The notes under the pieces: generated by a model
Told to the model about the DNA's origin: nothing
The model's input: only the letters and a program-made list of their open reading frames with translations
The model's database searches: none
In this document: positions 1 through 64,000 of the stretch, piece after piece
Layout: each line of letters begins with the position of its first letter
Position numbering within the stretch: position 1 is the stretch's first letter
Position numbers and translations under genes: made by a program
Origin: Pseudomonadota bacterium
GTDB taxonomy: Bacteria > Desulfobacterota > Desulfobulbia > Desulfobulbales > Desulfocapsaceae
NCBI GenBank assembly: GCA_018817385.1
Contig: JAHIUA010000050.1
Location: 1-64,000, forward strand
Reading direction: 5' to 3'
DNA: 64,000 nucleotides

Positions 1-1
1 G

Positions 2-1864
2 GATACCTTCATGATTGTGGCCGTGGATGATTTCAATATGGGGGCCATGGAAAACAAGGGACTTAATGTCTTTAATTCCAAATATGTCCTGGCCAGCCAG
101 GAAACGGCAACGGATATGGATTATCTTGGCATAGAGGGGGTGATTGCCCACGAATACTTTCACAACTGGACCGGTAACCGGGTCACCTGCCGGGACTGGT
201 TTCAGCTCAGCCTCAAAGAGGGGCTCACCGTCTTTCGCGATCAGGAATTCTCAGCTGATATGAATTCAAGACCTGTCCAGCGCATTGATGATGTCCGGAT
301 CCTGCGCAACTTTCAGTTTCGCGAGGACTCTGGTCCCATGGCCCATCCGGTACGTCCCGATTCCTATGTGGAGATCAATAATTTCTATACGGTGACAGTC
401 TATAACAAAGGTGCTGAGGTCATCCGCATGATGCACACCCTGCTTGGTGCCGAAAAGTTTCGCAAGGGGATGGATCTCTATTTTGCCAGGCATGATGGGC
501 AGGCCGTGACCTGTGATGACTTTGTCGCCGCCATGACCGATGCCTCCGGAGTTGATCTGGATCAGTTCAAGCTCTGGTACAGTCAGTCGGGAACGCCATT
601 GCTGCAGGTAAAAGAAGATTGGAATCAAGGAGAGGGCGTGTATACCCTGACGATACGCCAGAGCTGTCCGCCGACTCCAGGACAGGAGAGCAAAAAACCA
701 TTTCATATCCCGGTGGTCTTTGGCCTCCTTGACCGTTCAGGGAAAGATATTTCGTTGCCCTCCAATCTCCTCCAGTTGCAGGAGGTAGAGGAAACCTTCA
801 CCTTCCAGGGGATGCGGGAGCAGCCCATGCTCTCCTTGCTCCGTGGTTATACATCCCCGGTCAAGGTGGACATCGGTCAGGGACGGGAACAGTTGGCCTT
901 TCTCATGGCCCATGACAGTGATCCCTTTAACCGCTGGGATGCCGCCTTTCGCCTGGGGCAATCGATCATCCTGGAACTGACCGGCATGCTGCAGAGGGGA
1001 GAGTCCCTGGCCCTGGACCCACTCTTTGTCGACGCTGTCGCCAAGGTTCTGGGCGACACAGAGACCGACAGATCGCTGCTGGCCATGGCCCTGACCCTGC
1101 CGGAGGAGAGTTATCTCGCGCAGCAGATGGAGGTTGTTGATCCGGAAAATCTCCATTTGGCCCGCACGTATGTCCGTCAGCAATTGGCGATGACCCTGGA
1201 GGAAGCATTTCGCGTGACCTGGAATGTAAACCGTGAACAGGGAGACTATGATCTTTCTCCGCAGCAGATGGGGCGCAGGAGTCTGAAGAACGTCTGTTTG
1301 TCTTATCTCTTAAGCGGGGACCAGCCGGAACAGGAGGACGTGGCTCTGGCCCTGGCCCAGTATCGGCAGGGAGGCAACATGACCGATGTTATCGCGGTAT
1401 TGGCTGCCTTCAGCCACTGCCCTATGGGAGAGCGGCAGCAACTGCTGGATGATTTCTATGAAAAGTGGCAGGCGGATGGACTGGTCATGGACAAGTGGCT
1501 CATCCTCCAGGCCACATCCAGCCTGCCGGGAACCTTGGAGTCGGTTCGTTCCTTACTGGAGCACCCGGCTTTTTCCCTTGCCAATCCCAACAAGGTCCGC
1601 TCATTGATCGGGGCCTTCGGCAGTAATCATGTCCGTTTCCACAGCAGCGACGGGGAAGGGTATCGCTTCCTGGCCGACCAGATTCTGGTCCTTGATTCAC
1701 GCAATCCCCAGATCGCCTCCCGTCTGACCACTCCCTTTGCCACCTGGAAACGTTATGATTCCGGGCGCCAGGAGCTGATGCAGGCGCAACTGCAACGCAT
1801 TGCTGCCAAAGAGGGTCTTTCAGGAGATGTCTTTGAGATGGTGCGCAGGAGTCTGGCAGGATGA
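2..1864 (+). CDS. pepN: Aminopeptidase N (M1 family), 5' end cut by window edge
   Basis: Zinc metallo-aminopeptidase that removes N-terminal residues from peptides in the cytoplasm. The reading frame is already open at the first bases (D-T-F before the first visible Met), so the gene begins upstream of the window. Diagnostic motifs are the substrate-binding GAMENKG, then [17 protein letters not shown] with the HEXXH zinc motif, and the third zinc ligand Glu in LSLKEGLTVFRDQEFS. The remaining ~540 residues are the Ig-like and helical C-terminal domains typical of the long E. coli-type PepN. The stop is followed within about 40 bp by a Rep1 repeat. A shortened copy of this gene lies at 8100-8573. 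Confidence 0.97.
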   Translation, partial: DTFMIVAVDDFNMGAMENKGLNVFNSKYVLASQETATDMDYLGIEGVIAHEYFHNWTGNRVTCRDWFQLSLKEGLTVFRDQEFSADMNSRPVQRIDDVRILRNFQFREDSGPMAHPVRPDSYVEINNFYTVTVYNKGAEVIRMMHTLLGAEKFRKGMDLYFARHDGQAVTCDDFVAAMTDASGVDLDQFKLWYSQSGTPLLQVKEDWNQGEGVYTLTIRQSCPPTPGQESKKPFHIPVVFGLLDRSGKDISLPSNLLQLQEVEETFTFQGMREQPMLSLLRGYTSPVKVDIGQGREQLAFLMAHDSDPFNRWDAAFRLGQSIILELTGMLQRGESLALDPLFVDAVAKVLGDTETDRSLLAMALTLPEESYLAQQMEVVDPENLHLARTYVRQQLAMTLEEAFRVTWNVNREQGDYDLSPQQMGRRSLKNVCLSYLLSGDQPEQEDVALALAQYRQGGNMTDVIAVLAAFSHCPMGERQQLLDDFYEKWQADGLVMDKWLILQATSSLPGTLESVRSLLEHPAFSLANPNKVRSLIGAFGSNHVRFHSSDGEGYRFLADQILVLDSRNPQIASRLTTPFATWKRYDSGRQELMQAQLQRIAAKEGLSGDVFEMVRRSLAG

Positions 1865-1899
1865 GGGAATAGTTTGCCGTGTTCAGTTTTTTTCTGTAG

Positions 1900-2098
1900 A
1901 AGGTGAAACGGTCGTTTTTTAGACGCACTCCATTTTGCTGGTATTCACATGGGGATGACCGTGTGGGGAGAGATACCAATTTCATTTAGGAGGAGTAACA
2001 AAGAAACTTTGTCGGGCTTAAATGCAGTGCAGAATATCGGTTGAGATTATTTTTTTGATTTTCTGCAGGCCTGCCTGACCAAGCAATTTCTAATCACC
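1900..2098 (+). repeat. Rep1 copy A (dispersed ~200-bp element)
   Basis: Shares with five other loci a GTCGGGCTTAA...GGTTGAGA core and a 3' end of the form CTGCAGGCCTG...AATTTCTAATCACC. This copy ends two bases before the ATG of the next gene, so that gene's start region is formed by the repeat. The 5' boundary is approximate. Confidence 0.6.
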
Positions 2099-2099
2099 T

Positions 2100-3761
2100 A
2101 TGACACCTTCATTTGAGCAGCGTATATTTCGTTATCTTCCTTGGCTTATCGGACCTCTTTGTTTTGGCCTTCTTGCCCTTTTTATGGGGCAGGATGCCAA
2201 CTGGGACCTGCGCAATTATCACTTTTATAATCCCTATGCCTTTCTGTACCATCGCCTGGACTATGACGTGGTTCCGGCCCAGGTGGCGACATTCTACAAT
2301 CCCCTGTTTTATATTCCCTTTTATGAAGCAGTGTTGCGCCTGCCACCGATGCTGGTTGGCTTTTTGCTCGGTGCAGTGCAGGGTCTCAACTTCCCTCTGC
2401 TGCTTGCTATCGCCCGTAACGTTATGGGAAGTACTCTATCCATTCCCTGGTGGCGTGGTTTTCTCATTGCCCTGATCGGTCTACTGGGCGCCGGCAATAT
2501 CTCGGAGCTGGGTACCATGTTCGGCGATAACCTGACAAGCCTGCTGGTTTTAGGTGGCCTGTTGCTGCTGTTGGCGAATTTCCGTAAGCTGACTGACTGG
2601 CGGATGCCCGAGGCACTGCTGCTCGTTATCGCTGCAGGCTTCATGATCGGCCTTGCCGCCGGGCTGAAACAACCGGCTGTCGTCTTTGCCGTCGGCTGGT
2701 GCGTGGCTTTTCTGGTCATACCGCTGCCGATTGGCCAGCGGATCGCACTGGCCTTTCTTTTCGGGGTGGGGGTGCTGGCCGGTATTGCCGGTAGCGGCGG
2801 CTATTGGCTGCATGAGATGTGGATCCGTTACGACAATCCGCTTTTCCCGTATTTCAATCACATCTTCCAATCCTCCATGGCATCCATGGCCGATTATCGC
2901 GATGTCCGCTTTCTACCGCACAGTCTGGTCGAGGCCCTGTTCTTTCCCTTTGTCATAGTCTGGGATCCGCTCCGCACCGGAGAAATAGCCTTTCGTGACC
3001 TTCGCTTTGCACTTTTTATGGTTCTGCTGGTGATAAGCGGATTTTCTGCCCTGGGCACAAAAAAGCTCGGGGGGCGTTGGTCACAATCAGCTAAGCCAGC
3101 CAACCCTGATGTCTCCCTGGCACGGCATAAAAAAATATTTCTGCTGGCCGGCAGTCTGGTTTCGTATGCCGTGTGGTTGAAAATATTCTGTATCTACCGT
3201 TATCTGCTGCCCCTTGAAATGCTGACTCCACTGGGCATCTGGCTCCTGATCGATACTCTGCCCTGGCGGCAGCCGAAAAAAAATTATGCCGCCCTGTGCT
3301 GCGCGATTTTGCTACTCGTCACCTTGCGGCCCGGCAACTGGGGTCGGGTCTCCTGGGGTGATGACTATTTCGGCGTAAAGACACCACTGCTGAACGATCC
3401 GGCCAATACCATGGTGCTTATGACCGGAGTTGATCCCATGGCCTATGTCATTCCGTTTTTCCCTGAACCGGTGCGTTTTGTCCGTATTCAGAGCTACTTT
3501 ACCGGGCCATCGGACGCGCCCAACGGCTTTGATCGCCTCATGCAGCGGCTGATTGCCGAGCATCATGGTCCGCTTTACGTGCTGTATCGTTCTTATGAAG
3601 AAGAACAGAGCAGAGATTCCCTGCTCGCCTACGGGTTAGCCATTGATGCTGGCGATTGCCGGTTACTCACTCCTCATATCGAGGAACATCTTGACCATCC
3701 CCTTACTTTTTGCGCCGTGGTGCAAACCGATCCCTTTAACGATAGAGGAAAAAACAAATGA
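2100..3761 (+). CDS. Polytopic membrane protein, GT-C-like glycosyltransferase
   Basis: A 553-residue inner-membrane protein with about ten hydrophobic segments. The first is near residues 13-30, followed by a soluble loop containing DANWDLRNYHFYNPYA. An acidic loop after the first membrane helix is the usual arrangement in lipid-linked-sugar GT-C transferases, but I cannot assign a specific family. Its stop overlaps the next gene by four bases (ATGA). That gene encodes a GT2 dolichyl-phosphate-mannose-synthase-like enzyme, so the pair probably makes and uses a polyprenyl-phosphate sugar for a cell-envelope glycan. There is no clear ribosome-binding site before the ATG because the Rep1 repeat ends there; a later start is possible but would cut the first helix. 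Confidence 0.75.
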   Translation: MTPSFEQRIFRYLPWLIGPLCFGLLALFMGQDANWDLRNYHFYNPYAFLYHRLDYDVVPAQVATFYNPLFYIPFYEAVLRLPPMLVGFLLGAVQGLNFPLLLAIARNVMGSTLSIPWWRGFLIALIGLLGAGNISELGTMFGDNLTSLLVLGGLLLLLANFRKLTDWRMPEALLLVIAAGFMIGLAAGLKQPAVVFAVGWCVAFLVIPLPIGQRIALAFLFGVGVLAGIAGSGGYWLHEMWIRYDNPLFPYFNHIFQSSMASMADYRDVRFLPHSLVEALFFPFVIVWDPLRTGEIAFRDLRFALFMVLLVISGFSALGTKKLGGRWSQSAKPANPDVSLARHKKIFLLAGSLVSYAVWLKIFCIYRYLLPLEMLTPLGIWLLIDTLPWRQPKKNYAALCCAILLLVTLRPGNWGRVSWGDDYFGVKTPLLNDPANTMVLMTGVDPMAYVIPFFPEPVRFVRIQSYFTGPSDAPNGFDRLMQRLIAEHHGPLYVLYRSYEEEQSRDSLLAYGLAIDAGDCRLLTPHIEEHLDHPLTFCAVVQTDPFNDRGKNK

Positions 3762-4711
3762 TGCCGGAGGAGGCCGCAACTTACAACCAACGTATTGCTG
3801 TGCTTGTCCCATGCTATAATGAGGAAAAAACCGTGGCCCAGGTGGTGCAGGACTTCCGCGCCGTGCTGCCGCAGGCGATGATTTATGTTTATGACAACAA
3901 TTCCAGTGACCAGACCGCCCAACGTGCTGCCGCAGCTGGTGCCATTGTCCGGACTGAAAAGCATCAGGGTAAAGGCAACGTGCTGCGCCGCATGTTCTCC
4001 GACATCGAGGCCGATATCTACGTTTTGGTTGACGGCGATAACACCTACCATGCCGCTAGCACCCCGGCGATGATTGCTAACCTGCTCAGCGAGCCGCTGG
4101 ACATGGTGGTCGGCTCTCGGCTCAGCTCCCATGAAGGGACGGCCTTTCGCCGCGGTCACCAGTTCGGCAACCGGCTACTCACCGGCTTTGTCTCGATGCT
4201 GTTCGGCCACAGCCTGACCGATATGCTGTCCGGATTCCGCGTCATGTCACGCCGTTTTGTCAAATCTTTCCCGGCTCTGTCCAAGGGATTTGAGACCGAG
4301 ACCGAGCTTACCCTGCACGCCCTGGAACTGAGGATGCCCATCACCGAAATCGTTACTCCGTACGGTACAAGACCAATCGGCTCGGAAAGCAAACTGCACA
4401 CTTACCGGGACGGCTTTCGTATCTTGATGACGATCATTGATCTCTTCAAGGAGGAGCGGCCGCTGGCCTTCTTCACCTTTCTCTTTGTCTTACTGGCTAT
4501 CACCTCGGTAATTCTCGCCGTGCCACTCTTCATTACCTATGCGGATACCGGTCTGGTGCCCCGCTTTCCCACCGCCATCCTGGCCACCGGCATCATGCTG
4601 CTTGCCTTTTTAAGCCTGGTATGCGGCCTGATCCTCGATACCGTCACCCACGGTCGCCGCGAGCTGAAGCGTTTGAGCTATCTCGCCATTGCCGCGCCGG
4701 GGCATAAATGA
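3758..4711 (+). CDS. GT2 family glycosyltransferase (DPM-synthase-like) with C-terminal membrane helices
   Basis: Transfers a sugar from a nucleotide sugar, probably to polyprenyl phosphate, on the cytoplasmic face of the membrane. The N-terminal GT-A domain opens with IAVLVPCYNEEKTVAQVV, has YDNNSSDQT, and carries the metal-binding VDGDNTY (a DXD-type motif) near residue 90. GFETETELTLHAL near residue 180 fits the acceptor region. Two hydrophobic segments at about residues 235-260 and 270-295 anchor the protein. It is translationally coupled to the upstream polytopic protein through an ATGA overlap. No downstream gene follows for about 1 kb. Confidence 0.88.
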   Translation: MMPEEAATYNQRIAVLVPCYNEEKTVAQVVQDFRAVLPQAMIYVYDNNSSDQTAQRAAAAGAIVRTEKHQGKGNVLRRMFSDIEADIYVLVDGDNTYHAASTPAMIANLLSEPLDMVVGSRLSSHEGTAFRRGHQFGNRLLTGFVSMLFGHSLTDMLSGFRVMSRRFVKSFPALSKGFETETELTLHALELRMPITEIVTPYGTRPIGSESKLHTYRDGFRILMTIIDLFKEERPLAFFTFLFVLLAITSVILAVPLFITYADTGLVPRFPTAILATGIMLLAFLSLVCGLILDTVTHGRRELKRLSYLAIAAPGHK

Positions 4712-5355
4712 TGGTGATATTGGCAACATAACGATGATGGAATTTTTCAAGTTCTCCCTAGCCATTTCCGCATCGCCAGTACGTTTTTGTTATTCCGATT
4801 ATCCTGCGTAAGTTATTCATGTATGTCTCTCTCTATGAAACTCAGTTTAGGACTATATTTTCCTGGGCTATTGATTGCTTTCTGGTGAGACAACAGCATC
4901 GTTTTCCCCAGACACGGTAGTGGCCAACTAGCCGCGCCATCGTCATTGCTCAGGCTTTTTACCATACCCGTAGCTACGGGATTCAGGATGATATGGCAGC
5001 ACAGCTCAAGAAGGTGGAATTTTTTTCTATAATAATCGATTGATAACGCCCCTGGAAGACATGGTCAGCTTGTCGGATATTGTGTTTAAATATCTGGATA
5101 TTATCGACCATTCAGTTGACGCATCCCTAGAGAAAGATTCGGATCGTTTGTCTCAACTAAGAGGTGGTAATGGTTGGTCATCAAACAGTAGGCATGACAA
5201 ATCCAGTTATAGCGAACAAGGACATCTATCAAAATCGTCAGAAATTCTTTACGGTTCTCATCTCTTCTATAACCTCAACTTAGGCTTGGCAACAGCGGGG
5301 AATTGCCTCTGTTTCTGGATTGTAATCTCTACAAAAACAATCAAAAGAAGAGAAC

Positions 5356-5381
5356 AAGTACCTGCTGTACAGCAGGTACTT
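5356..5381. repeat. Perfect 26-bp palindrome
   Basis: AAGTACCTGCTG followed by TA and CAGCAGGTACTT: both halves match with no mismatch. It could be an operator or a hairpin. TATTT follows rather than a T-run, so a terminator is unlikely. Confidence 0.8.
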
Positions 5382-5419
5382 TATTTGAGAACGGGATGGA
5401 ATCGTTGGTCGGAAATGGT

Positions 5420-5601
5420 TTTGTTGTTAGTTGTCTTCGAAGTCCTGCTGGTATGATTGGGGATGGTTGTATGTGGTGCTAGCGTTTTCTTCCGGGAAGA
5501 GTAGCAAAGGGATCTGGTCGGGCTTGATGTGGTGCAAAACAGCAATTGAGAATAAGATTATGACTTACTGCAGGTCTCTCGATAAAGCGATTTCTTATCA
5601 C
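5420..5601 (+). repeat. Rep1 copy B
   Basis: Contains GTCGGGCTTGATG and TTACTGCAGGTC, and ends CGATTTCTTATCAC, matching the other Rep1 copies. This is the only copy not followed by a plus-strand gene; the next gene is convergent. Confidence 0.55.
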
Positions 5602-5665
5602 TTTATCATCATCGTTGCCTTCCATAGAAATGGCTCCTCGCTGGAGTCCGGCTGTCTGGATAGCG

Positions 5666-5710
5666 AAAAAGGCTCAACCTGTAGCATTTCTTAGTCAGTT
5701 GAGCCTTTTT
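5666..5710 (-). terminator. Rho-independent terminator of the metallophosphoesterase gene
   Basis: AAAAAGGCTCAAC (5666-5678) pairs perfectly with GTTGAGCCTTTTT (5698-5710). The A/T arms make it work in both directions. It lies 19 bp beyond the stop codon of the minus-strand gene. Confidence 0.9.
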
Positions 5711-5728
5711 CTTGTTTTCCTTCTCTGC

Positions 5729-7864
5729 TTATAGCGTGGGGAACAGTGCCTGCATCTGGGCCTTCATTGTTGGGCTTAATTGCTTGAACAGTTGGGCATT
5801 ATACGATGCATTGTATGGGATACCGTATGTGGTCAAGTCAATATACTCGATAGTCGGATCGGTGAAGGTTGTTGGTGGTATTGCATCAGGATCAGGGGTG
5901 CCTTGTGGCCGACTCGGGTCAATACTTGGAAGTGGAATGCCTGGATCGCCGCTATTCGGTAGTATATCATAGTTTACACTATTCACGGTTAAATTCTGTT
6001 GAACTATCTGCTGCGTCGCAATCGCATATTTTCGTGATGTTGCTGCGGGCGAACCCTCGGCAACTGCAGGGTCAACGTTTACCGTCTCGATTGAAATGCT
6101 ATAGTCGCTGTTCAGGTAGATCTCGAATGTACGAAACTGCTGGGGAAAATCATGCAGTGATGAGGTCTCAACCTGCCAGAAGCCACTTTCTGGAGTTGTA
6201 TCGTGGAGGGTAGGCGATTTAAATGCCTTAACAGTGTTGAGATGACGATGCCCGGCAATCCACATCAGAAGGTTCGGTGTGGCCCAAAGTTTTTCCACAA
6301 GCCCCTCCAGGTCTACGGCATTCTGAGTCGTCGAAGACGGATCACCAAGAAGCTTGCTCGGGTCATCCTTTCTGCCACCAAGCCACCATTCAGTTTCGGC
6401 AGCAAGATTTACGACAGCGATCGGAATATGCGCAGCGATGATCATGAGTTGATTGGCAGCCTGACCGTCTTCAAGTTCCGCTTGCAGCCAGGCCCAGCGT
6501 GCTTCGTCAAGAAATCCGTGACCGTGAATATCAACAGAGCCGTCATCTTCGCGCTGGGTGTCATCCAGCACGATAACCTTAAGCGGTACATTTGACTTGG
6601 GCACAAAACTGTAACAGGCAAAACCAGCTTTGTCGTTTTCTGGAACCAGGCTAAAATTTGGGTTGGATGAAACCAGGTTGAAACCATGACCAACCGGATT
6701 GGTGGCTGTGTTGAAAAATTCCTGGATCCATTCCGTTCTCAAAAGCGAACGGCGATCAGGGTCAGCAGCAACCTTTGTTTGAGGAGTGGGGGGATCATCG
6801 ACAGACCCATAATTGATAATGGAACCGTAAGGGGTGGAACCATCAATGACACCCGCATAAAATCGTGGGGTACCGTTCTTCAGATTTTCGACGCTGAACA
6901 TAGCCGGGTAGGTCCATGTTTTAGTTTGGTCAATAGGGACGAGAAAATCCGGTACAGACCAGACAGTATCGCTGAGAAAGGAATCGGCAAGCCCGGTTTC
7001 ATAGGGAGGGAACGAACCAAGCAAAAAGTGGTCATGGTTGCCGATTGTCTGATAGAAAGGGATCGATTTGTCGAGTCCTGCTGCCTGGAATGGCTTTTGA
7101 TAATCAATGGTCTCAGCACCAAGATGGGCACCGGAACTTGGGGTGATGACCTTGCCGTCAATAATGTCGATATACCATCTGAGTTCGTTGTACGAAGAAC
7201 AGTTACAGGTGTCACCCAGAGAGATGAAGAAATCAAAGGGATTTTTCTTGTGCAGGGCATTTGCCGTCTGAATGGCAGCATCCAGAACATGGGTTGTGTA
7301 CAGCATGATCGGCGAATAGATGGAGGTATTGCCTCCGGAGAATTCTTGATCGTGTTGTTGGAGGTAGATGAACGAGTTTGGTGCCTCCTTGTCCGTGATA
7401 TGGATATCGGTCATGGCAAAAAAGTTCAGAAGTTTTGTCGCTTTTGTGACTGAAGTGGGATTATAGTCGGTCGGCATGATATCCGTCCGCTGTTTTATCG
7501 GGAGAGCCCAGTCTATATACTCCCATTCACCATAGCCTTTGCTGTCATATAATGGAACATTGAAAAGTTCAGTAATCCGGAGACCGTCACTGCCATTGGG
7601 GCTGAGAGCAGGGGTAGAAGCAGGATCATTGGGAGGAAGATCACCCAGAATATATGGAAATGAGATCATCCTCTCAGCCGTAGTCTTAACCGTGGAATGA
7701 ATCGGATACCTTTGTTTTGTGCGGCTCAGGAGAAAAAGAGAACCCTGATCCAGCGGGGCAAACGAGGCGAAAGACATATATGTGGTTGTGCCGGCGAAAT
7801 ATTTTACAAACTGCCGCCGTGTTAAGTTATTGCTCTTTTTTGTATCATTGTTGACGGTATTCAC
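5729..7864 (-). CDS. Tat-exported metallophosphoesterase (TIGR03768/RPA4764-like)
   Basis: A calcineurin-like phosphoesterase of 711 residues, probably periplasmic. The N-terminus has a twin-arginine signal (RRQFVKYFAG followed by a hydrophobic stretch, residues ~16-40). Metal-binding motifs appear in order: MTDIHITD (DxH), ISLGDTC (GD), TIGNHDH (GNHD), an AHIP segment and WIAGHRHLN (GHxH). The long inserts and Pro-rich C-terminus match the RPA4764-type family as I remember it. The substrate is unknown. The start is GTG at 7864, with AGGAGAG six bases upstream; an ATG two bases earlier runs straight into TGA. It is monocistronic and ends at a strong terminator. Confidence 0.88.
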   Translation of the reverse strand: MNTVNNDTKKSNNLTRRQFVKYFAGTTTYMSFASFAPLDQGSLFLLSRTKQRYPIHSTVKTTAERMISFPYILGDLPPNDPASTPALSPNGSDGLRITELFNVPLYDSKGYGEWEYIDWALPIKQRTDIMPTDYNPTSVTKATKLLNFFAMTDIHITDKEAPNSFIYLQQHDQEFSGGNTSIYSPIMLYTTHVLDAAIQTANALHKKNPFDFFISLGDTCNCSSYNELRWYIDIIDGKVITPSSGAHLGAETIDYQKPFQAAGLDKSIPFYQTIGNHDHFLLGSFPPYETGLADSFLSDTVWSVPDFLVPIDQTKTWTYPAMFSVENLKNGTPRFYAGVIDGSTPYGSIINYGSVDDPPTPQTKVAADPDRRSLLRTEWIQEFFNTATNPVGHGFNLVSSNPNFSLVPENDKAGFACYSFVPKSNVPLKVIVLDDTQREDDGSVDIHGHGFLDEARWAWLQAELEDGQAANQLMIIAAHIPIAVVNLAAETEWWLGGRKDDPSKLLGDPSSTTQNAVDLEGLVEKLWATPNLLMWIAGHRHLNTVKAFKSPTLHDTTPESGFWQVETSSLHDFPQQFRTFEIYLNSDYSISIETVNVDPAVAEGSPAATSRKYAIATQQIVQQNLTVNSVNYDILPNSGDPGIPLPSIDPSRPQGTPDPDAIPPTTFTDPTIEYIDLTTYGIPYNASYNAQLFKQLSPTMKAQMQALFPTL

Positions 7865-8099
7865 ATTACTCTCCTGAATTTTTGATTACTGAGTCGCATT
7901 ATTCCCATTTCTAAAGAAGTGATGCATGCCATATTGGGATGCTATGCTCAAAAAATTCAATTTGCAATTAAATATTATGAATCAGTGCTGTGAAGTTAAC
8001 CAGTAAAATAGTTCCGGGTTAGCTTCTCAGGGAAGTCCATCCTTTTTGAGGAACTGTAACGAAACAATCAGTACATTTCTGACCATTCGCGACGACGTT

Positions 8100-8573
8100 C
8101 AAGGATGATTCCGTGTCGCTTGTTCCTGGGATAAAAAGGCCATGTGGTGGGATGAAGAGGTCTTTGGCCTTGAATATGATCTGGATACCTTCATGATTGT
8201 GGCCGTGGATGATTTCAATATGGGGGCCATGGAAAACAAGGGACTTAATGTCTTTAATTCCAAATATGTCCTGGCCAGCCAGGAAACGGCAACGGATATG
8301 GATTATCTTGGCATAGAGGGGGGGATTGCCCACGAATACTTTCACAACTGGACCGGTAACCGGGTCACCTGCCGGGACTGGTTTCAGCTCAGCCTCAAAG
8401 GGGGGCTCACTAACCTTTCTCCGCAGCAGATGGGGCGCAGGAGTCTGGCCACCTGGAAAGGTTATGATTCCGGGCGCCAGGAGATGATGCAGGCGCAACT
8501 GCAACGCATTGCTGCCAAAGAGGGTCTTTCAGGAGATGTCTTTGTGATGGTGCGCAGGAGTCTGGCAGCGTGA
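8100..8573 (+). pseudogene. pepN (pseudo): Internally deleted pepN copy
   Basis: A near-identical copy of parts of the pepN at the window start. About 8186-8412 matches ~1-235 (GAMEN and HEXXH region), 8414-8446 matches ~1252-1284, and 8447-8573 matches ~1737-1863 including the stop. The catalytic third ligand is lost ([10 protein letters not shown] in place of SLKEGLTVF), as are some 500 internal codons, so it cannot be an active peptidase. A reading frame of 143 codons stays open across both junctions from an internal ATG (8142). Similarity continues about 80 bp past the stop. Confidence 0.93.
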
Positions 8574-8692
8574 GGGGAGAGATTGCCGTGTTCAGCCTTT
8601 TTTGAAAAAGGCCGACCCTTTTGTCTTACGGACAAACTCTATTTTGTTGCTATTCGCAAAACACACGACTCTATTGAGCGGGACAACTGTTG

Positions 8693-8911
8693 TTATTCAC
8701 AGAAGCATTCTTCTGGTCCTGCATCAGTTGTATTCCCGTGGCATCCGCAGCAGTCAAGTGTTCCCTCAGGAGTGATTAACTGTTTCGGTATATTGACATA
8801 ATCCGGTATTTCAATAAACTGATTTCTCGCCCAGTCGCTATGGCCGGTCGCAATTCCCAAATTGAATAGCAATAATCCACCACCGATGAATGCAGCAGTC
8901 GCCCGCTTCAT
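8693..8911 (-). CDS. Small exported Cys-rich protein
   Basis: A 72-residue protein, not recognised. It has an N-terminal signal peptide (MKRATAAFIGGGLLLFNLGIATGHS) and a Cys-rich tail, DCCGCHGNTTDAGPEECFCE, with five cysteines. CCGCH formally fits the CXXCH heme-attachment motif, but such clustering fits metal binding or disulfides equally well. Translation support is good: GGAGAGGAA directly precedes ATG at 8911. It stands alone, next to the pepN pseudogene. Confidence 0.7.
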   Translation of the reverse strand: MKRATAAFIGGGLLLFNLGIATGHSDWARNQFIEIPDYVNIPKQLITPEGTLDCCGCHGNTTDAGPEECFCE

Positions 8912-9218
8912 TTCCTCTCCTTTTTATGAACTAAAATTGATCCAAGCAGCATATCTATGCGCCAGTTATTTTAAAATAAACACGAAATTTTGGTATGTTA
9001 CCCTACACACAAAAGCAGGTAACGCAACGAAAAGAAACCAGTAAAGAAAATAAAAAATAACAAATATTCCTAATTGAGATGGTGAAAATAACAATATGGC
9101 AAATTGTCGCACCCGAAAAGTCAACTGAATCAAAATAGGCTATATTTCATATGGTTAGCTGTTTGTTTTGTGATATTTTATCTGCAGTAACGCCATATAT
9201 TATTTTTTCCATTCTTCT

Positions 9219-9491
9219 TTAGTTGTAAATCATTCCTAAAAAATGTTCTGAATGGCCAGGTTGTTTCTGGGCGGGAATCACGAGATAGCCGGTGATATAA
9301 ATAGCATTATCTTGAACGAGTCGAAAGAGGTGGTCCATGCTCTGGGTCCGGCTGTGTTTCAACTGGATGGAACCGGCAAAAGCTGTGTGATAGAAGGGGC
9401 AAGGGATAAATTTTTCAACAGAGTCTTTTAACTGTTCGTATTGTAGGGTAAAATAATGGAGTTTGATGAAAGAAGGCTGGGGTGATTGATG
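9219..9491 (-). pseudogene. Possible decayed gene fragment, unrecognised
   Basis: An open frame of about 90 codons with natural-looking protein composition (for example SIQLKHSRTQSMDHLFRL and AIYITGYLVIPAQKQ) ends at a stop at 9219. It is closed upstream by TGA without any start codon. Its 5' half overlaps Rep1 copy C, so the Rep1 sequence may itself derive from coding DNA. No family was recognised. Confidence 0.3.
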
Positions 9492-9631
9492 TCAGTCACA
9501 TGAGGCAGTGTTGATTGAACCCGCCGGAAGGAGTCAGGGAATTGGTCGCTCCTGAATGCAGTGGGGAACAGCTACTGAAAGCGGGTGTTGGCTTCCTGGT
9601 ACTTTGTTTGAGAAAGCAATTTTTTGTCACC
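9424..9631 (+). repeat. Rep1 copy C
   Basis: Begins TTTTAACTGTTCGTATTGTAG, as copy F does, and ends AAGCAATTTTTTGTCACC, matching the shared 3' end. It lies immediately upstream of the broken radical SAM gene. Confidence 0.55.
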
Positions 9632-9645
9632 ATTACCAATACGTC

Positions 9646-10496
9646 GTGGAGCATAAGGGCCTAAGCGAACTGCACTCCATCCAGATTGAGACCACCAGTC
9701 GCTGCAATCTGGATTGTGTCACGTGTCTGAAACCTGCATATGCCAACGGTTAGCAGGAACAAGATATGGACAGAGGACTTTTCAGCCTCATCCATTCTCA
9801 ACTTCCGGCCAAAGTATCCGTTCATTTGCAGGGGTGGGGAGAACCGCTCCTGCACCCTGACATATTCTTCCATATAAGACAACTGAAGTCCACAGGTGGT
9901 ATCGTCAGCTTTACCACTAACGGTACCATCATGGACAAAACGGTGGCTGACGCTCTTGTCGACTCAGGTCTTGATGGGCTTACTTTTTCCATGGCCGGAA
10001 ACAGTGACTCTACTCAGGACAGCCTCCGCGGTAGGGGCAGCTTCGCACTTCTGCACAGCGCAATCCGGACCTTTAACGCCGCCAAAAACTCCCGGGGGGG
10101 ACTTTTGCCACGCGTTGCTGTGAGCTATCTGCTCACCCCGAAAACAGGAGGCGAACTGGCGAACGCTGTTTCCTGGTGTTGCAAAAACGGAGTTGATGCC
10201 TTTGCCAGGAGGTGACCTGGTATCATAAGAACCTTACTATCCGGCAGAAACCACTGAGCTTTGGAAATGTGCACAACAGGAGGTTGGCGGACATCTGGGA
10301 GCATCGGAAATATCGTCAATTTCGTGATACGTTTAGGAAACGAAAGGATTACCATGACCGCAAGCTTAGCGGAATCGGCTCTTCGTTTGAGGGCATGGCC
10401 AAGCTGGATGCAGCGGTAGAGGCGATCAGGCAGTATTGGTCGACCCATCCACCGCCGTCTACATGTAGGGCTTGCGCTAAACTCGATGGCTTTTGA
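9646..10496 (+). pseudogene. Radical SAM protein, broken by a nonsense codon and a deletion
   Basis: A remnant of a radical SAM enzyme. The [4Fe-4S] motif CNLDCVTC is intact near the start, followed by an in-frame TAG at 9751. The same frame resumes with LQGWGEPLLHPD and FTTNGT, typical of the SAM-binding core, and runs to a stop at 10213. A different frame (10212-10496) carries a C-terminal piece with FGNVHNRRLADIWEHRKY, which is typical of SPASM-type radical SAM C-termini; the segment between, with auxiliary-cluster cysteines, seems deleted. A likely GTG start at 9646 follows the end of Rep1 copy C. It is convergent with an ABC transporter operon. Confidence 0.85.
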
Positions 10497-10681
10497 TGTC
10501 CGCAATTGATTTTTTAAGCTCTGCCCCTTTTTTTGTTGTGGAGAAGATTGGTGAGGCAAAGCGGGCGACTGGCTGCTCCGGTGCCGCCGCAGACGGAAGA
10601 CCCATGGAACCAATGGCCTGTAGTCGGAGATGTGTTACTGGTAAACGTTCTCCTCGAGGCTTTTTTCCCCATCATTCCCTC

Positions 10682-11434
10682 TTATTCGACAAACATATGT
10701 TTGCTGATCTTCAGTTCGATGGAATATATGGCAAAGTAGAGCAGCACTCCCAACAGACCCATGCCCATGATACCGGTATACATTTCCGGATACAACAGGA
10801 CCTGATAGGTTTCAATGACTATGTAATAGCCAAGCCCATAGTTGGTCAGGGACTGTTCGGCTATAAAGAGTACTGCTACCGCAGTTCCCACCGACACCCT
10901 CAGGGCGGTCAGTACCGCAGGCAGGGATGCCGGCAGATAGACATATCGAAACAAGGCCCTGCGGCCAGCACCCAGCGATTTCACCGACAGTATCAGCTCT
11001 TTTTTCAGCCCCGAAGCTTCATCCCGGACCACCACCAGAATCTGAAAAAAGATAATGATGGCAATGAGAGTGATTTTGGAAAAGTCGCTTATCCCCAGGA
11101 GCACATAAATCACCGGCAGGAAGATGATCTTGGGGATCGGATAGATAATCGCGATAAGAGGGCCGATTACCCTGTCCAGTCGCGGCATCTGGCCCAGGGC
11201 CAGGCCAAGGGGGGCGGCAAAAAGGGTAGCGAGGATAACCGCCGCCAGGACTCGGCCTGAGGAGGCGAGAAAATGGAGTCCCAGCTCTCCAGTAATATTC
11301 TGAAGAAACAGGGGAACCACCACAAATGGTGAGGGCAGAATAGGACGATTAACACACAAGGCTGCCAGCTGCCAGAGACTGAAGAACATAATAATCCCGG
11401 TACAACTACTCAGAAAGGTGGCTTTTTTTTTCAT
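10682..11434 (-). CDS. ABC transporter permease (NitT/TauT/SsuC-like)
   Basis: A 250-residue inner-membrane permease with about six transmembrane segments. The EAA-type loop is recognisable around VKSLGAGRRALFRYVYLPAS (residues ~150-170). It is the last gene of a minus-strand operon: binding protein, ATPase, then this permease, with 18 bp between ATPase and permease. The family imports nitrate, sulfonates, taurine or pyrimidine-type thiamine precursors; the sequence does not show which. Confidence 0.92.
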   Translation of the reverse strand: MKKKATFLSSCTGIIMFFSLWQLAALCVNRPILPSPFVVVPLFLQNITGELGLHFLASSGRVLAAVILATLFAAPLGLALGQMPRLDRVIGPLIAIIYPIPKIIFLPVIYVLLGISDFSKITLIAIIIFFQILVVVRDEASGLKKELILSVKSLGAGRRALFRYVYLPASLPAVLTALRVSVGTAVAVLFIAEQSLTNYGLGYYIVIETYQVLLYPEMYTGIMGMGLLGVLLYFAIYSIELKISKHMFVE

Positions 11435-11452
11435 TGTCGATAGCCTCCTCCC

Positions 11453-12262
11453 TCAGCTGACACTGTTGCCCCGAATTGCGAGAAGGTCTCTCAATTCAAG
11501 ACATTGCTTGATAAACTCTGGATCTGTTCGGTTATTGGTCTTGCCGGAAATATGGTTTTCTATGACCTTCGGCTCACGATTACAGCTGTTGCTGAGGACC
11601 AGAATCTTTTCTCCAAGCACCACAGCCTCTTCGATATCGTGGGTTACCGTAAGTGAGGTTAACCCGGATTCTTGATGGAAGCTGTTCATCACCTTCTGCA
11701 ATTCTTCCCTGATGGGGGCATCGAGGGCGGAAAAGGGTTCATCCATAAGGAGCAGATCCGGATCGAGGACCAAGGTTCTGGCTATGGCCGCCCGCTGACG
11801 CTGGCCTCTGGACAGTTGCGTTGGATACATGTCCTTCAGCTGTTCTATCCCTAGCCAGTTCAGCCAGTAATAGATGCGCGCCTCGTCCTTTTCCGGATCG
11901 ATCTTTACATCAACCGGGCTGTGCTTACCGTCTGGGCCGTAGAATTTCCGCACCTTCAGCCCCAAACGGGTGTTCTCCAATATCGTCGCCCAAGGCAACA
12001 GGCCATGGTCCTGCAGCACCAGTCCGGTGGCAGGCCTGGCGCGGGTAATTTGTTCTCCGTTGATAAGGACCTTCCCGCCGGTCGGTTTGTTCAATCCGGC
12101 AATGAGGTAGAGAAGGGTCGTTTTGCCGCAGCCGGAAGGGCCGATGACCGTCCAGGCCTCTCCTTTTTTGACCGTGAAAGAAAAATCTAGAAACAGAGGG
12201 GCTCCGGCACCATATCCAAAGCGGAGGGTCTGTACCTCAATCATGTGCGCCAGCCTTTTCAT
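11453..12262 (-). CDS. ABC transporter ATP-binding protein (NitT/TauT family)
   Basis: Cytoplasmic ATPase that drives the adjacent permease. Walker A is GPSGCGKTT, the signature is LSRGQRQRAAIARTL (the third signature position is R instead of G), Walker B is LLLMDEPFSALD and the switch His is in TVTHDIEE. The start at 12262 overlaps the stop of the binding-protein gene (ATGA), indicating translational coupling. An internal Met six codons later (MIEVQTL) is an alternative start. Confidence 0.94.
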   Translation of the reverse strand: MKRLAHMIEVQTLRFGYGAGAPLFLDFSFTVKKGEAWTVIGPSGCGKTTLLYLIAGLNKPTGGKVLINGEQITRARPATGLVLQDHGLLPWATILENTRLGLKVRKFYGPDGKHSPVDVKIDPEKDEARIYYWLNWLGIEQLKDMYPTQLSRGQRQRAAIARTLVLDPDLLLMDEPFSALDAPIREELQKVMNSFHQESGLTSLTVTHDIEEAVVLGEKILVLSNSCNREPKVIENHISGKTNNRTDPEFIKQCLELRDLLAIRGNSVS

Positions 12263-13215
12263 CTTGCCAGGAAGTCGGAGGTCACGGAATCTTCATAGGC
12301 CAAGGGGGTTGAAAGGATATTTTTATTCAGCATCCAGGCCATAACGTCATCCCATTGTGCTTTGGTGGGTACAGCTTTTCTTGGTATGGGGGGCGGGCGA
12401 AAATCACTCTCAATATTTTTCGGAACCCGTATTTTTTGCAGCATCAGATTCTGGAAAGAGGCCGGGTCCCTGTTGATCTCTGCTGCGGCCTTATCCCAGG
12501 CTGCCATAAAACTCCTGACCACTTCCTGTTTATGAAGGAGTGTCTCATTGGAAAAAGTGATTACACTGGCACTTACCTTGCTGAGTCTTGTATCATTAAC
12601 AATTTCTACGGCTCCGGCCTTGATTGCACTGGCTCCTAGGGGGTCCGGCAGGGCCGCTGCCTTGAGTTGGCCGGAGAGGAGCAGTTGCAAGCGCTGTGGC
12701 AGGATCGGAACCGATGCGTAGCTGATCGCCTCCGCTGCTACACCATCAGCCGCAAGCAGGCGGGTACTGATATACTCAATGACCGTGTTTTTGGAGATGC
12801 CGATGGGAATGCCGGCCAGACCCTTTACCGTCTTTAGGTCGCTGCCCGGAGCGCCAAGAATTCTAAACAGGGGCGATTCACCAAGGGGAGAACGGGCAAT
12901 GGAGACAATTTTCACCCGGCCTTGCTCCCTGTTGAAATTGGCCGCGCTCAGGATGTCATTGATCATCCCGTCAATTCTTCCGGCCTGCATCAATTGATCT
13001 CGTTCCAAGGCGCTGCCGACGGGAAGTGCTTCTACTGAAATACCCAGTTCGCTAAAATAGCCCTTTTCCTGGGCCACATAGACCGGCAGTACATCGGGGA
13101 TTGGGAGCAGGGCCAGGCGAAGCGTATTAGTCTTAGCAGCGCCGAGTCCTGACACCGGAATCGAAAGGCAAAACAGGAGGAACGAGAAAAAAAAGACGGT
13201 TATTTTTTGGAGCAT
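12259..13215 (-). CDS. ABC transporter substrate-binding protein (NMT1/SsuA-like)
   Basis: Periplasmic ligand-binding protein of 318 residues, first gene of the transporter operon. The Met at 13215 is followed by a clear signal peptide (LQKITVFFFSFLLFCLSIPVSG); a Met 11 codons earlier would add an unneeded extension. An AAGGGA site precedes the chosen start. The mature protein opens with LRLALLPIPDVLPVYVAQEKGYF, the typical start of the NMT1/THI5-like fold, and ISKNTVIEYI fits the ligand region. No riboswitch is visible upstream. The ligand is undetermined. Confidence 0.9.
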   Translation of the reverse strand: MLQKITVFFFSFLLFCLSIPVSGLGAAKTNTLRLALLPIPDVLPVYVAQEKGYFSELGISVEALPVGSALERDQLMQAGRIDGMINDILSAANFNREQGRVKIVSIARSPLGESPLFRILGAPGSDLKTVKGLAGIPIGISKNTVIEYISTRLLAADGVAAEAISYASVPILPQRLQLLLSGQLKAAALPDPLGASAIKAGAVEIVNDTRLSKVSASVITFSNETLLHKQEVVRSFMAAWDKAAAEINRDPASFQNLMLQKIRVPKNIESDFRPPPIPRKAVPTKAQWDDVMAWMLNKNILSTPLAYEDSVTSDFLAR

Positions 13216-14578
13216 ATGATTCCCTTTCAATAATGATGGCGTCGCCAAAACGTTCTCTCTGTTTCAGGGGGGGGGGCGTTCTCTCATTATGAACTGTCCC
13301 TGGTACACCCGACTCTTAGAGATATCCTGGGCCTTGCAGGGCCAGATTTTTCTTGGCCAGGCTATGGCTCGAGTTGTTGCGAGTCCATGGACAGATACCA
13401 GTCTTGTACAAAGGAGGACCAGGGAGAGTCTACAATTGGATGTTTCCCTAGGTCTTTCCGGCCTGATCACCCTCTCTGGGCAAAAGAAACCCTAGCCACC
13501 ATTCATAATGGCAAAGAGAAGGGTCTTGCAACCGAAAAACATATAATGGCTGTATATAAGTAGGCATTGATCCGTGCCGGACAGAGATGGAGGCAGTACC
13601 TGTCGGCCTGGGGCTCGTTGAGTAAAAATGTATACTTGCAGCAAGCATTGTTGCGAAGGTGCTTTTTAATCAGCAAAGCTCAGAGGTGATGAATCCTGTT
13701 GGGAAGGAGAGTGGATATATTATAGGTAAGGATCGATATGGCAATGCAGGTCATTCCAATGAGTGGGAAAAGTTGAGGTTCCTCCTCAGGAAGAAAAAAG
13801 TTTGAAAGAAACTGAGAATCAGAACACTTCAGAAGTGTTTGTAAATTATGCGAAAAACAGAAACCCTGGTGATCCAAAAGGGCATCAGCATAAGCCCGGA
13901 GAGCATAAAACGAGTTCCGGCAAAAGACAGGAGGGCAGAGGAGGTTAAGCCAATTTTGATTCCGGCAAAAGCCGTGGACCATAATAACCATGCCAAAATG
14001 GCAAGCGCAATGGTGCTCAGGGAAGGTCTTTTCTGCAAAACAGGACTCCTTTACTTTGTGGTTATCCTCCCTTTATACAGCATTAAAACCCGCTGCATTC
14101 TGCCTCTAAATATACTTGTCGTCCCCTTAATAAAGCAGTGTTGCTCCGGACCTGAGATGCTATTTTTCCAAACACTGGCAGGTGATTTGTCAGGAATGTG
14201 ATGACTGCTACCCCCCAAAGATCTGCGGCCATTTTTCCATCGCCAGAGGTTCTGTTTCCGGATTGCCGGTACAAACCGCTCTCGAACAAATAATCCATTG
14301 GCCGTCCGCCACGTGCTGTACTGTGATGTGGCAGTCGAGAACAACGCTTCTTTTCATTCGTGTCATGGGGGAAAACATGGCAAGAAAAAATGACAGGTTG
14401 ATGGCCAAGGGGATTCGCTCCCTGGAATAATCGTTGAAATGAAAATGAGAGGCTTTGTCAAAAAAATGGAAGATGAATCGTAAAATACTCGAATAGTTAG
14501 AGTCTATTTTGAGACATGGGGGAGGAAGTCTATTCTCCATACTGTCTGCGAAGTGATACCTCCAGGGAGGGAAAAAAA
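13216..14578. other. Largely gene-free region with one transporter remnant
   Basis: Apart from the truncated DMT-transporter gene at 13829-14038, no credible coding sequence is seen. A run of ten G residues lies near 13267. No repeat-family copy was recognised here. Confidence 0.5.
13829..14038 (-). pseudogene. Truncated EamA/DMT-family transporter
   Basis: The 5' fragment of a drug/metabolite transporter gene. It opens MQKRPSLSTIALAILAWLLW with the characteristic first EamA helix, and FAGTRFMLSGLML matches the second. After about 55 residues homology is lost and the frame stops; a possible downstream piece lies in another frame. The start is TTG at 14038, with AAAGGAG eight to nine bases upstream, so the 5' signals are intact while the body is gone. 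Confidence 0.6.
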
Positions 14579-14607
14579 TTGACTAGCCCTTGCTTATAAG
14601 ATAGAAT
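14579..14607 (+). promoter_or_regulatory. Sigma-70-type promoter of glnHPQ
   Basis: TTGACT (14579-14584), a 17-bp spacer and TAGAAT (14602-14607), about 90 bp upstream of the glnH start. Spacing and hexamers are close to consensus. Confidence 0.7.
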
Positions 14608-14698
14608 TGCAGCCAGTTAACAAGAAGTAAAGAGCTTTTGAAAATACGATTTTTGTGTATTGAAACTGGCTCAAATTTTAATTTTATGAGGAAGTTGT

Positions 14699-15436
14699 AT
14701 GAAAAATTTTATGTTAGCTATAGTGCTTGTTTTTTCTGTTTTTGCAGGTTCTGCCTCGGCCGCTAAACTTGTGGTCGCCACCGACACCAATTTTCCTCCT
14801 TTTGAGTTCAAAGATCCTGAAACGGGCCAGCATGTGGGCTTTGATGTGGAGATTTGGGCTGCAATTGCCCATGAAGCGGGGCTTGACTACGAGTTGCAGC
14901 CCATGGCCTTTAAAGGTATTGTCCCAGGGTTGCAGTCTTCTCAGTTAGATGCTGGTATTGCCGGAATGTCAATTACTGATAAACGGAAAGAGGTTATTGA
15001 TTTCTCAGATGGTTATTATGATTCCGGGCTTCTTCTCCTTGTTCCTCAAGGCAGCTCTGTTCAGGGGCTGGGGGACCTGGCTGATAAAAAAATCGCCACC
15101 AAGACAGGCACCACTAGTGTAGACTTTTTAAAAGAAAAAGCGCCCGCAGCAAAGCTCACTCTTTTTCCCAATGATAATGCCATGTTCATGGAACTTATGA
15201 CTGGTGGGGTGGATGCAGTTATGTTTGATAAACCTGTTGTTGAGTCTTTTGTCAGTAAGCGCGGTGCTGGAAAGGTTGCCATTGTAGGCGATCTCTATGC
15301 AGGACAACCCTATGGTATCGGTTTTCCGAAAGGTTCTCCTCTGGTAGAGAAAGTTAACGCTGCACTCGCCAAGCTGAAAGCCAGTGGTGAATACGCTAAG
15401 ATTTATGAAAAATGGTTTGGCGTAGCTCCTCGCTAG
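14699..15436 (+). CDS. glnH: Glutamine/amino-acid ABC transporter periplasmic binding protein
   Basis: Periplasmic binding protein of a polar amino-acid uptake system, most like GlnH. The signal peptide is MKNFMLAIVLVFSVFAGSASA. The mature protein starts KLVVATDTNFPPFEFKD, then GFDVEIWAAIA and the ligand-binding GIAGMSITDKRKEVIDFSD, all PBPb/SBP_3 hallmarks; the length (245 aa) is normal. TGAGGAAG precedes the ATG. It is the first gene of glnHPQ and is separated from glnP by an attenuator hairpin, which would give excess binding protein over membrane parts. Confidence 0.95.
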   Translation: MKNFMLAIVLVFSVFAGSASAAKLVVATDTNFPPFEFKDPETGQHVGFDVEIWAAIAHEAGLDYELQPMAFKGIVPGLQSSQLDAGIAGMSITDKRKEVIDFSDGYYDSGLLLLVPQGSSVQGLGDLADKKIATKTGTTSVDFLKEKAPAAKLTLFPNDNAMFMELMTGGVDAVMFDKPVVESFVSKRGAGKVAIVGDLYAGQPYGIGFPKGSPLVEKVNAALAKLKASGEYAKIYEKWFGVAPR

Positions 15437-15456
15437 AAAAACACGTTTTATGCTCC

Positions 15457-15495
15457 AGGGGTGAAGTGCATTGTGACACTTTGCCCCTTTTTCTT
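15457..15495 (+). terminator. Intercistronic attenuator between glnH and glnP
   Basis: AGGGGTGAAGTG (15457-15468) pairs with CACTTTGCCCCT (15477-15488) over 12 bp, with two G-U pairs in the RNA, and is followed by TTTTTCTTTTTC. Because glnPQ continues in the same direction, it probably terminates only part of transcription and/or protects the glnH mRNA 3' end. Confidence 0.8.
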
Positions 15496-15514
15496 TTTCT
15501 AGAGATAACTCATT

Positions 15515-16183
15515 ATGGCATTTAATTTCGAACCAGCAGTTATTGTTGAATCAATCCCTCAGCTGTTAAAGGGTGCTGAGCTTACTATTTATTTGACTGT
15601 CGGTGGGCTCTTTTTTGGTTTTATTCTTGGTGCCCTCTTTGGTTTGATGAAACTTTCTCCTTCTTGGCCAGTCCGCAAGATAGCAGGTTTTTATATAGAG
15701 ACCATACGGGGCACTCCCATGCTGGTGCAGGCGATGTTTTTATATTTTGGCCTGCCCATGGCTTTTGGTTTTCGCCTGCCGGCTATGGTGGCTGGGGTTA
15801 TTATTATTGCCGTTAATTCAGGGGCCTATATAGCTGAAATCGTCCGCGGAGCAGTGCAGTCTATTAATACGGGGCAGATGGAGGCAGGTCGATCAATTGG
15901 TCTTAACGCCTTGCAAACCATGCGCTATATTATTTGGCCGCAGGCCTTTAGAAGAATGCTTCCTCCCCTGGGAAACCAATTTATTATCAGTCTTAAAGAC
16001 ACCTCTTTGTTAATGATTATTGGTGTGGGCGAGTTATTAAGGACGGGTGATGAGATCGTTGCCGTAAATTTCAGGGCGTTTGAGGTGTATCTGGCCTGTG
16101 GCCTTATTTATTTAACTATGACCATGAGTATTGCCAAAGTGTTGAAGATAGTTGAAAAACGTATGAAGATAGAGGGGAGATAA
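15515..16183 (+). CDS. glnP: Glutamine ABC transporter permease
   Basis: Inner-membrane permease of the HisM/GlnP family, 222 residues with about five helices. The family motif [20 protein letters not shown] (EAA loop) contacts the ATPase, and [20 protein letters not shown] is the classic N-terminal amino-acid permease signature. It follows glnH after the attenuator and ends two bases before glnQ. Confidence 0.95.
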
Positions 16184-16185
16184 CC

Positions 16186-16911
16186 ATGATCAGTATTCGA
16201 AATCTCCATAAATCTTTTGGCAAAGTTGAGGTCCTGCGGGGGGTCAATATTGAAGTCGCTCAAGGCGAAGTTGTAGTCATTGTGGGGCCTTCTGGTTCTG
16301 GTAAGTCGACGGTGCTGCGTTGTATCAATAAACTCGAAGAGCCAACCAGCGGGACTATTCTGGTGGATAATTTTGATATTATGGATAAGTCCACTGATAT
16401 CAATATGGTTCGTACGGAAGCGACGATGGTTTTTCAACACTTTAATCTCTTTCCTCATATGACCGTGCTCGAGAATGTTACCCTGGGGCCAATGAAGGTT
16501 CGTGGTATGGGGCGACAGGATGCTCAAAAAATTGGTCGTTCTCTTCTGGCCAAGGTTGGCCTTGCAGATAAAGACAGCAATTATCCAGATCAACTTTCAG
16601 GTGGCCAAAAACAACGTGTGGCCATAGCTCGTGCCTTAGCCTTGCAGCCCAAGGCGATTCTCTTTGATGAACCCACATCAGCCCTCGACCCAGAACTTGT
16701 CGGTGAAGTTCTGGAGGTGATGAAACAACTTGCTGTCGAAGGGATGACGATGGTGGTGGTAACGCATGAGATGGGGTTCGCCCAGGAAGTTGCAGATAGG
16801 GTGCTCTTTATTGATGAAGGAGTTGTTCAGGTGGATAAGCCTCCTCGTGAGTTCTTCACCAATCCGGAGCATCCAAGACTTAAAGATTTTCTGGGAAGAG
16901 TGGTTTGCTAA
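16186..16911 (+). CDS. glnQ: Glutamine ABC transporter ATP-binding protein
   Basis: ATPase subunit for amino-acid uptake, 241 residues. Walker [11 protein letters not shown]-loop [18 protein letters not shown], signature [15 protein letters not shown], Walker [14 protein letters not shown] and [10 protein letters not shown] are all intact. The gene starts two bases after the glnP stop, so the pair is tightly coupled. Confidence 0.97.
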
Positions 16912-17138
16912 TGGACTCTTCTTCCTCCTTCAAATGATGCATACGTTTATTTTCTTCTAGGTACGTGAGGCGCTTGAGAGAAAGCTTGTCGTATAACGTA
17001 CCTGGCAGCCCAAATTGATCTTCCCTTACTACGAAACCTTGTGAGCAGGGAAAGCTCAATCAGATGTGGGCGCTGGAGACAGCCTCTATTCCACTGGCCC
17101 AAGGATTTGTCTCCCTCACTGCTGTTGGGGATTTTCCT

Positions 17139-17335
17139 GTTGTCTTGTAGGAATACCGATCCTGGTTGGAAGGCCGCTGCTGTGATCAGGGATGCTCGTG
17201 TATGACGCTACCGGTTTCACCCGGGAGGAGGAGTACAAAGAGATCCGCTCAGGCTTAATCGCGGTAAGGAACAGCGGTTGAAATGAAGTTGTTCACTTTT
17301 TGCAGACCTGACCGATGCATGGATTTGTTCTCACC
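17139..17335 (+). repeat. Rep1 copy D
   Basis: Contains GGCCGCTGCTGTGAT as in copy F, CAGGCTTAATCGCGG and AACAGCGGTTGAAATGA. It ends TTTTTGCAGACCTG...GGATTTGTTCTCACC. It reaches into the apparent 5' end of the next gene and therefore argues for a later start there. Confidence 0.6.
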
Positions 17336-17354
17336 ATCACCCACCCTCTTGCCT

Positions 17355-18461
17355 ATGCCATTTACTCTTCCTCAGTACAGCCCTCCCAATTTCAGCACAC
17401 AGCCGCTGTCCAGCGCACCCTTTGCCCGGTTCCGTCAGGCACCTCAGACCGGTGTCCTGCCGGATGAGTATCATGCCACCTCAATTTATCCTGAATATTG
17501 CCATCTCCGCACTGGTGGATGGCGTCTTGTTGAAGACTCTCGAATGGATTGCGGCATTGTCCTGGGTGAGGATGGTTCCCTCCAGGTCAAGGAATTCCGC
17601 CATATTGTTGCAGGAGATCTCGTTGCCTGTGGCAGGAGAGAGGATGGTGAGGACGGTATTTTTGTGCATGCAAACGGTTTTGCAATGGTGGAACAGGCCC
17701 AGGAGAAATTCTCCTTTCGAACCCGTGTTACCCGAGAGACTTCTTTTTCCATCGATTACGATGAGCTATATGACCTGCTGCATTATGAAAAGGAGAACGG
17801 TTTTATACTCTGGGTCCTGGGACCTGCAGTTGTTTTTGACCGGGATGCCCGCGCTGCCATAGTGGCTCTGATCAATAAGGGCTATGTCCATGGATTGCTG
17901 GCCGGAAATGGTCTTGCCGTACACGATATCGAGGGTGATCTTTACGGGACCGCGCTTGGCCAGAAAATATACTCCAAGCAGCCTGCCCGGCAGGGTCATT
18001 ATAATCATCTGGATACCATAAATAGGATAAGAGCCGAGGGTTCAATCGATCAGGCGGTGCATAAGAAAATCGTCCAGGAAGGCATTATGCATGCGGTTAC
18101 CAAGAATTCCATACCCTACGTCCTGGCGGGATCAATTCGGGACGACGGCCCCTTGCCTGATGTCCTCAGTGATGTGCTCCTGGCCCAGGACAAGATGCGA
18201 GAACTGGCACGTCAGGCCACCACGGTCATCGCCCTTGCCACTCAGTTGCACACCATTGCCACAGGGAACATGGTTTCAAGCTATAGGGTGCTGAAAGACA
18301 AACAGGTGCGACCAACCTACTTCTACACTGTTGACATGTCGGAATTTGTTGTGAATAAGCTTGCCAACCGAGGCTCACTCAGTGCCAGGACAATTCTCAC
18401 TAATGTCCAGGACTTTGCAGTCACTTTGGCCCAGGGACTTCAGAGACTAGAGAAAAGTTAA
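17355..18461 (+). CDS. TIGR00300 (LOR/SDH-domain) family protein, ornithine-cyclodeaminase-like
   Basis: Member of the family annotated from archaea and some bacteria as LOR/SDH bifunctional-enzyme conserved domain or archaeal-type ornithine cyclodeaminase; I infer an amino-acid (ornithine/arginine) metabolic role. Recognisable segments are FSFRTRVTRETSFSIDYDEL, a Rossmann-like ILWVLGPAVVFDRDARAAI and LLAGNGLAVHDIEGDLYGTA, which fit NAD binding. The frame is open from 17283, but the first ~17 codons lie in the Rep1 repeat, so ATG 17355 (368 aa) is preferred; no strong ribosome-binding site decides it. It is convergent with the cyclic-DPG-synthetase-like gene. Confidence 0.78.
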   Translation: MPFTLPQYSPPNFSTQPLSSAPFARFRQAPQTGVLPDEYHATSIYPEYCHLRTGGWRLVEDSRMDCGIVLGEDGSLQVKEFRHIVAGDLVACGRREDGEDGIFVHANGFAMVEQAQEKFSFRTRVTRETSFSIDYDELYDLLHYEKENGFILWVLGPAVVFDRDARAAIVALINKGYVHGLLAGNGLAVHDIEGDLYGTALGQKIYSKQPARQGHYNHLDTINRIRAEGSIDQAVHKKIVQEGIMHAVTKNSIPYVLAGSIRDDGPLPDVLSDVLLAQDKMRELARQATTVIALATQLHTIATGNMVSSYRVLKDKQVRPTYFYTVDMSEFVVNKLANRGSLSARTILTNVQDFAVTLAQGLQRLEKS

Positions 18462-18610
18462 GCGCACATACCGCTTGCCGGCATCGCCTCACCTGTTGCT
18501 GCTTTGACAAGTGAGAGAGGGAAGTGCTCAGTACTTTTTTTGCCGTTTTTGCTATCTGCTCTGAGTGCTTTATATCGGGATCCTGGCCGTTCCTTGGCGT
18601 AGAGAGGGCC

Positions 18611-19936
18611 TCACCTGATTAATTTTGCTAACCGTTTGACCAGGAGCTCTTTCAGCACCGGGGCACCGCTATCGCGATATTCATAGCGAATCCGGATTGA
18701 GGGGTGGCTGACCTGTATCAGGCGGGCCAGATGGATGGGGGTGGCAAAGAGAACGAGGTCGCAATCCGTTTGGTTGATGGTCTGCTCAAGATCATGAATT
18801 TGTTCTCTCCCGTAGCCCATTGCTGGGAGAACGTGACCCATATGCGGATAGAGCTGGAAGGTCTCTTGTATGGATCTTACCGCATAGGGACGGGGATCTA
18901 CCAATTCGGTTGCCCCGTTTTCCCTGGCGGCAATAACTCCTGCCCCAAACGCCATGCCGCCATGGGTGAGGGTGGGACCATCTTCCACGACCAGTACCCG
19001 TTTTCCTTTTATGCGCCCAGGATCATTTATAAGCAGGTGTGATTCGGCCAAGAGGATTTCAGCTCCTGGAGCATGATGGCGGATATTGTTTCGGACTTCT
19101 TCCACATCTTCCGACTTGGCGCTGTCAACTTTGTTGATAATAGCAATGTCGGCCATGCGCATATTTGTTTCGCCGGGGTGATAAAGCAGCTCATGCCCCG
19201 GTCGCAGCGGATCAAAGAGAACGATATGGATATCAGGCTGGAAAAAAGGGGTGTCATTGTTTCCACCATCCCAGATTATGATATCCGCTTCGGCCTCAGC
19301 CTCCTGTAGGATTCGTTGGTAATCCACCCCAGCATAAACCACTATTCCCTGTTCAACCAGCGGTTCGTATTCTTCCAGCTCTTCAATTGTGCAGCTGCAG
19401 GTCTTGAAATCATCTACCGTTGCAAAACGTTGTACAACCTGACTTTTTAAATCACCATAGGGCATGGGGTGACGCACAACAACAACGTTGTGCCCCTGGT
19501 TGGTGACGATCTCACATACCTTGCGGCTTGTTTGTGACTTGCCGCAACCCGTCCGCACACCACAGACTGCGATAACAGGCTTTTGGCAAGGGAGCATGGT
19601 CTGTCGGGGGCCCAGGAGGATAAAATTAGCGCCTTCTGCAGTGACGATTGCAGCTTTATGCATGACTTCCGTATACGGCATATCGCTGTAGGAAAATACC
19701 ACAAGATCAGCCTGGTGCTGGCGGATAAGTGGAGAAAGCTGCTCTTCAGGGTATATTTGAATGCCATCGGGGTAGAGACTGCCGGCAAGCTCAGACGGAA
19801 AAATCCGTTCGGCTATGTGAGGGATCTGGGCGGCAGTAAAGGCAAGCACCTTATATCGTGGATTGTCCTTGAAGCAGCATAGGAAATTATGGAAATCACG
19901 CCCCGCAGCTCCCATGATGATGACTTTCTCAACCAT
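18611..19936 (-). CDS. Cyclic 2,3-diphosphoglycerate synthetase-like GTPase
   Basis: A 441-residue P-loop NTPase resembling archaeal cyclic 2,3-DPG synthetase. The N-terminal Rossmann-like domain opens VEKVIIMGAAGRDFHNF. The P-loop is CGVRTGCGKSQTSR near residue 125, followed by IIIWDGGNNDTPFF and an NKVD guanine-type motif in AIINKVDSAKSED. Bacterial members are common and their product is uncertain. The ATG at 19936 has GGGAG five bases upstream; the frame runs 96 codons further upstream, but that part has no family character. Its tail-to-tail neighbour is the TIGR00300 gene. Confidence 0.85.
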   Translation of the reverse strand: MVEKVIIMGAAGRDFHNFLCCFKDNPRYKVLAFTAAQIPHIAERIFPSELAGSLYPDGIQIYPEEQLSPLIRQHQADLVVFSYSDMPYTEVMHKAAIVTAEGANFILLGPRQTMLPCQKPVIAVCGVRTGCGKSQTSRKVCEIVTNQGHNVVVVRHPMPYGDLKSQVVQRFATVDDFKTCSCTIEELEEYEPLVEQGIVVYAGVDYQRILQEAEAEADIIIWDGGNNDTPFFQPDIHIVLFDPLRPGHELLYHPGETNMRMADIAIINKVDSAKSEDVEEVRNNIRHHAPGAEILLAESHLLINDPGRIKGKRVLVVEDGPTLTHGGMAFGAGVIAARENGATELVDPRPYAVRSIQETFQLYPHMGHVLPAMGYGREQIHDLEQTINQTDCDLVLFATPIHLARLIQVSHPSIRIRYEYRDSGAPVLKELLVKRLAKLIR

Positions 19937-20346
19937 GTTATCTCCCATGTTCCTTCCCATAGAGAATATAGTTATGCCCAAGGGACGTGGTTTACAAGAG
20001 TCCCTTAATGAATGGGCTTGTTTGTGCTTCTTTCCGAAACTGGGTACTGCAAAAACGGTCAGAGCGAGTGGGTGGACTGTCTGAATGCAGCGCCTTTCAC
20101 AACACTTATCCGTTTTGATGGGTCCCCTCAAGGGGGGAGAGAAGAATTGCCTTGTAGCCATTATAAAAAAGGGAAAGACGACCTGCTCGTATCTGTTCGG
20201 GAACTTGTTTCGAGCCCTGATCATGCCAGCAACAATTTCCAGAACCCCTTCTCCATTCAGGGGAAAAGACCGAGTGGGGCGATTTCTTCAAGGTTCAGCG
20301 CATCAGAGAAAAATTGAGGAAGCTGACCTCTGGCCAGGATGTATCG

Positions 20347-20430
20347 CAAGATATGTAAAAGGATAAAGTCTCTCTTGCAAGGAGACGCAAGTGGAATTGA
20401 AAAATCGTATGCCGTTCTGTTGAAAAAAGA
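20347..20430 (+). repeat. Rep4 copy 1
   Basis: Matches 35432-35515: AGATATGTAAAAG, then TCTTGCAAG, TGGAATTGAAA, ATC and TATG in the same order and spacing, at roughly 70 percent identity by eye. Both copies lie a few hundred bases upstream of a Rep1 copy. Confidence 0.45.
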
Positions 20431-20734
20431 AAGCATATTTTATTCCTAGAAACACACCTTGTCTATGGCCCTGCCTGCCCAGAAGCGCCATTCCTGAGCC
20501 AGAGAAACAGCCGTGGCCATTGACCGCACCCATATGTACCCTTCCGATATCAGTTTGCTACGAGCCGCTGGTTGGCTTGTGAAGAAGCAGGGACGACCTG
20601 TAGCAGATACCGAGAAGGAGTTGGCAGGGATGCTTCATACCCCCGCTATCTACTGCGTCTCAAATGCAAGGAACTGGGAAAACCATTCAATTCTGGGCGT
20701 CTGTAAGGGTGAGCTTTTCCATGTTGTTTTTCAC

Positions 20735-20880
20735 CTTGTCCTGTTGTAACGTGATTTTTTCTGTTTTTGGCCAGGGGCGGCAAAGGTGATGGGGATGATC
20801 GTGTTGTGATACGCAATAGCGGTTGGAAATGAATTTTTGCCGTCCTCCAGGCCTGCCTTCATAGACAATTTTTTATCACC
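20735..20880 (+). repeat. Rep1 copy E (internally shortened)
   Basis: Contains GGTGATGGGGATGATCGTG and ATAGCGGTTGGAAATGAATT, and ends CCTCCAGGCCTGCC...AATTTTTTATCACC. About 50 bp of the centre found in copies A and D is missing. Confidence 0.55.
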
Positions 20881-21039
20881 TTGTCAGCTGGTTCCAGAAG
20901 CTATGCCCAAGGGTGTTGTTTTTCAGAAAAGCATACATGATAGCCGGTAGGCAACAGTAACTGCGGGGAAACTCTTTCAGGGGCCTTCAGGTCATGACGC
21001 CTTTCCGGTAACTGGACACTGATAGCTGTAAATTTTTTT

Positions 21040-21945
21040 ATGAAATGGTATCTGCTTCTTATTTTTGGTGTCTGCTGCATTTCCACCTCGGCGATTCTGA
21101 TTACTCTCGCCGGGGTGCCACCCACCCAGGCTGCCTTTTACCGTAATTTTTTTGCCGCCCTGTTCTGGCTCATTCCCTATGGCTTTACCCGACCTTTTGC
21201 CCCCCTGCCCATGAAAGAAAATGGCGAGCTTGTCTGCCGGATAGGCTGGCTGGCTCCTCTGGTGCACAGGCTGAATGGCCCCGTCATCCTGATGGCACTC
21301 GGTTTCTTTTTTGCCCTTGATCTCTGGGCCTGGCACCGGGCCATTCTCTATATCGGCGCTGGACCGGCCACCCTGATTGGCAATCTGCAGGTGGTATTTG
21401 TTTCTCTTCTTGCCGTGGTCCTTTTTGGTGAGCGGCTTAAAAAGATGTTCTGGCCCGGGACTTTTCTCGCCTTGCTGGGCATTGGCATGCTGACCTTGAT
21501 AAACCCCTTGGGGAGCAATGTCCTGTTTGGTCTGGTCAGTGGCGTCTTTACGGCGCTTACCTATTCTGTTTTTATTGTTTTTCTGAAATATCTGGAGCAG
21601 TTTAAAACAACCCCCCAACAAACCCTGTTTTGGCTGGCCGTTTTTACGGCCCTCTTTCTTTTAGGGCCAACTCTTATCGAAGATGGCCTGATCATTCCTG
21701 ACCTCCGCGCTGGTGTTATTCTCATGGCCCATGCCTTGATCTCCTCCGTGGTGGGCTGGTGGGTTATTGTTACCGTCCTCAGGAAACTGCCAGTGGCTGC
21801 GGTCTCCACCTTGTTGCTTCTCCAACCCCTGCTCACCAATATATGGGGCCATCTCTTTCTGGGTCAGGGCCTGGTGGCAATTCAGGTGGTGGGGATTTTT
21901 CTGGCCCTCTTTGGTATTCGCTTGGCCAATTGGGGGAAGAGCTGA
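21040..21945 (+). CDS. EamA/DMT-family permease
   Basis: A 301-residue inner-membrane transporter with ten predicted helices in two EamA repeats. Typical features are ITLAGVPPTQAAFYRNFFAA in the first repeat and TLIGNLQVVFVSLLAVVLFG at the end of it, with PVAAVSTLLLLQPLLTNIWG in the second. Substrates of this superfamily are metabolites or drugs and cannot be read from the sequence. It stands alone, 160 bp downstream of Rep1 copy E. No clear Shine-Dalgarno sequence precedes ATG 21040. Confidence 0.9.
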   Translation: MKWYLLLIFGVCCISTSAILITLAGVPPTQAAFYRNFFAALFWLIPYGFTRPFAPLPMKENGELVCRIGWLAPLVHRLNGPVILMALGFFFALDLWAWHRAILYIGAGPATLIGNLQVVFVSLLAVVLFGERLKKMFWPGTFLALLGIGMLTLINPLGSNVLFGLVSGVFTALTYSVFIVFLKYLEQFKTTPQQTLFWLAVFTALFLLGPTLIEDGLIIPDLRAGVILMAHALISSVVGWWVIVTVLRKLPVAAVSTLLLLQPLLTNIWGHLFLGQGLVAIQVVGIFLALFGIRLANWGKS

Positions 21946-22220
21946 CCGATCTTGAAGAGCAAACTTCCTGCTATCAATGTGGCCCAAAAAAATCACAGTT
22001 TTTGTGTTTGTAGTTGATGTAGAGACTGGCAGGTGAACAGTTGGCCTTTCTCAGGTCAGTTCAGTCGCACTCATATTGACATAGAGAGGTGGGGATGTAA
22101 TAATGGGTTTTTATCTCAAATCCCCTTTGTTCTCGGGGAGACTTACCTGAAGAACGATTTTCTAATATTGCTGAGATATTTTTTTAAAGACAAAAACTGA
22201 CAATAATAAGTGAATAGCTA

Positions 22221-23183
22221 ATGGCGAATATATTTTGCACAAGAGAAATACCACGATCTGGGATAAGGCTTTTAGAGCAGGCTGGCCATCAGGTTACAGT
22301 GAATACGACTTCCAGCCTCTCTCAACAACAGTTACTGAAAGAGGTTAAAAACTGCCAGGCCTTGTTAACAATGTTAAGTGATACCATCGATGCAGAGTTT
22401 CTTGAGCAATGCAGTCACCTTAAAATCATTTCACAGTTTGCTGTCGGCTATAACAATATTGACGTCGCCTGCGCAAAGTCCCATGGAATTGTTGTAACAA
22501 ATACACCAGATGTCCTCACAGAGGCCACTGCAGAGTTGGCCTTCTCCCTTCTCCTCTGTGTGGCGAGAAAGCTTTTACCTGCTTCTGCAAATGCAAGTGC
22601 TGGTAAATGGACTGGCTGGGAACCACTCGGTTTTCTGGGTAAATCTCTTCACAAGAGTACAGTTGGAATTATAGGTGCTGGTCGTATTGGTTGTGAATTT
22701 GCCAGAATGTGTAAGGGCGCTTTTCATAGCGATATCCTTTACTATTCACGTTCTAAAAAATCCACTTTCGAACAGCTTTATGGTGCAACACAATTGCAAC
22801 TCAAAGAGCTGGTTTCCCAAAGTGATGTGCTTTCAATTCACTGCCCTCTCAATTCTGAGACAGCCCACCTGTTTAATGAGTCGTTGTTTGCCCATGTAAA
22901 AGACGGGGCTATTCTTATAAATACGGCACGAGGAGAAATTATTGATCAGGATGCCTTGCTCAAGGTGCTAGAATCCAATAAACTCTTTGGTGCAGGGCTG
23001 GATGTCACTTCTCCTGAACCACTTCCTCCAGATCATAAACTCTATACCTTCGATAATGTTGTTATCACTCCCCATATAGGTTCAGCGACCCTCAAGGCAC
23101 GAGAAGAGATGTCATTACTAGCATGTACAAATATTGTTAATGTGCTTGAAGGGACACTTCCGTTAACACCTGTAACTGTCTGA
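22221..23183 (+). CDS. D-2-hydroxyacid dehydrogenase (glyoxylate/hydroxypyruvate reductase-like)
   Basis: A 320-residue NAD(P)H-dependent reductase of the D-isomer-specific 2-hydroxyacid dehydrogenase family. The Rossmann motif is VGIIGAGRIG (residues ~150). Catalytic Arg is in NTARGEIID, Glu in DVTSPEPLP and His in ITPHIGSAT. The architecture resembles GyaR/GRHPR glyoxylate reductases, which reduce glyoxylate or hydroxypyruvate; substrate choice is inference. It is a single gene followed by a MITE-like repeat. Confidence 0.93.
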   Translation: MANIFCTREIPRSGIRLLEQAGHQVTVNTTSSLSQQQLLKEVKNCQALLTMLSDTIDAEFLEQCSHLKIISQFAVGYNNIDVACAKSHGIVVTNTPDVLTEATAELAFSLLLCVARKLLPASANASAGKWTGWEPLGFLGKSLHKSTVGIIGAGRIGCEFARMCKGAFHSDILYYSRSKKSTFEQLYGATQLQLKELVSQSDVLSIHCPLNSETAHLFNESLFAHVKDGAILINTARGEIIDQDALLKVLESNKLFGAGLDVTSPEPLPPDHKLYTFDNVVITPHIGSATLKAREEMSLLACTNIVNVLEGTLPLTPVTV

Positions 23184-23212
23184 TTTGAAATTGAAAGTGA
23201 AGGTTCCAGAAG

Positions 23213-23324
23213 TCTGTTGGATTTAGAGAATCGTAGCGGAAATTAGAGAGATCGAGACCAGATTTTCATGGATTTGAGGCTCCGGATCGTTTTTCCTGTG
23301 CTGATATCCGACAACAGATCTCGA
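23213..23324. mobile_element. MITE-like element, shorter copy
   Basis: The first ~75 bp (AAGTCTGTTGGATTTAGAG through ATTTTCATGGATTTGAGG) matches, with about three differences, the reverse complement of 61050-61119. A degenerate opposite end, ATCCGACAACAG, lies at about 23312. It is therefore an internally deleted relative of the element at 60962-61121. Confidence 0.6.
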
Positions 23325-23416
23325 TAAAAATATTTTCTGGCACCTCTCCCCAAAACGATCTCCCTGAAAAAGTGGGACCATTTCGAGGGGAGGTACCTCT
23401 ACTGAAAGGCCTTACC

Positions 23417-23737
23417 TCAGTCTTGTTTCTTCCATACCGAATCGTCAGGGAACAGGTGGCTACCGGTGGCAATATCAAGGGGTGCGGCCAGCCAGTCCTT
23501 GATGGCCTCCAGCCAGGCTTGGAAGTGGGGGGTGTCTTTGTGCAGCAGAAAGGCCTCCTCACTGGTGTAGACCTCGTAGAGATGCAAGAGATTGGGGTCA
23601 GCGTGGTCTTCTACGATGTTGAACAGCAAACAACCAGGTTCGTTTTCCACGGAGCCACGACCATCGGCCAACATGGCCTCCCTAAATTCCTGGTGGTGCT
23701 GCGGTTTAACCTGGACCTTGACGATGACTGCAAACAT
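23417..23737 (-). CDS. ABM-domain (antibiotic biosynthesis monooxygenase/YgiN-like) protein
   Basis: A 106-residue dimeric alpha/beta-barrel protein. MFAVIVKVQVKPQHHQEF starts the fold, and GCLLFNIVEDHADPN plus LYEVYTSEEAFLLHKDTPHF are the conserved ABM core. Family members include quinol monooxygenase YgiN and LsrG; the role here is unknown. ATG 23737 is chosen because GAAGGAGAAG lies just upstream, while an extension to 23809 has no ribosome-binding site. Confidence 0.88.
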   Translation of the reverse strand: MFAVIVKVQVKPQHHQEFREAMLADGRGSVENEPGCLLFNIVEDHADPNLLHLYEVYTSEEAFLLHKDTPHFQAWLEAIKDWLAAPLDIATGSHLFPDDSVWKKQD

Positions 23738-24219
23738 ACTCTTCTCCTTCAGTGAATGATAAAATTGCCAATATCCCTGGCCATGTTTGCCAAGGATTAT
23801 TACTAACAACTAGTAAAGCAGTCAGCGGCGGAATTGGAAAGGGAATTAACTATGTTCCCCTTCTGTTCTGTCTCAATTTATATGCTGCAATAAAAAGAAC
23901 TTATGCCTAACGATTGTCTGGGTCGAATGGCTTTTGTCGAGTGACGGACAGGGGAAGGTCTGGTGGATAAATTATCGGAGCTGACTGCAGCGATTTCAGC
24001 TGCCCATCTGGATTTTTGTGGTACAGGGGGGAGGCGGTGCAAAGAGAAGCAATGGTCTGTGGGTGGTTAGATTAGCCATGGGGCCGGTACAGGCGTATCA
24101 GGAACTATCATTCAGTCTGTTAGTTACCCTGCTAAGTGTTTTCCTGGTCCTCTTTGCACCACTTTGCTGATACGCGCCGAGCAAGAATGTTTGATAACCT
24201 TTCACCGGGAAAATGGGGA

Positions 24220-25929
24220 TTAAACCTTAAACCGGCCGACCATCACAGTGAGCTGCTTAGACAATTGAGAGAGTTTCTCGGCACTCTCATTTACTAAGCC
24301 ACTGTTTTCCGATATCTTGTTGGACGCGATTGTCACCTCGTCAATTTCCTTGGCAATTGCTCCAATAGAGACATTGCTCTGGGCAACGTTTTCATTTACT
24401 TCGGTTATACCTTCACTCGCCTGTGAGACATTGCTGGCGATTTCATGAGTCGCATGAGACTGTTCCTCAATTGATGTTGCAATGGTCGTCACCAGGATAT
24501 TCACTTTGTTAACAATCTGAGTTATCTGCTCAATATTGGAAGCTGTCCCTTGGGTAGAATTCTGTATCCCTTCAATTTTGATCTTTATTTCTCCGGTCGC
24601 CTCAGCAGTTTGTTTGGCAAGATCCTTGATCTCGTTGGCAACAACGGCGAATCCTTTTCCTGACTCACCGGCTCGTGCAGCCTCAATTGTGGCGTTGAGT
24701 GCCAACAGGTTTACCTGTGCTGAAATCTCAGAAATGGTTTCCAGAACCTTACCGATACCAACGGCTGCCAGCCCCAATTCGCCAACTTGTTTTGATGCGT
24801 TTTTCGTCTGCTCAACAGCATTCACTGTAATGGCTTGTGCCTGAGTAGTGTTTTCTGAGATCTGTTCAACAGTAACATTCATCTCCTCGGCAGCTGTAGC
24901 TACCATATTAATATTTGTTGCGGCCTCTTCCATGGCAGCAGCGACTGAGTTCATATTGATGTTTGTCTCTTCTGATGATTGTGTAGCTTTAACTGCCATT
25001 AATGAAGTCTGCTCAGCATCTTGCTTCATGTTTTCTGAGAGTGAAGCAAGTTTATTTGAAGCGCTGTCAAGCTCCAGCGAGCCTTTTGCGACATCTTTTA
25101 TAATGCCTTGTATCCTTTCAACAAAAACATTAAACCACTTGCGCAGTTCACCAATTTCATCCTCATGATTGTCAACCAATCGTCTGGTCAGATCACCTTC
25201 ACCTTCGGCAATATCCCGCATGCTTGATGTAATGTTTTTCAGGCGGGTAATGACCAGAACCTTCAAGGATAGGAGTATGGTTACAATCAATGACACAACA
25301 ACCACGATAAAAGCAATCACTTGCGAATAGAGTGCAGTCTGTATACTTCCAGCAATTGCGGTACTCAGGAGGTCAGTTTTTTCCAGGAGTTTCCGTTGGC
25401 TTTCCTCCATCTTTTCGGTCAGGAGAGTGTCTGTATAGTACAATGTTACATTCCCTATTTTTTCCTCATTGTAATAAATATCCTCTAAGAACATTTTTGT
25501 CCTATCCAGGTTGACTGATTTTTGAATGACTTCTCCGGTCTGAATAGTCCCTTCAGCTTTCCAAAGAGCAACAAGTGCTTTTCCGCTCATGTCATTTACC
25601 TGGAAAGCCAAAATGTCAGGTTGTTCAAGTAACGTGAGGAGGTTATACTTCAGTCCATCGTTGTCGAAATTATAAAGAAAATATCCAGACATCCCACTGC
25701 TGATCTTGGCATTGATTGCCTGCCTGTCATGCAAAGACAGTTTGTCACAATTCACTTGGGCGTCTAATGTCTCCTGGATCATATCATGGTATTGAACTTG
25801 GATATATTCAACCAGTGCGGTCTGTTTTTGAATGATAAAGCTGGCAACCAGCACAAGGAGGCTGAGGACCACCATGCTGTTTATAAGAGCTGTCTTAAAT
25901 GATATAGAGAAATTACGCCATTTGCCCAT
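24220..25929 (-). CDS. Methyl-accepting chemotaxis protein
   Basis: A chemoreceptor of 569 residues. It has a first membrane helix (~10-32), a periplasmic sensor domain of about 160 residues, a second helix (~205-230), a HAMP segment ([19 protein letters not shown]) and a cytoplasmic signalling domain. The hairpin tip for CheA/CheW contact is recognisable as [20 protein letters not shown], followed by [19 protein letters not shown] 25929 has AGGAG seven bases upstream. It lies downstream of a solitary PhnD-like binding protein on the same strand, and a Rep3 repeat lies ~205 bp before its start. Confidence 0.93.
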
Positions 25930-25986
25930 GTTCACTCTCCTGTTTTTCTCTTCCAGTAAAGATTTTCCTTGCTCGATAATCACCAC

Positions 25987-26756
25987 AACTTGTTATTCGA
26001 TTAGATGTTCAAATGTTGTAAAAAAAACTGACGAGACAAAGAAGTGCTTCTCTTTGTAAAGCTAAATACCGTTCTGCCTCAGCTGTCTTCAGTAGGCATT
26101 GGTGAACAGATCTGGCGAAAGAAGATATTTGCTAACTATTGAGCAGCACTCTATCTTCATCCATTCAGGTCTTCTCGAAGAGCGCGAGTATGTTGCGAAG
26201 TCCTGATTGCACGAATATGAAGCACTGCTTAACAGGTAGAGAGCAGTTCTTTGCCAATTGTTGGGCATTGCCTGAATAGTTACGATTTTTGTTACTTAAA
26301 ACTGCCGACCTTTTGGGCCAAGACACCTCTGTTTGTTACACAGGCCCCACCAAATACTCTCTCAAAGGAGAATTGCTGAATTACAAGAGAGCGAACTTGA
26401 CATGAAATGAGAACGTTATTTCCGCTTCTGAAAGAGATTGAATAGGGAATTTTTCAGCGCTTCTCATGTGGACTGAAGGAATCTGCCCTCTTTCTAGGCC
26501 AATGCATTGTCAGACCTCTATCATCGTCAGGTAATCTGTTTGAAATAAAAAGTTTCATTTTGACCAGGAGTCTGTTCGAGAATGCCCTTTTCCCCAAACT
26601 CTTCGTTAGTTAAAAATTATGCTCTTGAGATTAACTCGATGGCTGCATTTGTTTTGTAGAAAGGTCTCGGTTTTTTGGCTAACATGCTTATTCTCGGACA
26701 AGCTCCTGGATAACCTGCCGGAAGACAAGTTTGGAAACATACCCTTGCCTGTCTTT
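25987..26756. other. Gene-free region of about 770 bp
   Basis: Contains Rep3 copy 1 (26135-26236). Otherwise no coding sequence or strong hairpin was recognised. Confidence 0.5.
26135..26236 (-). repeat. Rep3 copy 1 (102-bp near-palindromic element)
   Basis: Bounded by ACTATTGAGCAGCACT (26135-26150) and AGCACTGCTTAACAGG (26221-26236), imperfect inverted repeats of each other. Exactly the same length as copies at 36002 and 61712. Read on the minus strand it points towards the chemoreceptor gene. Confidence 0.75.
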
Positions 26757-27596
26757 TCATTTTCCCATCTTGGCATCTACTGCTGTTATTATTTTTTTCA
26801 GGTTATCATAATCGCTGGTCTGGACTTCAGTGAATCCGGTGATGCTCTTTTTGATAGATTGATAGACAGTGGCATCCTTGAGATTGATCAAAGCTGACTG
26901 GATTTTCTTGTAAGTTGCGTCATCAACGCCTGGTCCTACCACAATTACATGTTCATAAACCGGCTCTGATTCGGCAACGATCTTCAGTCCTTTATCCAGA
27001 TATTTTTTGGCTATAGATGGTTTAAGACCACCAGCAGCGGTTTTGTCCCTGAGGACGGCCACGGCTACGTTGTCATGTTTGCCATAAAATTCAAAGGTTA
27101 CTGAATCAAAGATGCCGCTCTTCATCAGCATGTAGGCTGGCATATAACAGGAAAGGGTGGACTCGCGGTCACCCAAAGCAAACTTCTTGTTTTTGATATC
27201 TTCTAATGTGTTGATTGGGCCATCTTTTTTAGCAACTATCACTCCTTTAAATGTTGGGTTCCCATTATTGAGAATAGCAGCACAAATTCTTGTTTTGCCA
27301 GGATGCTCCATGTCAAGAACGGCAAATGGTGCCGGTCCCAGATAGGAAATATCAATCTTCCCTGAACTGAGGTCATCCATGGTCGTACGATAATCAGCCG
27401 AACTATGAAACTCTATTTTGGCATCCAGTTCCCCTTCAAGGAAGGTAATCAGGGGTGAAAACATTTTTTTCAGTTCGCTTGGATTTTTGATGGGCGGGAC
27501 ACCGAGTACATAGGTTTTTTGGGCCAATGCATTTGCGGGTACGCATAACAAGGCAAACAGGCATAATAAAAATCTAATTGCGGTAAGTTTTTTCAT
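26757..27596 (-). CDS. PhnD-like phosphate/phosphonate-type binding protein, solitary
   Basis: A 279-residue periplasmic binding protein of the PhnD/PtxB family. The signal peptide (FLLCLFALLCVPANALA) is followed by YVLGVPPIKNPSELKKMFSP. DISYLGPAPFAVLD is the classic PhnD-family segment, and FALGDRESTLSCYMPAYML the ligand-loop region. GGAGGGG precedes ATG 27596. No permease or ATPase is nearby. The next gene on the strand is a chemoreceptor, so a sensing role is possible; transport with unlinked partners is the alternative. Confidence 0.85.
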   Translation of the reverse strand: MKKLTAIRFLLCLFALLCVPANALAQKTYVLGVPPIKNPSELKKMFSPLITFLEGELDAKIEFHSSADYRTTMDDLSSGKIDISYLGPAPFAVLDMEHPGKTRICAAILNNGNPTFKGVIVAKKDGPINTLEDIKNKKFALGDRESTLSCYMPAYMLMKSGIFDSVTFEFYGKHDNVAVAVLRDKTAAGGLKPSIAKKYLDKGLKIVAESEPVYEHVIVVGPGVDDATYKKIQSALINLKDATVYQSIKKSITGFTEVQTSDYDNLKKIITAVDAKMGK

Positions 27597-27646
27597 TTCC
27601 CCTCCATAAGGTTTTCTTTCCTATATAATAACAATTCCTTACTAGT

Positions 27647-27676
27647 ATTATACGGCAGAGTATCGTCTTATGTCAA
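27647..27676 (-). promoter_or_regulatory. Consensus sigma-70 promoter of the PhnD-like gene
   Basis: On the minus strand: TTGACA (27676-27671), 18-bp spacer, TATAAT (27652-27647). Both hexamers match the consensus exactly. It lies 51 bp upstream of the start codon. Confidence 0.85.
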
Positions 27677-28748
27677 AAAAAAACATCTTAAAGGAGACAA
27701 TAGAGGAGGGCCAGCAAGGATCTCTCACGTCCCTCCTGACATGTTGATGATGTTGTATTCTTCTGGGAATATTAACTGGATGCATTCCCAGAGTGCCTGG
27801 CCCCGAGACTGACGAGCTCACTCTATTGCCGATAACATTAAGAGGGCACAGGCCCTCATTGTTTTGGTAGCCAATAGAATGGAAGAGAATTATGGCGTTC
27901 TTTGCCTTAGGATGTTTTCGCCTTGTCATGCCTGGCAACCCCCTGTATCTGATTTTGGAGAAAATCAGCGTCAATTCCGTTTTTCGAGCAACCTGGATTG
28001 TTCTCTCTCTTGACTGGAGGCAGAAGTATAGTCGTGACACAGGCCGTTCCATCCATACCTGGGAGTAATGACCAATCCCCTGTCTACCTTCTTCTGATTC
28101 CGGCACATAGGGATGGTGCTGGAAGTCTCATCCAACCTGTGGGGGAACGGTATGTCCAGTCTCTTGATCTAAGTACAACCTCAACACCCTCACCGATGAC
28201 GAGAGAAGAAACCCCATCACCGGTACCCCGTCTAATCGGACTTTTATGTGCCGCATAACCAGAGGGAAAAGCTTTTCTGGCCTCTGATATGCTCCCAAAG
28301 AAAATTCTGAAAGAGTATTTTACCTACTGGTAAAGGTATCTGAACGGATTGATCGGGAGACAGCTGTCCTCTCTCGGGGCGGAATTCAGCTGCACAATGT
28401 CCCTGGCCATCGAGGACTTCATGCAGCGGGTCGGTCATGGAGCTTGGTCATTATCAAATTTCCTGCCGATTAATATGCTCACTTCCCATGGTCTGAATGT
28501 GGACGACGATCTGGGTGATGTATAACAGACCCTTAGACAGGAGAGTAGCAGACCTCTGCTCATGTTAGTCGGGTGAGATACCTCCTGCTGAATACGATCA
28601 ACTCTTCCTTTCGCTTAACACCAGCAGGCGGTACTGATACTTCTCCCTGCTGCGTTCTTTAACAGACAGGTTTAATCCGTATCGGCCTGACACTGTTGCC
28701 AACGCATCAACCTCTTTTTCATCCTCCTCTCTTACCACATTTTTTTCG
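27677..28748. other. Gene-free region of about 1.07 kb
   Basis: Separates the divergent PhnD-like gene and sulfur operon. The open frames here look like noise and have no ribosome-binding sites. Both flanks carry the promoters described separately. Confidence 0.5.
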
Positions 28749-28779
28749 TTGCACATCGCAAATTCATTGCATTTTGCAA
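28749..28779 (+). promoter_or_regulatory. Tandem TTGC-N5-GCAA palindromes, putative activator sites
   Basis: TTGCACATCGCAA (28749-28761) and TTGCATTTTGCAA (28767-28779) share the form TTGC-N5-GCAA, with centres 18 bp apart. They sit about 70-100 bp upstream of a sigma-54-type promoter, the normal position for an NtrC-type activator. I infer they bind the response regulator encoded at 31730-33073. Confidence 0.6.
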
Positions 28780-28835
28780 TGTAGCGTAGAAAGTATCAAT
28801 TTAGTAAATTACTGTTATTGTTGGGTAAGGTGAGG

Positions 28836-28851
28836 TGGTATGGTTGTTGCT
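28836..28851 (+). promoter_or_regulatory. Sigma-54-type (-24/-12) promoter of the sulfur operon
   Basis: TGGTATGGTTGTTGCT has the invariant GG and GC separated by exactly ten bases (consensus TGGCAC-N5-TTGCW). It lies 76 bp upstream of the yedE-like start codon. Confidence 0.65.
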
Positions 28852-28926
28852 TAGGCCAACTCCGAGGAATAACACGTGGCCAGCTAATAAGATTATGTAC
28901 CATCAACACATTACAGGGGAGAGAAT

Positions 28927-30174
28927 ATGAGTGACAATGTGTTCGCAGCGAAAGCCAAGGGGCTTTACCAGATTCTTTGCCAGGACAATTGGGGGAAAAA
29001 TACTGTTGCCATCCTGGTTGCCCTCCTGAGCATCCTGATGCTGGTTTGGGATCGTCCCTGGGGAGCAGTCGGTGCGGTGAGAAACTGGGGTGAATGGATT
29101 ATCTACGGAACAGGACTCTGGGATCTCCTTGGATTTGCCGATGTCTACGACAGTGATACTCCCAAGGCTTTTTTGACCCATTCCGGCTCGGTGATCGGCA
29201 TCGGCTTTATTGGCGGCGCCTTTCTTTCCGCCTGTCTTGGCGGTAACTTTGCCATTCGTATTCCGCCAAAACTTGAAATGGTCAAGGCGGTCTTTGCTGG
29301 TCTCTTCATGGGGGCTGGTGCAACTCTGGCTGGTGGTTGTAATGTCGGCGGTTTCTATAACGCTATTGGTAATCTTTCAGCCCATGGCTTTGCCATGATG
29401 GTCGGGCTGATCATTGGTGCTATCATCGGTTTGAAATATGTCTACTGGGAGATGGAAAATATCAGCTGGGGAGTGAGTGGTGGCAAGACCATTGATCTCC
29501 CCGTGGCCTTACAAATTATCTTCGGTATCGCTGCCCTGGTAGCGCTTCTTGCCGGTGCCTATAGCTATAGCAACGGTGACATTGAAAAACTGGGCGGCAT
29601 TCTGCTGATCACTGCCCTGTTGGGGTATGCCTTCCAACGTGGCCGTTGGTGTATGATTCAGGGATTTCGCGAACCGCACATGACCGGCAACGCCAAAATG
29701 GCAAAGTCGGTGGCATTGAGCATCGCGATTCTGGCCGTCGGTATTGCCATTGTCAAAAGTAAGTATGTTGGCCTGAGTGACATGAATGGGAATAGCATGG
29801 ACTATTTCTGGCAACACTATGTGCGCGGCACTTTCGGCTGGGGTGGTGTGGTCGGGGGAATCCTCTTTGCCTTTGGTGCAATCCAGGCCGGTGGTTGTGG
29901 AACAGGTACCCTCTGGCGGGTTGGTGAAGGTCAAATCAAGTTGTGGATCGTCACCCCCTTTTTCGGCCTGAGTTGTGCCGTTGGCAGCATGCTGTCCCGT
30001 AAATATAATTGGGAAGGTTCCATTGATGAAGGCAGTAGTCTCGGATCCTACGTGTATCTACCCCACTCACTCGGATATGGCGGCACCTTGGCCCTGATCT
30101 TTCTGGTCATGGGAGCCTGGTATCTCATTGTCGCCTGGAATGAAGAAACCAATAAATTAATGCTGGAGATGTAA
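28927..30174 (+). CDS. YedE/YeeE-family sulfur-compound transporter (YTD cluster)
   Basis: A 415-residue polytopic inner-membrane protein of the YeeE/YedE (TsuA) family, whose studied members take up thiosulfate. Family cysteine motifs are present: GATLAGGCNVGGFYNAIGNL (residues ~137-156), GRWCMIQGFREPH (~240) and AIQAGGCGTGTLWRVGEGQ (~320). CAGGGGAGAG precedes the ATG. It is the first gene of an operon followed by tusA, a dsrE-like gene and two small genes. This gene order is described for sulfur-disproportionating bacteria as the YTD cluster. The protein may move a sulfur species or a persulfide-transfer intermediate. Confidence 0.93.
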   Translation: MSDNVFAAKAKGLYQILCQDNWGKNTVAILVALLSILMLVWDRPWGAVGAVRNWGEWIIYGTGLWDLLGFADVYDSDTPKAFLTHSGSVIGIGFIGGAFLSACLGGNFAIRIPPKLEMVKAVFAGLFMGAGATLAGGCNVGGFYNAIGNLSAHGFAMMVGLIIGAIIGLKYVYWEMENISWGVSGGKTIDLPVALQIIFGIAALVALLAGAYSYSNGDIEKLGGILLITALLGYAFQRGRWCMIQGFREPHMTGNAKMAKSVALSIAILAVGIAIVKSKYVGLSDMNGNSMDYFWQHYVRGTFGWGGVVGGILFAFGAIQAGGCGTGTLWRVGEGQIKLWIVTPFFGLSCAVGSMLSRKYNWEGSIDEGSSLGSYVYLPHSLGYGGTLALIFLVMGAWYLIVAWNEETNKLMLEM

Positions 30175-30262
30175 TACGGCTCTATGGAGAGGCTAGCTTT
30201 CACCGTTAACCTGTTTTAGAGACAGCCCATTATGGGCATAACCCAAAAGGAAAGGAGATACA

Positions 30263-30505
30263 ATGGATCTTAACAGCATCAAACCCGATCAGACCCTGGA
30301 CGCCAAAGGACTCAGCTGCCCAATGCCTCTTTTACGTACCAAGAAGGCTATCAACGGCATCAATTCCGGGCAAATTCTGGAAGTACTGGGCACCGACCCC
30401 GGTTCAAAAAATGACTTGCCCAGCTGGTGTGAGCGTTCCGGGCACACCTGTCTGGGCAACGTGGACGACGTCGGCTTTTTTCGTATCTTTATCAAAAAGG
30501 GATAA
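30263..30505 (+). CDS. tusA: TusA-family sulfur carrier protein
   Basis: An 80-residue cytoplasmic sulfur-transfer protein. DAKGLSCPMPLLRTKKAI carries the CPxP motif, with Cys19 as the persulfide-bearing residue. GQILEVLGTDPGSKNDLPSW is the second conserved block. AAGGAG sits six bases before ATG. In the YTD arrangement TusA would accept sulfur linked to the YedE-like protein and pass it to DsrE-type partners. An attenuator-like hairpin follows. Confidence 0.95.
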   Translation: MDLNSIKPDQTLDAKGLSCPMPLLRTKKAINGINSGQILEVLGTDPGSKNDLPSWCERSGHTCLGNVDDVGFFRIFIKKG

Positions 30506-30528
30506 GGTAAGCACGCTAAAGAGATAAC

Positions 30529-30567
30529 AGGTATGCCGCTGCCCACCAAGTTACGGCGTGCCTTTTT
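30529..30567 (+). terminator. Attenuator-like hairpin between tusA and the dsrE-like gene
   Basis: AGGTATGCC (30529-30537) pairs with GGCGTGCCT (30555-30563) through nine pairs, two of them G-U, and is followed by a run of five T. It may set the ratio of upstream to downstream products. Confidence 0.55.
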
Positions 30568-30581
30568 CATGAGGTATCAAT

Positions 30582-30896
30582 ATGTCCAAAAATCTCGGTA
30601 TATTTGTCACAAATCCTGACAGCATGCACCATGTCATGGGGATTACAAAGGCTGCCAAAGATAAGGGTTCCAAGGTTAAAGTCTTCTTTACCTGGAAGGG
30701 AACCCTCCTCTCAAAAGACCCACAGTTTCCTGCCCTATGTGAATTGGCCGATGATGTTTCAATTTGCGCCGACAGCTACAAGAAAATGGGCTATGAGGTT
30801 TCCGATATCCCTGTCGGGTTGACCAATGACAAAATGGCCACCCAGGCTCAGCATGGCGCCATCATTGAAGATTATGATTACTATTTGACCCTCTAG
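30582..30896 (+). CDS. DsrE-like sulfurtransferase-family protein
   Basis: A 104-residue DsrE/DsrF-fold protein. LGIFVTNPDSMHHVMGITKA is the first strand-helix, and KVKVFFTWKGTLL the second strand of the fold. Cysteines at CELADDVSICADSYKKMGYE are candidates for persulfide chemistry; the ADSYKKMGYE stretch is typical of YTD and peroxiredoxin-like DsrE proteins. GAGG lies about eight bases before ATG. It works with TusA in cytoplasmic sulfur relay by family knowledge; the exact reaction is not known. Confidence 0.88.
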   Translation: MSKNLGIFVTNPDSMHHVMGITKAAKDKGSKVKVFFTWKGTLLSKDPQFPALCELADDVSICADSYKKMGYEVSDIPVGLTNDKMATQAQHGAIIEDYDYYLTL

Positions 30897-30906
30897 GAGA
30901 GAAATC

Positions 30907-31203
30907 ATGTCCAAAAAAGTATGCTTTATCTATCAGAATGAGGACTACGTCCTGGACGGTATGCGTAGCGCTCTCGGTCTGGCGGTAGAAAATATGTATG
31001 CCTTTGCAGCTGTTGCCACCGAAATTGCTGAGCTTGACGAGCATAACAAGGAGAACCTGGAGTGGATTCGTGACATGGAAGGAGAGGTTTTCAGCAACGT
31101 GCAGGCCAACTGTGACAAAAATGACATGACCCCGATCACCCTTGAGGAACTCGGCAAGCATATCCGGGAAATGGATATCGTTGTTCCCTACGGAACGTAC
31201 TAA
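30907..31203 (+). CDS. Small conserved protein of the YTD cluster (DsrE-like fold possible)
   Basis: A 98-residue cytoplasmic protein, not firmly recognised. It opens SKKVCFIYQNEDYVLDGMRS, resembling the first strand and helix of DsrE/DsrF-type proteins. It has a second Cys at VQANCDKNDMTP and acidic helices. It starts 11 bp after the dsrE-like stop behind CTAGGAGAG, so it is in the same operon. It corresponds by position to one of the two hypothetical proteins of the YTD arrangement. Confidence 0.85.
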   Translation: MSKKVCFIYQNEDYVLDGMRSALGLAVENMYAFAAVATEIAELDEHNKENLEWIRDMEGEVFSNVQANCDKNDMTPITLEELGKHIREMDIVVPYGTY

Positions 31204-31214
31204 GGAGAAACAGT

Positions 31215-31388
31215 ATGAAAATTCTGCATATTTACAGAAATGAACCCAACGCCGACTGCAAAAAGCTGGTGGAAGTTGTTGCCGAAGGAAATGACAATGA
31301 TCACGTTAAGCTGTTTGAAGGCACCCCAGACTACAACAAGGTGGTCGATATGATATTTGCAGCGGATAAGACTATCAGCTGGTGGTAG
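31215..31388 (+). CDS. Very small (57 aa) last gene of the YTD operon, TusB/DsrH-like
   Basis: ATG at 31215 with TAAGGAG eight bases upstream, beginning 12 bp after the previous stop. The product opens MKILHIYRNEPNADCKKLVE, has one Cys at position 15 and ends ADKTISWW. The opening strand-helix and terminal aromatic pair are reminiscent of DsrH/TusB, though it is little more than half their length. A strong terminator follows 37 bp later, supporting it as the real end of the operon. It is easily missed because of its size. Confidence 0.8.
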   Translation: MKILHIYRNEPNADCKKLVEVVAEGNDNDHVKLFEGTPDYNKVVDMIFAADKTISWW

Positions 31389-31424
31389 TCAGGCACCACG
31401 TATCAAGTACCCCGAGAGAGTGTT

Positions 31425-31458
31425 CAAAGGGCCCCTTCACACGGGGTCCTTTGCATTT
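31425..31458 (+). terminator. Rho-independent terminator of the YTD operon
   Basis: CAAAGGGCCCC (31425-31435) pairs with GGGGTCCTTTG (31443-31453) with one G-U pair, followed by CATTTTT. Confidence 0.88.
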
Positions 31459-31477
31459 TTGCTGTCTTCTTATCGGG

Positions 31478-31510
31478 GAAGTTCCAAGGAGAATGTCTCC
31501 TTGGAACTTC
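31478..31510. repeat. Perfect 15-bp stem hairpin after the YTD operon
   Basis: GAAGTTCCAAGGAGA, three-base loop ATG, TCTCCTTGGAACTTC. A second hairpin, CCCAACCA (31521-31528) with TGGTTGGG (31542-31549), follows at once. No T-run follows either. Confidence 0.8.
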
Positions 31511-31729
31511 TGGTCGTATGCCCAACCATTGCATTGTGCACTGGTTGGGTTGTTGTCAGACGAGCAACAAACGGTATCGGCAATAAAGAGCTTTTTTTTA
31601 ACACTGTCGGGGCTACTTCAGGCGAGGGGAAGTATTGCAGACGAAAGCTTCTTCGGTAACAATGAGGCAAGAGCAGCATCCATTCAGCAGGCAGCAGTTC
31701 TCCTGGAGGAACAAATGAAAAGGCCGTTG

Positions 31730-33073
31730 TCAGAGACCGTAGCGTTTGATCTTACGCCAGAGGGTGGACGTGTCAATTCCTAACATCCTGGCCGCTCTGG
31801 CCTTATTGCCAGCACTCCTCTGCAATGCCTTGCGCATCATGGTCTGTTCCATATCACTCAACTTCATTGAATCTTCAACTGCTGTTACCAAATTTCCCCT
31901 CCGAAAATCGTCGGGAAGACTGGCCGAAGTAATGGCTGTCCCTGTGGTCATGATCACGGAACTGGAGATAACATTTTCCAGTTCACGAATATTGCCAGGC
32001 CAAGGATGATCAACCAGCTGATTCAAGGTGTATGGATCAATCCTGTCCACTTTTTTCTCATATAAGGAACTGTACTTACGCAGAAAATAACAGGCAAGTT
32101 CTGGGATGTCTTCCGGTCGTTCACGCAAGGGAGGTAAGCGAAGCACCATAACGCTCAGTCGAAAATAGAGATCATCACGAAAACGGCCGGCGGCCACCTC
32201 TTCGGCCAGATTAACATTGGTTGCAGCAACAATCCGAACGTCACTACGCAGCTCTTTTCCTCCTCCCACTCTGAAAAAAGATCTGTCCTGTAAAAAACGT
32301 AATATTTTGGCCTGAAAAGCTGCGGGCATACTGTTTAATTCATCGAGGAAGAGAGTCCCGGCGCTGGCCAGCTCAACCAAACCTTTTTTTTGTTGGTCAG
32401 CACCGGTAAACGCCCCCTGTTCATGGCCAAACAGCTCAGACTCAAGGAGATTTACGGCAATTGCGCCACAGTTAATCGGCAAAAAAAGATTCCCCGCCCG
32501 GCGACTGTTGCGATGGACCAAACGTGCAACCAACTCTTTCCCGGTCCCAGTCTCTCCCTGGATCATGACACTCACGTCCAGTGGGGCAATTTTTGCCACA
32601 AGTCTTTTGACCTTCTGCATGGCAGAGCCACCACCGATCAACTCATGACTTCGTAAGTCATTCAAGGTGGAATTCATCATTCGATTTTTCCTGATCAACT
32701 GGTAATAGCGCAGGGCACGATTGGCGACTAATTTCAATTGTTCAGGGTCGAAAGGTTTTTCAATATAATCATAGGCTCCCTGCTTCATGGCCTCAATAGC
32801 CGAGTTCACCGAACCATGGCCAGTGATCATAATGATCGGCAACTCGGCATCCACCGCTTTGGCCTGCCTGACGATCGCCATTCCGTCCTGTTTTGGCATT
32901 TTCAGGTCCGTCACAATCAGGGAGAATTTATTTTCAAGAATGGCCCTGATGGCGGTATCGCCATCAGAGGCAGCAATGACTTGATGGCCCTGGTCACTGA
33001 AAATTTCAACCAACAGTTCACGCATCCGGTCATCATCATCTACGACCAGAATAGGAAAGTTCTTAGACACCAA
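31730..33073 (-). CDS. NtrC-family sigma-54-dependent response regulator
   Basis: A 447-residue transcription activator. The receiver domain opens ILVVDDDDRMRELLVEI, with phospho-acceptor Asp in IVTDLKMPKQDG. The AAA+ domain has Walker A GETGTGKE, the sigma-54 contact loop ELFGHEQGAFTGA and Walker B GTLFLDELNSMP. The C-terminal Fis-type helix-turn-helix ends ARMLGIDTSTLWRKIKRYG. The start is TTG 33073 or GTG 33070, behind AAGGGG. The cognate kinase gene lies directly upstream with a Rep2 element between. It is convergent with the YTD operon, which carries a sigma-54 promoter, so that operon is the natural target. Confidence 0.94.
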   Translation of the reverse strand: MVSKNFPILVVDDDDRMRELLVEIFSDQGHQVIAASDGDTAIRAILENKFSLIVTDLKMPKQDGMAIVRQAKAVDAELPIIMITGHGSVNSAIEAMKQGAYDYIEKPFDPEQLKLVANRALRYYQLIRKNRMMNSTLNDLRSHELIGGGSAMQKVKRLVAKIAPLDVSVMIQGETGTGKELVARLVHRNSRRAGNLFLPINCGAIAVNLLESELFGHEQGAFTGADQQKKGLVELASAGTLFLDELNSMPAAFQAKILRFLQDRSFFRVGGGKELRSDVRIVAATNVNLAEEVAAGRFRDDLYFRLSVMVLRLPPLRERPEDIPELACYFLRKYSSLYEKKVDRIDPYTLNQLVDHPWPGNIRELENVISSSVIMTTGTAITSASLPDDFRRGNLVTAVEDSMKLSDMEQTMMRKALQRSAGNKARAARMLGIDTSTLWRKIKRYGL

Positions 33074-33087
33074 TTTTCCCCTTTAGT

Positions 33088-33191
33088 TATCTTAGAAATT
33101 CTTTTCGTATTTTTTGAGAAAGAATTTCGTGAAGGTACTTTCACCCCTTGGGGTAATGTACTGAGTGCCGGCTTACCGTTTTCGTCACCGG
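33088..33191 (-). repeat. Rep2 copy 1 (potential structured RNA), between kinase and regulator genes
   Basis: On the minus strand: GGTGA...CGGTAAGCCGGCACTCAGTAC, a CCCC/GGGG hairpin, GTACCTTCAC, then AAATTCTTTCTC...GAAAAGAATTT and TCTAAGATA. It fills nearly the whole 124-bp gap and ends 14 bp before the regulator start codon. Confidence 0.8.
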
Positions 33192-33197
33192 TGTTAG

Positions 33198-34937
33198 TTA
33201 TCCAGCTGGCCACTCAGCAGGATCATTCTCGCCCCCATAGCATGGCAATGAAATCATAAAACCAGCACCACTCCCTGTATGTATCAGCTCCAGGAGGCCA
33301 TCTAACTCATCAATAATGCCGGCACAAATCGCCAAGCCCAATCCGGTTCCTTCCCCAACAGGTTTGGTTGTCACAAAGGGATCAAAAATTCGGCAACGCA
33401 ACTCCTCAGGAACACCGGGACCGTTATCCTGTACCAGCAAATGAGCCATTTCCTTGTCTTGCCATGTACGGAGATGCACCTCTCCGCCAACATCAATTGC
33501 CTGAATAGCATTCAAAACCAGATTCAAAATCAGTTGCTCGGCCTTGCGACTGTCGGCTAATACCATAGAGGGCTGCTGTGAAAGATCCAGTGTAAGAACG
33601 GCATCTTTTTGCTTCAATTGCAACTGCAGAACCTTTACAACCGCCAATACGGACTCATTCAGGTCAATCTCAGTAAGTTTCGAAATCGAGGCACGGGAAT
33701 AATCCAGCAATCCTTTAACTATTTCTGAGCATTTCCTGGCCTGTTCGACGATCACGCTCACACGCTGATGATTTTTTTCTACATCATCACTCTGTGGTAT
33801 CATGGAAGCATATCCGATAATGTTGCCTAATGGGGTGTTGATCTCATGGGCAACACCAGCGGCAAGTTGTCCCAGGGCAGCGAGTTTCTCAGTTCGGCAA
33901 TAAAATTCGTGACGTTTTTTCTCATCACTGATGTCACGGAACGTTTGAACCCCGCCAATACTCTTGCCGGTACTATCCAGTAATACTGCAGAGCCGACAG
34001 AAACGTCCAGGAGTCTCCCGTCCTGGGTTTTCAAGGTGGTTTCCACATGGATATCTGTGTTTGGGACATTATTGAGGGCACGGGCATCAGCAGACACTGT
34101 AAACTGGAATATCTCTCCACACGGTCTGCCAACTGCTTCTTTTTCGGAGTAGCCGGTTATGCGTGCTGCGGATTCATTAAAGGAGACAATCACTCCATCA
34201 TTATCTGTGACAAAAAGACCTTCCGTCATACAGGCGACCACAGCAGCCAATTTTTGCCGCTCCAGTTCAAGATGCTGGCGGCTCTCTTTCAGCTGAGAAA
34301 AGCTGTCAGCCAATCTCGCTGCCATGACATTAAAAGACTCGCCTATTGAATTGCACTCCTGGGGACCTGTTAATTCGATCTTCTTGGTCAGATTTCCTTC
34401 GGAAATTTCATGAATAGCCTGCTGGAGTACGTTCAACGGCTGATAAATCGTGTTATTCAACACCACATTGATCAATGCGAGGCCGACAACATGCAACACC
34501 GCAACCACTGCTCCGGCACAATAAACAATTTTCCAGGTAATTGAATCTATCCAGGCCGTTGAAAAAGCAAGCTGGACTGTGCCATAAGAGGCATGATCAC
34601 GACGAATTGGGTGTTCAACGAAGAGGAGATGAGAATCCGGAGGCATCGGCTGGCCTGCCAATACTGCACCGTCATCAGCAAAGACGGCGATACTCGATAC
34701 AAAACCAGCCTGGACGATATCTTTGATATAACGTTCCATCGCTGTATAATCCTGGGAAGGAATGGCCTCAAGGGTGGCACTGGACAAGGCCTGAACGATA
34801 TTTGCTCCTCTGTGTTCAAGATCTCGAACAAGGACCATTCGTTCAACCCGAATGACAATGACACTGGCAACCACAACCGAGAACAGTAAAATCAAGCTGA
34901 ATCGTTTGTAAAAACAGTACCGTAGTGGTTTGTTCAT
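33198..34937 (-). CDS. Membrane sensor histidine kinase (HAMP-PAS-HisKA-HATPase)
   Basis: A 579-residue kinase. Transmembrane helices lie at about residues 12-30 and 155-178, flanking a periplasmic sensor domain of ~120 residues. A HAMP region follows (~180-235), then PAS (GLFVTDNDGVIVSFNESAAR, ~245-355). The HisKA motif LAAGVAHEINTPLGNIIGYA contains the phospho-His, and the ATPase domain has NAIQAID, DNGPGVP and GTGLGLAI. It is the first gene of the two-gene unit with the NtrC-type regulator. I infer it senses an envelope or sulfur signal; the sequence does not reveal the ligand. Confidence 0.94.
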   Translation of the reverse strand: MNKPLRYCFYKRFSLILLFSVVVASVIVIRVERMVLVRDLEHRGANIVQALSSATLEAIPSQDYTAMERYIKDIVQAGFVSSIAVFADDGAVLAGQPMPPDSHLLFVEHPIRRDHASYGTVQLAFSTAWIDSITWKIVYCAGAVVAVLHVVGLALINVVLNNTIYQPLNVLQQAIHEISEGNLTKKIELTGPQECNSIGESFNVMAARLADSFSQLKESRQHLELERQKLAAVVACMTEGLFVTDNDGVIVSFNESAARITGYSEKEAVGRPCGEIFQFTVSADARALNNVPNTDIHVETTLKTQDGRLLDVSVGSAVLLDSTGKSIGGVQTFRDISDEKKRHEFYCRTEKLAALGQLAAGVAHEINTPLGNIIGYASMIPQSDDVEKNHQRVSVIVEQARKCSEIVKGLLDYSRASISKLTEIDLNESVLAVVKVLQLQLKQKDAVLTLDLSQQPSMVLADSRKAEQLILNLVLNAIQAIDVGGEVHLRTWQDKEMAHLLVQDNGPGVPEELRCRIFDPFVTTKPVGEGTGLGLAICAGIIDELDGLLELIHTGSGAGFMISLPCYGGENDPAEWPAG

Positions 34938-35431
34938 TGTGACTCAACCCTGTAGACGATTTCGCAGGCCGACTCCAATCCTGGCCTGCGCGTTTACCAG
35001 CAAAAATAATTACCCTGTTTTTTTGACTAAACAGTGACCTGATTATGATAGCTCTCATGAATCTGAGTCAGTACCTGTTCATACGGGGCTGTTTTCCTCA
35101 GTTCTCGGAGGCTACACTGCCCTCACTGCTCCTCATTTAATTCTCGGAATGAACCAGGACTACGATTCTATTCATCGAGGGCCTCAATTGAGGAAAAACG
35201 CTCTCTTTTCTGGACAGACACGCATCATGTCCGCAGGCACTGATGTCGTGCAGGAGTATCTTGATTTCCGCCGTGGTGAAGGAACTTTTTTTCATACTCT
35301 CGACAGCAGGGACGACCTGAGGAGGCTGTCGTCTCCGGCCTGAGAACCTTTTTCTGAGTCAGATATTTTGAGAAAATGTATTATTCATGTCTTCTGGTTT
35401 TTCCTTATTTTCGCTAAGAAAATACTAGTAG

Positions 35432-35515
35432 ATATGTAAAAGAATATGTCCTGTCTTGCAAGAAGAAGTAACTGGAATTGAAAGATCCTATGACGATATG
35501 TCGACAAGCAGTAAT
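35432..35515 (+). repeat. Rep4 copy 2
   Basis: Matches 20347-20430 in sequence order and spacing (AGATATGTAAAAGAATATG...TCTTGCAAG...CTGGAATTGAAAGATCCTATG). It lies about 280 bp upstream of Rep1 copy F. Confidence 0.45.
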
Positions 35516-35723
35516 TGTTTCATTTTTGACCTTCTAAATAGTTTCGGGCCGATGAGTATCAATAGTGTCGTCTGTTCGGAATACTTACTGGACAGAGGAG
35601 ACAGGAAGGGGGGTGGCTTTGTTGAAAGAACCTTTTATTCGTTCAGAGGCATGTACTATGCTGGATACCTGTCCTGACCCAGAACTATAGTGCCGGGCTC
35701 CCACGGAATAATTTTTTAGTGTT

Positions 35724-35931
35724 GTCTTTTAACTACCTGTATTGTAGCTTAAAAATACAAGTTTTAGCTGGGGCCGCTGCTGTGATTGGGGCTGGCCGGA
35801 GGGGCTTGCTTGCTTCTGGGAGGTGTGTTGAAGGGACTGAGTCGGTTCTATCGCGCGCGTTGGAGAATATCGGCGGAGAACAGGTGGTTGGCGCCCTCCA
35901 GGCCTGGCCGCTAAAACCATTTGTTGTCACC
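35724..35931 (+). repeat. Rep1 copy F
   Basis: Starts CTTTTAACTACCTGTATTGTAG (as copy C), contains GGCCGCTGCTGTGATTGGGG (as copy D) and ends CCTCCAGGCCTGG...CATTTGTTGTCACC. By linking the ends of copies C and D it shows the full length of the element. Confidence 0.6.
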
Positions 35932-36001
35932 TGGCCATAGCTGTGTCGGCTGTAACTATTCAGAAGGGAATGCTCAATACTAAGCAAACAACCGCTCTGT
36001 A

Positions 36002-36103
36002 ACTGTTTCAGGGTGCTTTCTGTTCGTTCACTGAAGAATTCCAAGTATCCTCCTGCCATTCGAGAAGAGCCCAATGGACGAAGATGGAGTGCTGTTGAAT
36101 AGT
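36002..36103 (+). repeat. Rep3 copy 2
   Basis: 102 bp between ACTGTTTCAGGGTGCT (36002-36017) and AGTGCTGTTGAATAGT (36088-36103). It lies about 185 bp upstream of the subtilase start. The flanking CGCTCTGTA is shared with copy 3. Confidence 0.75.
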
Positions 36104-36287
36104 TACTCTTGGCTCAGGTAGTTGCTTTTGCGCTGTGGTTCAAATGCATAAGCGCACTCTTGCGGCGCCGATCTTATCATAAAGAGGCCGATATAAAAAA
36201 AATACTCTTTCTCTGCTGATTTCTGTTTTTTTATTAAGTGCAGTCTTACCAATATGCTATAGCAAGAGCTGGAATAAAGGAGATGCA

Positions 36288-37802
36288 ATGAAAAGAAATT
36301 ACGGCCAACGTTTTGTTATCTGTCTCGCAGTTGGATCTTTGCTAGGCGGTGCAGCAGACCAACTTTTTGCTGCGAGCCCCAGTCAAGACCACTTTTTCCC
36401 CGGTCAGGTTGTCCTGGCAGGAAATGCCCAGGAAATGCCCGCCGGATATCAGGTCAGCAAATATTACCCCCTCGCTGATTTGACTGTCGTCAGGGTCAGC
36501 CGCGGCAAAGAAAGGGAACATGTCAAGTCGTTACGTTCCCAAGGACGGAGAGCGGGTCTGAATATGCGCTATGAAGCTTTTGAGGTGTCAGTTGATGATA
36601 CCTACTATGGTCGACAATGGAATTTTCCCATGGTCCAGAGTGGAGCGGCCTGGGAGTTGGCAACCGGTGAGAATGTATCCGTGGCAGTTCTCGATACAGG
36701 GCTAAGAAGAGAAGGTTCCAGTGATGGGATTTCCTGCGTTGATATCAGATCCGGGAGCAACATCATTAATAACACTGATGATCCTCTTGATGGTAATGGG
36801 CATGGCACCCATGTTTCCGGGACAATAGCTCAACGTACCGATAATAGTACCGGTGTTGCCGGACTGGCCCATGATGCCTGTATCATGCCGGTGAAAGTTC
36901 TAGGGGATGATGGTGGCGGTTCTACAGCAACCATCGCTGAGGGTCTTTATTTTGCAGTTGAGAAGGGAGCCAAGGTCATCAATATGAGTCTTGGCTTGAA
37001 GGCGAAGTTTACAATCACGTCTGATCCCTTCGTGGATCCAGCTTTAGAGTATGCATATGCTAACGGGGTGACGGTTGTCTGCGCTTCAGGGAATGACAGC
37101 TGGCAAGAGAATGTATCGTATCCTGCAATATATCCAACAACAATTGCCGTAGGTGCTGTGGGTGCAGATGAATCAATAGCATCCTATTCAAATGGTGGCA
37201 TTGGTCTTGATCTTGTTGCTCCAGGAGGAGGAGACGAAGATAGTGGTATCTTACAGGAAACCTTTTCCCAAGTCTCAGGCTGGGGGTATTACGGCTACAA
37301 GGGGACATCCATGGCAACGCCACATGTCGTTTCAGTTGCGGCTTTGCTCTATGCCCAGGATGACACTGTCACGCCGGATATGGTGCGGACAGCCCTTACC
37401 GGTTCGGCCAAGGATCTCGGGCCAGTGGGATATGACAGGACTTATGGCAGCGGTCTTGTCCAGGCCTATGCTGCCCTGAATTATTCCGGTTCCTGTGACA
37501 CTGATAGTGATGGAGATGGCTGGTCATTATGCGACAATGATTGCAATGACAACGATGCCGGTATCAATCCTGGAAGCAGTGAAACCTGCGCTGATGCTAT
37601 TGATAATGATTGTGACGGCGTCATTGATGAGGATTGTCTTGCTGTCTGTGAGGAAAAGGACCTTGACGGAGACGGTTGGTCTCAATGTGAAGGTGACTGC
37701 GACAATCACAACGTTCTTATTTACCCGGGCCACCCTGACAACAGCAGAGGACGATGGGCTGATGGCTTAGACAATGATTGTGATGGCAAGGTAGACAACT
37801 GA
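36288..37802 (+). CDS. Secreted subtilisin-like (S8) serine protease with MopE-like Asp/Cys-rich tail
   Basis: A 504-residue extracytoplasmic protease. The signal peptide (residues 1-29, ending QLFAAS) is followed by a short propeptide-like region. The catalytic triad is visible: Asp136 in VAVLDTGL, His172 in GNGHGTHVSGT, and Ser in YKGTSMATPHVVS; the oxyanion Asn is in VVCASGNDSW. After residue ~400 come two calcium/copper-type repeats of the form DxDGDGWSxCxxDC...PGxxE...DNDCDGxID, as in MopE/thrombospondin-type tails, with paired cysteines. No C-terminal anchor is evident, so it is secreted or held by the tail. ATG follows AAAGGAG. Confidence 0.93.
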   Translation: MKRNYGQRFVICLAVGSLLGGAADQLFAASPSQDHFFPGQVVLAGNAQEMPAGYQVSKYYPLADLTVVRVSRGKEREHVKSLRSQGRRAGLNMRYEAFEVSVDDTYYGRQWNFPMVQSGAAWELATGENVSVAVLDTGLRREGSSDGISCVDIRSGSNIINNTDDPLDGNGHGTHVSGTIAQRTDNSTGVAGLAHDACIMPVKVLGDDGGGSTATIAEGLYFAVEKGAKVINMSLGLKAKFTITSDPFVDPALEYAYANGVTVVCASGNDSWQENVSYPAIYPTTIAVGAVGADESIASYSNGGIGLDLVAPGGGDEDSGILQETFSQVSGWGYYGYKGTSMATPHVVSVAALLYAQDDTVTPDMVRTALTGSAKDLGPVGYDRTYGSGLVQAYAALNYSGSCDTDSDGDGWSLCDNDCNDNDAGINPGSSETCADAIDNDCDGVIDEDCLAVCEEKDLDGDGWSQCEGDCDNHNVLIYPGHPDNSRGRWADGLDNDCDGKVDN

Positions 37803-38017
37803 GGCCTCTTGGCGGGGAGACGGGGAAGGGGATGTCTTGATGGCCGGGCAGATTTGGGTCCTCGGGATTTCTTCTGCCCCTGATTGCTGTGGGGTTGTCC
37901 CCCCTTTTGTTAGCTGAAAAGGCTATGAAAGACAGGGGGGCTTTTCGAAGGAAGCCATGCTGTTGGGATGAGCTGGAGGCATAGGCGTTATCCTCATGCC
38001 ATTATCTTAATACCTTG

Positions 38018-38650
38018 TCACCTCACTTCTAAAAATGCTTTTTGTTCTTCCTGGTTCCCGTCAATGTCGGCCAAGGACAGGGTGATCAGGTAGCGTCCGG
38101 CACTTAATTCCCCAATGTTGGCATCAATGACGTAATCGGCATTTTCATCACCCTGTGGTTGACGCATAAAAGATTTTATACGATTGGTGATATTCAAGGT
38201 GAAGATTCCACGCTTTCCTTTGACGGTTAATGTCTCAATATTGATTGGTGCCAGTCTACTTTTCAGATAGATAAGGAGTCGTAAAGGAAGGGATGACTTG
38301 TAGATATCATCTTCTGATTCCGGATCAACTATAGAGACAATCGGCCCTGGATGCGCTTCTCTATCAGTTCGGCTGGCTCCGTCAGTAGAGGACAGCTCTC
38401 GATTATTTGAGAAATCCAGGTCACCACTGTATGCTTGCGTATCTCGCAGAGAACTCAAGTTACTTTGGTGGCGATTGAGCTCAATCACCCATTCGTCTTG
38501 TGAATAATTGAGCTTTTGTATTTCATCTGCATTGAAAAGCGGTATCGGTTCTGCACTGGCTACGCTGCAGAGTAGGTGGAAGTGGAGTATTGCAAGAAGT
38601 AGAGGTGTTTTTTTGCAGAGCATATGCTGTAACTTTTTGGTTGCTAACAT
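38018..38650 (-). CDS. Exported protein of unknown function
   Basis: Not recognised. About 210 residues, with an N-terminal signal sequence (KKTPLLLAILHFHLLCSVASA). The middle is low-complexity and charged. The C-terminal half is beta-rich (LPLRLLIYLKSRLAPINIET; IGELSAGRYLITLSLADIDG), suggesting an Ig-like or fibronectin-like periplasmic domain. Start choice between Met 38650 (GGGAAG upstream) and a Met four codons earlier is uncertain. It stands alone between the subtilase and putA genes. Confidence 0.65.
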   Translation of the reverse strand: MLATKKLQHMLCKKTPLLLAILHFHLLCSVASAEPIPLFNADEIQKLNYSQDEWVIELNRHQSNLSSLRDTQAYSGDLDFSNNRELSSTDGASRTDREAHPGPIVSIVDPESEDDIYKSSLPLRLLIYLKSRLAPINIETLTVKGKRGIFTLNITNRIKSFMRQPQGDENADYVIDANIGELSAGRYLITLSLADIDGNQEEQKAFLEVR

Positions 38651-39122
38651 ATTTCTTCCCATAACTTATTGGATATATATCTTTTTAGTTTGTTGCAAAA
38701 CCCTTCCCCAAAAATGGAAATACGCTTCCCTTACTCCTTAGCAGTTTAGCTTAAATCTGCACCGATATCCAGAATTTTACAAAAACTGTTAGGAAATGTG
38801 TAAGCCAATCTGCGGATAGGTATCTGATGCAGGGGCCAAGTTGGCTGTATATCCTGGCAAGATCCTGTTGTGAGGATGTTGATGGACCTATCTCCTGTCT
38901 CTTCACAACTCTGCACCAGTTTCTCCCTTGGATCTGCTCCAAATGGAATCGTCACCTTCTGATTCGCCTTTGGTTGCAGAGAAAATCATTTTGCACTTTT
39001 TCCAATCCGCTCTCAGCTTTTTTCTTTGTTCGAGCTGTATTTCAACTGGGTGCTCATGCTATACTTTCTTCTGGGGGAATATGGTGGTGGCATCTTTTAT
39101 TGGCCCATGGAGGAGTCTGGTC

Positions 39123-42098
39123 ATGACAGTCGAGGAGAAACGGATCAATAGGCGAATCACTGAGCTTGGTGAGCATTACTGGCAACGGATGCAGGGTGAG
39201 ATGCCCAGCCTTTTTGACAGTCGCTACTGGCAGGGGCATATCCTTGACTGGATTATGGATGATGAGGCCTTTAAGATTGATGCCTTTCGTTTTGTCGACG
39301 TCCTGCCCGCCCTCCGTTCTACCTCGGCCATTGCCTCCCATGTTCAGGACTACCTCTTGGGGCAGGATCGAAAGCTGCCGGTGCTGGTTCGTTCTGCCCT
39401 GTCCATGGCCAGCGGCGGCATTGCCGCACCTTTGGCCGCTCGGGCCATTCGTGCCAATATCAGTGAGATGGCTCGCCGTTTTATCTGTGAGAGCGACAGT
39501 AAAAAGGCCATACCAATATTCAAAAAGCTGGGCTCAGAGAGTCTCACTTTCACCGCCGACATCCTTGGTGAGGCCAGCAGCAGTGATGAGGAGGCGGAGC
39601 GCTATCTGGAGAACTACCTCACTCTTATCGTTGAACTGGGCCAGGCTGCCAAGGGGTGGCCGGATAATGCGCAGCTCTACTCTTCATCCACAGGGCAGCT
39701 GCCCAAGGCCAATGTCTCGGTGAAAATTTCAGCCTTGGATCCTTATCTCGATGCCATGGATCACCATGGTTCAATGGCGCGTCTTCAGGAGAGACTGCTG
39801 CCTCTCCTGCGGGCTGCCCGGCGCCATAATGTTTTTATCAATTTTGATCTCGAGCAATGGGCCTGTCACGATATCACCTACGACCTCTTTGAGCAGATGG
39901 CCCTCCATCCTGATCTCGTCGACTGGCCCCATCTTGGCCTGGTGGTTCAGGCCTATCTCAAGTCCTCAGCGAGTGACTGTAACCGTCTTCTGGGGCTCAG
40001 TAAAAGGCGGGGCACACCTTTCACCGTCCGTCTGGTCAAGGGAGCCTATTGGGATTATGAGGTGGTGCATGCCCGCCAGAACGGCTTTATCTGTCCGGTG
40101 TACACCAATAAGGGGCGTACCGATTTAAATTACGAGGCGCTCACCGTCAAGCTCGTTGAGAATCAGGAGTTCATCTGTCCGGCCTTTGCCAGTCACAACC
40201 TGCGTTCTCTGGTCCATGCCCTGATCATGGCCGAGGAGCACGGCCTGCCGGCCAATTCATTTGAACTGCAGATGTTGTATGGTATGGCTGAACCCCAGCG
40301 TCGTGTCCTGGCCGAAGATGGCTATCGTCTTCGAGTCTATGCCCCCATCGGTGAGCTCTTGCCTGGTATGGCTTATCTGGTACGCAGGTTGCTGGAAAAC
40401 ACCTCGAACTCTGGCTTTTTACGCCAGAGCTACCATGAGGGCGTTGCCATCAGGACCATGCTTCAGCCTCCAGATCCCGGCCCGGGAATGGCCGAGAGGG
40501 AAGGTATGGTGTCAGACGACCTGCAGAGCATTTTTCGGAATACCGATCTTCTCGATTTTACAGATTCTCAGGTGCGCAGGAGGATGAGTGAGGCCTTGGA
40601 GGCTATAAACGAGAGGCTGCCTGTCGCGGTACCCCATGTGATTGCTGGGAAGGTTGACAGTAATAAAAACACGAAGAAACATGTCTCTCCCAATGATTCG
40701 GCCCTGGTGGTGTCTGAGGTAAGTCAGGTGACTCGGGTTCAGGCCCGCAAAGCCTTGGCGGTGGCCCAAAAGGCCTTTCCTGCCTGGCGTGACAGGCCGG
40801 TGGCCGAACGGGCCCAGCTTTTGGCAACCCTGGCAGGCATCCTGGAAAGGGATCGTTTTGAGCTGGCGGCTCTCCAGAGCTACGAGGTTGGTAAGCCGTG
40901 GCGCGAGGCAGATGCTGATGTAGCCGAAGCCATTGACTTTTGCAGCTATTACGCCCGTCAGGCCATCAAAAAATTGAGTCCGCAAAGGCAGGGAGATATG
41001 GCCGGTGAGGAGAACATCCTTTTTTACGAGGGCCGCGGCCCCTGTGCGGTCATTAGTCCGTGGAATTTTCCCCTGGCCATCCTGTGCGGAATGACCAGTG
41101 CCGCCTTGGTGTGTGGCAATACCGTGCTTGTCAAACCTGCCGGGGCGGCCAGTGCTATAGCTTTTGCCTTTTATCAACGGCTGTTGGAGGCCGGGTTCCC
41201 CACCGAAGTGGTTCAGTTTTTGCCTGGCTCCGGGGGGGATATCGGCAGCTTTCTGGTGGAGCATCCTGATATCTGTCAGATTGCCTTTACCGGCTCTAAA
41301 GAGGTGGGTCTGGGGATCATCGAAAAAGCGGCCAAAACGCTTCCTGGTCAGAGCGAGGTGAAACGGGTGGTTTGTGAAATGGGAGGGAAGAATGCTATTA
41401 TCGTTGATGAGGATGCTGATATCGATGCCGCAATCAAGGGGGTTATGCAGTCAGCCTTTGGCTATGCCGGCCAGAAATGTTCCGCCTGTTCCCGCCTCAT
41501 CCTGGTGGGCGATGTCTGGCAAAGCTTTCTCCCGCGTCTGCTGGCTGCCTGTGCCAGCCTGCCCATGGCATCAGCCCTTGATCCTGTCTGTCGCTTGGGC
41601 CCAGTCATTGACCAAGCAGCCCATAAACGATTGAGTACGGTGATTGCCAAGCCGCCCACAGGGGCTACCCTCCTTTTCCTTGGAAAAAGTAGATCACCGG
41701 GTTTTTTTATTCCGCCTGCCGTCTTTGAGGTGAGAGATTCGGATAACGATCTGATGCAGCAGGAATTTTTTGGCCCCATTGTCACCGTGATCAGGGTTGC
41801 GGATTTCAAGTCAGCTCTGGTGGTGGCCAATTCAAGCGAATTTGCCCTTAGCGGCGGGGTCTATTCCAGGAGCCCGCGCAATATGGAGACGGCCCGCAGG
41901 AATTTTAAGGTGGGGAACCTTTACATCAACAGGGCCTGCACAGGTGCTCTTGTTCAGCGCCAGCCCTTTGGCGGGTTTGGGATGAGTGGTACGGGCACCA
42001 AGGCCGGTGGTCCGGAGTATCTTCTCAACTTCTCTCATCCACGCTGCGTCACAGAGAATACCATGCGCAGTGGCTTTACCCCAGACTTGCAGATGTGA
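39123..42098 (+). CDS. putA: Bifunctional proline dehydrogenase / L-glutamate gamma-semialdehyde dehydrogenase
   Basis: Oxidises proline to glutamate in two steps, feeding electrons from FAD to quinone and reducing NAD. 991 residues. The N-terminal FAD-linked PRODH barrel contains NVSVKISALDPYLDAMD, INFDLEQWACHDITYDLF, VRLVKGAYWDYE and YAPIGELLPGMAYLVRRLLE. The C-terminal aldehyde dehydrogenase contains CAVISPWNFPLAI, the Glu general base in CEMGGKNAIIVDE and nucleophile Cys in GYAGQKCSACSRL. There is no N-terminal DNA-binding domain, so it is not an autorepressor. ATG 39123 has GGAGGAG seven bases upstream; the 65 codons before it in frame are not protein-like. Confidence 0.95.
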   Translation: MTVEEKRINRRITELGEHYWQRMQGEMPSLFDSRYWQGHILDWIMDDEAFKIDAFRFVDVLPALRSTSAIASHVQDYLLGQDRKLPVLVRSALSMASGGIAAPLAARAIRANISEMARRFICESDSKKAIPIFKKLGSESLTFTADILGEASSSDEEAERYLENYLTLIVELGQAAKGWPDNAQLYSSSTGQLPKANVSVKISALDPYLDAMDHHGSMARLQERLLPLLRAARRHNVFINFDLEQWACHDITYDLFEQMALHPDLVDWPHLGLVVQAYLKSSASDCNRLLGLSKRRGTPFTVRLVKGAYWDYEVVHARQNGFICPVYTNKGRTDLNYEALTVKLVENQEFICPAFASHNLRSLVHALIMAEEHGLPANSFELQMLYGMAEPQRRVLAEDGYRLRVYAPIGELLPGMAYLVRRLLENTSNSGFLRQSYHEGVAIRTMLQPPDPGPGMAEREGMVSDDLQSIFRNTDLLDFTDSQVRRRMSEALEAINERLPVAVPHVIAGKVDSNKNTKKHVSPNDSALVVSEVSQVTRVQARKALAVAQKAFPAWRDRPVAERAQLLATLAGILERDRFELAALQSYEVGKPWREADADVAEAIDFCSYYARQAIKKLSPQRQGDMAGEENILFYEGRGPCAVISPWNFPLAILCGMTSAALVCGNTVLVKPAGAASAIAFAFYQRLLEAGFPTEVVQFLPGSGGDIGSFLVEHPDICQIAFTGSKEVGLGIIEKAAKTLPGQSEVKRVVCEMGGKNAIIVDEDADIDAAIKGVMQSAFGYAGQKCSACSRLILVGDVWQSFLPRLLAACASLPMASALDPVCRLGPVIDQAAHKRLSTVIAKPPTGATLLFLGKSRSPGFFIPPAVFEVRDSDNDLMQQEFFGPIVTVIRVADFKSALVVANSSEFALSGGVYSRSPRNMETARRNFKVGNLYINRACTGALVQRQPFGGFGMSGTGTKAGGPEYLLNFSHPRCVTENTMRSGFTPDLQM

Positions 42099-42513
42099 GG
42101 GGGGCACGATCTCATTTTCTCAGAGAAAAAGGTTTTTAAACTCTGTCCGGGTTTTTGTGAGGAAGGTGGTTTCTGCTTGCTGGCGGAAGGGCACCTTTTT
42201 CTGGTCAGGAATCAGGTTTGCCTGGTATCTTGAAAAAGAGCAGTGTATCCATCCGAAAAATGGAGCATGGTATCAGGATGAAGGGAAGCTGCTCTTCATC
42301 TGATAATAAACAGCTTACTGGCAGACGCTCTCTGCAGCATTGACTGACAGGTCGTTGAATAAGGAAAAATAAAAAATCAAGACTCTTTTTCCTCGGTATC
42401 TCTTTGGATTTCAATTGCCGTTTGCCTAATAGTGACTATCATTGCTGAAGTTGCCGCGTTTCTGTAACCTCTGTCATTGAATCTGACTACCCACACTGTG
42501 CTGAGGAGCTTTT

Positions 42514-43173
42514 ATGCTGATACGTTCCTGTTTCCTCCTGCCTCTCCTTGTCTTGATCTTCCTCATGGCCGGTTGTGCCGGACCGAAGGTGGCAACGGCA
42601 CCAGCAAGCAGCCAAGCAATGCTGGATCCCGTTCGGGTCAAATCGGCTGACTTGGTTCTCACTTTGATCAGAATTGCTGAGCAGGGTAGTGAAGGAACGT
42701 TGATCGAGGATCCCGGCTGGCGTGAATATGTCATCGAAATAGAAAATATCAGTACCAATGACTTCACAGTTCAAAACGTCAAGTTGTTGAACACGGATGG
42801 ACGCTACGTGGATTCTGCCTCTACCTATCAACAAATTATAGCACCACCGGATGTTGGTGCCGAAGTGGCTGGTGATGTTGCAGGGACAGTGGCCGGTATC
42901 GCGGTAGGACAGATCATTCCCTATGGTGGGATACTCTTTAGCATGCTTTCAAATGCTGCGTCAACCAGCTCTGTCGGGGAAAAGGCGAATGCATCACGAA
43001 TCTTTATGTCGCGCGTGTTGAAAAATGTAGAGCTTGCGCCTGCTGGTAAGGTGGAAGGCAGTGCTTTTTTACCCAATATCACAAGGCCAAAAACACTGGT
43101 CGTGGACTACACTCGAGAGAGCTCGCTATATCGCATTGAGATCCCATTACCATTATCGCCGCAGCAACCATAG
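42514..43173 (+). CDS. Lipoprotein of unknown function
   Basis: A 219-residue envelope lipoprotein. The signal sequence ends in the lipobox LMAGC (Cys21 lipidated). YVIEIENISTNDFTVQNVKLL looks like a beta-sandwich core. A glycine- and alanine-rich hydrophobic stretch (VAGDVAGTVAGIAVGQIIPY, ~110-130) resembles glycine-zipper segments of outer-membrane lipoproteins. GAGGAG precedes the ATG. Function unknown; single gene. Confidence 0.8.
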   Translation: MLIRSCFLLPLLVLIFLMAGCAGPKVATAPASSQAMLDPVRVKSADLVLTLIRIAEQGSEGTLIEDPGWREYVIEIENISTNDFTVQNVKLLNTDGRYVDSASTYQQIIAPPDVGAEVAGDVAGTVAGIAVGQIIPYGGILFSMLSNAASTSSVGEKANASRIFMSRVLKNVELAPAGKVEGSAFLPNITRPKTLVVDYTRESSLYRIEIPLPLSPQQP

Positions 43174-43501
43174 CATTGTCTGCAGAATCGGGTTTGATAG
43201 GTTTGTATCCTCTTCAGTCGTTGCTATTTTCAATATCAAGAGGAAGACGGGGTGGTGAGAGGCCAATCCTGAAATCGGGTGAGTTGATTAAAGGGGAGAT
43301 GTTGTCTCCAGTCAAGTGGCGGCTGGGAGACTGACCTGCCCCTCATCCCCATGGATTGGGCCATCAATACGATTTCCATTGGGAATAGCAGCCAATAATT
43401 CTTTGGCCAATTTACCACCTCATCTTCATCATCTTATGGAACTCATCTCAAAATGATATTTTAGGGATCATTTTTTTGAGCAGGTCTGTTGTTGAGTGTT
43501 T

Positions 43502-44104
43502 TTATGGTTCAAGAAAACGTACGACACCGCTGTCAATATCGTAATAGGCGGGGGTGATTATGACCTTACCGTTTTTCACCATATCGGCAATAATCGGTTC
43601 TGATTCGGTGATTTTCTTGGAAATCTGCCGAGCCAGTGCTTTCGAGGCATTTGTTATCAAATCACCTTCGAGGTGCTTTACATCTTTAATAGCGGTCTGT
43701 ATTGCAGGGCCGATACTGGCAATATGGCCTTCCAGGAAAACTCCACTGGCGACAGCGGTGATTGCCCCACATTTGGAATGGCCCATGACTATCACCAGAG
43801 GTGTGTGGAGATGTTTGACCGCGTACTCAATACTTCCAAGCGTGTGATCTCCGATGACATTGCCGGCAACTCTCACGACAAAAAGGTCGCCAAGGCCCTG
43901 GTCAAAAATATCTACCGGGGGGACACGAGAATCTGCACAGCTCAGTATGGTAGCGATTGGTTCCTGGCCGGTAGCGAGACTTTGCCTGCTTTCCTCGCAG
44001 TGATTCGGGTGTTCCAGCTTTCCAGCGACGAATCGAGCGTTCCCGTCTTTTAGCGTTTGTAATGCTTCATCGGCGGTGGGGCGTTGGGGCTGTCTGAGTC
44101 CCAT
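43502..44104 (-). CDS. Beta-class carbonic anhydrase
   Basis: A 200-residue zinc enzyme interconverting CO2 and bicarbonate. Zinc ligands and the Asp-Arg dyad are visible: Cys56, Asp58 and Arg60 in CADSRVPP, His109 and Cys112 in MGHSKCGAI. GDLFVVRVAGNVIGDHTLGS is the standard conserved block. The length fits a cytoplasmic enzyme with no signal peptide. AAAGGAG precedes ATG 44104, and a Rep2 element lies directly upstream. It may supply bicarbonate for CO2 fixation or balance pH. Confidence 0.95.
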   Translation of the reverse strand: MGLRQPQRPTADEALQTLKDGNARFVAGKLEHPNHCEESRQSLATGQEPIATILSCADSRVPPVDIFDQGLGDLFVVRVAGNVIGDHTLGSIEYAVKHLHTPLVIVMGHSKCGAITAVASGVFLEGHIASIGPAIQTAIKDVKHLEGDLITNASKALARQISKKITESEPIIADMVKNGKVIITPAYYDIDSGVVRFLEP

Positions 44105-44121
44105 TTGGTGTTCTCCTTTAG

Positions 44122-44227
44122 TATCTTAGAAATTCTTTTCGTGTTTTTTTGAAAAGAATTTGGTGAAGGTACTGTCCCCCCTCAAGGGGGTACAGTACTG
44201 AGTGCCGGCTTACCGTTCATCACCGGT
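44122..44227 (-). repeat. Rep2 copy 2, upstream of carbonic anhydrase
   Basis: The best-paired copy. On the minus strand: GGTGA pairs with TCACC, CGGTAAGCCG is a small stem, GTACTGT/ACAGTAC with a C/G stack forms a long hairpin, then AAATTCTTTTC pairs with GAAAAGAATTT. It ends about 18 bp before the start codon. Confidence 0.8.
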
Positions 44228-44622
44228 TTTAAGATCAAGTAGTTCATTTTTCACTTTAGCGGCGACGATGCCAGGTGATTGCGTAACAATTTGAAATGTT
44301 TTTATATTATATATGAACATCCCTTTGCTTTGTAATGTATTGGTTTTACCGAAAAAACAATACTATGAGAAGGAAAGGGACAAGACAAATACTACCAAAA
44401 AATATAAGGAGCAACAAGAAGCAAAATAATTGCAGAGCAGTATAGGATTTGTCTCTAGCATTGAGATCTCTTTTTTCGACGGTGACGCACCTTCTTACTC
44501 TTGCAAAAGAAGCCCAACGAAGAGACTACGACGGTATACTCGTCGAGACTTCCAGAGCTGTGCTGTCTTTCTCTTACGTTTGAGCCAAACTGTTATGATG
44601 ATCTGAAAACCAGAGGTTGCAG
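44228..44622. other. Intergenic region of about 400 bp
   Basis: AT-rich. No coding sequence, repeat-family copy or strong terminator was recognised. Confidence 0.4.
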
Positions 44623-46155
44623 CTACGATTGAAAAACAGATCGGTTTCGACCTGCCTTTTTGGCTTGGTAGAGTAGGGCGTCTGCCTGACTGATCAGAGG
44701 TTTAAGGGCGTCTTCTTGTTCGATTTTTTTGTAAATTCCGCCAATGGATATTGTCAAAGAGATGGATGGATGGTTTGGTATCCTTACAGGGCTGTTGTCT
44801 AATAATTTTCTAAATGATTCTAACCGTCGAAAATAGTTGTCTTTTTTTCCTCCGAATTCTAAAAAACAAAACTCCTCTCCGCCGAAGCGGATGAGGTAAT
44901 CGGATTCTCGTTGAAAGTGTTTTAGGGCCAGTTGGCTCACATGAACCAGACAGAGGTCACCAATTGCATGACCATAGGCGTCGTTGATGGATTTGAAGTG
45001 ATCAAGATCCATCATGGCAATGCCCATGTCAAGTTGGTTGCGTTTGAGTAAGTTAAGTAATTCAGGGGCCTTTTCCTCAAGGAAACGGCGATTTTTGAGT
45101 TGGGTTAACGAGTCTGTTTCGTTCAGTAAGGCCAGCTTTTCATTGGCTGCTTTGAGTTCGGTGGTGCGGTTCTCTACCTGTCTTTGCAGTTCTTGGGTAA
45201 AGCCCTGAAGTCGTTTACTCATAGTGTTGAAGGCTTCAAGGGCTGGGCGTGTTTCATCGTTTTTATGCAAAGGGATGGGAGAAAAGTTTCCTTTAATGAT
45301 GTCACTGGCGGCCAGCTCAAGGCGTTTAAGAGGTTGGGTGATACCTCTAGACAGGAGGGCGGCCACTCCGAAGGCGAGGATGAGGAGAAGAGTAAAAGAA
45401 ATAGCAGCTTGTTTAAGGATGCTTTGGAGTGCATCCTGGGTGTGATCCAGAGACAAGAGAGTGGCGATGAGAATGGGCTGTTGAGTTATGAGGGGTGAAG
45501 CAAGGTAGGTGTTTTCATCGATTGCGATCAGGGATGGTTTTTGGGAGGAAAGCTTGATTTTGATTTTCTCTTGATGCTTGGAGCTAAGCAGAAACATACT
45601 CTCAACGTTTTGGTAGTAAACCCTTGTTGATGGGTTGATTTGATTTTGGGATAAATGGTTTTGTATCAGCCTGATGGGATTGGATTTAATACTGACCTTG
45701 GCATGGATATATTTCAAATTGAATTCATTCAATGTCCAAGATCTCTCATCACTGATGTCTTGGCCTGTTGTTGCTTTTTCAGTACTCGATCGTTGGACCT
45801 TCAGTAAAACTTTCAAGTCCTGAGAAAAAATGACTTCTTCTAAGTAAGGGTAAAGATGAAAGAGTCTTTTGATTTCTTTTTCTACCAGTTTAATGCCAAG
45901 AGCTTGAGTAAAGGGGTTGGTATCATAGAGAAGAGCAATATCCGCATCCTGATTGAACGATTTCATGCGTTCTTGATGGGCTTGATTTGAGCGATTAAGG
46001 TCGCTGACAATATAACGGTTGAGGAGATCGGCCTCCTGAGACAAGATCTGGGTCAGTGTAAATTCAAAGTGGTAGTAATACGCCCAAGTTGTGAGAACAA
46101 ACATGAGTGTAAAAATCGACAGCATGGCCAAAAAAATTTGTTTGCGGATGCTCAT
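44623..46155 (-). CDS. Membrane-bound diguanylate cyclase (sensor-HAMP-GGDEF)
   Basis: Makes c-di-GMP from two GTP at the inner membrane. 510 residues: N-terminal helix (~8-28), periplasmic sensor domain (~30-245), second helix (~248-270), HAMP (LKRLELAASDIIKGNFSPIP), a short coiled linker (QRQVENRTTELKAANEKLAL) and the GGDEF domain. The active site is RFGGEEFCFLEF. The inhibitory I-site RESD precedes it by five residues, so product feedback is expected. DSLTQLKNRRFL opens the domain. It is 50 bp downstream of a binding-protein gene on the same strand, so the two probably form a sensing pair. Confidence 0.94.
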   Translation of the reverse strand: MSIRKQIFLAMLSIFTLMFVLTTWAYYYHFEFTLTQILSQEADLLNRYIVSDLNRSNQAHQERMKSFNQDADIALLYDTNPFTQALGIKLVEKEIKRLFHLYPYLEEVIFSQDLKVLLKVQRSSTEKATTGQDISDERSWTLNEFNLKYIHAKVSIKSNPIRLIQNHLSQNQINPSTRVYYQNVESMFLLSSKHQEKIKIKLSSQKPSLIAIDENTYLASPLITQQPILIATLLSLDHTQDALQSILKQAAISFTLLLILAFGVAALLSRGITQPLKRLELAASDIIKGNFSPIPLHKNDETRPALEAFNTMSKRLQGFTQELQRQVENRTTELKAANEKLALLNETDSLTQLKNRRFLEEKAPELLNLLKRNQLDMGIAMMDLDHFKSINDAYGHAIGDLCLVHVSQLALKHFQRESDYLIRFGGEEFCFLEFGGKKDNYFRRLESFRKLLDNSPVRIPNHPSISLTISIGGIYKKIEQEDALKPLISQADALLYQAKKAGRNRSVFQS

Positions 46156-46205
46156 CTGTTGATGGTTTCGTAAGAAAAGAGGAGTGGCATTATTCCCTGT
46201 TGGTT

Positions 46206-47150
46206 TTATTGAAGTTGAAGGATTTCCTGATATTCTTCAAGGGTAAATCCTGTATATTTGAGCAATCGCTTCGAAAAATTCCCTGAGGCTTTATCTTTGA
46301 TTAGAAACTCAGCGAGTTGTTTGTGTAAAGCCATGTCGTTAAGTCTGGATCCCCAGGCAAGTTGGCTCAATTCCGCCCTTGCTCGAAAAAGAGGTTTTAA
46401 ATTTTCTTTAAAAAATGTGTTTTCATAGAGACGGAAAATCATATTTAAGGCATCAGAAATGGATGCATCAGCCTGGTTCTGAGCAATTTCAAAATAGTTT
46501 CCGTTGCCTTTCAATGATGAATTTTGGGGAATGAGATAAAGATTTACGGCGTCGGCAGCCAGCTTTTTGGAACTAGGCATGACAATATGGTCATCCACCA
46601 CATCTACATAAGAAATGACATAAGGGATGGAGTGAGCGTCCATGCTATTTTGGACAATATTGGAAAAGCTCATGGCTTCATAGGTGAGTAGTATTTTTCC
46701 AATCAGATTCTGGTAGTTGTCAATACGATCATTTTTACGCCCAAAAATGAGTTCTGTGTTATCGATGAACGGTGTCATGTGAATAAGCTTTTGACGTTCT
46801 GGAGTAACAGTGAAAATATCGGCTGCTATATCAATTTTGTTATAAATATCCGGTGTCGCGATCAGATCGGTTTTAAGGAGAATTATATCATCTTTCTTCC
46901 AGTAATCGGCAAAACTCGGGATAATCACAATTTCGATTGTTAACTGGTGTGATGTGGCAAAATCATATATCATTTCATATAGCAAACCAGGATATTGGAG
47001 ACTGTTACTGGTATAGAGCATTTCGGAACTATCCCGGATGCCAACCCTTAAAGTGCCACTTTTTTGAATATCTGGCCAATCTCTTGCTTCTGCTGACTGG
47101 CTGAACAGGAGAGTAACAGCTAAGAGTAATTGAATAAGTCTTGTTATCAT
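46206..47150 (-). CDS. Periplasmic PBPb-type solute-binding protein linked to the cyclase
   Basis: A 314-residue extracellular solute-binding protein (SBP_3/PBPb-like). It has a signal peptide (MITRLIQLLLAVTLLFSQSAEA), then GTLRVGIRDSSEML, the usual first strand. VTPERQKLIHMTPFIDNTEL corresponds to the region where amino-acid-type PBPb proteins carry R(K)xxDFS/TxPY. The fold is recognisable but divergent. No transporter genes are adjacent; the only co-directional neighbour is the diguanylate cyclase. Ligand sensing that adjusts c-di-GMP is inferred. Confidence 0.82.
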   Translation of the reverse strand: MITRLIQLLLAVTLLFSQSAEARDWPDIQKSGTLRVGIRDSSEMLYTSNSLQYPGLLYEMIYDFATSHQLTIEIVIIPSFADYWKKDDIILLKTDLIATPDIYNKIDIAADIFTVTPERQKLIHMTPFIDNTELIFGRKNDRIDNYQNLIGKILLTYEAMSFSNIVQNSMDAHSIPYVISYVDVVDDHIVMPSSKKLAADAVNLYLIPQNSSLKGNGNYFEIAQNQADASISDALNMIFRLYENTFFKENLKPLFRARAELSQLAWGSRLNDMALHKQLAEFLIKDKASGNFSKRLLKYTGFTLEEYQEILQLQ

Positions 47151-48003
47151 CTTTTTTTCCTACGCTATTTTATTATACCAGTTGCTGGTTGATCATTTCG
47201 AGGGAGATTATACGGTCTGGTTCAGCTGGAGCCTTGCTCTTTTCAGACTTATCGCAAGTGCTGTGATCTGAAGGAGAAGGACGGTCGCTTCTCAGTGGGT
47301 GTCTGCTGCCCTGATTCCCCTTATGGGTTTTTATTTCTCTTACTCCTGTACGTCCTGTACGGGACTGAGGGCAGGTTGCTTCACTGCGAGTATGACTATT
47401 GAAACATTTACTGATAACGTCAGATGGCCTTCGCTAATCGTGTCGAACTGTTCAGGGGCAAGGAGTTTGCTCAGCTCAAAAAAAAAGAGTGATAAACGAT
47501 GCTCATGTCCACTCATGTCCATGGAATTACGTTGTATTTAGTGGATATGGGTGAATGGTTTTGTTCGAAGTTGCAGGGATGGGAAGACCGTTTTGATTCC
47601 TCTGCTATAGTATCTCATTTAGGGCTTGTTTTCCATAGCAAAAGGTAGGGGCAAGAGCTGAACTGGCCAAAATGGGTGCTCCTGTCTCTCTAACCTAATG
47701 TAAAAAATGACTTTTGTATTTTAAGGGGAGATGTTTTTGTTGTTGCCACCCTCCCCATATTTTTGAAAGGGCTTCAAACTTGTTCCTTATCACCTCTGCT
47801 ATAGGAAAAGCCCACTCTGAGTTGTTTGTCGCCCATTGACAGAGAGATGGGGAACCCGGTAAGAGCTGTGACTGTTGAGTCGGGTGGGTCGGAAAGGATG
47901 TCAGTCTGTCTTTTATGAAGGCAGGGGCTCCGGTCGTGCAAAAATAATAATTCAAAGAGTTCTTTACTTTCCAACTGGGCTTGAATATATCTGTTAATTA
48001 ATT
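47151..48003. other. Gene-free region of about 850 bp
   Basis: No credible gene. It ends at the TPP riboswitch of the thi operon. Confidence 0.45.
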
Positions 48004-48098
48004 GAGCTGGGGGTGTCCGTAAGCGTTTTCCGGACTGAGACGGATTGAGAAATCCAACCCTTTGAACCTGACGCAGTTTGTACTGCCGTAGGGAAGCT
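48004..48098 (+). promoter_or_regulatory. TPP riboswitch (THI element)
   Basis: Shows the invariant segments: GGGGGTGTCC at the 5' side, ACTGAGAC at 48034-48041, ACCCTTTGAACCTGA at 48057-48071 and a GTAGGGAAGC closing segment. AGCT at both ends closes P1. It binds thiamine pyrophosphate and controls thiGH through the terminator just downstream. Confidence 0.93.
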
Positions 48099-48122
48099 GT
48101 GAAATGGATGTTTTTCAATTTC

Positions 48123-48150
48123 AGCTTGCCTTCGGGCGAGCTTTTTTTTT
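48123..48150 (+). terminator. Riboswitch expression-platform terminator
   Basis: AGCTTGCC, loop TTCG, GGCGAGCT, then eight T. It lies 25 bp after the aptamer and about 210 bp before thiG, as expected for TPP-dependent premature termination. Confidence 0.88.
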
Positions 48151-48359
48151 GCCCGGAGTTCTATTTCCCATCTTCCTTTTTTAGGCCCTGTTGCCTGGGG
48201 TCCTCCCCGTTACCCCTGATAATAACGGGTTGTTTCTTCCTTAGACTCTGTATGGATGAACGTAAGGGGAAATTGTTTCCAGTGAAGAATTCAAACAAAC
48301 CGCATTCAAAGCCAAGGGTGTCTTTGAGATGTTGAAAATTTGTAGAGGAGAATGAGAAA
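48151..48359. other. Leader between riboswitch terminator and thiG
   Basis: About 200 bp with no thiS-like reading frame. A CCCGTTA/TAACGGG hairpin lies near 48207-48232. The leader ends in a GGAG ribosome-binding site before thiG. Confidence 0.5.
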
Positions 48360-49154
48360 ATGGATAATATAACTAAAGAAGATCTCTTGATTATCGGTGG
48401 CGTTGCGCTCAAGAGTCGCCTTTTCACGGGGACTGGGAAATATCCTTCGGATACCATGATCCCGGAGATCATTGAACGTTCCGGATCGCAGGTGATCACC
48501 GTGGCACTGCGGCGGGTAGACTTTGCCGCTGGCACGGAGAATGTCATGGACTATATCCCTCAATCGGTCCAGCTGTTACCCAACACCTCCGGCGCCCGGA
48601 CAGCCGACGAGGCCGTGCGCATTGCGCGCCTGGCCAAGGCCACTGGTTGCGGGAACTGGATCAAGATTGAGGTTATCTCCGATAACCGCTACCTGCTTCC
48701 GGACGGCTATGAAACGGTAAAAGCCACAGAGATCCTGGCAAACGAGGGTTTTGTGGTTTTACCCTACGTCAATGCAGATCTGATGGTGGCACGCAGCCTG
48801 GTGGCTGCGGGGGCCGCCGCTATCATGCCCCTGGGGGCCCCCATAGGCTCTAACCGCGGTCTGCGGACAGAGGAGATGATCCGAATCCTTATCGAGGAGA
48901 TTGCACTCCCTGTCATTGTTGATGCAGGCATCGGTAAACCGTCCGAGGCCTGTGCGGCTATGGAGATGGGGGCCGCCGCCTGTCTGGTTAATACTGCCAT
49001 TGCCAGCGCCGGTGACCCGGTCACCATGGCCGAGGCGTTCGGCTGGGCCGTCCGTGCTGGCAGGGCCGCATTCCTGTCGGGCACCGGGGCGACCCGTAAG
49101 ACAGCAGCGGCTTCGTCGCCTCTGACCGGTTTTCTCGGAGGAAGAAACCGATGA
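48360..49154 (+). CDS. thiG: Thiazole synthase
   Basis: Forms the thiazole phosphate ring of thiamine from deoxyxylulose phosphate, dehydroglycine and ThiS-thiocarboxylate. 264 residues, full length. [20 protein letters not shown] is the conserved N-terminus; the Schiff-base Lys lies in WIKIEVISD. The phosphate-binding regions are [18 protein letters not shown] and [19 protein letters not shown]. It is controlled by the upstream TPP riboswitch and overlaps thiH by four bases. thiS and thiF are not in this stretch. Confidence 0.97.
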
Positions 49155-50275
49155 TGGACTTCTATGAATATTATAAGACCTGGCGTGATTTTCCGATCGC
49201 GGAGTATCTGCGATCGGTGAGCGAAAGTCGGGTGCTGGCAATCCTGCAAAAAGAGCGACTGAGCGGATATGATTTCCTTGCCTTGCTTTCTCCGGCTGCT
49301 GAAGGGCTCCTGGAGGATATGGCGCAGAAGTCTCACGATCTGACCATCCGTAATTTTGGCCGTTCGGTGCTGCTCTTTACCCCCATGTACCTCTCCAATT
49401 ACTGCTCGAACCGCTGCGTCTATTGTGGCTTCAATATTGACAACGCCATCACGCGCCATCATCTCTCTTATGCTGAGGTGGAGAGGGAGGCGCAGGAGAT
49501 TGCCAAGAGCGGGCTGAAACATATTCTCCTGCTCACCGGAGAGGACAAGGTCCGTGCCTCCATCGAATATCTTTGTCACTGTGTTCGTATTATCGAAAAA
49601 TACTTCACCGCCATCGGCATCGAGATCTATCCCCTCACAACCGAGGGGTACAGGACGCTGGTGGAAAACGGGGTGGACTCTCTGACCCTTTTTCAAGAGA
49701 CTTACAATGAAACGCTCTACGAAAAGCTGCATCCAGGAGGGCCCAAGCGTAATTATCGGTTCCGCCTCGCCGGTCCGGAAAGGGGCTGTGCTGCCGGCAT
49801 GCGGGCAGTCAATGTGGGGGGCCTGCTGGGGCTGGACGACTGGCGGCGAGAGGCCTTCTTTACCGGGCTGCACGCGGACTGGCTGCAGAATCGCTGGCCA
49901 GAGGTGGCCGTTGGCCTTTCCCTGCCACGAATGCGCCCCCACGCCGGGACGTTTCAGCCGGAATTTCCCATCTCCGACCGGCACCTGGTCCAGGTGATGA
50001 CGGCGCTTCGCCTCTTTCTGCCCCGTGCCGGGATTACCGTCTCAACACGGGAAGGGTCTCAGTTCCGGGATAATATCCTGCCACTGGGGGTAACGACCAT
50101 GTCTGCGGGTGCCAGCACGGCTGTGGGTGGCCACTCTCGAGAGGAGGCGGTTTCCACCAGCCAGTTCGATATCTCTGATGAAAGGAGTGTCCCGGAGATG
50201 GCCGAGGCCCTCAAGGCGTTTGGCTATCAGCCGATCTACAAGGACTGGCAGCTCATTGGCGGGTCCCTGTCCTGA
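49151..50275 (+). CDS. thiH: 2-iminoacetate synthase (tyrosine lyase, radical SAM)
   Basis: Cleaves tyrosine to dehydroglycine and p-cresol under anoxic conditions, supplying the glycine imine to ThiG. 374 residues, the normal length. The [4Fe-4S] motif is [10 protein letters not shown] (CxxxCxxC). [16 protein letters not shown] and [16 protein letters not shown] are typical ThiH segments. The start overlaps the thiG stop (ATGATGG). Use of ThiH rather than the oxygen-dependent glycine oxidase ThiO fits an anaerobe. Confidence 0.97.
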
Positions 50276-50457
50276 ACGCCTGCGAATGGTCGGTTTTACT
50301 GGGTTGTTGGTGACTGAAGCCGCTCTTTGTCGAATTGTCAACAGTGCGGTTTTCGGATGGTCCAGAAACCGGCCTTTCTCGATGTTAGCTGGGGGATCGT
50401 ATTGGAAGTGATACTAAGGGGAAAGTGAATTCCTTCCCCTTTTCCCTGTTTCTCCAC

Positions 50458-50730
50458 CTAATCCCTCTTATGACAAAAGAGGCAGCGGTACTTTGGCGGA
50501 TGGTTTTCTGGCAGGGGAGAGACTCCTTTCTCAAAATGGCAGTCTTGACAGAAGGCTTCCGCCTCTTTTTTCTTCATGTCTGCAAAGCGGTTGTGGTCTT
50601 CATCTTGAGGAAGTCTGGCCGTGGTTTCTTCCGGGGCGTTAAGCAGAAAGGTGAGAATGGCAGCAGATACGAGCAGAAAGGCGATATTTATAAGGATGGT
50701 TTTTGTTTTTTTTGGGGTGGAGAGGGCCAT
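50458..50730 (-). CDS. Small membrane-anchored two-heme c-type cytochrome
   Basis: A 90-residue protein with one N-terminal membrane helix (ILINIAFLLVSAAILTFLL) and a short periplasmic part holding two CXXCH motifs, CQDCH and CLFCH, each able to bind one heme c. NHPPKYRCLFCHKRD ends the chain. Its role is probably electron transfer at the outer face of the inner membrane. The partner is unknown. The start ATG 50730 has no strong ribosome-binding site. It stands between thiH (convergent) and the geranylgeranyl-reductase-like gene. Confidence 0.78.
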   Translation of the reverse strand: MALSTPKKTKTILINIAFLLVSAAILTFLLNAPEETTARLPQDEDHNRFADMKKKEAEAFCQDCHFEKGVSPLPENHPPKYRCLFCHKRD

Positions 50731-50827
50731 GAGTGTACCGTTATGTTAGATTGTGAGACGCGTCAGGTGGGTACCTGAGCACTACAGGAGAGCTTCGTGA
50801 AAACTTGGCTGAGCATCTGTCCGATAT

Positions 50828-51859
50828 CTAGACCGCCATTTCAAGTTTATTGAACTTGATCATACCTGATCGCAGGCCCAGTGTCATCAGTTCTGCTAAG
50901 AGAGAGTTAAGGAATCCGTTTTTTCCACTCAGTCGGACCATTCGCTTGTGTTGGTCATGCCTTTCTATGAGTGCAGCCATGATCGTGTTGCAGTGCTCCG
51001 GGTTGATAATGGTCAGGGCGGCCTGTTCGCCGGAGACGATGGCCGGGTAGATTCCCTCGCCGGTGAGACCGGAGGCCAGGCCGGCGGCATCACCGATGAG
51101 AAAGGTGTGGCCAAAGTTCCATCCTTGAAAATCATAGTTGATGTATTCGGCCCGAGCCTGTTGATTATCCAACTGAAATCCCTGTCTGCCAGCCCAGCTC
51201 AGAAGGCTTGTCTGTAACTGAGTTGGTCCCATGGTTTCTTTGTCGGCGTAGGCGCCGATGGAGACAGTGTCAGAGTGTGGAAAGATCCATGCATATCCGT
51301 TGCCAAAGAGGCTGTTGTTCAAGTGCCATTCCATTTCTTTCACATTGCCGGGTATCTGGTAGTTAATTCCGATCCCTAAGCGTTTGCTTTTCAGCCCCAG
51401 GTGTCTTCTGACCAGGGAGCTTGAACCGTCCGCCCCCACCAGATAATCAAAAGAAATCTCTTCCTTTTCGCCGCTGATCCTGTCCTGAACGATTACCGTC
51501 CTCTTTTGGATTGTGCGCACTATGGTTCCGATTCGTATGATCGCTCCTGCTGCCATTGCCTGCCGTGCCATCTGCTGCCCAAGCTTTTCACGGTTCACAG
51601 TGGCGATGATGGGTGTCTGTTCGTCAATGCGCACTTTTTGCCAGGGGGTACAAATGTGCTGGGTTGGGAATGACTTTTCGGCCAGTTCCTGAGGAACCCG
51701 ACTGATCAGACCACTCCAGGTTATCCCTCCTGCACAGACTTTAGGGCCGATGACCTTTTTGCGTTCCACGACGAGACACGCACTTCCTTTTTCAGCAAGA
51801 ATTCGGGCACAGGCAAGGCCTCCCGGTCCGGCACCTATTATCAGTGTATGAACGTGCAT
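50828..51859 (-). CDS. Geranylgeranyl reductase-family FAD oxidoreductase
   Basis: A 343-residue flavoprotein. The FAD-binding start is TLIIGAGPGGLACARILAEK (GxGxxG). VCAGGITWSGL is the family's substrate-region signature, DYLVGADGSSSLVRRHLGL is the DG motif and FLIGDAAGLASGLTGEGIYP the GD motif. Related enzymes saturate isoprenoid chains of lipids or quinones; the substrate here is unknown. Its first 16 bases overlap a divergent frame at 51844. Confidence 0.9.
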   Translation of the reverse strand: MHVHTLIIGAGPGGLACARILAEKGSACLVVERKKVIGPKVCAGGITWSGLISRVPQELAEKSFPTQHICTPWQKVRIDEQTPIIATVNREKLGQQMARQAMAAGAIIRIGTIVRTIQKRTVIVQDRISGEKEEISFDYLVGADGSSSLVRRHLGLKSKRLGIGINYQIPGNVKEMEWHLNNSLFGNGYAWIFPHSDTVSIGAYADKETMGPTQLQTSLLSWAGRQGFQLDNQQARAEYINYDFQGWNFGHTFLIGDAAGLASGLTGEGIYPAIVSGEQAALTIINPEHCNTIMAALIERHDQHKRMVRLSGKNGFLNSLLAELMTLGLRSGMIKFNKLEMAV

Positions 51860-51891
51860 ATGGTTTTTGTTTTTGCTGTATCCATGCTATA

Positions 51892-52554
51892 GTGAAATGG
51901 AAAGATGAACTAGAGAGTATTTTTCGATATCTGTCAGATGAAGTTTTTGTTCTGGACCATCCCGAATTCGTCAAGTTAAGCGTCGTTAAAAGGGGGGGAG
52001 CCAATGATGACCTGGAAGACTACAAGGAGCATGGTGTGAAAACAGGATCAATGTTTGATCCAGGAGCAGCAGTGGGCGGACAATCACAACTGATTACCGA
52101 TGATTTTGTCGAGTCCCTGATGGAGCTTGGTTCGTTTTTCATGCCTCCAACCATTATTGCTACACCCGTTGATTATATCAATGACTGGCGTAAGGCCAGA
52201 GCGTTGCAGACCAACATTTTTTTGGCTGAAATATGTTCTCAGCAGATCTTGGAATGTGAAAACAGGCTGTCAGTCACTTTCAGCGGAGTGATCCTTGAAG
52301 GCTTTAAACAACCGCGTGAGTTCACTTTTTTTTTCTCGCACAATTATTCGCGGGCAAAAATATTTCCCGATCGTAATACCCTGCAGACATTTCAACTCAG
52401 TGAGTTCCTTCGCTTCGAATACCCTGAAATTTCATTGGTGATAACCGATACCCTGTTCAGCCTCCAATTTGCTGATTTCACTTCCTCCAAGAAAGGACCA
52501 AAATCTTTTCTCAACGGCAACGGCTATCTCCTCTTTGGTGATGAACATCACTGA
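51892..52554 (+). CDS. Hypothetical protein
   Basis: Not recognised. About 220 residues if GTG 51892 is used; the frame is open from ATG 51844, which would overlap the divergent reductase gene. The protein looks natural: mixed alpha/beta, no signal peptide or membrane helix, two cysteines close together in AEICSQQILECENRLS, and an aromatic-rich segment FTFFFSHNYSRAKIFPD. No ribosome-binding site clearly decides the start. It is convergent with sdhB. Confidence 0.55.
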   Translation: MKWKDELESIFRYLSDEVFVLDHPEFVKLSVVKRGGANDDLEDYKEHGVKTGSMFDPGAAVGGQSQLITDDFVESLMELGSFFMPPTIIATPVDYINDWRKARALQTNIFLAEICSQQILECENRLSVTFSGVILEGFKQPREFTFFFSHNYSRAKIFPDRNTLQTFQLSEFLRFEYPEISLVITDTLFSLQFADFTSSKKGPKSFLNGNGYLLFGDEHH

Positions 52555-52614
52555 TGGCGTTGCCGACAAGTGCAAGACCTGGAAATCTCTTCATCCTGCA
52601 ACCTGATTTTTCCC

Positions 52615-53367
52615 TTATCCCAAAAAAGAGGCCTTCACAAATTCCCGGTTCATCCTGGCAATATTGCTGATGGAGATGCCTTTGGGACAAACTGCCTCGC
52701 ATTCCCGCTCATTGGTACAGTTGCCGAACCCTTCGCTATCCATGGTTGTCACCATTGCAAGTGCCCGTTCCCTGCGTTCGGGCTGGCCTTGGGGGAGGAG
52801 GCAGAGCTGGGATATTTTGGCGCCGGTGAAGAGCATGGCTGCACCATTGGGACAGCTGGCAACACAGGCACCGCAGCCGATGCAGGCGGCAGCGTCCATG
52901 GCCAGCTCGGCAGTGGCTGAGGGAATAGGCGTACTGTTTCCATCAGGTGTGCCCCCGGTATTGACGGATACATAGCCACCTGCCTGGATGATCCTGTCCA
53001 GAGCGCTGCGATCGACCATGAGGTCTTTGCGGACAGGAAAGGCACGGGAACGGAAAGGCTCGATAACCAGGGTGTCGCCGCTTGCAAAATGGCGCATATG
53101 GAGCTGGCAGAGGGTCGTTCCGGGTTCGGGACCATGGGCAATGCCATTGACTACAGCCCCGCAGGTGCCGCAGATTCCTTCCCGGCAGTCATGGTCAAAT
53201 GCCACCGGCTCTTTCCCTTCCCTGGTCAGCTTTTCATTGAGTACGTCTAGCATCTCCAGAAATGACATGTCAGTGGAGATGCTCTTCAGAGTGTAATTTT
53301 CAAATTGGCCTGCAGTAATAGTGTCTTTCTGGCGCCAGATTTCGAGTTCAAGGTCAATGGTCTTCAT
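52615..53367 (-). CDS. sdhB: Succinate dehydrogenase/fumarate reductase iron-sulfur subunit
   Basis: A 250-residue electron-transfer subunit. The [2Fe-2S] ligands are in [15 protein letters not shown] plus a later Cys. The [4Fe-4S]/[3Fe-4S] ligands are in [15 protein letters not shown] and [10 protein letters not shown]. It passes electrons between SdhA FAD and the SdhC heme/quinone site. It is the last gene of the minus-strand operon, 117 bp after sdhA. Confidence 0.95.
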
Positions 53368-53484
53368 GGGTTTCTGTAGTGTTCAGTGATTGTCGCTGCC
53401 GGCATAACAGGCATAAATGAGTCAGCTGGGGACTGAATGCAGGGTATTGCAGACTCCGATTACATCCCCTTGCATAGCGTACTG

Positions 53485-55413
53485 TTACTTATAGCTCCGC
53501 TGGCTTGGTGTCACCTCTGTAAAGGTCAGCGGTTCCTTGTGGAGTTGCGGCTGCTTGCCTTCTCCCTGGTGTTCCCAGACTGAAACATAACTGTAATTGG
53601 CATCGTCGCGTTTTGCTTCATGTTCTTCTGTCTGGCTCTCTTCCCGCAGGTGACAGCCACAGGATTCTTCTCGAGCCAGGGCGTCGTGGATCAGGATTTC
53701 GGCAAATTCCAGGAAATCGGCAACCCTGCCTGCTCGTTCCAGGGACTGGTTCAGTTCGTTTCCCGATCCAGGAATATAGACCTTCTTCCAGAATTTTTCC
53801 TGTATGGCGGGCAGTGCCGCCAGGGCCTTTTCCAGTCCTTCTTTGTTCCTGGCCATACCACAGTGGTCCCAGAGCAGGAGTCCCAGCTCTTTGTGTATCT
53901 CGTCTACGGTAAATTTGCCCTCGGGGCCGCCTTCGCTGCTGCGCAGAAGCTTGAGAATACGGTCATGGACCTTCTTTTGTGACTCTAAAAATTGGGGATG
54001 ATCTGTATTGACACTTTTGAGATCGGAGGAGCCGAGGTATCCGGCAATGGAGTTGGCAATGATGAAGTAGCCGTCGGCCAGTCCCTGCATCAGGGCGCTG
54101 GCCCCGAGACGGTTTGCCCCGTGGTCAGAGAAGTTGCATTCACCGATGGCAAAGAGCCCGGGAATGGTAGTCATGAGATTGTAATCCACCCACAGTCCGC
54201 CCATGGTGTAATGAACGGCCGGATAGATCATCATCGGTTCGTGGAGCGGGTTTGAGTCGGTGATCTTTTCATACATCTGAAAAAGGTTGCCGTATTTCTT
54301 GAGGATGTTCGCCTCTCCGTCGCGGCGGATGGCCTCTGCAAAATCGAGATAGACGGCAAGACTGGTGGACCCCACGCCCTTTCCTGCATCGCACTGTTCT
54401 TTGGCATTGCGCGAGGCCACATCCCGTGGCACCAGATTACCAAAACTGGGATACTTGTTTTCCAGGTAGTAGTCGCGTTCTGCTTCCGGGATGGAGGCAG
54501 GCCTGCGTTTGTCTCCAGGGGTTTTGGGCACCCAGACCCGGCCGTCATTGCGCAGAGACTCACTCATCAGTGTCAGTTTTGACTGGTAATCACCGTGTAC
54601 AGGGATACAGGTGGGATGGATCTGCACGTAACAGGGGTTGGCAAAGCCGGCTCCCAACTTGTGGGCTCGCCAGGCTGCCGTGACATTGGAGGCCATGGCG
54701 TTGGTGGAGAGGAAGTAGGCATTGCCGTAGCCGCCGGTGGCCAGAATCACCGCGTCGGCGGTAAGGGTTTCCAGCTTGCCACTGATGATGTCGCGGCTAA
54801 TAATGCCCCTGGCTCGGCCATCGATCAAGACCAGTTCCATCATCTCCTTGCGCGGCAGCATGGTGATCTTGCCACTCTTGATCTGTCGGGAGAGGGCGGA
54901 GTAGGCACCAAGAAGGAGCTGTTGTCCGGTCTGGCCTCTGGCGTAAAAGGTTCGCGATACCTGAGCTCCGCCAAAGGAGCGATTGGCAAGGGTTCCGCCA
55001 TATTCCCTGGCAAAGGGGACTCCCTGGGCAACGCACTGATCAATGATGTTGTTACTGACCTGGGCCAGGCGATAGACATTGGCTTCACGGGAGCGAAAGT
55101 CTCCGCCCTTGATGGTGTCGTAGAAGAGGCGGTGAATAGAATCACCGTCGTTCTGGTAGTTCTTTGCCGCATTGATTCCGCCCTGGGCCGCAATGGAGTG
55201 GGCGCGTCGGGGGCTGTCCTGGATGCAGATAGAGGTGACCTGGTATCCCTGTTCAGCAAGGGTCGCCGAAGCAGAGGCCCCGGCAAGACCGGTGCCGACT
55301 ACGATAATTTTGAATTTGCGCCGGTTGGCAGGGTTGACCAGTTTACTGGCAAAACAGTGATTGTCCCATTTTTCAGCAAGAGGGCCGGTGGGGACACGGG
55401 AGTTGAGTTCCAT
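53485..55413 (-). CDS. sdhA: Succinate dehydrogenase/fumarate reductase flavoprotein subunit
   Basis: A 642-residue catalytic subunit. The FAD dinucleotide motif is [20 protein letters not shown], and the FAD-linking His lies in [16 protein letters not shown]. The active-site region includes [11 protein letters not shown], and [12 protein letters not shown] is the conserved His/Arg segment. The length and the b558-type SdhC partner match the Bacillus/epsilon-type complex, which can run as succinate dehydrogenase or fumarate reductase. It starts two bases after the VOC gene stop. Confidence 0.96.
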
Positions 55414-55415
55414 GA

Positions 55416-55808
55416 TTATACCTTGTCGATCTGATGAGCAATCTCGATGAGATTGCCGTCTGGGTCATTAATATAGATTGAATGAAGTTTGCTTGCCGCG
55501 CCACTGCGAACAACTGGGCCGAGGACGACTGAAATGCTCAGGTGCTGCAGAGTGTTCAGGATGTCCTGCATAGGGGGATCGCTGGGGAGACAGAAGTCGG
55601 CTGTCCTGCAATGCGGCTGGGCGGCCTTCGGGCTTGCTGCTTCCTCGGTGGTGTGAAGGTTTATTTTCTGGGAGCCGAAAAAAAGGGCGGAACGACCGGG
55701 AGAAAACTCGCGATGTTGCATGCTCAAGCAAGTATAAAACTGCACGGTCTTTTCCTTGTCACTTACGGAAAGCACCAGGTGATCAAGTGCTGTCAGACGA
55801 AGAGCCAT
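55416..55808 (-). CDS. VOC-family (glyoxalase/dioxygenase fold) protein inside the sdh operon
   Basis: A 130-residue single VOC domain. [20 protein letters not shown] has the first metal-site His, and [20 protein letters not shown] the last strand with the Glu; a central His lies in [10 protein letters not shown]. It resembles the small glyoxalase-like proteins sometimes called virulence proteins. ATG 55808 is preferred; an in-frame TTG six codons earlier would overlap sdhC. It sits one base after the sdhC stop and two bases before sdhA, so it must be co-expressed with the complex. The reason is unknown. Confidence 0.87.
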
Positions 55809-55809
55809 C

Positions 55810-56448
55810 TCAGCGTCCTGTTCCAAAAAAGAAGAGCAGGGGAATGGAAGTGAAGAGAATCAGGAAAAAGGCTGGGACAATGTAGGTCAGGCGGTGAATG
55901 AGCAGCGTGTAACGGGGATGGTTGGCCCCCATGGTCTGGAGCATGGACCAGAAACCGTGGCTCAGGTGCAGGGCCAGAACCAGAAAGGAGAATATATAGA
56001 AAGAGGAGTAGAAAAACGAGCTGAAGAGGGTAGCGATAGTCTCTCCGATTCTTCCATGATCGCCAAAGGAGACAGCCGCGGTGTGGATCAAGGCAAAGAG
56101 GAGGATAAAGAGTCCGCTGTAGATCATGGTCATGGAGGCCCAGGGGGTTTTTATGGCCCTTGTCTTGACCCTGTAGCCCTGTGGCCTGGCCTTGCGGTTC
56201 TGGAAAAAAAGCAGGGTGCCGGTCGTCGCGTGTACAGCAAAGACGAGAAACAGGCCTGTGCTGAAGACAGAGACGATCAGGGGATGACTGTGCAACTGGT
56301 CCGCATAGGCCTGGAAGAGGGAGACACTGGAAAAAAGTGTGGCATTGCCTGCCGCATGACTGCAGAGAAAGAGGAACAGGCAGAGACCAGTGCCGGCCAT
56401 GATCGATTTTTTACCGATAGAGGACTTGAGAAAGTTTACAAACCACAT
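55810..56448 (-). CDS. sdhC: Succinate dehydrogenase cytochrome b558 subunit
   Basis: A 212-residue inner-membrane anchor with five helices and heme-ligating histidines, for example in LFLCSHAAGNATLF, VFAVHATTGTLLFFQNRKAR, LFALIHTAAVSFG and LALHLSHGFWSMLQTMG. This is the single-polypeptide diheme b558 type. It is the first gene of sdhC-VOC-sdhA-sdhB and links the complex to the quinone pool. Confidence 0.94.
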   Translation of the reverse strand: MWFVNFLKSSIGKKSIMAGTGLCLFLFLCSHAAGNATLFSSVSLFQAYADQLHSHPLIVSVFSTGLFLVFAVHATTGTLLFFQNRKARPQGYRVKTRAIKTPWASMTMIYSGLFILLFALIHTAAVSFGDHGRIGETIATLFSSFFYSSFYIFSFLVLALHLSHGFWSMLQTMGANHPRYTLLIHRLTYIVPAFFLILFTSIPLLFFFGTGR

Positions 56449-56846
56449 ACGTTAGAACCAAAAGTTAAAGGGACAAGTTGTTTGAGTATCATAGGATTTC
56501 AACCACACTCAGATGATATCAGGAGGAGTCCATGTCTGTGGGTAATCAAGGTTGACTTGTATGTCAACCTCCCATTTTTTTCATAATAAAGAGTGTCGGG
56601 CCGTTACAGAATAAATAACTCTCTAAGCGTCAGTCGATTCTGCTGAGAATAATAGCGAATCTGGATTTTATTGTAAAAGAATTTGGAAAAAATGAATAGA
56701 CCTCATTTGCAGTTGTACGATATTTTCCGAGATGCTATGCTGGCGCAGGAAATGACCGCTAAAAAGTCTTCGTGTCTATTCACAAGGTTGGTCTTTGTCG
56801 ACGGCTACAGTCGTCCTTTGCTTGTCTCTAATCAAAAGAGAAAAAT

Positions 56847-57509
56847 ATGAAATGGAAAGGGCTTGTTTTTGATCTGGATGGAACTCTTCTCGATACCCTT
56901 GAAGATTTGGCGGCTGCTGCCAACGCCACTCTTGATCATTTTGGTTTTCCCGGTCATCCAGTGGATGCCTATCGTTATTTTGTCGGAGAAGGCTTGAAAA
57001 CTCTGATGCAGCGGATTGTGCCGCAAGCATCTGCAACGGATGCGGAGTTGACAGCCTACATGAAGAAATTTACTGAGATCTATAGCCGGAATTGGAATGA
57101 GCGCACAGCACCCTATAAAGGAATTCCGGAAATGGTCTCATCCCTTGCCTCTGCAGGTTTGCAGCTTGCAGTTCTCTCCAATAAACCCCACGATTTTACC
57201 CGGATCTGTGTGGAGTCATTTTTTCCGGAAAATCCCTTTGCTTTTGTTTTCGGGCAGCGGGAAGGGGTGGCCAAAAAACCAGACCCGGCCGGGGCCCTGG
57301 AAATTGCCGATAAGATGGGGCTGGTCCCGGAGGAGATACTCTACGTTGGTGATACGGCAACCGACATGCAGACTGGGAACAGGGCAGGAATGAAGACTGT
57401 TGGGGTTTTGTGGGGGTTTCGTGACCGTCAGGAGCTTGAGGAAAACAAGGCCTGGAAGATTGCAGCAACACCTGCGGAGGTAGTGTCTTATGCCGTTGAG
57501 TCCTGCTGA
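56847..57509 (+). CDS. gph: Phosphoglycolate phosphatase (HAD family)
   Basis: Hydrolyses 2-phosphoglycolate or a similar small phosphate ester. 220 residues. HAD motif I is FDLDGTLLDT, motif II LSNKPH, motif III the Lys in GVAKKPDP, and motif IV YVGDTATDMQTG. The cap domain between motifs I and II is of the Gph type. It overlaps the following DUF445 gene by 20 bp. Substrate is assigned by family only. Confidence 0.9.
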   Translation: MKWKGLVFDLDGTLLDTLEDLAAAANATLDHFGFPGHPVDAYRYFVGEGLKTLMQRIVPQASATDAELTAYMKKFTEIYSRNWNERTAPYKGIPEMVSSLASAGLQLAVLSNKPHDFTRICVESFFPENPFAFVFGQREGVAKKPDPAGALEIADKMGLVPEEILYVGDTATDMQTGNRAGMKTVGVLWGFRDRQELEENKAWKIAATPAEVVSYAVESC

Positions 57510-59103
57510 TTTAATACCTGTTCTCCATTACGCGGCCCCACCTTTTCTTGGTGCTTTTATCGGTTATCTCACCAATAAGGTGGCGATCAAGATGCTGTTT
57601 CGGCCCCTGGAGGCCAAATATTTTCTCGGTGTTCGCATCCCCATGACGCCTGGCGTCATCCCTTCGAAACGGAAAGAGCTGGCAGAAAATATCGGGGAGA
57701 TGGTAGGCAATCATCTTCTCACTAGTGATGAGATCAGCAGGGGGCTGGAAAAGGAGAGTTTTCAGCAGACGCTGTATGATCTGATAGAAAATCGTGGCGA
57801 GGCCCTGTTGCAGAAAGACCTTGGCCCTGTGAGTGAGATTGTTCCGAAAGAGTATCACAACTACTATCAGGCAGCAGTGCAAGCCGTCACTTCTCGGACA
57901 CGGGAGTCTATCCATTCGTTTATCGATTCGAAAGCGTTTAAGGATATCCTGGAAAACACCATCGATGAACAGTTCTATCGCTTGCTGGCCGCTGATCTGC
58001 AGACATTTCTGCCTGGTCAGGATCGTGAGTCTGCGTACGGTTTTCTGGAAAAGAGCCTGGGGCGGATGCTTGCGAGTCCCGCCATGGATGAATGGGTGGA
58101 GACTTTTGTCCAGCAAAAGGTGTATGCGACCCTGCAGCAGGAAAAAACACCGGCAGATATCTTTCCCGAGACCATGCAGGAGCTCATTGTCAGCAGTATC
58201 GAGAACCAGACCCCGGTACTTCTTGAAAAACTCGCCCATATCATTTCTGAACCGGAGATCCGAGATCGTATCGTTGTCGGGGTACGTATGGGAGTGGAGT
58301 CCTTTGTTGCAGGCCTGGGTCCCATGGCAGCACTGGCCAGTGGCTTTCTGACCCCGGAAGTGGTGGAGGGAAAGGTAAGAAAATACCTGGAAGAAAAGGA
58401 AGAAGATATTGTTGACTGGCTGCAAAATGTCGAAGTACAGGAGCGAGTGGCCAAGGCGCTACGCGAACGAAGCCGGGAGTTTCTGAATACTCCGGTGGTA
58501 AAAATAATCGGTGGCGATCCTGGTGATATGGTAGAGCATTTTTGTAACCATCTCAGTCGTCAGTTATCTGCACTTCTTCGTGAGCCAGAGACCGCCAGTG
58601 CCTTTGCATCCATGGTCAGAGACAATATTGAGATCCATATCGATGGCGGCAAACTGTCCCTGGGTGAGATTCTCTTTGATCTGGTGGGAGATGAGGGCAT
58701 AAGCCGGGGCAGAGAGTGGTTGAAAAATGAAGTGTTTTCCATTCTCGCTTCAGAAAAGAGCAGAAAGACCCTGGACACCATGGTGGGCAGCCTGTTGACA
58801 AATCTTCTCAATTCACCCGTGGGCAGACTGGGACGCCTCCTTCCTGCCGGGGTTCGAGATGGAATCTACGAATCTTTACGCCGAATGTCCTCCAATATGC
58901 TGGCCGTGGAAGTACCGGGTCTGGTGGACTCACTCAACATCCGCCATATCGTCAAAGAAAAGGTGAATTCCCTGGACCTCATGCGTCTGGAACGTCTGCT
59001 GCTCTCCATCATGGAAGAGCAATTCAAGTATATCAATCTCTTCGGTGCTCTTCTCGGCTTTCTGATCGGCTGCCTGAACCTGTTTTTCCTCAATGTCCTG
59101 TAA
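57490..59103 (+). CDS. DUF445-family membrane protein
   Basis: A 537-residue protein with one hydrophobic segment at each end. PFLGAFIGYLTNKVAIKMLF is the DUF445 N-terminal signature, followed by the conserved TPGVIPSKRKELAENIGEMV. The C-terminus, FGALLGFLIGCLNLFFLNVL, is a membrane helix. The large middle part is helical and probably cytoplasmic. Function unknown. The start overlaps gph by 20 bp. Confidence 0.9.
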   Translation: MPLSPADLIPVLHYAAPPFLGAFIGYLTNKVAIKMLFRPLEAKYFLGVRIPMTPGVIPSKRKELAENIGEMVGNHLLTSDEISRGLEKESFQQTLYDLIENRGEALLQKDLGPVSEIVPKEYHNYYQAAVQAVTSRTRESIHSFIDSKAFKDILENTIDEQFYRLLAADLQTFLPGQDRESAYGFLEKSLGRMLASPAMDEWVETFVQQKVYATLQQEKTPADIFPETMQELIVSSIENQTPVLLEKLAHIISEPEIRDRIVVGVRMGVESFVAGLGPMAALASGFLTPEVVEGKVRKYLEEKEEDIVDWLQNVEVQERVAKALRERSREFLNTPVVKIIGGDPGDMVEHFCNHLSRQLSALLREPETASAFASMVRDNIEIHIDGGKLSLGEILFDLVGDEGISRGREWLKNEVFSILASEKSRKTLDTMVGSLLTNLLNSPVGRLGRLLPAGVRDGIYESLRRMSSNMLAVEVPGLVDSLNIRHIVKEKVNSLDLMRLERLLLSIMEEQFKYINLFGALLGFLIGCLNLFFLNVL

Positions 59104-59131
59104 CTAGTGAAATGACCCTCATGAGTTCAGC

Positions 59132-59157
59132 GATCCAGCGTCGTTTGATGCTGGATC
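59132..59157. repeat. Hairpin after the DUF445 gene
   Basis: GATCCAGC (59132-59139) pairs with GCTGGATC (59150-59157). There is no T-run, so it is a weak terminator at best. Confidence 0.6.
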
Positions 59158-59268
59158 GTCAGAGGGGTGTATAGGGAAATTGTCCAGGTAGAGAGTTGTA
59201 TCTGATGGCCGATCCTTCCACCTTCTGACAAGATTGTCATGTACCGCTCCTTTAAAGACCTCTGACAT

Positions 59269-59370
59269 CGGTGATGAACGGTAAGCCGGCACTCGGTACA
59301 GTACCCCCTGAGGGGTGCAAGTACCTTCACAAATTCTTTTCAAAAAAACACGAAAAGAATTTCATATCTA
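59269..59370 (+). repeat. Rep2 copy 3, upstream of the acetate transporter gene
   Basis: On the plus strand: GGTGATGAACGGTAAGCCGG, CACTC, a GTAC...CCCC/GGGG...GTAC hairpin, CTTCAC, then AAATTCTTTTC pairing with GAAAAGAATTT. It ends about 150 bp before the start codon, in the same orientation relative to the gene as copies 1 and 2. Confidence 0.8.
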
Positions 59371-59523
59371 AATACTCTTGCCCGGGTGTCCACTTTTTCT
59401 ATCCCAGCTCTCTTCTGTATGGTATCTATGTCAGGAGTATTATTTGCAGTGGAGTATCGTGTTATCAGGTAGTTCACAACCTATTTGAAACGAGCTATTA
59501 TTATTTGTCAGGAGGTTTTTTGT

Positions 59524-60093
59524 ATGTCCAACGGAGAAACAACTCGAGGGAATCCGGCGGTGGTCGGTCTTGCAGGATTCGCTCTCACCACCATGCTGTT
59601 GCAAGTGCACAATATAGGCTTGTGTGATATCGGACCCATTGTGGCACTTGCTTTTGTGTTCGGCGGCTTAGCCCAGATGCTTGCCGGCTTCCAGGAGTTT
59701 AAATGCGGCAATAACTTCGGATACAGTGCTTTTGTCTCTTATGGGGCCTTCTGGATAGCCCTTGGCATCATTTTCATGCTCAATCATTTTAATATCTATC
59801 ATTCCAGTACCACCGATGTGGGTTGGTTCCTGGTGGGCTGGACCATCTATACTTTTATCATGTGGATTCCCGCCATGAGAATTCATGGGGCAATGGCTCT
59901 GACCTTTACGCTCCTCCTTATCGGCTTCATTCTCCTTGATCTGGCCCATTTCGGTTTTCCTGAAATGACGAAGGTTGCAGGGTATGAACTTATGCTCTGT
60001 GCCGCCTCAGCATGGTATATGATGGCGCATGCCATTTATGCCCAGGTCTTTGGGAGAGATGTCCTGCCCCTTGGAAAAGCATGGATCAAATAA
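59524..60093 (+). CDS. satP: Acetate/succinate uptake transporter (AceTr, YaaH/GPR1 family)
   Basis: A 189-residue, six-helix inner-membrane carrier for acetate. NPAVVGLAGFALTTMLLQVH is the NPAPLGL-type family signature. GGLAQMLAGFQEFKCGNNFG and FGFPEMTKVAGYE are further conserved blocks. ATG 59524 has AGGAGG about eight bases upstream; an in-frame Met 13 codons earlier lacks one. A Rep2 element precedes the gene. A cache-domain protein gene follows on the same strand. Confidence 0.92.
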   Translation: MSNGETTRGNPAVVGLAGFALTTMLLQVHNIGLCDIGPIVALAFVFGGLAQMLAGFQEFKCGNNFGYSAFVSYGAFWIALGIIFMLNHFNIYHSSTTDVGWFLVGWTIYTFIMWIPAMRIHGAMALTFTLLLIGFILLDLAHFGFPEMTKVAGYELMLCAASAWYMMAHAIYAQVFGRDVLPLGKAWIK

Positions 60094-60149
60094 ATCAGTT
60101 AGTACGGTGTACACCTATAGAAAAGTAACTTTAAAAAAGGATGGATACA

Positions 60150-60629
60150 ATGCAAAGACTTTTAATCGTTCTCGCCATGGCCACGTTAGTTCTTTTTTCC
60201 ACTCCAGTAGTTGCTGAGGAAAGAGCAACCACAGAAGAATGTGTTATAAAGACCCATGAAGCAGCTGCAATTATTACTGCCCGAGGGGTAGAGGCGTCTA
60301 TTAAAATGATTGGTGATCCCAAAGGCCCTTTTGTGTGGAAAGATTCCTATGTATTTCTGATGAACCTGAAGGGGAAAATGCTGGCGCATCCCATGCAACC
60401 TGAACTGACGCAACAAGAGCATATACTCCTGCAAACAGATGCCACAGATAACGCGATCTTCGTCCATTTCGTGAACCTGGCTAAGGATCCGGGACAAGGC
60501 TGGGTCGGTTATATGTGGCCTAAACCAGGGAAAAGTTCGCCGGCAAAAAAAATTACTTATATTTACAGGGTGCCATCGACAGACCTTTTCGTTGGTGCAG
60601 GCGTTTATGTAGGCGGGATGATGTATTGA
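60150..60629 (+). CDS. Periplasmic single-cache-domain protein
   Basis: About 159 residues. The signal peptide ends VVAEE. It carries one sCache_2-type domain: KDSYVFLMNLKGKMLAHPMQ is the beta-strand core with the LxGxxxAHP pattern, and GWVGYMWPKPG plus TDLFVGAGVYVG complete it. These domains bind small organic acids. It follows the acetate transporter by about 56 bp and may bind the same class of ligand. ATG 60150 is chosen because AAAAAAGG lies at a proper distance; ATG 60141 is too close. Confidence 0.85.
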   Translation: MQRLLIVLAMATLVLFSTPVVAEERATTEECVIKTHEAAAIITARGVEASIKMIGDPKGPFVWKDSYVFLMNLKGKMLAHPMQPELTQQEHILLQTDATDNAIFVHFVNLAKDPGQGWVGYMWPKPGKSSPAKKITYIYRVPSTDLFVGAGVYVGGMMY

Positions 60630-60961
60630 TTGCAAATCTGATACGCTTCTCAGCCTATCTTTTTATTTGTGCCTGTCAGCAAGGGCTCGCAACGGTGTAA
60701 GAGCACCAGATCTGTCCCTGGGGAAGCTTGCGAGCTCTTGCTCCTCTTGTCCCTCGCTGGTTCAAATGGCAAATGGTTGCTGGAGCCAGGGAAAACAACA
60801 GGCTCTCATTGAACCTCCTCCATTACTACCAGGGCATACAGAGCCCAAGAGTCCAGGTCTCTTACTGAAACCCTAATGTCGCCATGAGTGATTTAATAAT
60901 CTATACGGAGAAACGGCTTCGCCCGCCCCCCTCCAGCTCAATCTGACAAAGGGAGTGCTAG

Positions 60962-61121
60962 GAGCCTGTCGGACTTAGACATAAATCTGCTGCAAATTTG
61001 ACAAATCGGTCCATATTTCCATAGCTTTTCGTTAAATAGGCCTGCTATTCGCCTCAAATCCATGAAAATCTGGTCTCGATTTCTCTAATTTTCGCTACGA
61101 TTCTCTAAATCCGACAGACTC
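60962..61121. mobile_element. MITE-like element flanked by CTAG
   Basis: About 160 bp, with terminal inverted repeats GAGCCTGTCGGACTTAGA on the left and, as reverse complement on the right, GAGTCTGTCGGATTTAGA. CTAG occurs at both outer borders (60958-60961 and 61121-61124), compatible with a target-site duplication. It has no coding capacity. A related shorter copy is at 23213-23324. Confidence 0.75.
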
Positions 61122-61352
61122 TAGTAAGTCCGGTTCGTGGATTACTCCCTTTTCTTCAGAGAAAGCCGCACCTTCTTTTCCTTTCTTACCCCAATGCCTC
61201 CTCTATCCCATTTTGGATAGTAGTGAGAACCTTTCCAAAACTGGCTGTTTCTCAAAAAAAAACCTTCGCATCTGCGCTTCCCTTGTTGTTTGCAAAATAT
61301 AATCAGCTTCTTCTAAGTAACAAGATGGTCGCAGTGAAATGCATCGAGTACC

Positions 61353-61386
61353 TCTATTGAGAAAAAATAATCTTCTTTCTCAATAG
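61353..61386. repeat. 11-bp stem hairpin
   Basis: CTATTGAGAAA (61353-61363) pairs with TTTCTCAATAG (61376-61386) around a 12-base AT-rich loop. Confidence 0.65.
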
Positions 61387-61711
61387 ATAGGAATCCGGCA
61401 ACTGGAGTGTATTTGAACGACTCGGTTTCTAACCTTCAGATGGAAAAAGAAATGAAGATGTAACCTTTTTGTCTCCTCTACGTTTGTAATATAACACCAC
61501 AAAACAATCGATTCTCTCCAAACGGGTTCACCTTAGTATATGAAAATTACAAATTTAAGCGTATTTCTTGTCAGTTATGCGATTTTTTGCTTATTCCAGT
61601 ACCTTTGTCTCAGGCTAATGTTTTAGGTAGCTTTGCTGGGTTGGCAAAAGTTTTTTTTAAAAATGTACCTGTTCAGGTAATGCCCCATGATTGGCAAATA
61701 AGCGCTCTGTA

Positions 61712-61813
61712 ACTGTTGAGCAGTGCTTTCTATTCGATCAGTCAGGACGTTGAAGCGAACTCGTGTTATTCGAGAAGGCCTCAATGGACGAAGAGGGAGT
61801 GCTGCTGAATAGT
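61712..61813 (+). repeat. Rep3 copy 3
   Basis: 102 bp from ACTGTTGAGCAGTGCT (61712-61727) to AGTGCTGCTGAATAGT (61798-61813). The inner part is also near-palindromic (TATTCGATCAGTCAGGAC against TCAATGGACGAAGA). It lies about 170 bp upstream of the cytochrome c peroxidase start. Confidence 0.78.
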
Positions 61814-61984
61814 ACCAAAAAACAACCCGTAATGGCCTGACCATAAAAGGAGGAAAAGGTCGGTTCGACAAATAAAACGTCCATCATATCTTTACCTGTT
61901 CGCTACCATTTCTTTTTTTCGTATCAGAAATATTGAACGTGAAAATGAATATCGAAAATCCGTCGATAAAGGAGAATGAGTATA

Positions 61985-63154
61985 ATGAAAAAGGTGACAT
62001 TTACGGCGCTGACCCTGGTTTTGACTCTTTTGATCAGTGTTGCATGGGCCGGCTCAGAGAAAGATTTGGCAAAGCTCGGTGGATTACTCTACAAAGACAA
62101 AAACTTATCCTTAAACAAAAACCAGTCCTGCAAGACCTGTCACCATTCTGCAGCCGGATTTGCAGATCCGGAGAACCTGAGAGATCCCATTAGTTTTCCT
62201 GTTTCCGATGGGTCAGATCCGACTTTGTTCGGTGGTCGCAATGCACCCAGCGCCGCCTATGCCGGCTTCAGTCCCGTATTTTCTTGGGACGATGCCATTG
62301 GCGGCTATGTTGGCGGCATGTTTTGGGACGGACGGGCAACAGGTAAGAGATTAGGGGATCCACTGGCCGAGCAGGCCTTGGGACCTTTTTTAAATCCCGT
62401 TGAGATGGGCATGGAAAAAGCGGCGGTGGTTCTAGCGGTATCAGTCTCCAATTATGCAGATTTGTTTGCAAGAGTCTTCCGTGGGACTGACTTTACGGAT
62501 GTCGATGGAACCTATGATAATATCGGCAGAGCCATTGCCGCTTTTGAGCGGGGCGCAACGGTTACCCAATTCAACTCACTATTTGATAAATTCTGGGCTG
62601 CCTGTCGCCAAAGAGGTATCGATGTGAGTAGTATCGACACAGCCACCAATCTGACGACGTTGCCGGAGGGCATCCTGAGTGCTACTCAGCTGCAAGGACT
62701 TGCTCTTTTTAATGATACGGCTAAAGGGAATTGTGCAGCCTGTCACCCGACTACGGATTATATCGACTCAGCCGGAACCCTTCATCCACCGCTTTTCACG
62801 GATTTCAGCTATGACAATATCGGCCTCCCCACCAATCCTCGAGTTGAATATCTTTCGGGAGTAGCTCCACCTGACTTGGGCCTGGGAGGTTTCGTGGAGG
62901 ATTCCAGCCAAGATGGTAAATTTAAAGTGCCTACCCTTCGCAATGTTGCCAAATCCGCGCCTTACGGACACAATGGCTATTTTCCGACCCTTCAAGAGAT
63001 CGTCATTTTTTTTAATACCCGGGATGCAGGGATGTGGGACGATCCAGAAGTAGCGGCAACCGTAAATTTCACAGAACTTGGCGAGCTGGGTTTGACTCGC
63101 CAGGAAGAGTTACAACTTGTATCTTTTCTAGGAACTTTGACTGACCAAGAATAA
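61985..63154 (+). CDS. Di-heme cytochrome c peroxidase (CcpA/MauG family)
   Basis: Periplasmic hydrogen-peroxide reductase of 389 residues. The signal peptide is MKKVTFTALTLVLTLLISVAWA. The first heme site is CKTCHHSAAGFADP and the second is CAACHPTTDY. Conserved peroxidase segments are FWDGRATG, LGPFLNPVEMGM and FKVPTLRNVAKSAPYGHNG, with a YFPTLQEIVIFFN end. ATG 61985 follows AAAGGAG at about ten bases; ATG 61976 is too close to the site. It stands alone downstream of Rep3 copy 3. Confidence 0.93.
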   Translation: MKKVTFTALTLVLTLLISVAWAGSEKDLAKLGGLLYKDKNLSLNKNQSCKTCHHSAAGFADPENLRDPISFPVSDGSDPTLFGGRNAPSAAYAGFSPVFSWDDAIGGYVGGMFWDGRATGKRLGDPLAEQALGPFLNPVEMGMEKAAVVLAVSVSNYADLFARVFRGTDFTDVDGTYDNIGRAIAAFERGATVTQFNSLFDKFWAACRQRGIDVSSIDTATNLTTLPEGILSATQLQGLALFNDTAKGNCAACHPTTDYIDSAGTLHPPLFTDFSYDNIGLPTNPRVEYLSGVAPPDLGLGGFVEDSSQDGKFKVPTLRNVAKSAPYGHNGYFPTLQEIVIFFNTRDAGMWDDPEVAATVNFTELGELGLTRQEELQLVSFLGTLTDQE

Positions 63155-63282
63155 GGAATACGAAAGAACTTCATTGAGGTCATTCCATTCACCAGTTGTT
63201 GCGAACAGGACTGAAAAGTAAGTTGTCTTATGCTTGTTACAGCCACGGAAGAAGCTTAACCCGCCATTTATGGGGGGAAATG

Positions 63283-63411
63283 TTCATGGATATCCAAGAA
63301 AACCGGATTGGGAAGACAGCTGTTTTTGTCTGCCAGACAATTCTGTTGCTTGGTACCGCAGTTATGCCGGTTCAGGACGAGATATTGGCTGCCGAGGAAA
63401 TGGTCCGCTGA
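63283..63411 (+). CDS. Possible truncated exported peptide
   Basis: A 42-codon frame beginning ATG 63283 (or 63289) behind TATGGGGGGAA, a good ribosome-binding site. The product resembles a bare signal peptide (TAVFVCQTILLLGTAVMPVQ) with a short tail and then stops. It may be the 5' end of a decayed gene for an exported protein. Nothing recognisable follows to the window end. Confidence 0.3.
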   Translation, partial: FMDIQENRIGKTAVFVCQTILLLGTAVMPVQDEILAAEEMVR

Positions 63412-63762
63412 CAGTTGGTGAATGCCGGAATTATAGAGAAAGGTGAGTCGGTTATTACTGATCAGGGTGCAATTGTTGATGGGTAACTCGTTGAAGCTAC
63501 TGCTATGCCTTTGGCGCTGCACCGATAGCGGAGAGAGGGGATTTCGACTTACCTGCTCAAGCCTTTCTGTTCCAATTGAAATGCTTCATCAGCACTCAGA
63601 CGTCTGGTACAGCAAGGGGACCTCTGGATGATCACAGATCAGAACATTGATCGAGAGAAACTCGAAGTTGAGCATAACAGTGCAAACGTGAAAAGGATCT
63701 TTACTGCTGAGTTGCCCTCCGGGCCTACAAGGTAAAGGCCTAATCGTTCCCCCTATAATGAA

Positions 63763-63798
63763 GCCGCAGGGAAGAGGGCAATCCTTCTTCCCTGCGGC
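63763..63798. repeat. Perfect 13-bp stem hairpin near the window end
   Basis: GCCGCAGGGAAGA (63763-63775) pairs perfectly with TCTTCCCTGCGGC (63786-63798). No T-run follows. About 15 bp later, ACTATCTTTTGAGTAGCACTC resembles one end of Rep3. Confidence 0.7.
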
Positions 63799-64000
63799 CT
63801 GCTGTCAGGTATCATACTATCTTTTGAGTAGCACTCTCTGCCCCAGGTTGCCCTGTCTCCCCGAGCATTTCCTCGCCTCACTCTTTTCTTTATTCCTCTC
63901 TGGTAAGGTCTTGACTGTTTGTAATGTGACGTCCTCAACCATTCCGGGCCTGCTTTTTGCGTGCATTCAATTGCAGCACCATTTTTTTTGCTTGTGAGGG

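Follow-up and report, generated by a model that had tools for sequence, protein, structure and literature searches.

The window, the whole 64,000-nucleotide stretch of DNA that we analysed, comes from a bacterium of a Desulfocapsa-type genus and carries an operon that, by its sequence, is with near certainty a complete yedE-tusA-dsrEFH type II (YTD) cluster. We propose, with a probability of roughly 0.7, that this operon encodes an extra YedE-TusA-DsrEFH-II relay that would be switched by a two-component system and feed the DSR pathway. The five-gene set is already known, as is the sulfurtransferase DsrEFH type II formed by its last three genes (excerpted texts of PMC13293266 and PMC13047784). 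What appears to be new is an additional copy with an apparent sensor-controlled switch, which was not found next to the usual copy of related bacteria.

Table 1. Features of the operon, its upstream region and the adjoining regulatory genes, in window coordinates
Feature	Position	Strand	Basis
Distal dyad TTGCACATCGCAA, putative enhancer, first of tandem pair	28749-28761	+	9/10 dyad positions
Proximal dyad, perfect palindrome CATTGCA-TTT-TGCAATG, putative enhancer	28765-28781	+	core 28767-28779
Sigma-54-type -24/-12 site TGGTATGGTTGTTGCT	28836-28851	+	consensus score 10/12
yedE, YeeE/YedE-family sulfur transporter, 415 aa	28927-30174	+	Pfam Sulf_transp PF04143, E 7e-42
tusA, CPxP sulfur carrier, 80 aa	30263-30505	+	Pfam TusA PF01206, E 1.6e-25
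dsrE type II, 104 aa, putative active Cys62	30582-30896	+	Cys62 conservation; PF02635 sub-threshold
dsrF type II, 98 aa (Chp1)	30907-31203	+	AlphaFold2 model and structure matches
dsrH type II, 57 aa (Chp2)	31215-31388	+	position and family conservation
Intrinsic terminator-like hairpin	31425-31453	+	11 pairs, T-rich tail
NtrC-family response regulator (receiver, sigma-54 AAA+, Fis-type HTH)	31730-33073	-	Pfam
Sensor histidine kinase (HAMP, PAS, HisKA, HATPase; N-terminal part without Pfam match)	33198-34937	-	Pfam

All five plus-strand reading frames called in the initial annotation were confirmed. The same applies to their ribosome-binding sites, read from the sequence as Shine-Dalgarno-like purine runs before every start, and to the terminator: the hairpin just beyond the operon end at 31388 has the longest stem among the 7 terminator-like sites in 28500-31800 (3.2 expected). 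The YeeE/YedE transporter with its cysteine motifs and the CPxP TusA also held up. YedE Cys138, Cys242 and Cys324 are kept in 88/88 sequences and Cys18 in 87/88, and Cys19 of the TusA CPxP motif is present in 106/106 sets. The call of a DsrE-like protein stood as well: the protein belongs to the type II family and its Cys62 is kept in 106/106 sets, while its match to Pfam DsrE (E 0.012, 16.2 bits) falls below the cut-off of 22.7. We equate Cys62 with E. aureum Cys67 on the grounds that no other DsrE cysteine is conserved in all 106, and not on the basis of a direct alignment.

The comparative set was drawn from 130 annotated loci, window included, minus 9 in which one of the genes tusA, dsrE, dsrF and dsrH was missing and 15 repeat sequences. 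Several of the resulting 106 sets share a genome, with two copies each in the window genome (G000), G002, G023 and G004. In one collection, the best 80 of 199 confirmed relatives were used, and a first conservation comparison, which preceded the addition of the named loci, covered 50 sets (48 in the case of DsrH). The tusA-dsrE-dsrF-dsrH group is found in all 106 distinct sets, the window operon included, with yedE within 3 kb in 85; this recurrence rules out chance. The synteny of yedE, tusA, a dsrE-like gene and two small conserved genes, which marks membership in the YTD family, is present in the window, and the cluster identity first assigned to the locus stands.

The two small genes had been regarded as hypothetical, a description that we reject. 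Counterparts of the 98- and 57-residue proteins are present throughout other YTD clusters, and gene position together with the published work on DsrEFH-II identifies them as DsrF-II and DsrH-II. Pfam searches gave zero matches for DsrF and one for DsrH, sub-threshold and unrelated. The AlphaFold2 model of DsrF (pLDDT 91.3) supports a DsrE/F fold for this middle subunit: six of the 8 best solved structures are titled DsrE/DsrF-like, dsrE, DsrEFH, TusBCD or YchN, and the other two are titled as conserved or hypothetical proteins whose function is unknown. Z scores reach 10.7, with 8.8 for 2HY5 chain A and 7.7 for TusBCD; Foldseek gave no match to the model at E <0.001, the best being a dsrE at 2.3e-3. 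For the DsrH model (pLDDT 94.5), the best PDB matches (Z 5.4) are unrelated chains, with no DsrH among the matches listed. Profile searches of PDB sequences returned three chance-level matches for DsrH and none at E up to 1 for DsrE.

It was initially stated that the biochemistry of this gene set is not established, which is outdated. Cable-bacterium DsrEFH type II has been purified; it accepts TusA-borne sulfur at a single cysteine of DsrE and passes the sulfur to DsrC, and in the excerpted text this TusA to DsrE to DsrC transfer is demonstrated for the E. aureum proteins only (PMC13293266). The role in sulfane-sulfur import and transfer suggested at the outset fits this biochemistry. Compared with DsrEFH type I of Allochromatium vinosum and TusBCD of E. 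coli, the DsrE/F fold of the DsrF model, the single conserved DsrE cysteine and the adjoining tusA are shared. The window operon differs from both in having no sequence-level DsrE, DsrF or DsrH family match (Pfam DsrE being sub-threshold), and it is not located beside dsrAB, which sits on another contig. Its DsrH has 57 residues, against 95 in E. coli TusB.

The window genome holds a second full set (G000:C82) with a divergent yedE, and the two copies share 47% identity in DsrE and 54% in YedE. The two other genomes with the window operon type, G002 and G023, each also hold a divergent set; G080 and G209 have two DsrE-II matches each as well. Divergence is the usual arrangement in the order, with yedE within 3 kb on the strand opposite to tusA-dsrEFH in 80/106 sets. 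In 6 sets yedE lies more than 3 kb away and in 15 it was not found within the examined stretch. The window operon departs from the usual layout, its yedE being within 3 kb on the same strand, which applies to 5/106 sets: the window operon and those of G002 and G023 (the trio), G044 and the very divergent G040. The trio forms one clade in the TusA-DsrEFH tree and, together with G044, one clade in the YedE tree. A tree constrained to unite the trio with three standard copies of the same genus was rejected at p-AU 5e-5, for a group picked after the tree was seen and with the divergent L053 left out of the AU tests. The window copy is an extra one, probably acquired horizontally; alternatively, it may stem from an old duplication. 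The G+C content of the operon equals that of the window (0.494 and 0.487), so composition shows no sign of recent transfer.

The trio is also set apart by its cysteines. TusA Cys63 and DsrH Cys15 occur in these three sets alone among the 106. DsrH Cys55, present in 93/106 sets, is absent from two of the three trio members and is replaced by Ser in the window operon, as in 12 other sets. This combination could point to a different donor or an extra transfer step. We rejected DsrH Cys15 as the exact counterpart of A. vinosum DsrH Cys20, which lies in a register about one helical turn off. With no DsrH chain among the fold-search matches listed to settle the relation, Cys15 is claimed as clade-specific only.

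The operon resembles the YTD clusters in the excerpted literature (PMC13293266, PMC13047784, PMC12998232) in its five genes, the order tusA-dsrE-dsrF-dsrH, the conserved YedE, TusA and DsrE cysteines and the reductive-type dsrAB-dsrD and dsrC of its genome. It differs in the collinear yedE, in being one of two sets per genome, in the added TusA Cys63 and DsrH Cys15 and the change of DsrH Cys55 to Ser, and in its sigma-54-like promoter, tandem dyads and linked kinase-regulator pair.

The initial annotation took up the cluster as a proposed marker of sulfur disproportionation and suggested a check of the genome for dsrAB and aprAB. Reductive-type dsrA, dsrB and dsrD are present, together with a DsrC-family gene and aprA; the co-occurrence with reductive dsrAB and dsrC that characterizes DsrEFH-II is thus found here. 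At C15, a TorD-like gene, a molybdoenzyme and an Fe-S protein stand together in a locus that is MOLY-like by gene content rather than by comparison with a reference MOLY sequence. Because of these genes, and because the genus includes a metagenome-assembled genome titled Desulfocapsa sp., the host may disproportionate sulfur.

It is a further step to regard the cluster as a dedicated disproportionation module that marks its host as a disproportionator, and this we consider doubtful. The Desulfocapsa sp. genome and the MOLY-like locus speak for it. Within the phyla that have the cluster, YTD is reported from every S0 disproportionator, YTD and MOLY were ranked the best candidates (PMC12998232), and all five YTD proteins are described as more abundant in Desulfolithobacter during thiosulfate disproportionation (PMC9751629, excerpt). 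Against it, YTD is also present in some strains for which the evidence speaks against disproportionation of any kind (PMC12998232). Moreover, a DsrE-II match occurs in 204/257 genomes of the order and in 132/148 good genomes, counts that refer to DsrE and not to the five-gene set, in data that do not include physiology. Most same-genus genomes examined have DsrE-II and not the window operon type. A cluster common beyond disproportionators had been named at the outset as grounds for rejecting this reading; the DsrE-II counts go largely in that direction, and published strain data describe the cluster as not restricted to disproportionators. Two 2026 papers state that YTD cannot serve as a marker on its own (PMC12998232) and, in excerpt, that the disproportionation hypothesis for YTD is poorly supported (PMC13293266); together with the 204/257 genomes, this makes YTD a weak marker of disproportionation.

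The initial annotation made no mention of the sites upstream of yedE, of the two-component genes next to the operon or of the second full set. The yedE start codon is preceded, at a distance of about 150-180 bp, by the tandem dyads. Place and spacing of the distal dyad are identical in G002 and G023, and the core of the proximal dyad is kept in G002 and at 9/10 positions in G023. The -24/-12 site has the same relative position in both orthologous operons. In all three operons the distance is 18 bp from dyad to dyad and 69 bp from the start of the proximal dyad to the promoter. The tandem-dyad block is identical at 28/40 positions, compared with 62/220 in upstream region, spacer and leader combined; the spacer between dyads and promoter is otherwise identical at only 14/51.

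Upstream regions of at least 150 bp were compared for yedE (91) and tusA (106). A sigma-54 score of at least 10/12 was reached in 5/91 yedE regions, three of them the trio, and in 1/106 tusA regions. The dyad occurs in the trio only, an absence elsewhere that is partly circular since the motif was defined from these operons. The proximal palindrome is the sole exact pattern match in the 5.38-Mb genome. Within two mismatches there are 30 places, 27 of them with two; the two with one mismatch, at 31527-31543 and on C80, do not look like further targets of the regulator. The C80 copy has no convincing sigma-54 site, the one GG-N10-GC being 235 bp off and showing no other consensus likeness. In the 64-kb window, the dyad pattern with at most one mismatch gave 4 matches against 2.3 expected, for a pattern written after the site was seen.

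Besides the window genome, regulator matches of at least 90% were found only in G002 and G023 among the 257 genomes of the order, adjacent to the operon in each, and kinase orthologues are adjacent in both. A regulator-like gene (300 aa aligned, >33% identity) is present in 4/106 stretches of unequal length, namely the trio (91-100%) and L162 (43%). Collinear yedE, sigma-54-like site, tandem dyads and kinase-regulator pair occur together in 3/106 sets; the arrangement spans three genomes and two genera of one family. The Receiver-AAA+-Fis regulator, adjacent kinase, palindromic upstream sites and -24/-12 site resemble NtrC-family control of sigma-54 promoters, for example in the excerpted account of the Desulfovibrio vulgaris sigma-54 regulome (PMC4641369), and the difference lies in the proposed target, a sulfur-relay operon. 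The literature matches listed included no report of NtrC/sigma-54 control of YTD genes. A PhnD-like gene at 26757-27596 was rejected as a fixed part of the operon, having no match in the stretches around the G002 and G023 operons. In G075, which has a related kinase-regulator pair, a PhnD-like gene overlaps the kinase.

These elements could also have come together by coincidence, with the pair regulating something else and the operon using an ordinary promoter. Six sites with a sigma-54 score of at least 10 (GG/GC fixed) lie in the window, including 28836-28851, which would therefore mean little without its conserved position. Sigma-70-like sites in 28500-31800 number 8 against 4.3 expected, the comparison covers three operons only, and the kinase-regulator pair could act on targets other than the operon. 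The exact 18- and 69-bp spacing across a spacer of such low identity, and the restriction of close regulator matches to genomes where the gene adjoins the operon, make coincidence unlikely. From the conservation of the promoter-like site, the dyads and the linked kinase and regulator, we infer a two-component switch of the operon.

In the proposed switched relay, the kinase would sense a cue and phosphorylate the regulator, which would bind the tandem dyads and activate sigma-54 RNA polymerase at the -24/-12 site. YedE may then carry sulfane sulfur across the membrane, presumably as polysulfide or in a form derived from thiosulfate. Cys19 of TusA would accept the sulfur from the YedE step; Cys62 of DsrE, within the DsrEFH-II complex, would receive it next, and DsrC after that. 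The DsrC persulfide could be oxidised by reductive-type DsrAB running in reverse and then by AprAB. The relay would serve sulfur oxidation and, whenever the cell disproportionates sulfur, the oxidative half of that process.

Assimilatory thiosulfate uptake of the YeeE-YeeD (TsuA-TsuB) kind, a route by which other bacteria import and break down thiosulfate with YeeE and the TusA-like YeeD (PMC11073785 and PMC13047784, excerpts), is very improbable here: YedE is of the same superfamily and matches NCBIfam TsuA at E 1.5e-21, but far below the cut-off (76.9 of 645 bits), its best NCBIfam model is YedE/FdhT, likewise below cut-off, the TusA protein reaches 59.6 bits with the TusA model (below its cut-off of 78) against 19.1 of 147.5 bits with YeeD (TsuB), and the excerpted text of PMC13293266 reports that DsrEFH-II co-occurs with reductive dsrAB in 73.9% of the genomes having it and that thiosulfate did not persulfidate cable-bacterial TusA, DsrEFH-II or DsrC.

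Papers of 2026 openly disagree on whether YTD and DsrEFH-II act in sulfur oxidation, in disproportionation or in both. A genome with two sets, one of them apparently on an inducible, sensor-controlled promoter, offers a direct handle on this question, as the signal that switches the promoter on would tell when the cell needs the relay. Since a single genome can hold sets of different lineage and layout, and probably under different control, YTD counts are unsafe as a yes/no marker. We tentatively suggest, as a possibility short of an even chance, that some bacteria of the Desulfocapsa type have two DsrEFH-II relays with different wiring in each cell: the common copy and a transferred one with altered cysteine wiring, switched on by a dedicated sigma-54 two-component system responding to a sulfur cue outside the cell. 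If this is true, the direction of the DSR pathway, towards sulfate reduction or sulfur oxidation, would be a regulated decision.

The five genes are present as open reading frames, each with a Shine-Dalgarno-like run ahead of it as read from the sequence, and are followed by a terminator-like hairpin. This layout agrees with the initial annotation, and Pfam bears out its YeeE/YedE-family transporter (gene 1) and TusA (gene 2). Gene 3 matches the Pfam DsrE model below the cut-off. A search with this model over the whole host genome found three other genes and not the window dsrE, which indicates that the profile misses it. In Pfam and NCBIfam, no family matches gene 4 (DsrF-II) and none relevant matches gene 5 (DsrH-II). 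The five-gene cluster type is already published.

Features of the window and of comparison loci on other contigs (G000, host genome; G075, another genome of the order)
Feature	Position	Strand	Remarks
Peptide stretch encoded twice	11-1864 and 8142-8573		Reads like an aminopeptidase N fragment; suggests partial duplication or assembly artefact
PhnD-like periplasmic binding protein gene	26757-27596	-	Adjoins operon; ~32% identical to that of G075
Stretch without convincing gene	27597-28926		1.3 kb, upstream of yedE; no Rfam family at gathering score
Similar dyad	28749-28761		18 bp upstream of perfect palindrome
Perfect palindrome	28765-28781		17 bp, upstream of yedE
Sigma-54-like site	28836-28851		TGG-N9-TTGC-like, upstream of yedE
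Five genes of YTD set	28927-31388	+
Terminator-like hairpin	31425-31453		3' of five-gene set
One-mismatch copy of enhancer-like palindrome	31527-31543		Between dsrH and regulator 3' end
Regulator	31730-33073	-
Kinase	33198-34937	-
Subtilase with MopE-like metal-binding repeats	36288-37802	+	Past gene-poor stretch beyond kinase
TPP riboswitch	47999-48111	+	Rfam RF00059, 70.9 bits; downstream genes read like thiazole synthesis genes
L042, second set	G000:C82, 7720-10506
L192, MOLY-like TorD, molybdoenzyme and Fe-S genes	G000:C15, 6287-12336		Sigma-54-family regulator gene close by
L182, homologous kinase-regulator pair	G075:C188, 468-5738		55% and 63% identity

The host carries a second full set (L042), in which yedE is divergent from tusA-dsrE-dsrF-dsrH, close to genes reading as dnaN and gyrB. 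Its YedE and DsrE are 54% and 47% identical to those of the window. Two further genomes, G002 from the host's genus and G023 from a different genus of the same family, likewise each hold one divergent and one window-type set, the latter with DsrE 94% and 92% identical to the window's. Of the 257 genomes of the order, 6 have two DsrE-II matches each, and only in the host, G002 and G023 is one of the two >79% identical to window DsrE. The YedE of L042 clusters with the standard YedE of the genus, while its TusA-DsrEFH belongs to a different long-branch lineage; the tusA-dsrEFH module looks like an in-place replacement beside an old yedE.

We annotated 130 loci, window included, and after removal of 9 incomplete and 15 repeated ones retained 106 distinct sets. 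A yedE no more than 3 kb away is on the strand opposite to the other genes in 80 of these and shares their strand in five: the window, G002, G023, G044 and G040, which is very divergent. It is farther off in 6, and none was found in the stretch examined in 15. In the YedE tree, built from 88 rows, the window operon and its orthologues in G002 and G023 (the trio) join G044 in one supported clade. The tree of TusA-DsrEFH also has the trio as a single clade (SH-aLRT 100), apart from the genus's standard copies. A constraint uniting the trio with three such copies, a group picked after inspection of the tree, was rejected (p-AU 5e-5); one uniting it with G044 was not (p-AU 0.42). The simplest reading is that the operon was transferred into the family. 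It is possible that the window-type copy is an old duplication. The G+C content of the operon is the same as that of its surroundings.

Upstream of yedE, the three-way trio alignment is identical at 28/40 positions in the tandem-dyad block, 11/16 in the promoter site and 17/22 in the ribosome-binding and start region, against 31/116 upstream, 14/51 in the spacer and 17/53 in the leader (dyad block versus these three pooled, Fisher p 7e-7). All three operons share the spacing of 18 bp from dyad to dyad and 69 bp from proximal dyad to promoter. The exact palindrome pattern occurs once in 5.38 Mb; the initial search pattern for the upstream site was composed after the site had been seen. Sigma-54 scores of at least 10 of 12 were found in 5 of 91 yedE upstream regions, the trio among them, and in 1 of 106 tusA upstream regions. 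The sigma-54 consensus used was not derived from the trio. The dyad is confined to the trio among the yedE regions, a partly circular comparison since its definition was taken from the trio, and is found in none of the tusA regions.

Beside the operon, the minus strand encodes a regulator of the NtrC family together with a kinase that has HAMP and PAS domains (Pfam), and the pair adjoins the operon in G002 and G023 too. Besides the host, only these two of the 257 genomes have regulator matches of at least 90%; the next best is 63%, in G075. There, at L182, a PhnD-like binding-protein gene overlaps the kinase and a rhodanese-domain gene is nearby; the locus is possibly a sulfur-oxyanion sensing module. 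In the regions compared around the G002 and G023 operons, no match to the window's PhnD-like gene was found. The sequence conservation suggests that the operon is under sigma-54 control. YedE would import the sulfur. Among the matches listed in the open PMC literature, none describes a YTD cluster controlled by sigma-54 or a two-component system, and term searches of the main texts of PMC13293266, PMC12998232 and PMC13047784 gave no statement on it.

The initial annotation regarded the biochemistry of the set as not established. This is outdated: in vitro, DsrEFH-II of a cable bacterium exchanges sulfur with TusA via one DsrE cysteine and hands it on to DsrC (PMC13293266). In PMC13047784, these three proteins are modelled as a double heterotrimer resembling DsrEFH. 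An AlphaFold2 model of the 98-residue protein (pLDDT 91.3) has its eight best matches among solved structures at Z 7.7 to 10.7. Six are titled DsrE/DsrF-like, dsrE, DsrEFH, TusBCD or YchN and two are of unknown function; the DsrEFH structure 2HY5 scores Z 8.8, and the next structure is an unrelated reductase (Z 7.0). Foldseek is weaker, with a dsrE on top (E 2.3e-3) and no match below 0.001. The predicted DsrE/DsrF-type fold agrees with the published model. The 57-residue protein gave a good model, but its fold search no decisive match.

DsrE Cys62 is present in 106/106 sets. DsrH-Cys15 and TusA-Cys63 are each found in 3/106, in both cases the trio. DsrH-Cys55 is present in 93 sets and replaced by Ser in 13; within the trio it is kept in G023 and missing in the window and G002. 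PMC3397948 describes A. vinosum DsrH Cys20 as essential in vivo, and PMC13047784 describes cable-bacterial DsrH-like proteins without Cys20; the trio's DsrH-Cys15 might conceivably fill that role.

DsrE-II matches (E <= 1e-8) occur in 204 of the 257 genomes and in 132 of the 148 of good quality. Among disproportionators in culture, 25 of 63 carry DsrEFH-II, for which a general role in sulfur oxidation is argued (PMC13293266). A sentence of PMC12998232 concerning Desulfobacterota and Nitrospirota places YTD in all S0 disproportionators. The paper also reports it in some strains with evidence against every form of disproportionation, so it is no marker on its own; YTD and MOLY are nonetheless placed as best candidates. 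The dsrAB and aprAB check proposed initially recovers dsrA, dsrB and aprA in the host. A DsrD gene follows dsrA and dsrB, which indicates the reductive type. Two DsrC-family genes and a MOLY-like locus (TorD, molybdoenzyme, Fe-S) are also present. The DsrEFH sequences of G012, of the window's genus, are identical to those on a contig whose title reads Desulfocapsa sp. isolate MC-05, and the contig that G023 matches bears the title Desulfocapsa sp. isolate N3_15. While the YTD cluster in the window is no proof of it, the host may disproportionate sulfur, as first suggested.
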